NCBI RefSeq assembly: GCF_032854445.1
Contig: NC_088301.1
Coordinates: 53,431,187-53,495,186, forward strand
Origin: Liolophura sinensis
Taxonomy: Eukaryota > Mollusca > Polyplacophora > Chitonida > Chitonidae
Direction: 5' to 3'
DNA length: 64,000 bases
Translations under genes and position numbers: made by a program
Notes under the pieces: model-generated
Database searches by the model: none
The model's input: only the letters and a program-made list of their open reading frames with translations
Told to the model about the DNA's origin: nothing
Shown here: positions 1 through 64,000 of the stretch, one piece after another
Numbering within the stretch: position 1 is the first letter of the stretch
How the letters are laid out: each line of letters starts with the position of its first letter

Positions 1-58
1 CATGAGTTGGACTTAAACTCACAGTGAGAGCATTGGTGACTGGCTCCTGGTAACATGC
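1..58 (-). mobile_element. SINE fragment (tRNA-derived head), cut by window edge
   Basis: This matches the tRNA-like 5' part of the molluscan SINE seen near-complete at 43576-43814, in reverse orientation, including the 'ggacttaaactcacag' block that is box B-like on the minus strand. The element continues to the left of the window. Confidence 0.6.
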
Positions 59-341
59 TCTTTCATTTTGGGATAGTCTAGAGCACTACCTTAGAATTCC
101 AAAGGAAATTATTGTCTTTCACCATCTATGCAACCTGATATACATCATATGTGTCTTTACATGTATATCTATCTATATTTTTATATCCCAAATGCAAGCC
201 TTATTTTTGATGAGAATGATTGCTCTGCTACACCTTTCTATCTCACCACTGGATTATGTACAAATCTGTTAGATCAGCACATGATTTAACGACCACTTCC
301 TTGGACTGAGATATCCACTGTACATGTAAACGGTACTTCAT

Positions 342-3300
342 TCATGCTAAAGTTTGGAAACAAAAGGCCTGCAACTGGTGTTTGTTACTGGGTCTAGAAT
401 GCCCACCTGATGGTTGTATACCCTGTGGTTGAGGCACAAAGTGATGTGTTGTGTTGGGGTTGTTTGATGTTGTCACAGGAGCTGCTTGGTAATTTTGGCG
501 AAGCACTGTTCCTGATGACCTTCTCGACCTTATACAACAACACCAGACAACTATAATGGTGAACACGATGGCCGACACAACCACCACAACAATCACTCCG
601 ATAACTGCTGAAAAGTCCAACCCAACAGTGGAATTTGATGAAGGACTGAAAGTATAATCTGAAAAACAGAGACATGATTAATGACATATATCCACATTAA
701 TACATTTACACCCGGCAAAACACGAAGTAGTCCTACACTGTATATATGGTACATGTATATGGACACAGACCCCCATTACAACTTCAGTTTTTCAGTAGGG
801 ACGATTGTAGTTCTGTGTATTTTAGGGTGTAAATTTTTTTTTTGCTGCCAGCCTGCCGTTTTTGGTGTACAGGTGCATGCTTGGTGTCAAAATGATGGAA
901 ATTGTCTAAGCTTTGGGCAGGTATGAGTTTTAATGGTGAAAGTTTGAAATTCTGGGCGAGAGGACACAAGGAGACAGGTGGTGATGAGGCCGCGAGTGAC
1001 GTCCCCTTGGCGTTGCTAGGCACCCCTGCCAGCTGCCGGCATGGATAGGTCCAGATTTTGACGGTCAACCTATGTCGAGATTTTTACAGCTTCTTTCTCA
1101 CAGGCTGGGCCAGGTATGCACCAAAGATTATTGGCCTCGGAATGTTTGGGACTGAGCTACAGCGCTAAATGTTAACATTGTCGCTTATGGAAAACTAATG
1201 GGGGTCTGTGGCCATATTTGACAAATAAAAAGATATCAGGCTGAACAACAGACCAATGCCAAGATGCTGCAATAAAGTCACTAACACACAACTAAGCTTT
1301 TAGGTTTATCTAATGGGTGAACAATTCATACAAAACACTCTATTATTTGCGACCTTGTTATATGTACTCATGATCATACAGATATAAAAGAAAGTAACTG
1401 GAAAAGATATATAAAGGCCAAAGAAGTCTACCATCATTTATATGTATAGTTCAACAATTCAAATCATATCTTAATATTTAAATGTAAATATAATGCTTAC
1501 CTTCAACACTTAGCTCAAGAGAAATGCTGAAATCCCTATTGAAGTTACGACCTCTTGAAAGTTTGAGCCTCACATATCTATTTTTGGTTGATTGCCAGTT
1601 CAAAAGTGGTGCATTTGAACAGGAGTAGGTACTTTCCTGTAAATTTGAGTAGAATGTAGCATAAAATGTGAGAGTAACATCAACCATGCATCCTCACACT
1701 GGGTTTTATACAATGCAATGTACACAAATACAATAACTACATGTGTTTTATTCATTTATTTATATGACCACAGTTTAACACTGTACCTATGAATTTTACA
1801 CTTATATGACAGTGGTAAGGATTCTGGATGGAGGAAGCCAGAGTGCCAGCAGTGAACAACTGCCCTTTGCCTGGTACCTGACAAACTTTCTTACTTAAAG
1901 CAGACAGGGATGGATTAAGATTTACAACTTCATTAACAGCCATGGACAGCCACAGCTAGCCAGCACCGTCTGCCTTAAAAAAAAATAAATTTTTTGTTTT
2001 ACAGATATATAAAGTCAAATGTTTTAATCTTTCATTACAGATGAACAATGGCCTACAACTGGTTATTAAAACGTCATGCAGGCCAACTGATTTTCCTAAA
2101 CTTTACACATGCAATGTCCCAAAACACAGAAGCAGGAGTGATACTCACATGACCTGATGAAGGAAACAAGCCTGTAAGTGACGTATAAACCTGGAACTTG
2201 ACATCACAGTCATGCAAATTATACTTGATGAACTTCAACTTAAGGTCATCATACGTATCATCAGCTTTGAAAGTCAATACACAGGTGTGTCCAGTCCACC
2301 AGTTGGAACCATCAATATTCACTTCAGCGATATCACTACTACTCAATTCAATCGGCTCACTGTGGTATTTTCCATGGCACTTTGAAATCATATCCACTGA
2401 AATTACAATATATGTTATACACTGTAACAAATGCATTAAGAATGACAAAGCAAACATGTACTTATGTTTACAATATAACAGATAGCATTGAATCTTGAAA
2501 TTCAAAACAAGTAAAAAGTATTTTATAATTCTTAAACAGTTTATCATGCGTCAGAAAATAGTTTGCCTGATTTTATCTAAATATTTTATTATGTACATGA
2601 AAGAATACATTTCAGAATTAAGTATGTCTATAGTGCATACACGAAAACGATTGTGAAAACCAAAAAAATTTCAAGCAGAGCTTGCAAAACAAGAGTTCAG
2701 GTGAATACAACATGCCCCCCAACAAATGCAGTTGTGTGAAATGTGTAAAAGAATACCATCAGTATTGTTGTGAGCATAACCTCTGAGGGAAATCCTCATG
2801 GGTGTTGATGACAGGTATGTGGTTACCATGAATGTTTCCACCAAAACTGAAAACTCTATGCGGAAAACAGTTGGGAGTTATAGCCCGCCCGGAAATTGTA
2901 AATCATACCTATATATATATAAGGAAGATGGCTATCTGGTTACCATGACAACCGTGGAAATGGACAAATGTGAGTCGCAACACATCGTCCTCTGTGTATC
3001 TATGCATCCACAAAAAATTAAAACTCTAAATGGAAAACAGTTGGAGTTATAGCCCGGACATGAAATCATATCATTATATATATATACATCATATGGGGAA
3101 AATAACAATCTGGTAACCAAGACAAATGCTCAGATGGACAATCATCGTCTGTGTATGTATGTATGTATCCACCAAAAATTAAATTTCTATTTAGAAAACA
3201 TTTGGAGTTACAGACCAGACACGAAATCATATCTATATATATAGGGAAAATGGATATGTGGTTACCATGACAACCAAAGAAATGAACAATTGTGAGTCGC

Positions 3301-3578
3301 AACACATCGTCATCTGTGCATCTATGTATCCACCAAAAATTAACACTCTCCGTGAAAAACAATGGGAGACATGATTTTGTACGGATGGACAAAATCACTA
3401 TAACATAATAGATACAAAAATAATAATGATATAAAAATATATTTAGGCATATTTTCCTTTACTAGAAAAGCCTAAATCAGGTTTTTGAGCGAGTAGTCTT
3501 ACCTTTTTTTCCATGTACAAGTTGGAGACAAAGCATCAGAAAAACACCTGCTACACCCAACCAACTGCATGATTCCAT
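342..3578 (-). CDS. CUB-like type I membrane protein, 4 coding exons, 258 aa
   Basis: Coding exons on the minus strand are 3578-3503, 2396-2149, 1636-1501 and 658-342. All introns are GT..AG, and the phases (1, 0, 1) keep one frame to the stop. Residues 1-23 are a signal peptide. Residues 26-153 form a small beta-rich ectodomain with four cysteines (C32, C64, C89, C114) spaced like the two disulfides of a CUB domain. Residues about 171-195 are a valine-rich transmembrane helix ending in WCCC and followed by arginines as a stop-transfer signal. The last 60 residues are a Pro/Gln/Asn/Thr-rich cytoplasmic tail. The CUB call rests on cysteine spacing and a CUB-like stretch before C89, so it is moderate. 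The ligand is unknown. The exon 3 acceptor at 1636 was chosen because it has a good pyrimidine tract and is the only one in phase with the strong GTGAGT donor of exon 2. I saw no canonical AATAAA before the window edge. It could be a shisa-like adaptor or an orphan adhesion/immune receptor. Confidence 0.78.
1750..1945. repeat. Degenerate dispersed repeat in intron 2 of the CUB-like gene
   Basis: The segment around 1800-1850 (tatgacagtggtaaggattc, then ggaggaagccagagtg) resembles the segment at 4978-5030, and both resemble the central part of a molluscan SINE family. A short minus-strand ORF here is a by-product of the repeat, because it does not splice in frame to the neighbouring exons. Confidence 0.45.
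2821..3412. repeat. Decayed tandem repeat, about 4 units of 117-174 bp
   Basis: Units start with ggttaccatgacaac or a variant at about 2821, 2939, 3113 and 3259. Each contains the blocks 'gagtcgcaacacatcgtc', 'atccaccaaaaatta' and 'ggagttatagcccg', then a short TATA stretch. Unit length differs through internal deletions. The array lies inside intron 1 of the CUB-like gene and the short ORFs in it are not genes. Confidence 0.8.
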
Positions 3579-3899
3579 TTTCAGAAAGTAAATGTTCTCT
3601 GAAGGGTATTATGCAGGTCCTGCAGACAAACTAGCAGGTATACTGGTAGTCAACTATCCTGTACAAGAAGCTTTTAGAAATATTATTCTCCTAATGTTTG
3701 GTGCTATCCCTGAAAGAAAGAAAACAAGAAAATACTTCACAACAGCTAGCTATATATGCTTATTGATTGTTTTCATTACAGTTTTCCAACTTCGGGGGTA
3801 CATGTATACATGTTACATGTAAATCTGTTCTATGTTTCCAGTTATCTTGATGTAGTGAGTGACACACAGAAGAGACATTCTCTTTAGCAACTAACTGAC

Positions 3900-4960
3900 A
3901 AGGACATCTGGGTGAGTACAGTCTTGAATGATTTGGCTGTAATTGACAGCATATATACTTGTAGCTTTAGAATGCTTGGTTTTTCAAAGAATATATTACT
4001 TGTCTTCTTAATTGTTGTCACTTGTAATCAGAATGAAATTATTATTAGCCTACTCCTTTAACCTACCACTAGACCCACTGCCATTCATATAACTCGCGGT
4101 ACTTTTATTCCTCAACATTTTCGCATGTGAAAGATCAACTTTCAGTGTGATTTATGCACATCTTTAATTTGATATTGAAAATAAAACTACATTGCTTGGA
4201 TAGGCTAATATCAGGGCTTCACTAAAAGTATAATTTTATCTATCTACACTGAATAATACCTTCAGAATATGTCTGAATAAACACCTTGCAAACATGCAAA
4301 AAGGTTAATATGTAGTGTGTTCGCTGACTGCAGAAACTGTATTCATTCTTTGAAAGGGACTTCTTTTGGGGATATGAGGAAACGAAATAAGGGGGATAGT
4401 TAGTTTTTCAGGGGTACACAAAAGAAACATGCGTAGCTGTGTGGAAATGGAGTATTATTTTAAGAGTAATATATAGTGTATATAATTCTAATTGATGAAG
4501 TGCACAGGACAATTGCTTTCACAGGTGGCTTCACTGGTGAGGGGTTGAGGTAGCATAAGTGCCTCAGTTATTTACATTTGGCAAGGGCCTACGCAGCTGC
4601 AGCTACTTGACTGGGGGAGGAGCGAGGAGAGCTAGCGCTTGTCAGTGACGTGTGGGGTAGTTCAGCTTTTCAAATCTAGCTGACTTGGGTGAAAGGGGAA
4701 CAGTGGTCGCATTGGAAAATGAATCTGTCTAATGCATCTTAAGTTGGGAGGTGGGTGTGTGTGCTTTGAGGGCATGGAGAGGCCCCTTTTCAACTGTGGC
4801 TTGCGTGGGTGGATGCAAGAGCTTCCCAAAATTGACCATATCTGAAAAAGGTATTTCTTAAAGGGGCTTCAGTTGGTAGGGGCTGGGGGGGAGAGGGGGG
4901 TGGGGCTAGGATGGCAGCTTTTTAATATGTGCAATGTTTATATATTTGTCTTATTGATCA
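3900..4960. other. Intergenic stretch, no gene seen
   Basis: This lies upstream of the CUB-like gene. It is AT-rich to about 4500 and G-rich on the plus strand at 4540-4910 (runs such as gggggagaggggggtgggg). There is no ORF with recognisable protein similarity and no splice-consistent exon. Confidence 0.5.
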
Positions 4961-5337
4961 TTAACACAGTGATTTGTCACTTATATAACAGCGGTCAGGT
5001 TTGTGGGTAGAGGAAACCAGAGTCAATGTGAGGACAACGGAACTGCCGCTGATCAAATGTGGCCTGCATTTGCCCAGGAATCGGGTATTGCTGAGGTACT
5101 GAATCTTAAAGTGGAGTGTATGAGCTTCAAATTTCCTTTCATTAATTTGGCCTTGAGGACTATTGCAGACATTTTGCCCGAAAGCTCGTGATGTCTCCAT
5201 TGAGGGATAGATGTTAAATAACCACCGCATCCCTCACCACTATTGCCCATGACTGCCAATGTAACCCACCAACGGTTAATCTTTGATCCTTCTAAATAAT
5301 CAACACTGTACATATTATTCGTGTTATAGTACTCCAT

Positions 5338-5760
5338 GATTTTAATATGGGAGGTAAATTTGTGTCTGCGGCTTCGGGGTACTATTGCACAAGTAATATA
5401 TAGACAGTTTGGAATAACAAAGCTCTATATATTACTTGTGTTATAGTACCCCAACTAAGACCTTCATATGGTGTGTGAACTGGTGTTTGAGGCTTCGGGG
5501 TTCTATTTCATGAATAATATATTAACAGTTTGCATCACCAGTGCTCTATATATTACTTGTGTTATAGTATCCCAATCTATATTTTAACATGGCAGGTGAA
5601 TTGGTGTTTGAGGCTTTGGGGTACTACTTCATGAGTTATATATAGACAGTTTGGAATGCCAAAGCTTTATATATTACTTGTGTAATAGTACCCCAAACAA
5701 GATTTTAACAAAGGAGCTGAATTGGTGTTTGAAGCTTCAGGGCACGATAAGGCGACTATT
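5338..5760. repeat. Tandem array of ~120-bp units, each an imperfect hairpin
   Basis: Three full units and a partial fourth start at about 5338, 5461, 5578 and 5700. Each begins 'ggtgtttgaggcttcgggg' or a variant. The first unit has arms 5376-5403 and 5425-5452 that are nearly perfect reverse complements over 28 bp. Units 2 (5497-5573) and 3 (5618-5694) have the same design with more mismatches. It is non-coding. Confidence 0.85.
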
Positions 5761-6093
5761 ATCTACACACTAACGGCCAGGGATAAAGCTTTCTCGTCTA
5801 GCATTGGATACAGTCTAGTTATTTATGCAGAGCTTCAGCCCGCCCCGCAACATTTTTTTCAAGGCATGAAATAACATGCAGTGTAGTCCCGTATATTATT
5901 CTAGTGAGGTGCTATATCATGATATTGCCACGATGTCTCAGTTGCTACATATCTCATATGCTACATCACGAAAACAAAAGTTATGCCTTTAAAACTCCCT
6001 GCTGGACACTTTGTCAATGCATATATACACTTGGTCTAGTGTTGTTTTTTCTTCTGCTATTACCGAGAGTCATGTCAGGTTATAGTGATTATA

Positions 6094-6610
6094 GCCCCAG
6101 GTGGCTACTTCAACTCCTCTCTGTATATTTGGCTTGCGGGGAATTGTAGCCACAGTGAGAACCAATGGTAAACCATACACCAATTCATGCCATGCCCGAT
6201 AAGTCCTTTCTACACAATGGCTGCAGTGAAAAGTGGTGTCAACTTTGGCTCTTACTTCTCAGCTCGCCCGCACATGTAACATCTCACATATATTCCACTT
6301 GGTAAGGACACACAAGACCCAAATTCACCTCTAAAGCAGCAGCCATTTTGCCTTCCCCACAGTTATGGTCTGGAAAAAGTTATCATTCCTAGATGGCGCA
6401 TCCGCGTTAAAAATACCTGGGATGTTGCGTGTGCGGTCGAGCTGAGAGGTAAGAGCCAAAGTTGACACCACTTTTGGACTGTAGCCATTGTTTAGAAAGG
6501 ACTTTTCGGGCATGGCATGAATTGGTGTATGGTTTACCATTGGTTCTCTCTGTGGCTACGATTCTCCGCCAGCCAGATATAAAGGCAAAGTTGAAGTTGC
6601 CACCTGGGGC
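6094..6610. repeat. Large inverted repeat, ~190-bp arms, 137-bp spacer
   Basis: The left arm 6094-6283 and right arm 6421-6610 are reverse complements at roughly 85-90 percent by eye. The outer ends are gccccaggtggc and gccacctggggc. Shared internal blocks include 'caatggtaaaccatacacc' and 'agtggtgtcaactttggc'. A clean target-site duplication is not obvious. It is probably a foldback/MITE-type element or an inverted duplication. The short ORFs in the arms are not genes. Confidence 0.85.
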
Positions 6611-8636
6611 CCGTAATTAGTATGCCTAGTAGTAATCTGCTCTGAGCGGTCTACACAGTTTTACATATCACAACTGAATAAATTCCATATGGGTGTGACA
6701 TAAAACTGACATCAAAATAGGGATATCTAACAATGTTTGTATTGTGACACTACAGTGTCCAACAGGTTAGTCTGACATGGTGAACTAGGCACAGCACAAG
6801 ATGTCAACATTGACAGTAAAAGAAAAACAATGCGCCCCCATACGTTGTTGTTGTATATTTCTGAGAGACGATGTAGAGAAGATATGCCACAAAGGACATT
6901 CGTTATTTCACAGACATACATATCACTTATAAAAGCGGGTTAGTAGCCGAACTGTACACTTCTTACCAATATAACAGCCCAAAAAGTCGTCTTTCGATCG
7001 ACAGTAGTCATGAAATTCCCCTTTGGCTTTAGGTAAACAGTGAGAATCTAAAACGCAAATGAAGTCTCAGCAGATCCGGAACGGACTTTACGGACGGGTG
7101 TATCAAAATTGAGGACTTAAAATTCAAGCATGCTAGTACAAATTAATACTTGTGCGGTGTTCCACCAGGAAAAAAATCATGTCCATTTAATTTACATTTT
7201 GGTTAATACCGAGAATTATTTATATTTGAACAAAAAAGAAAAAAAGAAATATGGGCTTAACTGGCACTGTATATTAGACTTAAATTAAAATAGCTCAAGG
7301 GCTTGCCTTTTTTCCCAGTCTTATGTCCGAAAACGATTTGTGAAATCTGTGACTAATATAAGTTTTTTTAGTACCAGGTGAAATGGGCAACTGGTCTGCT
7401 CAGCATGTAGCCTAAAAGGACGATAAAAGGGTAATGATGATCCTCTCATATACCGGTACCTATTTGATATTTTCAAAACTATAGGCCCAGTAGTATATAG
7501 ATTTAAACATGGCATTAACTTTAGATCAGTTCAGTAAGTACTGATATTGTATATGTACGTACACCGGTACTTGATATAGTGTATGGAGGAATAAGCCTAG
7601 CCTATATGCATATCCCACATAGACACGCTATTGTATAGACATATACAATACACTGTGTAGGCTCTTATTCGCTCCCGTAATATAAAAGTATACCGGAAGT
7701 ATATCGCTGTTTTCACGTTTATGAACCGGCACTTAACGGATTTCCTCTCTCTTTAATCAAGTGTCGACTGATGCATATAATTTTCCAGAAAATCCACGAA
7801 ACACAAGCATGCAATTTTCTCGTCAGCCGAAACGCAGAACAAAGCCACGTCATGAACTAACATTTTCGTTGTTTTCAACAAATGTTTTCAAGAGTAGATC
7901 TGACTTTACAGTTATGAAATATACACACTAATGAAACCCTTTATAGCAAAAATGCCTGAGTTACACTAAATTGATGCACATGTCTTATCAGCAGTTCAGT
8001 TTATATTTAGAGCAGAAAAACTAACGCCTTTTTGCAGAGTATATCGCATTGTGAGAGGAATAGCCTAATACAGTATACATAAATGTGGTGAGCTGGAATA
8101 TAGGCAACTGTATTTTAATAAAAATTTCTGAAGCTTTTTATCTATAATGGTTTAGTTCTGATGATTATTAACTTCACTATTAATTTCAAAGAGCTTTTAT
8201 ATATGTGCTGTACAGAAATTCACTCTAACCGTGACGTATACATACCATAAAATAGCTTGCTTCAAAGTAAATCACCATATTGCGTGGTAGAAGATCGAGC
8301 CCCAGAAACTTCAAATTACTAGATGTTAATCAATACTGCTGCATTCTACATCTCAACATAAACATGTCATCAAAAAACTGAAACCTTTTATTTTTTATAG
8401 ATATCGAAATTTTATTCAATTTGTATACAAATTTCTTGGCGGTAGCATATCACACACAACTTCTATTTACAGGATGTGTATTCGAGTTTCGTGCCATCGT
8501 GGAGAAAGAAGTATGGGACACAACAACTGGACCTGTTAAAATGAAATTACGAAAAAAAAAATTAATTTAGCGGAAAACTATCCACATACCATTAATTTGT
8601 TTTTCATTTATTTGACAGGTGTTTGCTCATATATAT
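6611..8636. other. Intergenic stretch, no gene seen
   Basis: AT-rich sequence with only short ORFs (60-70 codons) lacking similarity to known families. It holds a few partial inverted motifs (around 7570-7680) and no clear repeat family. Confidence 0.5.
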
Positions 8637-10954
8637 CGGGTGGGCATACAAAAATGGGCCGTACTTTGACACTCATTATCTCCGAAACCCTCTTACGTCA
8701 GCTTCTGAAAATTTACACACTCAAAAGCCATTATCAGGCAAAAAGGCGAGGGTCCAGGAGTCACCAAGGTCCCGGGAGCTCTGAACGAGCTATATCGCCT
8801 TAAAGCCGATTTGCCATATCTTAGATATGCCAATTGAGCTGTTATTGGCTATTTAAGCCTGTCTGAAAAAAATTTAAATAGACCTTAAGCTCACTTGTGG
8901 ACGCTTTTGCCTGGAGAACCACGGGTCAACAAAAAACACTGTAACAATTTATCCAGAATTCAACATTAAATTTAGGCATGTCGGAGTGACGATAAACCAT
9001 AATGAAATAAATAACTCAACACCGATGAGTGCACATATTGTACAAATATATTTGCTTTTCTGCTTTTTGGGCTGAATAGAACTGCAACGTCATCGCATTG
9101 AAACACAGTCAATACATTAGGAAAAAAGATTGTGTTTGGAGACAAATGAGTCCACTTTTTTGTTAAATTTCACTGTAGATGATTTGCCCTTCCATGGGAG
9201 AATTGTATATATTAATATACGCTACTTCTGTATGTGTACTGAAAGTTAAAACAAGCAAACCTACATAAACCTACGTAATATTGGCACATTATCAGTTTGG
9301 AAAAATATAACTTCGTGACAGTATATCATGTGATCTTGAAAAGCAAAATCTTTGAGAAATAATCAAAATTCACAACCTTACGACAATTGAAGCCATGGTT
9401 GCATGAATGCAGGAAAATACAAATCCGACGTTGCAGAAAAATTGTTATTAAAACGTTATTAAGACGAGTATTTTCAGTACAAGCGGCATGAACATTTGTA
9501 CTTCAAAAACCGCCTACGCTAAGTAACTCTCACGAAAAGAAAGGAAAACGATAAAATGAACTATATGTCAAACTCCATGAAAATGTCCAGGTGGTTGGAT
9601 TTATTTTAAAGATTATTTTGACTCGAGCAAAACGCATGAGAAAAATTGCATTCTATGTAGACGTATACATTAGACACAATAGGTGCCAGTCCACAGCACT
9701 TTTCTGTCATGTAAATATATTTATTCAAACTTCATAAAGCAGCAGTTATAAATGCGTTGTTAGACCGATCCTCATTGCAAACTACTTTGAGGAAAGAAAA
9801 CCGATTCTGACGCCTTTTACTCCTATGAGCCACCATATAAACCAATATTCCAAATGCATTTTAGTCGGTTTAAAACAACCTTCAACAATCCTCAAGAAAC
9901 AATTTTCTTCAACAGTTTTGCGTGGAGTTTTGTCAGACATTCATACTTCATGCTGACATTTTCTTTTCTTTTAACATACCACCACTATGTCTTTAGATCA
10001 ACAAAATATCCAGTATGCAATTGTAGTTAATGGTTTCTTGTTTCTAGTTGTTTAGTTTAAAAGTTTAAAATATTGTCATCAATGTTGACACAAAAAAAGA
10101 CACAAATAATATCTTAAAGCGCTGTATGATCAAACTATTCATAATCCGTTAACATGACACTGGGACGATGTTTGAAAAAAACATGTAGGCCCTATATTAA
10201 TAGTAATGTGCACTGGGAAATTGCAGTTTACCATGTTTAGTTTATCGAGAAAATATATTTGCAACAGTGTGATGTTTTATTCGGCGAGGGGCCCTGTTTG
10301 TGTTACAAGTATATATAATTTCCGGAACCTCAAAAGATATGCTGGCCCCCTTGCCCCCCACCCCCCACCCCTCCCCCGTCGCTTGCTACGCCCCTGATTT
10401 TGTCCTAAGTGTACAGACCAAATTTCAATTTCATCCTTTAAGATTGCTGTTCATTGGAGCAAAATCAAAATAGAGTCAAAACTCATGTTCCGGACATTTC
10501 AAAGTGATGTTCCACCTTGTTTTACTTGAAAAGGTGATCAATTCCTTGTCCGCCGCAGAGAAAACCATCTTGATTCAGCAAAACTTGTGTCTACCTGGCA
10601 GAAAGGTTTCTCTGACACTAAAGCCAGACAATTTTTCCAGCCGACACTTGACTGACACTAGAGCCAGATAATTTTTCCAGACGGCACTTGATTGACACGT
10701 GTCACACAGGAGCAGCGCACGCTCTACTCATGACACCTGAAGGGTGATGTAATGTCGGTCACCGGAACGTGCGTTTTTGAGGCTATGTTTTCATTTTAAC
10801 CCTGTGTACAGACTACTCATGCTATGACCTTGAAAACTGGTCAGTATATTAACAAAATCATGCCATTTGAATGTCTAAAGTTTGAAAAGGTTTGAACAAA
10901 GGATAATGGAGCAATGCAGCATCAAAGTACGGCCCATTTTTTTATGCCCACCCG
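8637..10954. mobile_element. 2.3-kb DNA element with terminal inverted repeats, non-autonomous
   Basis: The ends are inverted repeats of about 35 bp: cgggtgggcatac at 8637 and its complement ending at 10954, both running on into a shared block atgggccgtactttga with about one mismatch. Each end is flanked by atatat (8631-8636 and 10955-10960), consistent with an AT-rich target-site duplication. Inside there is no transposase ORF, only ORFs under 70 codons. A 40-bp tandem duplication lies at 10614-10693 and a C-rich run at 10350-10378. I cannot assign the superfamily. Confidence 0.7.
10614..10693. repeat. 40-bp tandem duplication inside the TIR element
   Basis: Two 40-bp units (10614-10653, 10654-10693) share gacacta-agccaga and aatttttccag with a few substitutions. 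They are followed by the palindrome gacacgtgtc. Confidence 0.8.
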
Positions 10955-13564
10955 ATATATTTAATAAATAAGAAAAATTCTGTTAAAATAAGTTATAGCC
11001 TTTATGATGACATAAAAACAGGGTAAAGTGGGATGCAACTGAATGAGTAATCTGGTCAACTTTTATGGTATTGTTGTATGTTGTTTGTAGAGGGAAGCGT
11101 TTCGTCAGGATAATATGTTCCGATTATATGACAAGGGTGAAATGTTAATAACTGTATGAAGACGTGTCGAATCAATGACTAGCAAAGCACAGACTAGCGT
11201 TACATGGATATTGGATGGTAAGAAAAAACGCTGATACAGACAACGAATTTATCCTTATTTTGGACAGATATATCTGTTAAGGGTATGTTTTTTAATCAAA
11301 ACAGAATTAAAAAAAACATGGCCCCGCACATACACATTTTATTGATGTCATCTTTAAGATAATCTAATGTTTATTTTAGTGATACTCACATACATTTGGC
11401 ATCAGGATGTAATTCACATTTGGCAAACATACAGGGATCAACCAAACATGCTATCATGCACGCATCTGTATAATCAAACACATGCATTAATTATTAGAGT
11501 ATTGTGCTTTACACATGATATACAAACAGTATACCAATTCTTTGGTTCCTGTTTTATACATTTGTCACAGATAGACATAATAAACTAGTTCATCGTTTAA
11601 ACATGATCATACAGTAAAGGTCTTCATACTGGACACCACATAAACATACCCATCTCTCCATTGTTTTGTTTACTTTCCAACACCATGAAGTTTTGTCTGC
11701 ATGAGAAATACAGAAGTACTCAATCGAAAACGACAACTTACCATTGTGTGGCAAAACTTCAGCTGAAAACAAAAATGCAGAGCAAATAAATACATTGATT
11801 GTAATCTGTATACTTCAAAATGTGAGAGATTATATTTTACTTGTGCTGCTTGGGTTTGCGACGGTTCTGATCTTCCAGCGTTCTATAAATATTTCTTATA
11901 TTTAATCTTAATAAAGTTTCTCCACTGATAAAACTCAGATGTTATGTCTACATCTTAAGTCTACATTGCAAGATCCCCCTGCATGCTTTCGTTTTTCTGT
12001 GACCTTCAACACTAAATTAATAATGATTTCCTCCACCCTTAAAACTGGCAGCTGTCGCAAAGATGTAATACTTTTATAGCATACATATATATGGGACATT
12101 AAACAACAATCAAATAATGTGCATAAATAAAAACATATGCCAACAACAACTATCTAGTTTTATGTTTTAAAATTTAAATTATAAGGTTCATGTATAAAAT
12201 TTATCATGTAAGAATGTAGAGTCTGTGATTAAATTCCGTACCATATGTGCAGCTGATGGTCACAAGTGTCAAGATGGCGATCCTCATGCTCACGCTATGT
12301 GGTTTATGTAGGTTGTGAATGTAGGTTTACGGTTGACTACATATTTGCCAACAGCGATATTTGCCATTCTAATAGCATATCTTTTAAGATAACTCTTTAA
12401 AACGTCAACGTTCACAACATATAAATGCTCAGTGATAAGGGTAGCACACGTTCGTTCCCACGATTGTGATAAGCATACAGTTCTTGTTCTTAGATTTCAA
12501 GTTATTGTGTACTTTACGAACTAAATATCAACAAACAAGAAAATCTGAGTACTACATAAACCGCTTACAAAGAGCAAGACAGGGAATTCACTTGCCAATA
12601 AATTTACCGAGAAGCAAAGCAGCTATTATGCTTGGGCCAGACAGTATGTGTATAAACGGGGGAGGTGGGCGGCGTTTCATCTGTATAAGGGAGCTCTACT
12701 GACATTACGATGATGCGTTCCGATTATATGACAAGGGTGTACTGGTAATATTTGTATGAAGAAGTATCGAATCACTGGCTTCTATAACATTTCCTCTGTT
12801 TATTATAAATACGGACTTATCCTAATCGCAGGATTGTAATCTTAGAAATTCGAGTACTACATCAAGCGTCTTCAAAGGGAAAATATAGGAAAATCAGTTG
12901 CCAAGAAATTCACAAAGAAGCAAACAAAGAAGCTAATTGCAACATGCACCTGAAGTCGGATTCATGGAAAAGCCCGTATGACCCTGATTTCTTCCATAAT
13001 GCTTTGGTCACTCAACTTATAGAAGAATAAATCCAGCAATCAGCCGGGCATGAAGCATCTTATTGCTTTACTGAACATCTACAGGATGCCGGAAAACCTG
13101 CAGCACAACAAACACCCCCCCCCTCCCAAAAAATAAAATATAATAACAGAAACTGCTCTGAAAACTTGAGCTACACACGAAAAAAAACGATCTGGTATTT
13201 CAGGAAAGACAGAGAGACAGGAGGTTATATCCTTTTGGGATAGAGATAGCTGAAATTAACAACAGAGAAGAATCCTCTATTATTCTGCCAAAGTGCATGT
13301 TTCAAACCAAATTCCCCATTTTAAAATAAACTGATGAAGTATTATGTTTCGTTTTTGCCCACTGTATCCTTTGCAGTCAGGGTTTTCAGAAGTTAGCAGA
13401 TGGAACACATGCCTTTTTAAATGACATTCATTCACTTGGTAAAGAAATTTCATTGGAATGGCCATTTCCTCACATATTTTATCACACCAATATTCACAGC
13501 TTGTTTTTTTTATGAAGGTAATCATTACAGAAATAGGTGTTGTATCGTCCTGCTCAGTTCCCCA
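10955..13564. other. Non-coding stretch with local segmental repeats
   Basis: No gene was recognised. A block of about 59 bp at 11117-11175 recurs at 12717-12775 (gttccgattatatgacaagg plus a matching tail). A second pair, about 12530-12630 and 12835-12945, shares gagtactacat, then 'gccaa-aaatt-ac' and 'gaagcaaa'. The spacing suggests old tandem or segmental duplication of one unit. Confidence 0.55.
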
Positions 13565-13825
13565 GTGTTGATACACCGTTATAGTTGGTAAAGAGGTTAC
13601 GTACATGTGCTGCCGCTACTGAAGTAGGAGGGCCGAGAATACCAAACATGGCACCCCACCCAGTCACATTATACTGACAAGTCAACCAGTCTAACTCTAA
13701 CCTTTCAGCGGTGAGAGCAGCAGCAAGTACTAATTTTAAAGTCTTTGATATAACCCGATCCGGGTTTGATCTGGGGTTTCTCGACTTCAAGACGACGCTC
13801 TAACCATTAGGCCACCGAAGCGGTC
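13565..13825 (-). mobile_element. tRNA-derived SINE (family distinct from the 43.6-kb type)
   Basis: Read on the minus strand from 13825, a tRNA-like head begins with an A-box-like ggcctaatggttagagcg (about 13811-13794), followed by a B-box-like gatcaaacccgg (about 13773-13762). A body follows whose blocks (gtgactgggtggggtgccat and neighbours) I recognise as a common molluscan short repeat. The ORFs overlapping it are by-products. Confidence 0.7.
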
Positions 13826-14160
13826 TATATGTGGTGTAGTTTTTCTATATTGTTTCCATAAATTGTCTGACTGTTTGAACAGTGTGATTTATGAAACAAT
13901 AGTGATAATGTATGTCAATGACATCACACTTTTTCTACACGTTTCAGTACAGGCTTGGATACAATTCCTGTAACCTTTTCCTCATGTAATGTGTGCTTGA
14001 GCACAAAAAAAGCGGAATGTGATATTAAGTTAAAGTTTTTATGGATAGCAATATCATTGACATATAATTTCAATTTTTTCCACCCACGAAACTGACAGCC
14101 ATTCTATAAGTAAGAATTCTTTAGTACGATATTAAAAATCAAATAATAATGAAATTAAAT

Positions 14161-14303
14161 ATGTGGGAAGGTCTGTCATTAACCTGTGAATGATCGTGGG
14201 TTTCCCCGGGTTCTTCTCGGTTTCCTCTTACCATAATGGTGGTCGCTGTCGTGTAAGTGAAATACTCTTGAGTAAGGCCATAAGACCCTTTCAAATAAAG
14301 ATA
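14161..14303 (+). mobile_element. 5'-truncated SINE (43.6-kb family)
   Basis: This carries the body and tail of the family in order: 'gtgggaaggtctgtc', a hairpin-like ccccgggttcttctcgg, 'taccataatggtggtcgc', 'gtaagtgaaatactcttgag', then an A/T-rich tail. The tRNA-like head is missing. Confidence 0.75.
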
Positions 14304-14707
14304 ATTTACAATTGCAGTTGATGCAGACATAAAAATGTCTGTTGTCTCCTTAAATAAAACGAAGATTTTCAAACGCCTCGAGAATACACGGATTGTTTAA
14401 GGCTATAGGATTAAAATACTTACTTTCTTAGAGTTTTTTCATACACAGACTGACAAAAGGTCTGTCAGTTCGTGATTCACTGGAATATTTATGCACGATT
14501 GGTAGAACTGAAATTTCTTGTTGTTGACGTTAATATAACTATGGGCCAGGTTTAGTGAACACCGAGGCACTTAATATTTAAAGGACTCTATCCATTACAT
14601 TTTGTCAGGAATTGTAATGTACAGAGAAGAGAAAGAAGCAGATACGTTTTTACTCTCCTTACTGTAGTCTTTTATATTTATATAAGTTCTTCCTTGAGAT
14701 GTTTTCA

Positions 14708-14860
14708 TTAAGAATCCACACGAAGTTGACAGCTGAATTCTTTGAAGTTGCACAACAATACATGTAAAGCTCTTGTTAACAGGGTTGGCAAAATCTCAGT
14801 TGTACAACTTGGACCCACAATAAATCGAGCTTTGAATGGGGATATGTGCATTTCGATTAG
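14708..14860 (+). repeat. Dispersed repeat, copy 1 (copy 2 at 37314-37470)
   Basis: This shares an ordered set of blocks with 37314-37470: aagaatccaca, 'agttgac-gctgaa', 'gttgca-aac', then 'caataaa-cgagcttt' and 'tggggat-t-tgca'. It is diverged and non-coding, and the family is unknown to me. Confidence 0.6.
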
Positions 14861-14965
14861 ATGGATTACATATATAGCGATGGCAAAAAAGTGGAAATAA
14901 CTGAATGTGAAATAATATATGATATTATTTAGGGTGGGATATATTTCCTTTCATTGGATAGTAAC

Positions 14966-16271
14966 ACTTAAGCCAGTACGATGGTGAAACGTGTTGTTTA
15001 CGGATGAATCATGTTTTCACCTTTCCATTCATGACAGGCGTCAACACGTGTATCTTCGTCGAGGTGAGCGTTACTTTGACGCCTGTGTTGTCGAGAGAAA
15101 CTGGCGTCGGGTCAGTGATGCTGTGGGGAGGTTTCACATTCCGCCATCGCCCTCCCCTCGTTGTTGTTGACGGTAACTTGATGCTGCACATTACCGAGAC
15201 CAGGGGTCGATTCCACAAAGGCAGTTCTGGCTTTAATCAAACTGGATTTGGTATGGTTATGGCGGGGAATCGATCCCAGTGCAAGAAACTGTGGGCCTCT
15301 AGAAGCGAAATGTTAATGATAGCTAGTGGAGCACATGTGTTCTCAACGCATGATGTCGCTATAATTCCCAAATGTTACGTAATAACATACCTAATCCATT
15401 CTAACTCATGATAACACTTATTGAATGAAATCCTTTATCTTTAACTCACACAAGAATATGTTTCTAACAAAAAAAGAGAGCTACATATATTCCAACTCAT
15501 CCCCGATATGCAACCTTTTCTCCGCATTGACTTCGTTAGTCCCCTCTACTGTGAAGGATGCTTGATGGATTATAGCAGAAATACAATGTTTAAACGTGCT
15601 AAAATATGGCAAAATCATCGCATTATAAAATTTATGTTTTACACACGATGATACACCTTAACCAAAACGAAACTTTGACAGCACGTAGAAATACACACAT
15701 GAAAGTTTAAGTAACGATATTTCTTGGCTAACGTTTGATCGTCTTACTGAAAAATAAAAAAAACACAGTGCATGGTTTGAACGAAAAATAGTTTTTGATC
15801 GAGGGTACATTTTTGGAGAGTTATTACTAAGGAACCATCTCTTACATGGCATTAATAACTTTTATGGAGTCTTTGACCAAGTTTTATACTTCTGATTCCG
15901 AAACTTGCAGAACTGTGCGAGGATCCTTGAATTTGCAGCGGTCACTGACCCGGGGTCACATTTCAGCAGGACTATAACTCGTCCCACACGGCTCAGGTGA
16001 CGAGAGCATTTATGGATGCAAACAACATTCATGTGGACTTGGCCTTCAAATTCATCTGATTTAGCATCTATTGAGAACTTTTGAGACAAAATGGACATGT
16101 GACGGCAGCGGACGTCAACCCCCAAATGTCAAGGGCAATGGCTAGAGACCTAACCACGATCTGGTTGGAGATTCCGCTCGCATTCCTAGCTCGTATCGTG
16201 ACTTGTAGAGAAGAGACGTAGATACACATGCAAAAGCCATCGACGCTCGAGGTGGACACACCCATTACTGA
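14966..16271 (+). pseudogene. Tc1/mariner-like transposase, degenerate and interrupted
   Basis: The first part, 14966-15202, encodes the Tc1 central region with a stop and frameshifts: VLFTDESCFH at 14991, then HVYLRRGERYFDACVVE. In another frame it continues with SVMLWGGF and PLVVVDGNL (15115-15180), then HYRDQ. The second part, 15875-16271, continues exactly where this stops: QVLYF, LQNCARI, then TFQQDYNSSHTAQVTRAF (about 15958-16012) and NNIHV. It ends RGGHTHY and a stop at 16271, the typical Tc1 carboxyl end. In intact relatives these blocks carry the catalytic DDE/D residues. In-frame stops and frameshifts make it dead. The N-terminal DNA-binding part was not found upstream. Confidence 0.85.
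15203..15874. mobile_element. 672-bp insertion inside the Tc1-like pseudogene
   Basis: The transposase reading (HYRDQ, then VL) is broken at 15202 and resumes at 15875. The five bases GACCA occur on both sides (15198-15202 and 15875-15879), as expected for a target-site duplication. The insert starts ggggtcgattccacaaag. I see no terminal inverted repeat, no poly-A tail and no conserved ORF. The 135-codon ORF crossing its left edge is a chimera of transposase remnant and insert. Confidence 0.65.
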
Positions 16272-18240
16272 GCTGGTCAGCTTTAATTGTGACCCTTTCT
16301 GCGTCAATGACAATGAAAAATATATTTGTAATTATCTACAATTACTTCGTTGAGTGAGTATACATCTGATATAGTCTTGGTTCTGCCCTGATGCTAACAC
16401 CCTTTGCCGTTTACAAAGGTTTGCTATAGGTAGAGCTGTAATAAGAAATACGAAGCCAGTCAGTCAATTATCGAGCACACAAGTGGAAGTGTTCTTTTAT
16501 TAAAGAGACAAATATTAATATAAACAGGTGCATACATGTATATCCGTATTATGTAATACATTGTTTAATATTATATAACATTTGCACCGCTTATTTACAA
16601 GTATATAAATGTCTTTAATATTTAACAATAATATTCGACAAACCGTAAATTATATAATATTAGATAATCGTACTTATGAATCAGTACGTACATGTAATAC
16701 AATTTAACTATAGGTCTTACGCTGGGACACCTGTTACTTACCTGTAATAAGAAATACGAAGCCAGTCAGTCAATTATCGAGCACACAAGTGGAAGTGAAG
16801 TCCTACCACTCTGTGCCCGACTTTATAGCTGACCAACGTGGCAACGCATTCACAGAACAGGCAAGAACAAATGTCTCCACGGACGACCGTAACCTTGTAC
16901 AGGCGCCCTAGAGAGCGGCCCTTTCTATACATGTACGCTCCCGCTAATCGGGTTAATCCTCCACCCCGAGTCATTCATAATGACTCGGTAACAGATGGGT
17001 ATCCCGACCACAGAAGCGCGTACATACAATCTTTAGACATGTAGGTAAATATACGGTATATTCTATATAAGTAAATAGGTGTGGCATATTGATTTACATG
17101 TACACCAAAAGATACATTTCATTATTAATTTAATACAGTGGTATGCTCTGTGACGTAAGTAAGTAATACATGGAGTAATATGTGAATATAATATAACTTA
17201 ATAACATACAGTGAAATGGTGTGTGCATGCTGTGACGTGCATGTACACACCTTATCTTATATAATTCTATCGGTCTGAATAAGGGCTAATACATATATCA
17301 AATAATACAAACAATACTGTCAATATAATATAACAAATAAATAATGTGATTATACATGTAATGAATCATATAAACAACATGGTCAATATATAAATAATCG
17401 TGATTATGTAACCTATAACACATCTTCTGCCGTAAGTCTGTTGTAGATCTTTAGGATGAAATCAAATTAACCATCGGCGGTTTATTAGACTATACTACAT
17501 ACTTGTAGTTCCCTACAGAAATGCCTTATTTGCCTCACAAGTACTTGAATCTGGCTCTAGTAGGACCGGTGGACTAGAACAGTTGTTTATTGGGTATCTG
17601 TTCTTACATGCAAAATTCTCCATGGTATGAACTCAGCACTACAGTATTTCATTCTTTTTTTTTTTTGTCCTGCAAACGTTCAAATATACACAATCTATAA
17701 ACACTTATGATGGCTATACACCTTTGTTTCTACATCCATTAATATCTTCATTTTAAGCAATGCACGATACCAAGTCCGGCATTTTGGGAGTGAACTTTAT
17801 CATCGACAACATGCAATATACCGTACCGACACGTACTGATAGGAGGCAACGAGTTACTTAATATATGTCCTTACTCAGCAAGGTCGTCAACATTTAATGA
17901 TCAATGATCCAGGTTATCAAGCGATATATCCGCTGCTTGTATTTATAACGGGTAACATTTCAATCTGCTGTACTGCTTTCTAAACAAGTATGATTTTCTA
18001 ACAGCCGTTTAAAAGAAACTGTTTTATTACTGCTTTTACTAATACCAGTAAACAACGCATTACACCAAATAAAACCTCACGAGCATCAGTTCTGTACAAA
18101 TATACAAAATAGAGAATACTAGTATCACTAAGAACAACTAATCCAAGGCTGCCACAAAATTAACTGTGAGCTATTAACTGTGATGCTGAAATTCGACTTT
18201 TTAATAAGTGACATCAAGCAAATGTTAATAAATGTATAGG
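16272..18240. other. AT-rich non-coding stretch with a 56-bp direct repeat
   Basis: No gene was recognised. Exact 56-bp copies at 16436-16491 and 16742-16797 flank about 250 bp of AT-rich DNA. The region 17040-17420 is rich in tataatataac and tacatgta motifs. A T-run lies at 17655-17667. Confidence 0.6.
16436..16797. repeat. Exact 56-bp direct repeat pair 306 bp apart
   Basis: The copies at 16436-16491 and 16742-16797 are identical by eye. Each starts ctgtaataagaaatacgaag and ends acacaagtggaagtg. The flanks differ. They may be terminal repeats of a small element or a local duplication. Confidence 0.85.
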
Positions 18241-18246
18241 TTTATT
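18241..18246 (-). terminator. Candidate poly(A) signal of the double-flytrap gene
   Basis: On the minus strand this reads AATAAA, about 395 nt past the stop codon at 18641. I saw no closer canonical signal. Confidence 0.4.
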
Positions 18247-18640
18247 GCAGGTGTGCACTGCACAGGTTTGATGAGGATCGTCCATCCTATAGTACTAAAT
18301 GCTCAATAGCTGATACCGAACTCATACACTTTAAGATTCATAGGTATAGTTCGAGTGGAGATGATTGGTGATATAGGTGAAATATGCGAAACAAGCTGGA
18401 AAACTCTCAAAAGTGGTCTTCATCTAGTTTTTGTATACTAATACATATAAGTAGTGGACAAAGTCGCCAGTCTTTTTGCGAATGATGAATGAAGTATCAA
18501 TTATCCATGACATGAACACATTTAGCTATGGTTTGTGCGAACATTTCAGGACAAGTTTAGTTATGAATTGACTAATTGCTAGTAAAGCATTCAGAAGATT
18601 TGATCATCTATGAAGACCTTAGTGTTGCCAAACTTCAGCA

Positions 18641-21600
18641 TCAAACAGAAGACACAGCACCTTGTGACAACCGGGCTGAGGAAATTCTTTGGCACTTTAC
18701 ACACATAAGAAGATAACCGCATTCCGTTTCCAAGCACTTGAGCGACGGGTTTGAGCACATGCAGGTAGGCACAAGATCGCCACAAGTCTGTCTAGAAAAC
18801 CCGCTTGAGTTAGCAGCCAGTGGGTGAGAGTTGCTGGAATTTGCACTTGCGCTGAGAGTTTTCGAATTCTCCAGCCATGTAGAAACTTGGAGCACAGTAT
18901 TCATGGGGTTTCCATGGCTGATCTCGTGATAAAGTGGATCATCAACATCTTGGTGGTAGTCGTTGCTTTCGAGGACCGGATGGTTGATGGTCGCTGTTTC
19001 GCTAAGTGCAAACCCAGTATTGACTTGTCCATCGCCATGGTAACGGCTTTGTTCACCTGTAACACAGAAGTTAACCGGCTGATCGCTCAAGAAATATTTT
19101 TGATCAGGTAAAAGATATATACTATATCAAGAATAGAGTAGGACAAATACAAAGTTTAGGTCACTTTGTGCGCGATCTTCAGAGCACGGGTTTAATAACA
19201 AGAAAACTGTATAATTCTATGACCTCAATCACACTAAGGGGAAAACAATAAAATACATCCATCAGCAGCAAATACATACCTGAATGTAGTTTTCATATCG
19301 TATAGGAGATCGTAGGAGAACCGTGAACGGATGACAAACGCGGCTTACATTCTTGCAGACGTGCAAGGAAACGTAGTACTTGTCGATACAAACCATGTTT
19401 CATGAAGCTCGCTGTCCATCGGAATTGACCGAATGGCAAAGCATTCATGTGTTCAAAGCTTTAACTAATCTGTAAGATTTTTCCATATATTCACCATTTA
19501 TGGTGTGTTCACCACCTACCTTGCCTTTCTTTAGGTTGTTGTTTTCTGTTTTTACAAACGCAGCACAAGATAACTAGCACCGCTAATAAAATTGTTTCCA
19601 AGCAAGCCAGCACAGACACTCCGATAAGTGCGCCTTCTAAATTCTCACTGGTAGAGGATAAGGTGGTGTTTTCAGACATTGTAGTGGTATATTCTGTTGG
19701 TGGTCTGGTTTGGTTTTCACACTCTGAGCACTGGTTCTTCAAGACGCATTCAGACTTAACTGAAGATTGTCGACTGCCATATATGTCATAGAAAGCCAGC
19801 TTGTCCTTGTACAAGACGAATTTACCATTCTCGTACTTCCCCACCTGTAAAGAGGAATCAGTTTAGACATTAATCAGAGCAGAAACAATCACGCGACATC
19901 ATTGCAGAGTCCGTTTCAGCGAGAGTACACAATATTTACTTATTTCATTGGTGTTTTACGCCGTATTGAAAAAAATTTCAACGGCGGCCAACATTATGGT
20001 GGGAGGAAGGCTCTGAGAGTTAACTTAATGTATTGGCCAAATCTAGATTATTGGCATTTCGTGAGACATAATCATAGCGGTACAATCACTGGAGAGATTA
20101 ATTCAGTTTGAGTATCATGAGGTACGCTCATTGAGAAAATAGCTTGGGATTAAAGCTGAGGTACATGGACAAGAAGTGGGATAAACCAGGAAACCATTTG
20201 CCAACTAGCAACTTTTTGTCGCTGCTCTGGTTTTAACCTATATACTGTTTTCACTGTCTTTCACAGGGACTGATTTTGTTACATTGATATGTGGGTGTGG
20301 CATTGTATATTACTGTGGCTGTTGATATGAAAGTTAAAAGTTTTCAAAATGACAAGTAATTCTTGCTTACGCTAATCCGTCGGAGTTGTTTTTACTTGTT
20401 TTGTTTTTATTATAACGTAATAATAGACACGTGACGTCCAATAAACCTGCATACTATTAACATCAAAGCATTTTTGTTAACATATTTCTAATTAAGACAT
20501 GTGATTCTATGTCAAATGTGATGACAACACAGTATTTTGAGTAAGTCTACACCAGTGACGTGTAATAACTGACAATTAACATCACTGCATTTCTTTTACC
20601 TAATTCTGCTTAAGCCATAATGCCAGGGGTGTGTAATTTGCTACTATTTATACATTTACATCAACTGTTATAATAGGGCCTTAACAGAGGGGAATTGACG
20701 TGAGGCCGTGTTTCACCGGTTGCGTGTGATCATTTGCCAGCTATCACACTGTCGTCGCTGTTTTTCTCTCTATGTATGCGACTTAATTATATGGTGCTAG
20801 GGGGCATGTTCGTTAATATAATTTGAGCATTAACATGAACAGTTACTGTAACACGCAAACCCTAAGAGTGGTAAACTGACATGAGAGACGTTTGACCATT
20901 TTCCAACTAAGACACTGTTGCTGCTGTTTTTATGCTCGCTAAAAAAACGACATTCTGCTGAATAAAATGAAAAAGTAATGCTTCGACGACAGGATGATAA
21001 CAAATGGTCAAACGTAACCGGTGAAATACGGTCTCAATATAACTGAGTTAGGGACATAAGATTTACAGCACTGAGAGTAAAACCAGTAAGTGTCTTTGTC
21101 CGAACATGGTGTGGAAAAGGACAAATAATGATATAAATATAAAACCATGGACAGTAAAAGCAGAGCATGTTGTACTGCCATTTTAACATGCAATAAAATA
21201 AAATTAAATCTGAAATAAGATCAGGTTCAACACGGATATTTTGTAGTGTCAATTTCGGATTTCTCCGTTACGTGTAACCATTTGCCAACTACCAGTGTAC
21301 TCAGTGTAACATTGGCTATTCTCAGGTGTTAAATGTCCTTATGACCCGGGCATTTAGCTGTGCGGTGTTTTCTTACACATGTAGTTTATACTTACATCAA
21401 TGTAACCATAGCCTGATTTTGAAGTTGAATACTGGATGTTAAAAATGGTGAACCCAATAAGTCCATTTCCGTTCTCGTCAAATAATTTCTCATCCTCTTG
21501 GGATGATAACGTGACCTGGGAAATGGCGTTGGTGAGCAGTTTAGCTCCATTCATCGTTCTCTCCGAAACGGATGAAGGTGAGCATATTTCTCCACGACAG

Positions 21601-24600
21601 AGTTTTCGGAACACTTTTTCTATGCCTTTCGCCCCTGCCAAAACAGCATTAATCGTGTGCACTACTCTTTGATCACGGCTGTATTTGTTAAGGTCTGAGG
21701 CATTGAATCGCCCATGGTTTATTCTGTTACACAGTGGAAGATCTCGTTTATTAGCTATGAATCCATCTTCGAATTTGCAGCTGAAACGATCTTGCCAGAA
21801 TAGCCTTAGCCAGTCACATTTAGTGCACGTAAATGGGTCTTTCTGACTGACGAATACTTTGAACTGATCAGTGTTGTCGTAAAGCGTTGTGTCAGAGTGC
21901 AGCACTACAGATCCTCTTGCATAATTTACTCGTCCTTCTTTCAGCAAGGCTTCGTTGACACCCCAGGCCTCTGTGGCAACAAAGAGAAATTCCCCTGGAT
22001 CTACATCAGCTCGGTCTCGCAGGCTGTCAAGCACTTTTTCGGCTAGAGTATCAATGCCAAAATAAACAATAACTTTGGCGTAGGTGCGGCGCAGAGTAGA
22101 AACAATATCCTTAAAGCTCTTTTCAATAACTGACTTGGATATTGGGACAGTATCAGCTAAGCAAATACCTCTTTTGTTCGCATACTTCTTGAATGTCTTC
22201 ATTCCTTCTGTGCCATAATTGTTGTCCATGTACATAACAGCCACATATTTCCAGTTCATGGCATCGAGTAAATCTACAATGGCGTTTACCTGTGTCTTGT
22301 CGCTAGGAACAGTCCGGAGGAAATAAGCGTACTTTTCCCGGTCATCTAGGTCAGTCGAAGAAGCGCCATAGGATATTTGGGGAATGCGGATCCGCCTGAG
22401 CATGTCGGCAACTTCCAGTGTAACATCACTGGAGAGGGAACCAATCACCAAGATGACTTTGTCGGGGTCAATGTAGGTGTTTGTTCTCTGATCAAATAGT
22501 TTGTATTTTCCACTCAAAAAGTTGGATAAAATATATTCAGCTCTTAAAGGGTTATAACAATCATCGAAAGCTATCCCTCCGAATTTCAGCATCGGATACT
22601 TCCTTTGAATAACGCTAATTGCGTACTCAAATGCTTCAAATGTTAGATACGAAACAGTGTTACTTCGGAACTCTCTGCATTCAAAATCACCATCACTCTT
22701 TTCACTTAATGAGAATAAACCGAGCAAAAGAAGATCGCCTGGTATGTAGGAAAACTGAATATCCTCCACAGGGATGCATTCTTGGCAAGACGAACCGCAT
22801 GTGGACCGTGGAAGATTCTGGCCGCTCAGATTTAACCCAGACTCGGGGTCTCTTACATTAATCTTGTTTTTGTCCAGGGTGAGTGTATTGTTTGTGTAAC
22901 TTCCAACCTAAAATTCAAAAGATAACGCCAAGCCAATAAAGGTATTAAAGGTAACCATAATATATTGGGATGCCAAATGTATACGAAGGGCATATATTAA
23001 GTTTATCTGTAATAATCAGTGATTCATGTACTTGATTGGTGTTAAACGCCGTACTCAAGAATGTTTCACTTATACGACAGCGCCCAGCATTATGGTGGGA
23101 TTAAACCAACCACAATGTGGAGGCCGCTGGAAGACCTTTCCTTGCACGACCGAAGAGGTAGGCAGCATCAGCTGGACATGGTCTCACAGGGACCGCATTG
23201 GTGAGATGCTCCTTTGTTGCCCTGATACGCTAACAACTAGGCCACGGATCATCAGTGAGATAAATCATGTGTGATAAATCATGAGGGGGGTCTTATTTGA
23301 AATTTTACTTATAAACTGCTTAGATCATACTAAGATACTTTGATTTAAAACAAATTACGTTATTTTTTCAAGAATAAATAAGGAAACAAACGCTTCTTAC
23401 AATGCTGTGCTTGTTTTTCCAAACGTTGTAAACCTCGTACGAAACTGTCTTATCGTTTGTCATAAGTTCCCCAGCAGCGTCGAATTTGATGACTCTCTTC
23501 AGCAGCCGGAATTCGTACGGAGCAAAATTTTCTTCAATCTTGGAATAATCCAGTGTTGTTTCGTTCAATGACCTTACAAGCCTTGTGTATTTGAAAGACG
23601 GCGGAACACACATTGGGTCTCCAGTACAAGATGATGGATCATTCTTCAGGGCTGTGACAAGCACATAGACAGCGTCTATTGCACTGGCTACGTAATCCGA
23701 CTGCTGATAGTTCTTCTCCAAAAACGACCTTTGTATGCGAGCACAGCTGTTTAGAGGGTTATCAAATTCACAGTTGTATGAAGTCTCCACATACTTCTTG
23801 AATAATCTTGAAAGTGGATGATCTGACTTCCCCTGAATTACGTTCTCCAGATGGTCAAGGAAGTATGTCTTGAATTCTTTTAATACCGTTGATGGTAAAG
23901 CCACCGTAATAAGTCCGTCTACCTGTTGACTGGATTTTGGAATCAAATTCTCGTTGAGTCCGATCGCTTCGGACATAACCCAGAAGAGTCGTTTGAAATC
24001 CCTATCATATTTTCTGGCGCCATCCTGCTGCGCGCGCAATAGAAGCGAGGCTTGGGCCAGTTGACCAATGTAGACGATACCCAGTTGATTGTGACGAGTT
24101 TTGCCAAGCTTGGAAGCCAATGATGTAATAATACCTTCTGCAGTCTCCGGATGCCTTTCATGGGGCGAAATCGACTTCTCTGTGATAATGCACACCTTTT
24201 CCTCGACCGCTGTGAGTTTTCGTAGTAAGTGCACTCCATCCATACCGTACGCATCAGTAGTATAGACAACTGCAATGTATGTCCAGTTTAGCTGCTTTAC
24301 TGTCTCAAGCAAGACCTGTAGCACATTCAGATAAAGACGTCAGTGTCAACAAAAATGGAAAAGCTAAACATATGAAGATCACCATTTAATGTAGCCATTG
24401 AAGACTATGCGCTTTCTAATTTTTGTGAATTTATGTTCAGTCCTTCGTTTTCATAATCCTAAACCCACATATATCGGGTTTGGTTCATAAACTCCGATTT
24501 TCTGTGCGAAGCGAATGTTACACGGAATTTATCACCGGTTCTAGCTGCCATTAGTTTTGTATAAGTTTTCCTTCAGGAGAAAAAATTCGAACTGAAATAT

Positions 24601-27210
24601 ACCTTTGTCTGTTCTGTATCTGAAGGGACGGTACGGTAGAAGGACGGGTAGAGCGTGTTATTTCCCAAGCCAGCTGCAGTGGCCGCAGAACTTATCACAG
24701 GTAAATGGCTACCTTGGGCTAGCTTGGCTACTTCCTTGACAGTTTGGCTGGTCGATGTGTCGATGATACCTACAGGTGCAACAAGGTGATTTCATGAAAA
24801 TGCAAGCAATCAGATATGTGATAGGTGAAGAAACGATTATAACATAATAACAGGTAACCTATTTGAGAATAAGTAATGGTTAAAATATGGTAACTTTATA
24901 AAAAGCATACCGACGGGTTAATTTGTTCATGAATTCGTGTAGAGAAAGAATGGAAATAAGATGTATAGAGGCCAGATTCTAACACGCATTGTCAGACGAC
25001 TTCAAGGCACAGGTGTTTAAGTGCAGTCACACTTAAAAATTTGGAATTCATCAACCAGTCAGAGGAAATCCGCTTATCCTTCATGGTCGATTTACATTTC
25101 ATCTGAAATGGTCTTTTATTGTCTTGGCTAACCATCCAGTGTTCTGCGTTTCCAAACATGAATGGAAATCAGACTGATATTTACCAACCACCGTTGAATT
25201 TTCATATGCTTGTTTAGCTGTGGAACAGCTACCAACGTCATCATACCCTGCTCGAATTAGCGTGTCGATGGTTATCTTCACGGCCTTCCTCTCGAGGTTG
25301 CAATCGTCAGATATGTCGATACCTAAACATACATACAGTGTCTGTCTTAAAAACGGCGTTTCCTGATTTAATACAGTTATTTATAAAGTTAACAAATCAC
25401 GTATGAATAAACACTTTCACTGTCGAGAGAAAACAAACAGTCAACTGCGGAAGTAATATTGTTCAAACGCCCCAAAAGCCCCCAATAACCGCTTATTGAA
25501 AGAGCGAGAAAGTCTCAAAAATCTAGAAAACCCGAGTCCAAAGCAATAACGTCATAAAGCAAGTTTAGCTGAACTCATTATACGCCCAAACAAATTTTCC
25601 TGCTTAAGTTATAAACATAAGGAAGCAAGTATTCGGGAAGTATTCCATGTGCCCTGTCGTCCAGAGCTATCACAGTTGTATGTCACAGTTGTTAACAAAA
25701 TAAAATCGGGCGTCATTTTTGCTTGAATAAGACTAAACGCTCCAAAACTGGAATTTGATCGGTAACTTGTTTCGGTAAAGGGTAATATGTTTCGGTTTAA
25801 TACAATAAAAAGTTTTGAAAGAAAATGATGCAGAAAACTGTTTAAATTGTTTGAAATGTTAGTATGGGAAATGTAACTCAAAAATTCATCTATAATTTGT
25901 CGTGATGAAGCCATGTGCAAAGTTTCACTTCAATACGTTGAATAGGCCTGAAAGAAGTCCGAAAGACAGTTTTGTAAAGAGCTGGCAGACTGGATTAGAA
26001 ATAATGATGTCCCCTTCACCTCCCCCTCCCCGACAACATCATGGGTACTGATAGGAGATTAACAATAAACCAACATGTAATTGTTTAGGTATTCAGGCGA
26101 AGTGTTTTTATCATGTATAGGTATTGGCATCGAAGAATACAGGCCGTTATAGTGTGACTCCAACAGAATAGGCCTGACCCAGATGTATGTCTGTCGTGGA
26201 GGGGAGCCATATAAAAACAGCTCGAGTTTGTTCACCCTTGATTATTTTCAGGCCACTCCCGGACGTACCGGGTGTTAAAATCTTTTCGGTATACTCCCGG
26301 ATGTACATGGCGTGTTTTTTTTTTAACAGTGCATGATGTACTTTAAAAAAACTTGTGGCTTGTGTGTCATACAAGTTCAAACCACCAACAGCAGTACAGA
26401 TTTGTTGTGGGCCAGAGAAGAAAAAGCACGATACTATAATAGAGACAGTGAGGGTATGATTTTTTTCTCTTACAAACAACCGGTGAACTTCCAATGTTAC
26501 GTCTATTGATAAATTATAAAAGAAACATATGTACTCAACATGAATGTACTACTACTAACAAAAACTAAATGATAATCTTACGGAGCTCATGGAATACGTG
26601 GCATATGTGAATTGTATATGTAGCTTTTCATATATGTAACCACAAATGGATTATCCTGTTATGGGTGCGTCATTTTTTGACACCTCTACCAAGTTCAGCT
26701 GTGTTGCGAGGGCGCGTATCACCAACATCCAACCTCCCCCACTCCTCTCCACCTTATACCTTCCCGACCAATCATTCGTACGTTCCCAGAGTGTATACCA
26801 ATACATGAAATACCCTAAATGAAAAATAAAAAAAATCTGCCAGAGGATTCGCCATGTGTGTCCAACAAAAACTGGTTTGTCGCTTTACTGATAAGATATA
26901 AAGAGTACTTATCACACAAATGGGCAGGATTGAGACAAAGCTTACCAATTGTTTTCCCTGGAATGTAAGAATTTCCTGTGGGTGAGCCATTCAATTTTTC
27001 CACTGACCATACCATGGCCGCGACTGTCTGGAGTTCTCCAGGAATATACTTGCCACACAAGCCATCGTGCGAGTCTCGAATACCGGCGATCGTGGACAAA
27101 ACAATGTCTCCTGGAATCCTTATGAAGTCCAGGTCACAGTGCTGTGCGAGACACAGGTACAGGTGTGACAACAAAAGAAGCAGAAACCATAGGTCAATAC
27201 GGACCGGCAT
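18641..27210 (-). CDS. Tandem Venus-flytrap (mGluR-like ectodomain) single-pass membrane protein, 7 exons, 1245 aa
   Basis: Coding exons on the minus strand are 27210-26946, 25322-25185, 24769-24603, 24315-23401, 22907-21396, 19844-19520 and 19056-18641. All junctions are GT..AG and the frame closes throughout. Residues 1-22 are a signal peptide. Flytrap domain 1 (about 24-495) is spread over four exons and includes LNWTYIAVVYT, DAYGMDG and FYRTVPSD. A VGSY motif and a short Cys linker (STCGSSCQEC, 531-540) follow. Flytrap domain 2 (about 545-999) lies in one 504-codon exon and is clearly mGluR-like: IPQISY, FLRTVPSD, NNYGTEG, FWQDRFSC. Then come VGKY, a brief Cys segment, a Thr/Ser stem, one transmembrane helix (about 1070-1096) and a cytoplasmic tail to 1245. 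mGluR backbone-binding residues appear kept (S142, T165, D185, Y213; S655, S678, D698, Y726). The position of the mGluR1 side-chain arginine R78 is Thr (T62, T584). No seven-helix, kinase or cyclase domain is present. Confidence 0.9.
19944..20010 (-). mobile_element. SINE 3'-part fragment (43.6-kb family)
   Basis: This contains 'attggtgttttacgccgta' and 'cattatggtgggaggaa', the reverse complement of the family body and tail. Confidence 0.7.
20511..20775 (+). repeat. ~300-bp interspersed repeat, reference copy in this window
   Basis: Ordered blocks are gatgacaacacagtatttt, 'ccagtgacgt-taataa', 'aattaacatcactgcattt', 'acctaattctgcttaagcca', 'acatttacatcaactgtta', 'ttcaccggttgcgtgtgat' and 'tttgccagctatcacactg'. 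The same order recurs at many places listed separately. It has no ORF. Confidence 0.8.
20822..20935 (+). repeat. Partial copy of the ~300-bp interspersed repeat
   Basis: This carries the second half of the family: gcattaacatgaacagtta, a-accctaa-agtggtaaactgacat, then 'gaccattttccaactaag' and cactgttgctgctg. Confidence 0.65.
23033..23250 (-). mobile_element. Near-complete SINE (43.6-kb family) in intron 4
   Basis: In reverse orientation the plus strand reads tail to head: 'attggtgttaaacgccgta', 'ttcacttatacgacagcgcc', 'cattatggtggga', 'ggaagacctttcc', and a tRNA-like end 'gaccgcattggtgagatgct' ... 'ctaacaactaggccacgg'. It lies between exons 4 and 5 of the double-flytrap gene. Confidence 0.8.
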
Positions 27211-27335
27211 GATATTTACATCTCCGGGGGAGGACTGAGGTGAAGTCCGATCTTAAGTTACATTTGCCAAGTCTTACTAGACAGTGTTAACTCCGTAGTT
27301 AGATGTATCCGCGCCCCATAACCTGAGGCTACACG

Positions 27336-27347
27336 GTATATATATAC
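27336..27347 (-). promoter_or_regulatory. Candidate TATA box of the double-flytrap gene
   Basis: The run tatatatatac reads TATATATA on the minus strand, about 125-135 nt upstream of the ATG at 27210. This fits a start site near 27310 and a 5' UTR of roughly 100 nt. The match is simple-sequence AT, so it is weak evidence. Confidence 0.35.
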
Positions 27348-27349
27348 AG

Positions 27350-29226
27350 CCTTGTACCTGGCCTATCCCTTAGAAAGCTTGGCACTGCGACACGCTCAGA
27401 TGATTCGACTCTTTATGAGACATTCTAAATGTAGGTCAAATGTAGTGACGCGTTTGCTGAATAGGTGTTTACCGCAGTTTCCGCTACATCCTAAAAAAAC
27501 TACTGTCCACGGCATACTATTCGAGTGAATACACTTTCATCGCCATAAGAAGAAAGTCAATATACGCATGAATGAGCTGTACTGGTAAAGTCCCTAACAT
27601 GTTTAGCATAAAAGTTCCAAGCGATAAAGTTTCACAGTCGAAATACACACACGTATATGACTGCATTCACATCAGAAGCGCTAACTTTGTTACTATAAAA
27701 GACTTACAGCATAAAGATTAAAATCAGATTGGCGACGACTGTGTATAGTTAGCAATTCAGCGTCACACGTAACCCGTGTAACACGGCATTTTGTAAGTTT
27801 TCTTAACTTAACAGCTTTCTCAGCAGACGCATGCATGTTGGATTCTCAGTGTTAAACTGACAAGATATTTGACTGTTGTCTCTTCTATTTGTTCTTAAGC
27901 TTGGGATTAATAAAACTACGTTGACTCTTCTATGTTTTCCAGACAATATAAGTCAAATGTCAGGTAATTATTACTGTTAAATGGCAATTGTGCCATGGAA
28001 ACATAAAGAGATATATTTATACTAACACGATAGAATTTACAGGTGTGCTTCTTTCATGCAATCCAATATCCTTGTTTTAATCATTCCAGAGAATTTGTAG
28101 AATATTGTAGTTCCAAGTCAGTGTAGCTGCCCAGGTGTACAATTAATTAATAATAAAATGAAATATATAACAGAAAAAGAAAAATTGACATTCTTGTTTC
28201 CACCAAAATTCAAAACTGAACATGCAAAACAATTGAAGTTGTAGCCCTGAGATTAAGTGATATTTATCCGTGTAGTGCACATAGGGAAATCCGTTTACAA
28301 TGGCGGCTATGCGGGAGGGCTGCAAATTCACATTTAATGGAGAATTAAAATGCAAATTCCAATAACCATTTAGAATAACAACACAGTTAATAGTTTTGTG
28401 TATTCTACTCATTATTGTATTATTTCACCGTGCGTCAGAACCAGAGTCCGTGCTATATGCCCAGATTAGTAAAATGTTGGACAATGATGAATGATAACGT
28501 ACACAGCAGTGCAATAGGAGTTAATTACAAGCTGATGTAAATTGGCACAATTAGCTTTTGTGCCAAAATTAAGGTGTTTTGCACACGCATGTTATAAATA
28601 TCCTCCACTAAACATGTTACTTAGATATTAACTATAGGCAAATACAGGAATAGAATGTATTGAACCACAGCAATATCGTGCAGAACCCGGCAAAAAGTGA
28701 GAAAAAGAGGCGGGAAAAGTCTTTAAATTACCACGATGATTATCTTCTTCTAAAAGAAGGTAGTATATACATACTGAAGGTGTTTCGAACATCACATGCC
28801 TGTTTTGAGTGTCAAAACTTTCTCTGTAACTTTAGTTGCAATGAATGTAATCCATCCCTGGCGGATGGCAGACACCAATTCAGTGTCAAATTAATAATGT
28901 TTAGAATTTCTATAAAATGTGGCGCCTGACGAATAGTAACTTTAAAGAATGTTTTGACCTTGGAAGTCTGTTTCACTGACTTAATAATTTGATTACATAG
29001 AGGTATTCTTATGCAAGTTTGAAATGAATCTGATATGTGAGTTAACAGGCGTTAAAATGTAACACATTGAGATTCATAAATCTCTGCATGTCAAGAAGAT
29101 TTTGGACAAAAACTATTCAACTGAAAACTATTGATACTGTGAACAACTTGTATATAGTAACGGTACAAGATCCGCTTCATAGGGCAGAAATATTTTTCAT
29201 CAAATGTGACATGCGGAAGTCGGCTT
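27350..29226. other. Intergenic stretch, no gene seen
   Basis: Only short ORFs without recognisable similarity. A weak partial resemblance to the roughly 300-bp repeat family occurs around 27770-27900. Confidence 0.45.
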
Positions 29227-29469
29227 TTAAAGCTGCCGCAACGCAACGTCAAGAGCACTTATCACGGTGAAGTGACTTTTCACCAGGCACATGTTGCAAG
29301 AAGGATTATGAACAGAATCATTCCCACAAGATATTTTGACGTATACACTGTAGAAACACAGACCAGCGGCTATGAGAGCTAACAGCATGTAAACTAATAG
29401 ACCTGTGTACATTATACTGGATAAGACAGCGCAAACCTTTGCAATCAAATGTAGCCTCGAGGTATGCAA
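29227..29469 (-). other. Short ORF with one strong hydrophobic segment, unsupported
   Basis: The 80-codon minus-strand ORF contains a membrane-like stretch (about residues 18-43, rich in Leu/Ala/Val/Tyr), then three cysteines. It could be a stray exon of a small membrane protein. I find no partner exon with matching phase nearby and no family match, so I list it only as a possibility. Confidence 0.15.
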
Positions 29470-29809
29470 TGAACTCTATGTCTTACATTTCGCGATGAAA
29501 TGATGCAATATATAAACAAAGTTTATAAATAACATACAGGTCTTTTGTGTGACTGTAACCCGGAAATAGGCATTCAGAATCAAAAATATCATTTATTCAA
29601 GTTATGCAAGGACCTTCACGGATTACGCCAAGGCGGCTAGGTCAAGGTCCTTTGTGTGACGCACTGAGCTGTCGCCTGTTGTATCACACGGGAAATGGCC
29701 GGAAACTATATGTAAAGCCCGTCGGTATCATTCCTGAAAATAACATACCGCATATTTTCCACAAGATATCCCGTTTCCGGCAGAGTGACTTTTAAAGGAT
29801 CTATGCTAT

Positions 29810-30060
29810 TCTAGACCAGTAACGCCTAATAAATTGCAATTAAATCACTGCAAACCTTTGCTTTATTCTGCTTAAACCATGGTTAACCTACAGAGCATGC
29901 AACGTGGTACATTTTAAGAATTTTAAAGATCATGTACAGTTAACTAAAATATCTGAATTTAATGGACTAGAGGCCGGATTTCACAGGTAATACTTATGAC
30001 AACTATCACACTGTCGCGGTCGCTCTGGCCTTGCTTTTTATGCTGTTGTCTTTCATACTG
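29810..30060 (+). repeat. Copy of the ~300-bp interspersed repeat
   Basis: This shares agaccagtaacgcctaataa, 'ttattctgcttaaaccatgg', 'aggccggatttcacaggtaa' and 'aactatcacactgtcgcgg' in family order. Confidence 0.75.
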
Positions 30061-30309
30061 GTATTGTATTTCTGCGTTAACAAGGATTCTGCTTATAGAC
30101 TAAGGATCCCTGAGACCTGGATTCAGTTTCTCAAAGGATTCGTAACGTAACGCCGGCTTACTCACCATGACTTCGCACATTGAAGGCATAAACCGTCTTG
30201 GTATTTGCAATGGACATTACGTTATGGCCGCTTTGAGAAACTGACCCCTCTTTTGTCTCTTTTGACCCCTCCCATCCATAGCACTGTTTTAATGTTATTG
30301 GTTATTAAC

Positions 30310-30590
30310 TGTAATGACAACACAACATTTGAGTAGTTCTAGACCAGTGACGTCGAATAAATTGCAACTTATAGCACAGCATTCCTTTTCTGCCGAATTC
30401 TGCTTAAGTTATGGTGCTACGGGGCTTGTGTGTTGCTACTTTTTAAAACATATACATTAACAGTTTGAATAACCCTTAGTTAAGGTAAACTGACAAGGGG
30501 CCGCTTTTCACCGGCTGCGCGTGGCCATTTCCCAATCACACTGTCGTCTCTTCTCTGATTTTGCTCCCTATGCTTTCTTCAATGTCTTTT
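30310..30590 (+). repeat. Copy of the ~300-bp interspersed repeat, well preserved
   Basis: Family blocks occur in order: aatgacaacacaacatttg, 'ctagaccagtgacgtcgaat', 'gaattctgcttaagttatgg', 'acattaacagtttgaataac', 'ttttcaccggctgcgcgtgg' and 'caatcacactgtcgtc'. Confidence 0.8.
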
Positions 30591-31533
30591 ATATTGAGAG
30601 AGTACTTGTTGGGTAAGGAAATTTCTACTTCACACGAGTTTATTTCACAAGAGATCTTCAATTCCGTTGAACAAGCCAAAGTAACTTTGGGCGCATGAAG
30701 ATTCTGACCAAATTGTCAGTTTTCACGCTCGCACGTGTTTTGCTTGCATTACATGGTCACATGTTGCGGCCGACTAGTGCAATTAATGAGCCTGAACATT
30801 ACTGACACACAGAATGTATGTACCAGTTTTAAAATTATGATAAGCATACCCTGGCCCTGATGCAACAGCCATGTAACAAAGTGGTCACGGTAACACAATG
30901 GCAAGGATAAAAAACGGAGGAGTTGGGAGAAGATAGACGTTCCAGGCTGTCACTGAAACCCAAGAGGATCACCTGGTATAGAAATTTCAGTCGGAAATCA
31001 ACCGTTTGAAAAGGTATACACACAGCGTCATGACAATTTTTCATCTGTCAGGATGCACGAGTCTTTAAGTAAATGAGCGCCTCTCCATGTTGACTTCAGC
31101 ATGCGTGTTTACATACAGGGGTGATCTACCTCTCAGCACCACAAGACGCCATACTGTTCAGACTATGAGTCACAACACCAGTGACGCTTAACGTTGCATG
31201 CTTGATGAGTTCTTTTAAATCTTAACAGTTTATAAAAGTGTTCACTGCAGACAAAATTGGACCTCCAAAGTTACACAGATGAACCTGTCATTGTTAGGAA
31301 CATTTTACTAAAATATGCTGAAACAGTAGAGAAAGCCCAAAAATACACTTGATAATAAAATAATAATATACTTGATTTTAATTGCATTTCTGTTTAAATG
31401 TCTGAGACCTTTACTTTGAACCTTTTACATGTTGAAAATATGCACCATTCAAAATTTACCTGATCATGTAATGTGCAGATTAACTGGTAGTATACCCCTA
31501 TTTTTAAATAAATAAACCTAAAAATAAGCTTAT

Positions 31534-32760
31534 TTAAAAAAAGGCTATAAATAAGAGTTTAAAACAATGTGGAATGTTTTGATATGTGACTCCCCCGTAC
31601 CTAAGGCTGTTCACCACAGATCGGACCTTACAGACGTGCTTGTGCAAGCTGAGGTGACAGATACCTCTATGACGCCTGGAAATTCTAGCTCCAATTCTGC
31701 TATTTTTGTGTCTTGGATTTTGAATATCAAAGGCAGGGTATTTAGCCAAGTCAGTTTGATTTTTCAGAATTACACTGCGGAACAGAATTTTGTGATATGC
31801 ACAGCATTTGCTAGGACAAATATTGAACAAAGCTTGGACGCAAGAATGAAAGGTGACTCGCCCTGTAGATGTGAGATCTGTTTCATTCTTTCCCAGCTTA
31901 CTTTCAGAAATACAGATCTCTTCCATCCACTAACCTGGAACTCGCTGTTTTCGAATATGCTGCTCTCAACATGTCAAAGCTGTACAGTACAAAAACATGC
32001 TGCCTGCAATCTTTCAGTAAACCTTCCTTCATATCACCTAGTCATTCGTGAATAATAAAGACCATAACGTCACAGTTAACACAAATGTATATGTTACATC
32101 GGCAACAATCCAAACTTCGCTAACCGCCATTTTCAATTAGAATCTGCCGCACTCTGCATCGTCCGGAAAAAGATAAACTCGTGGAATTATTTGATTGAAA
32201 CCATTGAGATGTAAACCATATAAAGGGTGACTGACAAATTGTTTGGGAGTCTTAACTTTAATTTGTGTGTTAATAATAAACAGGAATGAACTATAATCAA
32301 AAATATTGCGGGGGAAAAATGATCTTAATTTTGGAAAGAGCAGCCAGTCACGTGATTTGAAAATGGAGACTTGCGAAGTTCTAATGCCGTTACATTTGTG
32401 TTATTTGCGATGTTATAGTCTTTATTATTGCCCACATAAGGAGGTGATATGAATTCAGAATTACTTCACACCTCTTTTTGTGGCATAGAGTGTGGGTACC
32501 TCGGAGACAGCACAGGTGAGAGAACCGAGTTCCAGGTTAGTGAATGTAACGGTTCAGAGGGGTCAATGTGGAAGCTATGCTGAGAACATGGCCAACTGAT
32601 TTCAGAGCTACTCGCCCTGTTGCTACTGTTGTCTTTGTGAAAAAGGCACCAGAGATTTTCAGTGTCTGACTGGTATTTTTGGACATCATTCATGGAAATA
32701 CCATCATAAATTCTGTGTAGATCACCGTCATCATTATAAAATTAAGAAGAAAATAATATA
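31534..32760. other. ORF-bearing stretch of unknown nature with a 17-bp inverted pair
   Basis: It holds a 162-codon plus ORF (31567-32055), an overlapping 130-codon minus ORF (31926-31534) and a 75-codon minus ORF (32693-32466). None has a recognised domain. A perfect 17-bp inverted pair (31928-31944, 32526-32542) gives both the plus ORF and the third ORF a shared LTWNS string, which suggests two inverted copies of one old repeat rather than genes. Confidence 0.3.
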
Positions 32761-34500
32761 CATTTCATGTGTAATGTATACTGTGATGTCTGAATGGATT
32801 TCTGCTTGCAAAATACTGTATTGGTGTATGAAATGTACATGTAGCCACGGTAATATTAGAAACATAATATTAGATACTTCGGTATAGAGCGGCTTTTGGT
32901 GTACATGTAAGTATTTGGCCGCTTCTGCTTCTTTAATCTCAGATATACTTTAGCTTCAGCGGGACCGGGTCTTTTATTTTGTATGCCTTCTAAAAATAAG
33001 GATTATTTCAGGAGGAGCTAAGAGCTAAACACAATGCTGTGCTTAAAAACTGTTCGTCGCCCAAAACATGAAATTATGTTTAGTTTTTAAACAGATTAAA
33101 GCATTTAATGTAGGTAAATAAAGTGTTCATGTATATAAACATGAGGTTTACTGGTTTGAACGTCACGTGTACATATTTTAAACAGAATGTAAACATTTAG
33201 GAAGTAAGCGGATTATTGTGTCCACAAATTCTTACAGAATCGCGTTTTCTAATGTGTTCTAATAGTCTACTAAATATGTGGATTTACAGTGTGGCAGGCA
33301 TACATATTAGTCGTGTACCTGGAACATTGTTGCCTCCCCTGTTCTAGCAACACAGGGTCCAGTAATGGTTCAAGCCAATGGTTAACTTGCCGCCGATTCA
33401 TTGGTTGAAATATTTCCTAGACAGAGGCCAAAAATTTACATTTGTGATCTGTCAAGGGCAGCACCCTCGCTTAAGGATTCTCGTTTCAGAAACACCATTA
33501 TGCTGTGTTAAAGCCTGTCTGTAACCTGCCAAGAGAGTGTGTCTCGTTTTCTTTCTAGGTTTGATACGCGATGGATATATGTATTCTTACTTGAACAAGG
33601 CAATAATGACTACCCCGCGAAATGTAATTCGGGCAATTTTACTTCAGGTTGGGAAGAATTTCTAACATAAGAGATTAGAAGATCCCTATTTTCTACAAAT
33701 TCTTGTTTGGGACTGTTAGTCAGTACAGCTTTATACCAAATCTCAGCGGTTTCTATCCCACCAGTAAATCTGACCACCATTGTGTAAGCGAAAAACTATG
33801 AAAACAATCAAATGGCCAGTGAATATAATTTTAAACCTTATGCAATTCACAAATGATTACTTGAAAATATATGCCCACTACAGGGAGATTTTCGAATTGA
33901 TGTGTACTTAACTGTACAGGACTGAATGAGCTCATTTATACATGTAAAAAAAAAGTTTCAAAAAATGTGTACTCGAAGAAAGCATTCTTAAAAGGTTTAT
34001 CAGATTTTGTTCATAGGACATTCATTGAATTTATCAACGTGTAATGAATAAAACAAATTGTGTGATGATGTGATTTTCTGTAAACCAAACCCCAACAAAA
34101 CGGGGTGATGACAGTATTGTGTATGAAAGAAATTAAACAACTATTACATAAAGCAGCCAAACTGATGTAAATTATTAAAGAAGTAGACAGTATTGACTAC
34201 AAAGATATGATGAGTACTAATTATAATATATAATAAAGTACGAAAGAATTACCTTTATTCCATTGTAATAAAAATGTAAGCCCTAAATCCTAAACATTTG
34301 TAAATATCCAGACGAAATGAAATATTTGGCGTTTTGGGGCCTGGCTATAACATCTCGCGCGGCAATTTTTTTTTACGACTTCGTTTGTCTTGTACACGTT
34401 GTTGTACACATATAAAGGGAAACTGTCTTCGATTATACTGTATTCCTGCATCAACCAAGGTTCTGCTGGTGAACTAACATCCCCGAGGCGCAATCTCTTT
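32761..34500. other. Intergenic stretch, no gene seen
   Basis: AT-rich, with no ORF above about 70 codons and no recognised repeat. Confidence 0.5.
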
Positions 34501-34504
34501 CCTC

Positions 34505-34780
34505 TGTGTCAATGTTATTTTATGTTAAATATGATGATAACAGAGCATTTCGAGTTATTCTAGTCCATAACCAGAAATAATATCACTGCATTTTTTAAAA
34601 CCTAATTCCGCTTAAGCCAAGTTAAACATTTACATGAACAGTTAGAATAAAACCCTGAATGAGATAAATTGATAAGAGGGCGCATTTCACGTGTGACCAT
34701 TTGCCAATTATCACACCTTCGTTGCTGCTCTGGTTTTGCTATTTAAGCTGTAAGTCTTCTATTACATTGAGCAAAACATG
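34505..34780 (+). repeat. Copy of the ~300-bp interspersed repeat
   Basis: This contains gatgataacagagcatttcg, 'cctaattccgcttaagccaa', 'acatgaacagttagaataaa' and 'gtgaccatttgccaattatc' in order. Confidence 0.8.
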
Positions 34781-35624
34781 TTGATGTTTTCCCGTAATAA
34801 TACGTTTTGCGGAGCCTGATTCCATAATATCATCAGCAAGTGCAAATAATCTGAGCGTGAAATCCGACATTCGTATCATATGCTAGTATAGAAGGATGGA
34901 CAAATGATTACCCACAAAATAATAGAAATATTCGTCGGACAAGTATGGCTAAACAACGTGGAAGTTCGGAATAAATCGACCGCCCTCCCAGGAGGGCCAC
35001 AGGCTTGTAAAATAGTGCTATCAAGCTCAAGGTTAACCAAGTTTTTATGAGATATAACAAAGCCTAAACGTGCAATAAATAAATCGCCCAGAGCGAGTAC
35101 AAATTGCGTTGTCCTTGAGAAGCCTGAAGGCGTCTTGTGTAATATAGTATATGTTCAGTTTACTCAATACTGAAAAAATCCATTGAGACATCCATATAGT
35201 TACACTCTTTGGACGCAAGATATGTCCACAACTACATGTGCAATTAATTAACGGCTGGATTACTGTTGAAAGTTGGTTTACCAATGCTGGCTTTGACATA
35301 TTACATGTCGGGCGTTTTGGGGAATCTGTGGATAGTAAGAATAAGGTAGGGCTCGAGCTGGTTTTTTCAGTGAAATTGTCCGCGTGGAAGTCTATATGAC
35401 CGAAACTGAACGTTACGGTAGGAACGACATGATTAGATTTGGGCTAGCCAGCAGTTGTTCTTTGATTCCAACTGTTTTGCAGTAAGGCAATGGGAGATAT
35501 GCACACTTCATACGCAGGACCGCTCGGTATATTGCTATCCAAGTTAAGAATTTTACAATGTCAAAATTGAAACTATCCCTCCAGTTGCAAAGTCGGCGTG
35601 ACAGGAAACTGTACGTTGCTCTTT

Positions 35625-35885
35625 ATTAAGCATATACATGAACGGTCCAGATAAAACCATGATTGAGGTAAATTTACAAGAGGGAAATTTTCACCGGTAA
35701 TACGTATGGCCATATCACAGCGATGTCAACGCTGTGGTGTTACTTTCTGTGCTTTAGTCATATATTTATTATTAATCAGAATTAGGTAAAAAAGAAGTAT
35801 GTTTTGATGTTAATTGCAATGTATTAGACCTCACTGGTCTAGAATTAGTCAAAATGCTGTGTTCTTATTACATTTAGTAAAAACA
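35625..35885. repeat. Rearranged copy of the ~300-bp interspersed repeat
   Basis: The second half of the family lies on the plus strand (35635-35760: acatgaacggtccagataaa, 'ttttcaccggtaatacg'). It is joined to the first half on the minus strand (35775-35885: 'cagaattaggtaaaaaag', 'gatgttaattgcaatgtatt', 'cactggtctagaa'). The two halves are inverted relative to the other copies. Confidence 0.75.
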
Positions 35886-36372
35886 TACACATTAAAACAA
35901 TACTAAAGGACCAATCCTCGGAGAGGCTTAGTCCACCAGTAAGCAGAATTTAACTTTAATGGATAACCTAAAAATTCCAGTAAAATGAGTATGCCACAGT
36001 TAACATTCAGCGAGAATCCTATAATAGTGCGTGTATCTACACTGACCATTTGCCACAATGCCAAAAGCGGTGGTGGAGACGCACATACTTTTTCATGTAT
36101 GCTTGATACATTCATTTGTATGTGGGTGCAATCAACAGCCTCAGCAATAAAACGAGAAATGCAGTAAAATTATTCTTGTTTCTGTCGCACTTTTTGGGTG
36201 TTAATGGGAAAGCGAATGAATCACATTCTACACCATTGGAAAACATAGTCTCTGTTGTTGCTGCAACGGCACTTGACACTCTGTCGCCACGCCCGAGCCA
36301 TTATACTGATACGAGTCAACCATGCGTTGCACTATCCCCTTAACCTCCTCTTCGGATATTCACCAGTTAGTA

Positions 36373-36526
<154 letters not shown>

Positions 36527-36889
36527 CAAAACATAGCAATGTTAAAACGGGCTGCAAAGAAATGCATCAATGCCACATAACTCACTGCAAAACAAAAACA
36601 TTGACAAAAATGTATACTAACAGAAAAATTTTCATACTAAAAATAGTATCTTTGTCTAGTTTCTGGATCTGCGAGGGAACTTTCCTTTCAGATTTGTATA
36701 TTGTATCCTCCAGTAGGAAGGTAGCCTAGAAATTCTGCATCTCACATGGCTTATAATTTTACTGTCTTGATGTAGACTGGGTAGCATCCACTGCACATCT
36801 TGACGGATCACCACTCGATCGTTAAAGCAACAAATGTGTAACGTGATAAATATCAAATATTTTTTCTAAGCCTAAATGCACTGCACCAT

Positions 36890-36950
36890 AAAGGTGAAGA
36901 TGTCTATAAAGGTGAAGAAGTCTATAAAGGTGAAGATGTCTATAAAGGTC
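36890..36950. repeat. Minisatellite, 18-bp unit
   Basis: About three and a half units of ggtgaagatgtctataaa, with one t-to-a change in the second. Confidence 0.9.
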
Positions 36951-37313
36951 ACAAATGTGTAGGTTTATTTTCAAACATAACTTGAGAAAACAATAAAAAT
37001 TATGCTCTCAAAATTAAAATGCAATTAATTTGAGAGAATGGGTAAATATGTCTATTTATAAATTGACTGATTTGTAATGAAAAGGAGTTTTAATATAATT
37101 TCGAATACAATAAGAGAGTTGAGAGTAGGGAAGTGGGGTTGAACTTCTAATTACCAATCTGCCTTTAAACAATAGAATGGATGAGGACAACTTACGCAAG
37201 CTTAATGGGCTAGGCTGCATAGGTCTGTAATCCAAGTATTGTCAAAGATAAGCAGTTCATTATGTAATTAACCTTGAACGTCCAGTTCTTCGGTGCGATT
37301 TTTTTTAGTTTTA

Positions 37314-37470
37314 AAGAATCCACAAACAGTTGACGCCTGAACATTTTGCAGTTGCATAACTGTACATAATTCTTGTAGTGCCCTCGTTAAGACAGTAGAT
37401 ACATGTTTAGGACAGAGTTTCTTGACAAACAATAAAGCGAGCTTTGTGTGGGGATTTATGCAGATTTAAA
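37314..37470 (+). repeat. Dispersed repeat, copy 2 (copy 1 at 14708-14860)
   Basis: Same block order as copy 1, including caataaagcgagctttg and 'gtggggatttatgca'. Confidence 0.6.
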
Positions 37471-37815
37471 ATCCTGGAAAGGGGTATACAGATAACAAGG
37501 GGAAGTCACCTAAAATCACTTTCCAGGCACTTTAATTTTAGGAACTATAATTAAGTGTAAAGAATATACTTTACTTAATATATGAAGAGGAACTGCACAT
37601 CAGACTGTACTAAAGCGTGCATGCTGTTAGATTTTTGGATTAACCTTATAGTTAGCTGACAGTTACGTTGCTGTGAATCGACACCTTATTAAACGTGCTT
37701 CTGCCATAGTTGACTTGGCTTCGTTGATGGCATTTGAACAGCGGTGTTATATTAAAATCGTGTTGTTGCTTCGATGGTATACGTTACCAGTAATCATAAC
37801 TGCTATCACTGCCAT

Positions 37816-38037
37816 TTAAGAAAACACTGAAGCAAGCTCCATCATTCGAAATAGTTCCCGATCATGGATTTTCCGTTCGAAATCGGAAACATCAGAAACA
37901 TTGGAAAAAAGATCCTTTGATGAAGAATAAATCATGTCTATTATTTGAATGCTGATGGAGTCCCAACCATGATCGGAGGCAGAAAAATGTTTACCTATTA
38001 GTAGCTGGTTATTTTCTGACTGATTTTCTATGGCCAT
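37816..38037 (-). pseudogene. Possible Penelope-like retroelement endonuclease fragment
   Basis: The 73-codon ORF contains GKHFSASDHGWDSISIQIID followed 20-odd residues later by FERKIHDRELFRMMEL. The pattern HF--(x)3-5-H-(x)3-4-D-(x)2-I-x-I-I followed by R-x-R-E-L resembles the C-terminal endonuclease-associated region of Penelope-like elements (KHFN...GHS.DD..I.IIE...RE.FWI..L). No intact reverse transcriptase is joined to it. Assignment is from memory of the family and is weak. Confidence 0.35.
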
Positions 38038-38659
38038 TTTTTCAACAAACTGTTGACCACTTGCACACTATTTGCATGAAACCAAATAAATACAAGATGA
38101 TGTAAAACTAGATGAACTGAAGTTACTTGAGGTGTTGAAGAGTTGACATATGTTTGTACCATCACGTGTATTTTTCCTAATAATGTTAGAATTTGACCGT
38201 AAATTATTTACCGAACCTTTCTTGATAGCTGCTTGACGCGTTGTGTTCTGGTTAATTACAGCATCCCTTATGGAGGAACTAGATGAGCATAAACACCGGC
38301 GGTTTGTTTACTTGGGCAGTTTTGTTCAAAACAATTATATTTGTCTATTTGTTTCACTAATTCAGTTCCTGTGCTGACGAATGACTACCCGTATGCCACA
38401 GTTTAAGACATCTACCGAATAGCCCAAACACCGCTAGTTAGTCGTTACAACAAAATGGGTTGTCTCCCTTCTTTCACTTACTACACACTTTTATACCGTA
38501 CTGTAAACACCTTGAGCTCTTACAATGCCCCTTCGTGGTCTACCGGTGGTAAGCCTGACAGTTATATCTGATTTTGACAGGGTTGTTAATTGCTAGTCAT
38601 ATTACAATCAACCTTTTCTTACACGAATAAATAAAAATGTTTTATTTACGAACTTACCA

Positions 38660-38865
38660 GTGACGTAAATTTAAGTTGTGTATCTTGTACATAGATATTT
38701 CGCCTGATGCTTTACATGAGGAATTTATGTATAATTTACTGCTATTTAAGCATTTATATCAATAGTTAGAATAAAACCATAACTGAGGTAAATTGACAAG
38801 AGTCCGTATTTCACCGGTTACGTGTGACAATTTGCCAACTATCACACCTGTCATCGCTGCTGACA
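38660..38865 (+). repeat. Copy of the ~300-bp interspersed repeat (second half preserved)
   Basis: This contains 'gttagaataaaaccataact', 'gaggtaaattgacaagag', 'tatttcaccggttacgtgtg' and 'atttgccaactatcacacct'. The first half is only weakly recognisable. Confidence 0.75.
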
Positions 38866-39084
38866 CAGTCTCAGTAGTCTGTCATACTGTGTTTGTAATT
38901 CGTTCACTACATAAGCATTTAATTATATACAATTATTATTGTATTACAACTGATGACATTCATTCAAAGGCGCAGTGCAATGGTTTACATGTATACTTGG
39001 CGTATTATGTTTCTGACATTTTCATATCTTCCGATGTTCTTCATATTCTTGTTGGGGTAAATTTGTATTAAATACCTAAACATT

Positions 39085-39220
39085 CTTCGTCTGTTGTATT
39101 CTGTTTAAGTCATGGTGCTAGGGTGCTTGTAAATTACAACCATATAAGCGTTAGGATGTACAGTTAGAATAACCCTTTGATGGGGTTTTATTCTCTATGC
39201 ACTTTGTTTTGTCTTTCGAT
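39085..39220 (+). repeat. Partial copy of the ~300-bp interspersed repeat
   Basis: This contains ttctgtttaagtcatggtgc, 'tagggtgcttgtaaatta' and 'gtacagttagaataaccct'. Confidence 0.65.
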
Positions 39221-39302
39221 TTATGCAATTATTCTTAAGTCATGGTGATGATGTAGTCAGAGTTACAGCAAGATCAAGAAGCTTGTATTTACTTTTTGGT
39301 CG

Positions 39303-39500
39303 ATGCTACGCGAAAAGTACCACCAAAATAGAAAAGGTACTCTTGTGCAATTGCAAAAAAATTCATGCCTCAACAGTATGTGGATTCTAAAGAACTCAAA
39401 GCGTCTTACTCGACTAGACTCTCATATACAAATACCGCACAAGGAAATCTTCGTTTGGAATTTCTCTACTCTCTGTACTACTATTCCTCCAAAAGATTGA
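39303..39500 (+). pseudogene. Possible reverse-transcriptase fragment (Penelope-like)
   Basis: The 65-codon ORF ends IPHKEIFVWNFSTLCTTIPP, resembling the motif (F/Y)DFSTLYTTIPH found in the reverse-transcriptase region of Penelope-like and related retroelements. Downstream RT motifs, including the catalytic aspartates, are not visible. It is on the opposite strand from the fragment at 37816-38037, so these are not one simple copy. Confidence 0.4.
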
Positions 39501-39809
39501 TGGTACTTAATCATTAGTTGTTTTAATCTCTTTTGAAACCGGGCACCTCTACATTAACGTCAAGGCAACAAAGTCATCTCTCCAGATGGCACATCTTTTC
39601 TGTGTTTGTATTTGTATATGGACAGCAATTGTGTCCTGTCAAGTCGACTTCACGACAACAGGCATTATAGTTTCAATTTAAACATTATAAACTGTGCTTA
39701 CTTGGATAGTAATACACCGACATATGCTGCATTTGGCGTGTACATATCTCACCTTGTAGCAATTGTTAGATCCTTGATATTCAATCAACATAACTATTTA
39801 ACATTGTAA

Positions 39810-42720
39810 ATATTAATGTAACAAGTATATTCCACCAAATGCCTTTACCAAGTTTCTAAAAGTTTACAATGAGTAATGAGTAACTGTGGAATCTCTCTCA
39901 CTCTGCTTTGTAATTGTGTCTAATTCCGCTTAACCAGGGGCTAGGGGCAGTATATTCATCGTGGAGAATTAGATCGCCATGTTGGATATATGAACAGCCA
40001 CGAAAGCGCAACTGAAATACATATTTTGATTATCGACATTTTAATAAAATAATACCGCACACGACTTGCAAACTGATTTTATTCACTCGCCTTGAACATT
40101 CTTTGCGCGATTCCATCACCATTGAAAACTTTTGATTGGATCTCATTGTATGAATCCGTCCTAATTCTATACATTCCTAGTTCTTTGGTGGTTTGCGTAG
40201 AACGTTTTGGAAAATAACCTTTCGATTACGGACCCATTTTTGTTTACGACTGGTTACGAATGTCTCTTTCGACGCCTAGAATTCACGCCGTATTCAAGAA
40301 TATGTTAATTATATTATGAGGATCTGGTTTCAAGGATACAGGCAACCAATTGTCAGCTACCTGACTAACCACTTGATCAAGCTGCCACCGTAATAGCGAT
40401 AGCTAGACTCGACCATGGACGTTAGCATAGAAGAAGCGATACAATCTTCTAACAATGATTTTAACTTATCTAGACCCCCAGCTCAATTTAGTCCTACTAA
40501 ATGTCCTGGTACAAGATGCAGTTATTTCAGTCCCCCTGGATACGTAATCACCTGGTAAATTCACCTCTTAAGCATTCATGTCTACGATATCACAGAGAGG
40601 ATTTTGTATAATTTCGCTGTTACACATTACACAGCAGATAAGTACGCAAAGACACTCTAAAACTGGGACTGTCACCACTGGCACTGCATTACTATAAAAA
40701 CATACAGAACACAAACACTGTACCTTATTCTAATCTTATGTCGTCGCTGCTTTGGTTGTGCTCTTCATTCTGTAGTCATTTCCATTAAAACACATTGTAC
40801 ATAGCGTAAAACGGTGTTACAACGAAATCTAAAAGGAAGACTCATGTCCCCCTCCTTATTCATTTAACTGTGCGGCATGATTGAAATAGAATGCACAGAT
40901 ACATAAAGATCAAAGTTTACGGAATCCAAATTAGCCAGCAAGCATTTCTTTCGACTACACCTAGCTAACCCTGCCAATCTGGCATTTTAATCAACATCAT
41001 GGAGGTCTTCATTTTGTCAAGTCATGTGACACAGCATACGTTTATGTCCAGTCCGGTCAATCGTTTAGTCGCTATTCACACCCCGATTTTGATATGAAAG
41101 TGTCTGTCATATCCACAGAAACCACTGAGTGATTGGTGTAATCTTGCTTTGTGATTTGTGTTATATGTCGTTTTGGGAATTGACCTTGCGATTATTGACA
41201 TGGAATATCTGTATTGGCCGACGGCTGGTATACGAATGTCTGTCTCGGCGTATAGATTCTTACATATACATGTATACTGAGCAGGCGACATTGCGACACT
41301 TCAGTATAAATATTTATTCATCGCGATGTACACACAATCGTATACCATTTGTCAGCCATTATAGGCGTTCTGGGTTTGCGAGCATCAAGCAAAAATGTTT
41401 CTACCATACGCGGTCTTCCGGACTTCAGGATATAAATCATTTGTTGAAAGGTGTCAAACATTAAAGGAGGGCCTCCAGCCTTTATCATAATTTATTATTA
41501 TCCTTGACTTGTGCATAGATATGCTGATTATAACGTTGATTGGACAATTTTGGAGAAAGTTATCCATGTGCATATTACAATTGTCAAAGCATCTGATAGC
41601 TAACATAACAGTTTACAATGGCTTAACACTGAGCGAATTTTCGTCTGTTGTATTGTGTCTATTTATAAAAAAAAATGTTGAAAAAACGTGTACTTTATCG
41701 TACATTAAAATAAAAACAAATTCATGAAAAGTGCTGTAAGAAAGAAATCAGTTTCTGGCCTCGCCTTACTTATCAAGCCTAACCTCCATTGCCTTTTAAA
41801 ACCAATTAGCAGCCAGCGAGTAGGCTAATAGATTGCTGGCGATAAATACAAAAAATGGCATTGGAAAATAGCCAACAACAGAACGCGTGGCTTTACAGTT
41901 GCCTCGTCTACTTCACCTTTTACGATTAACACTACATTATGTGATTCGATGAACATAGGCCAGTCCGTAACGTCTTTGTCGAATGGCTGATCAGCTATTG
42001 TAAATTGAAAGCTGGACCAATCAACTCCATTGTCAGTCTAACTGCGGTCGACATTCCCGCTGAAAATTTTCCATCACGATACGGACCGCTATACTTAGTC
42101 TATCTCAGGGCACGTTAGGAACAAATAACACTCAGGTTAAAATAGCGCCCCGGTATCCAGTCCCGCGTGCATTGTTGCTATTCTACGTGATAAGGGATAA
42201 GCTAGTAATGGAGGTCGAGCCGATAAGTAAATATCTAGCTGAATCTCTAGCTGAAATGGTACTTGACGATTCTATTTTGCTCTGCTTTCTCTTTTGAAGA
42301 GTAACTCTGATTCACACGGAAGACATTTCGTGGCTGTCTTCCTGAATTAGCCGATCGTTTTAAATCATGATTGTTCAAGTGTTATGATTATACTGAGTAT
42401 ACTGCAATTCGATTTAGGAGCGTCACACTGTTTTTGAACAAAACCGCCTTTCCTGTGTACAAAATTAAGCCCTTTTGATGTACTGTTTATCGATACAAGA
42501 TACACTGAGTGCACTGATGGAATTGCCATTATATTGTTTTAAAAAAATACACCTATTAGGAGGCGATGAAAGGCTGGTTAGAGTTCTTAAAGCATGAAAT
42601 GGTACTAAATGTTTTTATTGGCAACTTCGATGAGAAGTTCTAATTAGCACCTGTCCCGTATTTTGCCCCATTTAATGGTGTGCCGCACCTTCTACAAGTT
42701 GGTAGGGCCAAAGATAACAT
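39810..42720. other. Intergenic stretch, no gene seen
   Basis: ORFs up to 111 codons occur (41129-41464) but have no recognisable domain, and the compositions look like random AT-rich reading frames. Confidence 0.45.
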
Positions 42721-43575
42721 TACAAGAAACACGGTAGATATGTGCCCTCAAAATAGTCATTTGAAACCTTATTATAAAACCGTATTACGCCGGCATCTCA
42801 GTAGACATATTGCAAATATAAACATACTGATTTTAGTGTCTATAACGCCAGTTGTGTAAGTACAATCAACTCACATGTGAAGACACGTGAAACGGAAAGG
42901 ATTTTGGCTATACAAATTATCTCTGTATTGTGTTATAGTAATCTTTATTAACCAATCATAATTTGGTGTCTAACCTATTGACAGTTATTAAATCATGATC
43001 ACGGCATTTCATTTCCGTGCCACCCACTTTAAATGTTTTTTTCGAAATTGTCTTCAAAAGAAGAATGTTTAGAGAAGCAAGAGCCAAAGAAGATTGATAT
43101 TTATGCAGTCTCCGCTTCGGTATGTTGATGAATGCTTTTGGCGATCCATGACCTTCCACACATCATGGATGTGTTTCTACCTTGACGCCTTGGCTCACTA
43201 GCCGTTGCTGATGTTGTAACCTCAGAGGGACTACTCTGTTGAAAATAGCCTTCTACGTCATGTACTCAAGACTGTTTCAGGTTACAGGTTTGACATGACA
43301 TGTGCCACCATATATGCTGGTACATGTACATTCTGGTATGAGGATGGTAGACCATTCAGCCGGTTATTAAACACATTGCAGAGCTACGCGTGAACAATTC
43401 GACTGATGAACAGTTGTTACACCACGCCTAGATGTATATCATGATGTAAAATGCAAATCACTGAAATAATTGCGAATTCCATGAATCTATAATATCTGCG
43501 CATGCAATGACCTGCATCAAATAAATATAAAGTGTAACGATTAGAACTACTTCTGTAAAAGGCATACAGGGAAAA

Positions 43576-43814
43576 GGGGGCCGAGGTGTTAAGCGTGCCA
43601 GCGAGGCACAATGACCCAGAAGCCTCTCATCGATACGGCCGCTGTGAACTCAAGTCCAGCTCATAATGACTTCCTTTCCGGCTGTACGTGGGAAGGTCTG
43701 TGAGCAACGCGTGGTTCTTCCCGGTTGCCTCCCACCATAATGCTGGCCGCAGCCGTATAAGTGAAATATTCTTGACTACAGCGTGAAATACCGATCATTT
43801 TAATAAATAAAATA
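43576..43814 (+). mobile_element. Near-complete tRNA-derived SINE, best copy here
   Basis: The 5' tRNA-like head has an A-box-like segment (ttaagcgtgccagcgaggc) and a B-box-like 'tgaactcaagtcc' at about 43646. The body follows (cgtgggaaggtctgtgagc, 'ttcccggttgcctcccacc', 'ataatgctggccgcagccg', 'gtataagtgaaatattc'), then an AT-rich tail with aataaataaa. The layout is that of a tRNA-head SINE transcribed by RNA polymerase III and mobilised by a LINE. It is diverged, so probably old. Confidence 0.82.
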
Positions 43815-43867
43815 TCGGAAAATAATTTGTTCGCTGTAGCTGACCTAATAAAACATGCCTTATTTTT

Positions 43868-43912
43868 ATAGGCGTGTAACGCCGTAATCAAGATCTTCAC
43901 TTATATGACGTC
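43868..43912 (-). mobile_element. SINE tail fragment (same family)
   Basis: This contains 'ggcgtgtaacgccgtaatca' and ttcacttatatgacg in reverse orientation. Confidence 0.55.
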
Positions 43913-44224
43913 CGTCACCTTTATCATTTAAAGAAACACGGTAGATATGTGCCCTCAAAATAGATCGTTTAAAGACACAGCCCGGGGACAACCATAGCCT
44001 TTCGCCAAGTCCATGACATATGACAACGAAAGCCAAGCAAATGGTTGGAAGGTTTTTGCTTGAATTTGAACATGTGTCTATTGATTTAGACACATTGATG
44101 TAATTGATGTCTATTGATGTAATTTAAGTTATCCGATGAATCTGTCATGTGCCTCTTTTTTGGCTTTGGTTGAACACCTTAGAGATATATTAATATCCAA
44201 GACTAGAGCATGCAGTGAACTCGT

Positions 44225-44310
44225 ATAACCGGTGAAATCCTGCGGCTTATCAAGCTACATCAGGGTTTTATTCTAACTACTCATGTAAATGCTTACACAT
44301 TTACAAACTT
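44225..44310 (-). repeat. Partial copy of the ~300-bp interspersed repeat
   Basis: The plus strand reads taaccggtgaaatcctgcgg, 'agggttttattctaact' and 'catgtaaatgcttacac', the reverse complement of the family's second half. Confidence 0.65.
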
Positions 44311-47300
44311 ACCAACAGGAATGTTAATTACATTGTATATGGTCAAGCTATTCGCTTCAAAACTGTTTTGCGAAACTGTTCCAGTGCGATATGACAAAGA
44401 TGTTGCGACTGAATGTTTGGTTTTTAAGGAACACGTGCATTCTCAATTAAGTTTATCTATCATCAGAACAGACTTCTGCTATCATTTAACTGAAATGCAG
44501 ACAGGATGTGGTAATCGGTCGTGACCTGATCTGTTTTCTACGCAAGGCATATGCATATATGGAAGAACTTCCCTTTAGTTAACACTGAAGCCATTGTCTC
44601 GAATTAAAGCAGGTTAAGCTACCGGCGTTCTCACACCTGAGGAGAAATTTTTCATACACTTTAAGTCTCAAAACTCCAATTTTGTTTGCATGTGATAACC
44701 CGGTTAAGAGGTTCTTCAGCTTTTTATATGAAAAATTTACTCGGATTTTAGACAGTCCCAACCGTTTAGATTGCATGACGTATTGCCACATGCCATGATA
44801 AAACTAGCTCATGACAAATGTATACGTGACTGATTCGAAATGAATAGGGTAAGATTGCGTGTATAAATTATTATGTAAAACCATTTTGATTTTGGAAAAA
44901 AACCAGTGACAAACTGCATCATGCATTTGATGCAAAAAGCAAAAGAAGTTTTTTTAACAAATACACATTATTGACCTCCTTCATAATGAAAGGGGGTGAT
45001 CTACCAAAGGCCGGTGGCATTTTGATTGACCATACTGGTTGTTCATATCATGTCATTCACATACTATGGACACATTAAGGGTTTCGGATGAGAAGCGTGA
45101 ACAGGCTAAACACAAATAACCTTTTGCCGTGCTACATACACACCAGACGTCTAGGTACACACCAGCATACGTGCAGCTTTACTCTTTCTATGTGGACAGT
45201 AAAGTCAATACAAGTAGATGTACATGTTGTATAGCAGGCGAAGTTCTATTATCTTTTGTGATGGATAAAATGAGTATTTGTTGCCAGTGAAGGTACCCAG
45301 TCGTCCATAATCTCGGTGATCATATTTACTTGACCTAGAGCGCACCATTGCTTTGACTGTTAGAAGGGTTCTGTTCGGGAAAGTGACTATTGCGACTGAC
45401 ATCCAGTAGTAAGTCTAATATACAGGTTTTGTTACTGTCTCAGGTTTTATAACGCAACCAACGTGACGCCAACATGTGCCCGGGTTTACATTGCTTTAAG
45501 CAAACGTAATACGCTGCGGAACGTGAGTCACATAAAGACACGTGTTTGGCCAGCATATGGTCGACATAGATGTAGGTGACATACTGGGGCTAGGGAAAGC
45601 CGCTTAATCCGTGATGTGTGACACAGTAGTACCTAGGTCATGCAGGTTTTTAGGTAAAACTGTTGTACTGCCACATATACCTCGATAGCCACTTGCTATC
45701 GTCCCTTATTAACATTTTCTACTTTCGATTGACAGTCGACGATGAAGAATGTGTCTGCAAGGAAATATTTTCATTGAAATAATAACATCCATTAGCGGAC
45801 CAATAACTACAGCCGTGTAGGCGAGAAATAGTGAATCGATGTACCCTAGGACAACTTGAACAAGGAAAAAGAAAAACTGAATGTTAAGGCGAAGGTTGTA
45901 TACTAAGCACAAAAAGTTATCAAATTAATTTCTGACCTCGCTGATCAAGGCATCTCTCTTGCTGCACGTGTAAGCCTGATGGCCAATTCAACATCAGATG
46001 GTCCACCTGCATATTTATATCTGGGAGCGTGTCATGAATTCCTGGCTAAGGACTTGAGTGCTGAATATCACACCAATAAAGCATATAAACAGCTAGGGTT
46101 AACATTGCTTTCATTCGTTACTCCCTTTTAATTCATGCGGTGTCGGGTTGTAACTCAACTGCTCTCTCACCAGACGCCATATCTCATGCATCAACGGACT
46201 GTAGTTACGTTACAACACTGTATGGCACTAGTGTCGTGTTTATGGATACTGAACCATCTACTTGATCAGTTGTCTCGCCGTCTTCTTACATCTTGCATTG
46301 GTGTCGAAAACCACGGTACTTCTGGAATTTAGCGATTTGAATGGTATTCTGCAACACCCCACGCATGATGGACTCGGGCCTCCAGGGTAATAGTCCACGC
46401 TCTTTCCAATATACATATATAAGAAACCCTGTTACAATTAATACCGTATCTGGCACGGTAGATACCCATGTCAGTTCCATACGTGCTTCCCATTCCTTGC
46501 TTAGCTGGTATGGTTTCTTTCTTCTGTCTTATGCCACTAGGTAATAGAATTCATTATGCGCTATAACTATGAATCTTAGATGCCTATGTAACTTTCCCGT
46601 ACCTAGGTTTTGGGGGATAAAATATTCGTACGAGCACTCTCTCGTGTGAATTTGAAATGAATTGGAGCCGAACGACTCACACAGTGTAGACTGATTGTCA
46701 TAGTATAGATGGATTGTAACAGTACAGCCATGAATGAGCCATATTGCCAGGGTGTAAACCGATTACTTTTACTTCTTGACAAATTTATGCGAAATAGAAT
46801 TGTTATGAAAATACATGAGCAGGCATTCTTTAAGTGTCCTGCTTTCAAGCATAATGCACTGTGACGATGTATAAATGCCTAATAAATACCCTAAGATAGT
46901 ATTTCGGTGGCATGTGGAAGCAACGTTTTTTTTTATGTAATTGTTCCCACTCGGCCTCCAGCGGCAGGCGATCTGAGCTACATGACTGGGCTCACGTATA
47001 CAACATAGGTAGGATTTCACCCCCAGCTAGACACTACTCCAACATATCTGTTAAACACGTTTAAAGAGATCACAGAACCCCCACAATCTGCAAGATAGCG
47101 CTTTCTCGTCTGGGCGGACTGGCGGAAGGGAAAACGAAACATCGAGAAGTAGTCGCAATTCTTCACAGGTCCGCGTTTCACTACGTAGTTTTGTCTGGAG
47201 CGTGATGAACATCAAATTAACAACATTGTTTCGAGAAATTTTTATTATTTTTAGAAAAATTATTCCCCGTTATTGACACATTGACGCTGTCAGTCTCTGA

Positions 47301-48560
47301 GGGCGTTAACAACTCATGTTTATAAGTGAGGTTCTGTGTGAGATGAGATAATTTAACAAGCAGACATGAGACTTTATTATCATTTTTTAATGTGTGTTAA
47401 CATGACATTATCGTTAGACTACAGCTAATGACACCAGACGCCATAAGGTCAGAGCGTTCACACCTCGGGAAACATGCATTTGGTTGTAAAAAATACAATG
47501 TCGCCTTTATAACAAAATACAAACTAAAAACAATGATTTAGTAGAGGTTCTCGGATACTGTCGCTCTAGTATTACCAGTTACCAGTTCGAAAGTCAGCAT
47601 CCGAAGTGTGTAAGAGGTCTTTTTCAACATCTCACCACCGTGTTTAGATTCGATTCATCTAAATAAGATTTGATTAAATACTGGCATACACAGACTGTGC
47701 CATGTGTTCCTTATATTCTCCCTGTAATTGTCCAGTGAAAGAAATTATACAAGGCTGTGTGCATGGCTGTGCAAAGTGGGGATCGTTACTAACCTACATA
47801 CTTTGTTTGTACTTTTCATTTAACGAGTTTTGAAGATGGAAACACGAAGATAGCACTTCCATGCATACGTAGTCAAAAGGCTTTTGTGGGAAAGTTAGGC
47901 GGAAAATCAGATTTGGATGCGAAACTAAAATATTTTCTGAACTCCTACTTGCTACTGAGATTATATTTTATAATAAGATACTAAACTGCTCATAGAGCGT
48001 TCGCTGGTTGTTTTGCCTATCTGGGACTACCATTTATTTTTCCGAAGTGTTTTAAACTAATGATTTTAAAAATTATGGGTCATTTGTAATTTCACAATCA
48101 GATGAACACGCCAGTTAAATAAGATCTATGTCAGGGTAAAATGCAGTCATTTGCAAGTTCCATGGCTGATGGTAACTCCATATATCGTTTAAAAAAAAAC
48201 AAAACAAGAGTAACACGACTGAAACTGGTTACACCGCTTCTTGACGGTTTTTCGAAGAATTGTAAATGTTTACGATAAATGCATGTTCGGTCAATCGCCA
48301 GCAGAGATCTTGCATGCCTTCGTGATAAAATAATCCCCAAGTTGGCAACGTAGAATGAGTTATAGAGAACATGGCTGAAAATATACAGAAATCTAGGAGC
48401 AAGGAATCGTCTTTTAGTTGTAGCCTTTATTTTAACGTGTTTTTTTAAATATGATTTTGTTCCACGGTCCTGTAGGTTATATGGAGATAAATGCCAATGA
48501 AGAACTGATAAGTGGAAAGATATGTATATGGAAATATAATATATCACGACCTGCATCATT
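44311..48560. other. Intergenic stretch, no gene seen
   Basis: Many ORFs of 60-80 codons and one of 142 (48559-48131, minus) lack recognisable domains and partner exons. No clear repeat family was seen. Confidence 0.45.
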
Positions 48561-48564
48561 AATG

Positions 48565-48700
48565 TGACAACACAGCATTTCGTGTGGCGTTATACAGACC
48601 AGTGACGTCTACTGAATTGTAACTAATATTCAGCGCATTTTTCTTTACCTAAACATGCTTAAGTTTGATCCCTCTGTATGTCACGGTGCCTTGTGATTTG
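48565..48700 (+). repeat. Partial copy of the ~300-bp interspersed repeat (first half)
   Basis: This contains gtgacaacacagcatttcg, 'agaccagtgacgtctactga' and 'tacctaaacatgcttaag'. Confidence 0.7.
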
Positions 48701-49750
48701 TACGTAACTGGATGTTATCAACCTGTATTTGACCTCGAGCAAAAATTGCCCTGCGATTCTTGGCTGTGTTTACTTCTATTGTGTTTGATAAGCCCTATCA
48801 GGATGATGCCCCACGTACTGGAGGATGTGCTTGAAACCTGCGGAACAACAAACGGCAGCAAAAGGCCGAATCACGGCGTTGGTATACTGTTGTCAGATTA
48901 TGTCATACATGCCAGTTGGACCTGTTCGGTAATAGTGGAATTCCCCGACTGAAATATGATGCTGGCAGGCTTCTCCCAAGTAATGATGCCACAACCCAAG
49001 CTCCCGCCATGTAACGTACGCCAGACGAAATGCTACCCAAATACGTCCGACCCACTGGGCTTACATCCAAATATGTGAAATGTCATTTTTTTTACTAAGT
49101 CTGTTGACATTATTTTTGTGGTGTTAGTACATCGGCGAACATATGGAACCAGTTGTCAGTCGGACAAGAGCACCGATGGTTTTCGCGCCAAATCCAGCAA
49201 TCTGTTTACTTGGCATTACTTCACCCAGATATGTTTAGATCTGTATCCTGACGCTGAAGACCCAGCCGAAGATAAAAGTAGATATACAAGTAAATTCCGT
49301 TCGTATGTCTCTATATTGTTAAGTATATATCTCACATATTAATGCCAAGCTAAAACATGATGAAGGCTTATGAAATTACATCGCGCTTTCAAAACTACGC
49401 TTTGTACTAAACAATGCACTTTTCTGAGTCAAGAATAATACTAAGCAGGTGACATTTTGGTCTGTCACACAAAAAGCAATGCTTAAAAAGTTAAACAATC
49501 TGGGGAACACCCTGATTTGAAAATTCGGAACATATGCCGCCTGTGGGTCTGGTAAAAGAGTTCTTCTAACGCTGGAATTTTATTTCGTGATTTCTGCCCA
49601 TCGATGGTAACATATTTCTCTTTATCTGCATGTTTTGAGTCAAAAAAGTCACCAGCTGAATAAAAACCATATGAATTCTTTACAGACTTCGGAGAGTTTA
49701 ATTATCGGCAGTGAAATGTCAAGAAATTTGCACTTCCATTGTTTACGAAT
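48701..49750. other. Non-coding stretch
   Basis: ORFs at 48665-48952 and 49118-49342 have no recognised domain. Confidence 0.4.
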
Positions 49751-49751
49751 A

Positions 49752-49955
49752 AACTAGTCCTGAATCACTCCACCTTGTTGGTTAATCGGCAAACTCCTAT
49801 CAGAGATGGTTTTTGTATGAACTCAACTCGAATGACTGTGCCTTATAAGTTAAAAGGCAAACTCCTGCCACAGATCGTTTCTACGTAAACTTGTCCTGAA
49901 TCAGTCCGCCTTATAAGTTAAACGGCAAACTCCTGTCAGAGATGGTTTCTATATA
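49752..49955. repeat. Tandem repeat, 3 units of exactly 68 bp
   Basis: Units at 49752-49819, 49820-49887 and 49888-49955 share ggcaaactcctg/at-cagagatggttt and 'ccttataagttaa', with roughly 80 percent identity by eye. Confidence 0.9.
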
Positions 49956-52058
49956 AACTCTTCAGGCCCGAAAGTGAATCGATCACAAATGGCTTTATAC
50001 AGTCCAGACATATACATAGCCGTCTCCACACATATTATTTTACCCTGGCCATGGCTAAGTCGGGTGAGCACGTGCTTACACTGGCCCGGGTCCCCTTGAC
50101 ATTTTGTTGAGATGTATTTCCGATCCCACTCTTTTGTTTTAACACACTCTCACAATAGGCTATGGCTGCCCCAATGTGAAATCATCCCTGATATAATGTA
50201 AGACGGACTCTTGGTCCTCATCTCGCCCACCCGAGCTACATAGACAACATAACGTCATGCACGGGGTATCACCGGCGAGAGGCTATTGATATCACCATGA
50301 GCAAAGATCAGCAGCGCTATACCTATCCCGCCAGGCAGAGCGCTACAGAGCCTGAGTTCAGCCGAAAGTCGGATACACGGTAATCCCCGAACAACGATTA
50401 CATAATCTAGAGCTTAGCGACAGCTGTAAAATAAAGTAATTTTGCTTAGAAATTCGGAGTTATCTTTAACAAAATATGCCGAAATGCCTTGTGTTATGTG
50501 ATTAAATGTTGTAATAAGTTGACTATATACGTTACGTAATTACGAGACAAGCGTGAAGAAATACTTTGTGTAGTTTTCCGTGGTTTATATTTATGTATGA
50601 AAAGGGTAAACATGAGAGCATTTCGTGTAAATTTTCGTAAAAAGGCTTAGAAATATTCCAGAACAGAGAAGAATGGTATCTTATAATAATCCTTCGCCAA
50701 TGATGTGCATTTGTTTCCAGACGCGTTAAATGAGTCCTCTACCTTGTTATACGGGACGCTTTAGTTTAAAACACATTAATAAATAATACACGATTTTTTG
50801 TCAACAAATAGTTATTATAGTGATAACATTTGCGCATTGCTTTTTAGGATTTCTTAATGTCTGACTATTTCTATTTATTTTTCCCAAGTTTTGATGTTGT
50901 TGTTGATTGTATATTTAAGGCAAATAGCTTGTGGGTATATATCCTATTACTTCTCACCAGATAACAAACTGTTATTTACCATTTACCACATTTGCTTATA
51001 TAGCGTACTGTTATTGGCACACTATCGGTATTTTCATATCCCTCCATTTTGATAACCTTTGTCAGGGAGCGTTCTGTGATAAATATTGGCGCACTTTGTT
51101 CTATTGTTCCAGCAGTTTCTGCCTACCGCCTTCACAGCCGCATTCAATGAGTTTTGGCAAAAAATCCATGCGATACATTCTTTTTCCACGGAAAAATCTC
51201 AATGTTAAACAGTACTTGCTATACTTCAGACCGCACACTGTCACCTTCGGTTTATGTGCTCTGTGCCAATTCGAAGGCGCTAATCTTTGGTTTTTGGTTT
51301 TCTGAACGTTATCTCCATTCTAGATATGGTCGTTTCTCAAACAGGATCACGTTGTTACTTTGTAGCTGTCGACGAGCACGCACCTAACTGTGACGTTTCC
51401 TACTCTATCACAATGTAAGATATTCTAAACAGTCTGTCTCAGCATTTGCGTGTGTTTAAGGTGTGTCGACAACCTGCCAGAACTTCTGGGTGTCAGAGAT
51501 AAAACCGTCCACAGCAGCTACCGTCAAGAGATTGAAATCGTTCTTCATTTCCATCATGTGATTTTACGTTTCACACACAGGCTTGTTACGCTGTTTTGCC
51601 GTTACATTATTTGCACGCCATAAGAAGGATGGATTACATATATGCCCACCTGGACAGCGTTAGTCTTGTGTAACATTTTGAGTATTATAAAAAAAAACGT
51701 TGAATTACAAATTGAGACGCTTTGTTCTGTTTGTTTCTCTGAATTTCCATTTTCCATTTTTTGCTTTACATTATTAAATAAATAGAAAATTTTCAGAAAT
51801 CTTGTGTTGAGTTCACAGGGTTTTCTTTGTAATATGATACACAGCTCTGTTTTCGTTCAGTATGCAAAAGAGCAATTGTATTCAATCAGTTTGTGTGTAA
51901 GATTTCAATTTATTTCATAACATTTATTATCCTTTGCGTGCTTGCGCTACGTGTGTCTCTGTATAAATTGCAAAGTTTTCTTTTTGTTACCTTTGTGTTC
52001 CCTTATATGTTACCTCTTATGTTTATGTTTTCTTATATATGTGAAGCAATCTGCAAAT
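49956..52058. other. Non-coding stretch
   Basis: The interval 50040-50400 is richer in C and G than its surroundings, but no exon or promoter is convincing. A 124-codon ORF at 50931-51305 has no recognised domain. Confidence 0.4.
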
Positions 52059-52166
52059 GGTTGTTTGTTTTCCCTGGACTCTGCCTGGTTCCTCCCAGAA
52101 TAATGCCATTCTGTAAGGGAAATATTCTTGAGTACAGCGTAAAACACCAATCAATTAATAAATATG
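52059..52166 (+). mobile_element. SINE 3'-part fragment (43.6-kb family)
   Basis: This contains 'ctctgcctggttcctccca', 'gaaatattcttgagtacagc' and 'gtaaaacaccaatcaatta', then the AT-rich tail. The 5' end is truncated. Confidence 0.75.
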
Positions 52167-53529
52167 GGGTACAATTTTTGTTACACTGATATAACTATAC
52201 TTATAGCATGTCTTCTTGTGACTTGTATACCTCACACTAAACCATTGGTCTTATATTAGTTATATTTGTTATATTTTTAATTTACGATCATCTGTAGCCT
52301 GCTCAGACAAATGGGAATTTGATAACAAATGCAGTAAAGCAATGCAGATGTACTTATACTATCATAACAGTATTGTGCGTTCATCTTTATGGACATACTT
52401 TGGAAGAAAGAGAACCACATACTTGAGAAAAATCTTGCTTGTATGAAGGCAACAGTATCGTACATTTGCTGACCTGGAGCAACTAAGACGTTATGCAACG
52501 CTAAATGTCCATACATAGTCAGTTGACTTGTTTATCGTCATCACGTTTTCTGTTTCCTGTTAAGGGATTTGTTTTGTGGTTAATGTCTGGATTTCCTCTG
52601 GAATGAACTGTGTAAATTTCTATTAATAATGTATCTTGTGACATTAATGGCTGATTAACATGCAATAAACATATTAATTGATGTTTCAGTTTGCCCGGTG
52701 TGTTTTGGTGTACTTCACAGACACTTGTAGCACACTTATTTCTTCCTCTCCTGTTATTCATATATCAGATTTATATATTGTATGACGTAGGAGCGTGTGA
52801 AAACGTAGTACGGGTAAAAGAAGGTGCCAGAAATGTTGCAGGCAACAAACAGGTGTACATTTAGTCACAGTTTTCTGAATAATGTGGATGCGTTTAGAAA
52901 TATACGGCGTTTTATAGCATTACCATGAGAAAATGGTACGTTTATCTGTGAGATATCTATATAGATTTGTATTTGTTGATACAGAATCAGACGCATTTAT
53001 CAGCAAAGAATATATAAATATATCACTTTTCGTAATAATATAAAAGTGTCATCATCGTTGTAATACGACTGTCTTCATAGTTTACGTGCTCTTGTTTATT
53101 AAATGCATAAAGCTGAAATCTTTCGAAGGGATGACACACAACAACCGCTGTTGTGTCACTATACGAATGCTGTCCACGTGTTTCAAAAAAATTTTCCCCT
53201 ATGGATAAGCACACAAAAAGTACTTTTCATGATGATTAATAGAAATCTGTTTGTGGAAGTTGCGGGATGGAGATCAGTAGGATAACTTTCAATAGGTTAT
53301 TATTACCTGCCACAGGATATTCTCAAATCCGGTTTTGAAAGTACTAACTAAAGTGATGTTGTAAGCAGATCTATGTCTACCGTTTGCAGTCCGTGACTGA
53401 CTTTGTGCCATAGGGAAAACATTAAAAGAGCCTATAATGTAGTGTGGCTTGTCAAAACAAACAAGGTTGAATACATGAATTTCAAATTTCGTATGTCAGA
53501 AAATGCATCCGCATGCCACCAAAGCCTGG

Positions 53530-53660
53530 ATCTATAGACCCCATCTGTGAACCCCGGCGCGACGACGCAGAGGTTGACATACTTATGGAAACCGTCGTTA
53601 ACTAGGTTGAGGTTTGACCAACTACGGGGATCAAACCCCGGTCAACCCTATCCCAAAGCC
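53530..53660 (-). mobile_element. Possible tRNA-like SINE fragment
   Basis: On the minus strand gaccggggtttgatccccg has the shape of a pol III B box with its T-arm stem. Downstream blocks (ttaacgacggtttccataag, 'gtatgtcaacctctgcgtc') look like a repeat body. No second copy is in the window. Confidence 0.4.
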
Positions 53661-54499
53661 CTGATCACATCACAGATAAAGCACTTTGTATTGCTTTTCC
53701 ATGGGTGTGGTTCTTACCATTGTTGATGTTTACATCAAGTAACCGTCGAATATTCCCCCCTGGGGACATGCTATAGTTCTGGTCATACTCTTTGTTTTTG
53801 GTATACAGGACAGAAAGAACCTCTGATAGTTGTGACTAAAGCCTATCGCTTCGAGATTTTCTCTCTGCCACACAGAACATTTTAGTGGCTTGAGACTTTT
53901 TGAAACAGATATCCTTCACAGCCCTTGGTTGAAAGCAGAAGTGTTTGGTGCTTTGGTAAAAGCCAGGTGGTCCGTACCATCACCTTCCACCCTTTCTCAA
54001 TACAAGCAAAGTGCTATTTTTTCAGCCGACCCCTCCGCAGCTGTTAGCATAACAGAATTTAGAAAATATATACCGAAATTGTCATGTGTTAGCACATTTA
54101 TACTGTAATATTGAACAATGCTCTTATAAGCATGAGTAAGTCACGTAATTTCATATCTTAGTTTGTTAACATAAATCTATGGAAAACACATGGCGAAAGA
54201 TGAAATCGGCAAGTAGCCAAAAATGAAAACTAGGACAAGTAGAATGTCTGTCGCCTAAAACCGCTCGGTTTCTTGTGAAACAACTATATGACCTGTTTTG
54301 ATCTATGGGGCATGATATGCCAAAGAGGCTCCTGTGTGCCCCACATTTTCTTGACCAGCAACTTGGGCCGAGGGCGGTCAGGTTTCACGTTAGATGCAGT
54401 TCAGGAGAAAACATTCCTCGCACGTCACTCATTATCACATTACCCAATCTTTCACAAGATCACATTGTTTGCGTTCTAGAAGGTGGAGCTTAGAAAACC

Positions 54500-54505
54500 T
54501 ATAAA
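54500..54505 (+). promoter_or_regulatory. TATA box of the globin gene
   Basis: TATAAA lies about 30 nt before the inferred untranslated exon (54530-54597), in the sequence acctataaatttaaagc. Spacing to a downstream splice donor supports it. Confidence 0.5.
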
Positions 54506-54529
54506 TTTAAAGCATTGACGGGCGAATTG

Positions 54530-54597
54530 AGACGCGCTCTTGGAGATACTTACAAGAAACACATCTTCACCTTCACAGTTGAAATTCCTGAGAACAG
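54530..54597 (+). other. Probable 5'-untranslated first exon of the globin gene
   Basis: This stretch lies between a TATA box and a strong donor (gagaacag, then GTGAGT at 54598). The matching acceptor ctttacag ends at 56893, nine bases before the globin ATG. An intron before the start codon (precoding intron) is known in some clam globin genes. The exon start is an estimate from TATA spacing. Confidence 0.5.
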
Positions 54598-56214
54598 GTG
54601 AGTTTTGCATTTATTTACTCATAATAACCATCTTTTTTACATCAAAATGCATAATTAAAAAAAACACGAGCGTCTGTGCACACCATTTTTATGTGAAGGT
54701 TTAGGTGGCTTAGGTGGCGCTATCACGGTCTGGATATGTCCAGGTTTCATCCATATGTTGTCAACTGCTGAAAATGTAGATAGACCGTTGTAAAGTCATT
54801 ATTGCCATTTCGAAGTTATCTTCAAACACAGAGTAACTCCTAATCATTGAACCACTGCATGTTACTTGCCAACATTGATAGAACATTAGGTTTGAATTTA
54901 AAAAAGTGTTTGCTATGTTGAATACATATCCCAAATCAAACACAAAAACAATTAAGGGAACTTAGTTCATCAACCTAATTCATCAAACTTTCTATAAAAA
55001 TTTCTTTCGAAACATACCCTTTATATGTTGACCTGAAACATACTTCAAATACAGACATATAGTACGCGTATATGTGGACAGTTTCGCGTAGCCAGCTAGA
55101 CATGTACAATGGAGCTTGCTGGAATTATTATGTAAGTAGGGTCTGATGTGCATTTTTCAGTGTTTGCCCTTGACAAACACGAAATTAAATGGCCACAGCC
55201 TATTCACACTGTAAGTTTTACATGCCTATTTTGGGTAGCAATCAAGTTCACATGAGCTTTCTCACCCACAGTTTAGGTCTTTATTCAAGTCTTTAAAATG
55301 GTGTGGTAATCTATACAAAGGCAATGCACAACGGAGTCAGTGGTGTGCTCACATACTTTTGCGAAGCATTGTAGGAGTTAAACAGAATGCTGGGCGACAA
55401 GTGGGTGTATTTATTTAGCTTGGTACCATTTATATGTGATGTCTCACTGAAGCTTAACGTTCAGTTTAAGACAGGCGGGAATTAGTGGTAAATATACGTT
55501 GACACACGCATGGAACAGAGCGACATCCAAGACAAAATGTATGTATATCCATACATAATTCTCTAACCGGTCGGTCTTTTAACTGTATTACAAAAGTTAA
55601 ACCCGGCTTAAATCTTCATGCAGCTCTGTATCTAATACGTAACTCATGGAGCTATTATCTGAAAAGTAATACCAGACTGAAATCTTAATACGCGTCACAC
55701 TTTCGACAACAATCAGGTCTACAGTGTAAGAATTATTCATAGGACCGCCTGTTTTGCTTCCTCTGTTTAACCTTTCCTTAGCATTGCAAATTAACAACCC
55801 ACAAAGCCGTAATCTTAGGATACATGTTACGTAACGGGTTACAGCGTAACGTCTACGTAACTACCAGTGTGTTATATATAACTACATCAATGGTTCCTGA
55901 TCAGAAAAATTGTGGTAGGATAGGGAAGCGTCGTTATAACTATAAAGCTCTAAAGTCATGGAAAACCGTTAAATTTAGATAACTGGTTTAGGAAAACAAT
56001 GCTAATCGATAAATCATTCTAATATTAAGACTTAACGATACTAAACATATAATCCGGCAAAGTAACGTGTGTATGTTCCAAACCTTATCAGTTCGTATAC
56101 ATTCTTAAAAGTACGCCAGCAAAAATAATAAAGTTGTACAAAGTCAAGATTCAAATCCCTAAAATAAAAGACTACAGGATGGAGAGTAATACAGTGACGG
56201 CAGTGTGATAGCTG

Positions 56215-56450
56215 ACAAACGGTCACAGTTCAACAGGTGAAATCAACCGATCTTTTATCGATTTACCTCAGTCAGGGTTTAGTTCTAGCTGTTCATGTAA
56301 ATGCATAAATACTAGAAATTTAGACTCCGCTAACACCATGACATAAGCAGAATTAGGTAAAATGTATGCAGTGATGTTAATTGCAGTTTAATTATTAGAT
56401 GTCACAGTTCTAGATTTACCCAAAACGCTGTGTTCACATCACATCACAAA
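56215..56450 (-). repeat. Copy of the ~300-bp interspersed repeat, in the intron before the globin ATG
   Basis: In reverse orientation it contains 'ttacctcagtcagggttta', 'tgttcatgtaaatgcataa', 'gcagaattaggtaaaatg', 'cagtgatgttaattgcag' and 'caaaacgctgtgttcacat'. Confidence 0.8.
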
Positions 56451-56902
56451 GATGCTTAGCCTCAGGAACTCTTAAGTCCATCATGCAGAATCCTAGCTTA
56501 TGCAAGTGTACAGTACAAAAGACAGCATGAAGTATAAAACTGGCTTATATTAGAACAGAAACATATCAAGATTTTCAAACCTTACCGCGCATTTTTCTTT
56601 ATTGGGCAAAGGGAATCACGTGAGGCGTGCCGTTTAACTGATTGGGTGGTTAATAGCTGACAAAGATTTGCCATGTCAGCTAATATGACCACATGGCATT
56701 CCGCTTAAAGTTATACCATTCGTTAGTTAATGGTTAGTGTTGATTATTGCAATTGCAAAACATTGTACATATACACACACATATGTATGTGTATATATAT
56801 ATCGGTAACATGCCAGTGGTCGGTGGTTTACTCCCGGGCACTCTGCGGTGAAAAATTGTTGAAAATTGCTGTATTTTTTCCTGTCCTTTACAGATCGTCA
56901 AC

Positions 56903-59900
56903 ATGAGCATCAACCCAGGACAGATCAAGGCCCTGAAGGAATGCATGGTCATTATCCGCGAGGATATCAGGGGCAATGGGGCAGCCTTCTTTGAAAAGTA
57001 AGCCGTATGTACACATGGTTAGCAGAAGACGTTTATATATGTACTTAGAGGGAGGCTTTATTATTTATACAAACCTCAGACTATAACAAACCCCATGGAC
57101 ATTTTGAATACATTTTCAGTGTATATCTCTTTGTTGAAATCATTCTCTCTGTACTTTCTCGCATGAATGCATTGTATCAACCCACACAGTAGTGGTGACT
57201 CAATGTGGACACGCGGTGCCTGTGACTGAAAGCATGAATGGTACTTCTGAAGGAAATGAACTTCTGTATTTAATGAATGAGTTTTTATGTCATAAACTTG
57301 GCATATGGAGTTTTATGAGACTCGACTCTATAATCTGGGTTTTCTGCGACTGTGTAATCTTAACTGTGGATTAGAGGTGAATTGGAAACGTGCTGAGTTA
57401 TATATGGTCAGAGAGAAGGTAGATGTGGCAATATTTGCACTCGTTTCTATAAGCCTGCATTGACCCTGTATGAGTATTCTATCTATCACAATGAGACTCA
57501 GGGCCCAGTTGTTCAAAAGCATACTAGTCCAGTATTAACATGTCCATTAGTGTTATATTAAACCAAGACTGGTATTAGGATTTATGTATGTCTACTTTTA
57601 ATACACCATTGAACAACCCAAAGTACCTATCTACCAAAACCACTGAGGAAATGCATGGCGTTAAGCCATGATCATTTATTCAAAACATGGAGGATATTGT
57701 AATAGTTAGTATTTACTCACTGGTCATTTGCGATATACTAAGTTCATATTTCCCGCCTTTGAATCTTCTGTTGCGCATGTGCAGTTATGTGGCATTCTTT
57801 ATATGACATTATAGCTAATACGTAAAGGGAAAGGTTAGTTGTGTCAATTAATCGTCTTCAACTAAAGCATTTGTCGTGGTGTTCGCTAGCAAATTATCAC
57901 TCTGTACAGCATGCCTAACTAATATGTAATTATTGAAACTTGTCATCAGTAAACAAATATTTTCTCATTTCAAAAGTGAAGTAAAAATAGAATTTAGTTC
58001 GACGGCCACTCAGTTGAATACATAAATAGCTGAGATTGCTGATTTCAAGTTCATGGCTACTCTGGCAACGTGTCGAGTGGCAGTAGAGATATATGGAAAA
58101 GAAATCCCCGGTCGCTCAACCATTGAATGCTACTGGTACACTAACTGGAATATCTATCAACTACAGCTTGTATGGATCTAACCTTGAGATTGTGATAAGG
58201 ATAAATACACCAGCAGAAAGAGCTTGCTATAGGTAAATAGATAAAGCCACAGGACCTACTTTTCCCGATGAACTAACCACATTTTGGCTAGAAGTGCACA
58301 CCCCTCGAGGTATTCACACCAAGTAGCCTGTAGTCTTTCAGTATTTAACTTGAGCAAGTAAATAAGTGATCATTGCCTAGGGTAAAGTTTAAATAACTAA
58401 ATCGATGTGTCAAACTAGTCCCACGTGTTTTACAAACAGCTGCCTCATAACATACGACACAAAGTCAATGATAGGCTGATAGGATTATGAAAAATCAAAT
58501 ATGACACAATAACTGTAATGATGGTATCCTGGATATCTTGTGATGTAAAGCGTACCACAGACAAACCAGGACCATGTTTGTGTATTACCGCACTGCGTGA
58601 CTTGAGGTGACTTCATGGTAAACATGTAACATATGGAAGGGCATTAAGTACACCGGAAGTAATCAGCTATTAAGCTGAATTGGGGTTGAAAGCCACAAAC
58701 CAATGCTTTGTTTTAGAGTACTTTAAATAACCCAAAAATTCGACCACAAAACAGCATGTTTGGAGGCAAATAAATCTTATGAGATATTACATCTGGTGCT
58801 AAAATTTGCATTTTCCCAGTGGAAACACCTTTCACATTTCTAAAATCAATAGACCTCCCATTATCTAGGAGTAACATGGCCAATATACGAAATTTTACGT
58901 CATTTAGGGTAAATGACACAAGGTTTCGTCCATGTTTAAGTTGCACTGATATTAGAAAAGCGATTGAAATATAGCTTCAGCAACAATAGTTATATTTTAT
59001 GACATTTACCTGCCTTTAAATATCCCTTATTTTTATCTAAATTTTAGGTCATAGAGAATATATATATCTTCTTGTTCAACAGCGCACATCAAGACCCAAT
59101 TGTTAGGCTATAACAAGATAGAGAGATAACCCAACAAAAGTCTAAGTGCCCTAATGTTAATGGCAAACGACTGGTACTGGTAATTGACTTCGTGGCGCCC
59201 CGTTAACGTCTTGAGTATTTCTCACCCTGAAGCATGACCCGCGCTGACCTCCGACGGGACAGCCTGGTGCATCTGGACTAAGTTATTCGGATTATGTATA
59301 AAATGGCCGCTAAAAGGTTATTACGCGGCCAGAGGAAATATTTGCTTCTTCTGTCAAACGGCAGGAAATCACATTTTTGCCACGTGTTTTCGCCTTTACA
59401 TGCACATTTCTCTTTTGACGTTCTGTGCAGTGGTAGTTATATATTACCAAACTCAAATGAATTACCTACGAATTGTGTGCTTGGATTGTGGAACACAGCG
59501 CAGAAGGCGGTTCCACCTTTTGAACCACCATTGCGAATATTGTGTTTTATCACAAAATGTTTTGGCTGGCCTGCAGCTCCAACCGAAGTTTCATATGAAA
59601 TTCGCAAAATTAATTGATAATTGCAGAACAATCGGCATCCTGTACTAACTAGTTGATTAGTGAGGTCACGTGCTCACACCCACCTCTCAATACTTATAAG
59701 AAACGACAACAAACGATATAACCTTAGTTATTTCGAAAGGTGGGTGAAATCAGCTCTCTCGTGTGCTAAAACTCTAAAAATCAAATTCTAATCAAGAATT
59801 CTCACAAGGCCAAGATATGCGCCATGTTAGAGAAACGGGAAACACGATGTTGCGTCACTCGTATCCCATGTACATATGGCTACAAGGCAAAACATGGTTC

Positions 59901-62900
59901 GGGTGACATCACCGGAAACACTTCTCTGGTTATAGAAATAATTCGCGCTTAACTTATTAAAATTGATAACATGGTGGTGCTTTCGATGTTTTCAGTGTAC
60001 GCGATTATAATAACTTAGAATAGTGATATGTTGGTTATGCGACGTCACAAAAACCTTTATGTGGGATACTTTAACGGTACATGTATACATTAGGTCTATT
60101 GTTGCCTTTACCTTTAACTCGAGGATTTATGTTAGTATTGTGTGGAGGGTTGTTTGTATGCCTCTGTGAGCGGTTTCTTCCGACTGCAGATCTAATTGCC
60201 TTCATAGAAGCGAAATATTCTTATGTGCGATCTAAAACAGTAGTCATACCTTATACTGCGAGATCTGCACGCTAGAAATATTTGCACATCTCGGCTCTGC
60301 CGGATTTATGATTTCTTTGATAAGACACTTGCAAGAGAGAAACTGTCAGATCTTGATGTTAACATGATGTAAGTAATCGAGTCAGAAGGACTCCACGAAA
60401 TACATCTTGACCACGAATGATCACCCATGGGTAGGTGGGGAAAACAGAAGAATATTTACAAGATAGATTTGCATCTGATAGGTCCCTTCTTAAAAAGGCG
60501 CTCATCATTGACTGGCAGGTGACATGTTTTAGGTGCACGCAGGGTTCATGACTGCCTAACGGTTAACGCGGCAGGCGTCCCCTCAGACTGGCTAAACACA
60601 TTACAGTAAATGTGGAAATATGTTGTCAGCTTGCTAAGAAACTAACCCGCGCTCCCCCAGGCCTAGCTACGATCTGCCACAGCGATGACCTAATGTTTAT
60701 CCCACATTTGTAACAGGCTGCAGCCTTTCCTCCGATTCTAACATAAACACATCGCCGTATTTAACGTCAGAACAAGCGAAATGAGATACGTTTAACAGCT
60801 TGCGCTCCTTGTGAGTTATTTATTCTAACGAAATGGAAAAAAAGACTAGTCCTGCCTAATCATAGGATTGAGTGCAGTTTGTCGATATATCTGCCTTCAA
60901 GGCCTGTGGGATAGATTTGACATACAGCGATGTTCCCCAGATGCCTCACTTAAACATTACGTAAGAATTTTTACATGTTGGACGGTTTGTTTGGGGTTCT
61001 ACTTCCCCTATGTACCCCGTGACTTAGTGTGCGTACAGGACAGTCCCGCGCAACAAGTACTATGCTATCATCGGTAACATGCAAAACTTGAGGTAATACG
61101 TGTCAGCGGTCAGAACGTCTTTCCTGTCTCAGTGCGCTTTAAAAGTCCAATAAAAGTCTGTAGGTACATGCAGATGTTATTATACTCAAATCCACGCATC
61201 TAGCGTCCAGCCTGTCTAATCAGTACGTTAATATCGACAAATTGTTGGACAAATCCTCATTCTGTCAGGAAGTCGTCTCACTTATATCCCGCATTTCAAA
61301 ACAAAACGATTTTATAACTTATCCCCAAACACTTCACACAGCAATGGTAGAAGCTCTGTCATTCTACGCTGCATGTGGTTTGTCAGTAGCTTGGCATTGC
61401 AAGACACCTTGCATGACGTCTCATTGTAGACGAGACAAAATCAACAATTCTGTTTGCACCGCCATGGACAATTGAAATGCGAATTCTTAATTCAAATACT
61501 GTAAGAAATACCTTTGTCATGTCATGCAAACCCAGCGTTATTATTGTATTCTAATGTCATTGCAGGATGTTTGCCACATACCCAGCGTGGCAGGAGAAGT
61601 TCCCTGCCTGGAAAGGGAATTCCCTTGAGCAAGTGAAGAGCTCTGTTCGTATCAGGGCTCACGGTACTTCCGTCTTCAGCGAGCTGGGCAAGTTCGTGGA
61701 CAGCATGGACGACATGGATGTCTTGAAGGACCTGTTGAAGAGATCTGGCATGTTCCACACTGGAAAGGGCATTGGAATCGAATATTTCCAGGTAAATATG
61801 CAAATGGTCGTGTAAGACTCGGTTTTCGATTTGGATGTACTTCTATGACATAATGAATGTGGAACCATCGCTGGAGCAGGATCTAAGTTTGTAGTCGGTA
61901 ACGATCGGCCTTTGAATGAGAACGTCAGAGGTTCGAATCCATTTCAGTTGTTTCCTCCGGGCAATCCGGCGTTAAACACTAATCCAATAGATAAATAAAT
62001 TCCAGCATAACTATATGGTATCTTGCTGCAGATGGCTTATATTTAGCTTTCTTTACAACTTGTGCTTGACATACTATGTGTATCGTCACAGTGATTATAT
62101 AAACACTTGGAACCAAAAAAAAAACATATCGACAGACTAAATCATAATATTTGCATGAAATGTTGAAGGAACATTATGTAAGGAATATTGGTCTGACAGT
62201 TATTTAATAGGCTATAGGCTAAATAAAATTTATTTTTTTACAGAATTTCGTAATATCAATAAACTATGTGTTTTGTCTTCATGGAATACTTTTAACACAG
62301 AAAACTATTGCTTTTCATATTCTGGTGGAAGCCATAACTTTGAACATTACTCTTTTTCAGTTATACAGCTTGTAATATGAAGCTTTGTCTTGTGTAATGT
62401 GATGTTACCAAATGATGCCCCTCTTTTTTGTTAAATGAATAACACTCTTTTGAGCGTTCAAAATGTCGGTCGATCTGAAAGTTAGAAAGTTCCAATTAAT
62501 CCTCTAATGTAATACAACTTAGTGTTTTATCTCGACCGCACAGTGTTCTGTACAATTTAGACTGAAGATGTAGCGTAATGAAAGACTATTTTGTGGTAAT
62601 ACCATGGTTTACTTGTTGTTAATGTCATGATGGCGCTCAAAAGAGACGAGATTGTCGGTCAGCGCATCTATATATAATTGTTTCTTCGGTCTAAAAATAT
62701 ATGTAGCTTTCGTCCATATATACCTTGTATTAAGTACCGAGTTGCCATTCCCCATATCAGTGCAAAAAGTGACAAATTTCCTGGTATACGAGCTACCCCG
62801 GGGTAGTTTTCCTCTGCTAACACGTACTTTTTTATGAGCTTAAAAGGAATCAATTGGTAGAATATTAAAACTGATTCCTTGTTATCAATTTCAGAAAGTT

Positions 62901-63020
62901 GGTGATTTGCTTGTGTCGTTCTTGAAGGAGAGGCTCGGAGGAAAGTTTACAGGGGATATGGAAGGTGCCTGGAGAGCCGTCTGGCCAATCATTGTCGAAG
63001 GCCTGAAGGCTGGGATGTAA
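56903..63020 (+). CDS. Globin, 3 coding exons, 148 aa
   Basis: Coding exons are 56903-56997, 61566-61791 and 62895-63020, with GT..AG junctions. The first intron falls after base 2 of codon 32 and the second between codons 107 and 108. These correspond to the conserved globin positions B12.2 and G7.0. The protein is a single globin domain of normal length with no signal peptide, so it is intracellular. Heme-pocket residues are visible: CD1 Phe44, CD4 Trp47, distal His64 (E7, in RIRAHG) and proximal His96 (F8, in GMFHTG). FVDSMDD (74-80) is a typical molluscan E/F-region string. The usual A-helix tryptophan is absent (LKECMVI at 11-17). It probably binds oxygen as a myoglobin-like or tissue/nerve hemoglobin; which cannot be told from sequence. 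The start is the only ATG in frame after the acceptor. Codon use is richer in G and C than the surroundings. Confidence 0.96.
56998..61565 (+). other. Globin intron 1 (4.6 kb)
   Basis: The donor is GTAAGC and the acceptor is attgcag. I see no second gene inside. ORFs at 59294-59617 and 59400-59648 have no recognised domain. Confidence 0.75.
61885..62003 (+). mobile_element. Short tRNA-derived SINE in globin intron 2
   Basis: A tRNA-like head with B box ggttcgaatcc (about 61932) is followed by a short body (gtttcctccgggcaatccg, 'gcgttaaacactaatcca') and the tail ataaataaat. Most of the usual body of the 43.6-kb family is deleted. Confidence 0.65.
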
Positions 63021-63134
63021 TTTCCGGTTCATGACCTCAAATGTTTCTCCGCCACAATACAACCTGCCATGGATGGACCCTGAAGTAAATATCGTGAACA
63101 TCGGGCGCGTTACGCCGTAGATGATTCCACTTGG

Positions 63135-63140
63135 AATAAA
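63135..63140 (+). terminator. Poly(A) signal of the globin gene
   Basis: AATAAA lies 115 nt after the globin stop codon, the first canonical signal downstream. A second run of aataaa-like sequence is at about 63400. Confidence 0.6.
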
Positions 63141-63159
63141 CGCATTGAGACGTATTGGG

Positions 63160-64000
63160 TCAGAGTCCAAGACTCTTAGTAGATTTTTGCTACAAGTAGG
63201 AATTCTCTAAAAAGAAAGACGCGCCATCTTCCCTGTGCCCAGAACTATTTGTTGCCCAATTTTGCAGTTTGTCAAGGGAGGTCGCATCGAAAGAAATCAT
63301 TTGACAACATGAGAAGGAAATGCCTACAAAGTGTCAAACACATCGTTCACATTCTAATGTTTTACCTAAACCAGACACACATTAAGCTGTTAACAAAAAT
63401 AAAAAAATAATTCAGGTGCATTCAGTCTAGCTAAATGAATTGTTTAAGGAATGGGCCTAACCGTTTGTAAGATGTAAATAACAAGATGACATACAAAATA
63501 TTAGTTTAAAGCGGAGTATCTGCATGCAGCGGTCTGAGTATTGGTCACAATTAGTCCTGAAACAAGACCGAAATCAGTGTATAAGATTTACCTACAGATG
63601 AGCCGGCTTGTAGATAGGTGTGCTTTGAGAAGACCTTTTGAAATGCTTAATGCCCTAATATATATATATACGCGTACATATAATTTCACGCTACAATAAT
63701 ATAAATTTTACGCACACGTTTATAAACCAACTTTGTTGTATTTTAATACTTTAATACTAACAACCTGGATAAGTAGCAGTGACAATAAAGGTACTAGACA
63801 AAACCTCCAAGAAAACGTGTTCCAGTGTTGTATGCTTTCTTGGTTATCACAAATTCCAATTCAATGGCAGGAGAATAAGTTAAAGCGGGAACTGCAACAT
63901 CATTCGAAGATAACTCGCACAATACTTCAGGATACAGCCCAATAACTTACGCTTAATATAATTGATTACCATGGTGTTACATTCATGTGGTGACTTATCA
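63160..64000. other. Downstream flank of the globin gene, no gene seen
   Basis: AT-rich, with a short tatatatata run at 63659-63670. The 70-codon ORF at 63733-63945 has no recognised domain. Confidence 0.5.

Follow-up and report, generated by a model that had tools for sequence, protein, structure and literature searches.

Introduction

Class C receptors work as two chains, and their signal passes via contacts between two flytraps; in the metabotropic glutamate receptors (mGluRs), a loop of the venus flytrap module (VFT) contains an inter-chain disulphide. A VFT-type ectodomain on one transmembrane helix (TM), with no enzyme, is found in the natriuretic peptide clearance receptor NPR-C, and tandem VFTs occur in EvgS, a bacterial sensor kinase grouped with BvgS.

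Two mGluR-like proteins lacking the seven helices, Schistosoma SmGBP and a mammalian mGluR3 splice variant, are described with one VFT module each; SmGBP binds glutamate and has a putative TM at its N-terminus, and a single TM is predicted for the splice variant (PMC3206071). The Venus kinase receptors, which are present in molluscs, are described as combining one VFT on a single TM with a tyrosine kinase, and have an amino acid ligand (PMC3703292). In bacteria, the tandem flytraps of BvgS, a receptor with a sensor kinase inside the cell, form an intertwined dimer, and the same source mentions homologues predicted to have three to five VFTs (PMC4352136).

Here we analyse a gene of the chiton Liolophura sinensis, contained in a DNA stretch of 64,000 nucleotides (the window). 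It is similar to mGluRs, of which mGluR3 is its best match, in the VFT fold (as judged by sequence), in most backbone-binding residues and in several aligned cysteines, but it differs from them in having two VFTs per chain, a three-Cys stub without an NCD3G domain and one TM, and in that the glutamate side-chain residues are gone. It shares with NPR-C the VFT-type ectodomain, the one TM and the absence of an enzyme, whereas NPR-C has one VFT, a peptide ligand and a very short tail. With SmGBP and the mGluR3 variant it has in common a membrane-associated, mGluR-like ligand-binding part without seven helices, and with the latter also the single TM, although both are described with one VFT instead of two and the putative TM of SmGBP is placed differently (PMC3206071); these precedents establish that proteins of this kind occur at membranes, and not that the window gene has a decoy role. 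The likeness to BvgS, with its tandem VFTs outside one membrane, is one of architecture, and the window gene is neither bacterial nor linked to a kinase (PMC4352136). Likewise, it differs from the Venus kinase receptors in its two VFTs and in being kinase-free (PMC3703292).

Results

A predicted receptor with two VFTs and one transmembrane helix

An earlier note on this DNA had claimed a seven-exon product of 1245 aa in a single frame, with tandem mGluR-type VFTs and one TM but no GPCR, kinase or cyclase module, and all of this is borne out at the level of prediction. The gene runs along the minus strand from 27210 to 18641, and its seven exons (Table 1) join into a frame of 3738 nt that codes for 1245 aa plus the stop, without any break; its introns are GT-AG in six of six cases, with phases 1, 1, 0, 0, 0 and 1. 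The protein consists of a signal peptide, VFT1, VFT2, a stem, the TM and a tail, in this order. The Pfam search, which the note had proposed, found ANF_receptor (PF01094) in two stretches (E 9.4e-78) and, as the sole other family above cut-off, the related Peripla_BP_6; it retrieved no 7tm_3 (PF00003), NCD3G (PF07562), kinase or cyclase domain from the window protein, which also lacks a tyrosine kinase such as that of the Venus kinase receptors. The hydropathy profile showed a single segment above threshold besides the signal peptide, with a peak of up to 2.92. In phmmer comparisons with the PDB, mGluR3 was the top match of both VFT1 (E 4e-27) and VFT2 (E 3.9e-48); the best 60 of 99 matches of VFT1 comprised mGluR, T1R and CaSR and the best 60 of 109 of VFT2, mGluR and CaSR, with no natriuretic peptide receptors (NPRs) in either set. 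As read from the sequence, the window gene very probably encodes a type I membrane receptor with two mGluR-like VFTs in series, with their stubs, and one helix, and belongs to a gene family.

Table 1. Predicted features of the window gene (positions in the window)
Feature	Position	Strand	Basis or remark
Exon 1: initiator Met, signal peptide and beginning of VFT1; donor GTAAGC (phase 1)	26946..27210	-	junction column common to the C7:58.88 Mb and C7:41.6 Mb paralogues
Exon 2: VFT1	25185..25322	-	AG/GT, phase 1-1
Exon 3: VFT1, with ligand-pocket Ser/Thr/Asp	24603..24769	-	frame and pocket alignment
Exon 4: second half of VFT1, phase 0-0	23401..24315	-	joined frame
Exon 5: end of VFT1, stub with three Cys, then VFT2; symmetric cassette of 504 aa, phase 0-0	21396..22907	-	joined frame
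Stub 1, CGSSCQEC, after VFT1	22776..22799	-	motif; coordinates derived from exon start
Exon 6: stem and TM helix	19520..19844	-	joined frame
Stub 2, CVLKNQCSEC, after VFT2	19719..19748	-	motif; coordinates derived from exon start
TM helix, taken as aa 1068-1096	19554..19640	-	hydropathy; sole such segment past the signal peptide
Exon 7: cytoplasmic tail up to the stop (whole tail, 149 aa)	18641..19056	-	joined frame
Candidate polyadenylation signal: first AATAAA, 395 nt past the stop	18241..18246	-	the 1.2 kb scanned holds six AATAAA/ATTAAA, this one included

Three other features were noticed in the window. Intron 4 contains an interspersed repeat (23000-23290), presumably a SINE from its looks, with 36 further blastn matches in the window and in the paralogue regions. 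An open frame at 59238-59645 (+), possibly exonic sequence of an adjacent gene, falls just short of the zinc_ribbon_6 cut-off (26.2 bits against 27; E 7.4e-6). A second one, at 345-677 (-), encodes one strongly hydrophobic helix with a tail; it has no Pfam family over cut-off and could be the last part of a different membrane protein.

Paralogues with the same architecture

In the genome (609 Mb), PF01094 has at least 103 matches when each exon is counted separately. A genome search with exon 5 retrieved, next after itself, loci on contigs C7 (58.88 Mb, 36% identity, and 41.6 Mb, 34%), C3 (12.43 Mb, 35%) and C4 (10.58 Mb, 29%). Four further loci with two VFTs and one TM were assembled, two of them complete (on C7, with seven exons each; 1172 and 1280 aa) and two partial, with models starting at exon 3 (C3) and exon 4 (C4); exons 1 and 2 were not found in the stretch examined around the C3 locus, and candidate exons 1 and 3 of the C4 gene were left out of its joined model. 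A genome search with the exon 6 sequence matched the window alone (one match) and missed exon 6 of all four paralogues, so it provides no family count.

Each of the five models has one TM segment above threshold past the leader, and Pfam found two PF01094 stretches in each of the three complete proteins; this recurrence, with that of the junctions, speaks against a chance arrangement. The first two junctions occupy the same alignment column, with the same phase, in 3/3 models, the third in 4/4 and the fourth and fifth in 5/5, an agreement that is partly built in because the splice sites were picked by phase, AG/GT and similarity, sometimes among several candidates; the open frames and their order are independent of this choice. 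Past the TM, the next junction is of phase 1 in 4/4 models, but it is shifted by up to 22 columns, and the C4 gene has an additional, tentatively joined exon between stem and TM. Over all ten pairs of two-VFT genes, identity is 18–50% for VFT1, 26–55% for VFT2, 15–31% for the stem, 15–36% for the TM and 11–27% for the tail, with the VFTs better conserved than the tails in most pairs. In the closest pair, C7a and C3, VFT1 and VFT2 are 50 and 55% identical and the tails 20%, whereas between the window gene (W) and C4 VFT1 is no better kept than the tail (18 vs 20%). The ectodomain of the pair C7a-C3 looks kept by selection, because differences at the three codon positions are 0.36/0.25/0.68 for VFT1 and 0.35/0.24/0.68 for VFT2.

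A further cluster of VFT receptors was seen on contig C2 (G000:C2 10.75-11.50 Mb), with ten PF01094 matches across 0.75 Mb and with no PF00003 or NCD3G nearby among the matches listed.

Five-VFT relatives with seven helices

The earlier note named no known family with this architecture; the layout that it described stands, but its account was incomplete, since the genome holds at least five such genes and, on contig C10, seven-helix cousins with five VFTs, which are a larger surprise than the two-VFT, one-helix genes. The cousins are three genes at 24.52-24.65 Mb, A and B on the minus strand and C on the plus strand, with exons in the order VFT1 (similar to exon 4), VFT2, VFT3, VFT4 (two exons), VFT5 and a seven-helix exon. 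Their open frames, in models that begin at the exon-4-like VFT1 exon and leave signal peptides and first exons outside, span 2591, 2584 and 2627 aa for A, B and C, without internal stops and with AG/GT sites of phases 0, 0, 0, 1, 0 and 0. Pfam found five ANF_receptor stretches and 7tm_3 in the protein of gene A; for B and C, profile searches of the genome placed 10/10 VFT modules over the PF01094 cut-off and matched the seven-helix domains.

Within the same 130 kb (G000:C10 24520001-24650000), these three class C GPCR genes are accompanied by a one-VFT locus (D), with its VFT in a single open frame and an adjoining, unjoined seven-helix frame, and by a decayed seven-helix copy with nine internal stops. 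Two more seven-helix matches appear at G000:C10 4.70-4.72 Mb, each with a VFT match just upstream (at 4699429, with PF01094 over cut-off, and at 4717665, with E 2.3e-5 to exon 5), and with no NCD3G there among the matches listed.

In the five-VFT genes the seven-helix exon, which likewise starts in phase 0, takes the position of exon 6, as would be expected if the window gene were also a class C GPCR whose seven-helix exon is elsewhere or was missed, through an assembly break or alternative splicing. We consider such a hidden exon very unlikely: the PF00003 matches listed on the contig are all more than 4 Mb away (the nearest at about 46.6 and 57.7 Mb, with the window at 53.4 Mb), exon 6 encodes stem and TM and is then followed by exon 7, and a one-helix exon is present in 5/5 models, tentatively in that of C4. 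We give a similarly low probability to the window gene having descended from a multi-VFT GPCR, lost the seven helices and decayed beyond use; there are seven-helix relatives, one copy of them decayed, but the three complete models are free of stops and frame breaks, and the codon-position differences between C7a and C3 suggest purifying selection.

The two groups of genes also share a cysteine stub. In the two-VFT genes, a V-G/A-x-aromatic strand and C-x(2,6)-C-x2-C follow all ten VFT ends. This cysteine pattern also occurs at 11 of the 15 VFT ends of the five-VFT genes; three of the four exceptions are the ends preceding the seven helices, with C-x(2,6)-C-x-C, and the fourth, after VFT4 of gene C, matches neither pattern and reads C-x7-C-x2-C in the protein. 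Of the eight NCD3G matches listed for the genome (seven over cut-off), none is at the eight multi-VFT loci, and we read the three-Cys stub as a putative, shortened start of the class C cysteine-rich domain. Mostly, a stub and a VFT together make up one symmetric phase-0 exon, with VFT4 split in the C10 genes, and such a cassette could duplicate without breaking the frame. With its tandem VFTs, three-Cys stub and phase-0 cassette junctions, the window gene fits this multi-VFT stub family of the genome.

Ancient separation of the two VFTs

Our main tree included 28 VFT domains and 467 columns, with two canonical receptors of the same genome as outgroups, and its module ends were trimmed roughly and its end branches are long. 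The eight VFT1 domains, from the five one-helix and the three five-VFT genes, formed one clade (support 98/96); another, with weaker support (84/82), united the VFT2s of all five one-helix genes. The branching order W,(C7b,(C7a,C3)) was recovered in both. A second tree, limited to the second half of the VFT because several VFT1 rows are partial, also contained the VFT1 clade (98/97), with the VFT2 order less resolved and W and C4 unplaced. Recent copying of VFT1 into VFT2 within the gene was rejected, as pairing both window VFTs was 42.1 lnL units worse (p-AU 1.36e-6); by these trees, the two VFTs are anciently separate. An exclusive clade of the five one-helix VFT1s was neither shown nor rejected (p-AU 0.188), and the one-helix genes need not form one clade, because the VFT1 of C4 groups, with modest support (88/79), with those of the five-VFT genes.

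The same comparisons bear on whether the window contains one gene, as the earlier note held, or two single-VFT genes placed head to tail by chance. Taken singly, either VFT would make an ordinary ligand-binding domain, but the stop-to-stop frame of exon 5 starts exactly at 22907, directly after an in-frame stop (the TAG of the acceptor), and there is no hydrophobic leader there; moreover, the column and phase of the junction between exons 4 and 5 are common to 5/5 models, the VFT1 and VFT2 trees agree in the order of four genes and, by homology, VFT1 would end within exon 5. From the conserved junction, the stop and the trees, we reject the two-gene reading, which is most improbable, and the prediction of a single gene stands.

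Ligand pocket and dimer interface

We took the pocket columns from the genome's own mGluR in the alignment, and assume mGluR3 numbering for positions S151, T174, D194, Y222, D301, R64, R68 and K389. The first five, which contact the ligand backbone, read S, T, D, Y, E in VFT1 of the window gene (4/5 kept; D301E) and S, S, D, Y, E in VFT2 (3/5 kept; T174S and D301E). The glutamate side-chain positions R64, R68 and K389 are lost in both, being E/T/Q in VFT1 and T/T/S in VFT2, and the genome's own mGluR retains R/R/K. Within the class C amino-acid motif, the pocket serine, Ser165 of mGluR1, is reported as the most conserved residue (PMC3703292). Because most backbone residues are kept and the side-chain residues are lost, an amino-acid-like ligand other than glutamate is the likeliest guess, and at least one of the traps probably binds an amino-acid-like molecule. 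Ligand binding could nevertheless be altered or lost, given the change of D301 to Glu in both traps and of T174 to Ser in VFT2.

On the earlier note's idea that the two VFTs could pair like a dimer within one chain, the dimer interface gives mixed signals at the sequence level. The positions of L177 and F178 of mGluR1, which we take to be a hydrophobic dimer-interface pair, read G/S in VFT1 and R/I in VFT2 of the window gene in the alignment. In all three complete genes, VFT1 carries a Cys within the loop of the mGluR inter-chain disulphide, though in a different alignment column; VFT2 has none in that loop in 5/5 models. The Cys of VFT1 hints at VFT1-VFT1 pairing between chains, which would count against a pure within-chain pseudo-dimer.

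Cytoplasmic tails

The tails have 137-238 aa in 4/5 models, and that of the window gene contains DPLYHEI and ends in SSV, which we assume to be a PDZ-like motif. Enrichment of Tyr-x-x-hydrophobic motifs over shuffles was significant in 0/5 tails (p 0.147 to 1.0), no Pfam domain was over cut-off in the three tails scanned, and the NCBIfam matches of one paralogue were all far below curated cut-offs. The earlier note's suggestion of signalling through the tail is thus unsupported, with tails that share 11–27% identity and lack this enrichment.

Discussion

What the window protein might do depends on the weight given to its tail. It could be an autonomous single-pass receptor, in which the traps close on the ligand, the dimeric chains rearrange and SH2/PDZ adaptors bind to the tail; the length of most tails, the two motifs of the window tail and the joining of exon 7 by the same phase-1 junction in 4/5 models would agree with this, but the lack of motif enrichment, the divergence of the tails and their empty Pfam scans speak against it. 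Adaptor signalling through the tail may occur, but we regard autonomous signalling as the less likely course. A ligand-binding co-receptor or decoy is favoured because there is no output domain and because the VFTs are better kept than the tails in most pairs, and we lean slightly towards this over autonomous signalling. Against it, a poorly conserved tail can also mean fast-changing linear motifs, and the stem and the TM are, in these alignments, little conserved too.

To the whole of our best explanation, a tandem-flytrap, one-helix receptor acting in co-reception or in decoy/clearance, we would give an even chance. Under this explanation, judging from the pocket residues, both flytraps would bind amino-acid-like ligands other than glutamate, trap closure would be passed to no enzyme or G-protein module of the window protein itself, and the protein would serve other class C receptors as ligand-binding co-receptor or as decoy or clearance receptor. 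Its partners might be the five-flytrap, seven-helix receptors, a partnership weakened by their location on another contig.

Among the records listed by searches of the open-access literature, no animal protein with more than one VFT per chain came up, and the tandem arrangement, with two VFTs on one helix or five on a seven-helix base, was not found described for animals there. Tentatively, these genes might represent an undescribed lineage of 'poly-flytrap' receptors, with two copies of the stub-VFT cassette in series ahead of a single helix and five copies ahead of seven helices, in which one chain would read several ligands and do internally what class C dimers do, the one-helix forms being partners or decoys. 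Chains with two or five flytraps offer a natural test of whether contact between traps within a chain replaces dimerisation, and of how several ligands get summed. In turn, one-helix and seven-helix exons behind the same type of cassette would show the recombination of ectodomains and outputs in receptor evolution.

Apart from the receptor genes, we noticed on contig C8 (G000:C8 37880506-37891931), in keeping with a mollusc whose hemocyanin has eight units, eight matches in a row to the molluscan-type hemocyanin beta-sandwich domain.
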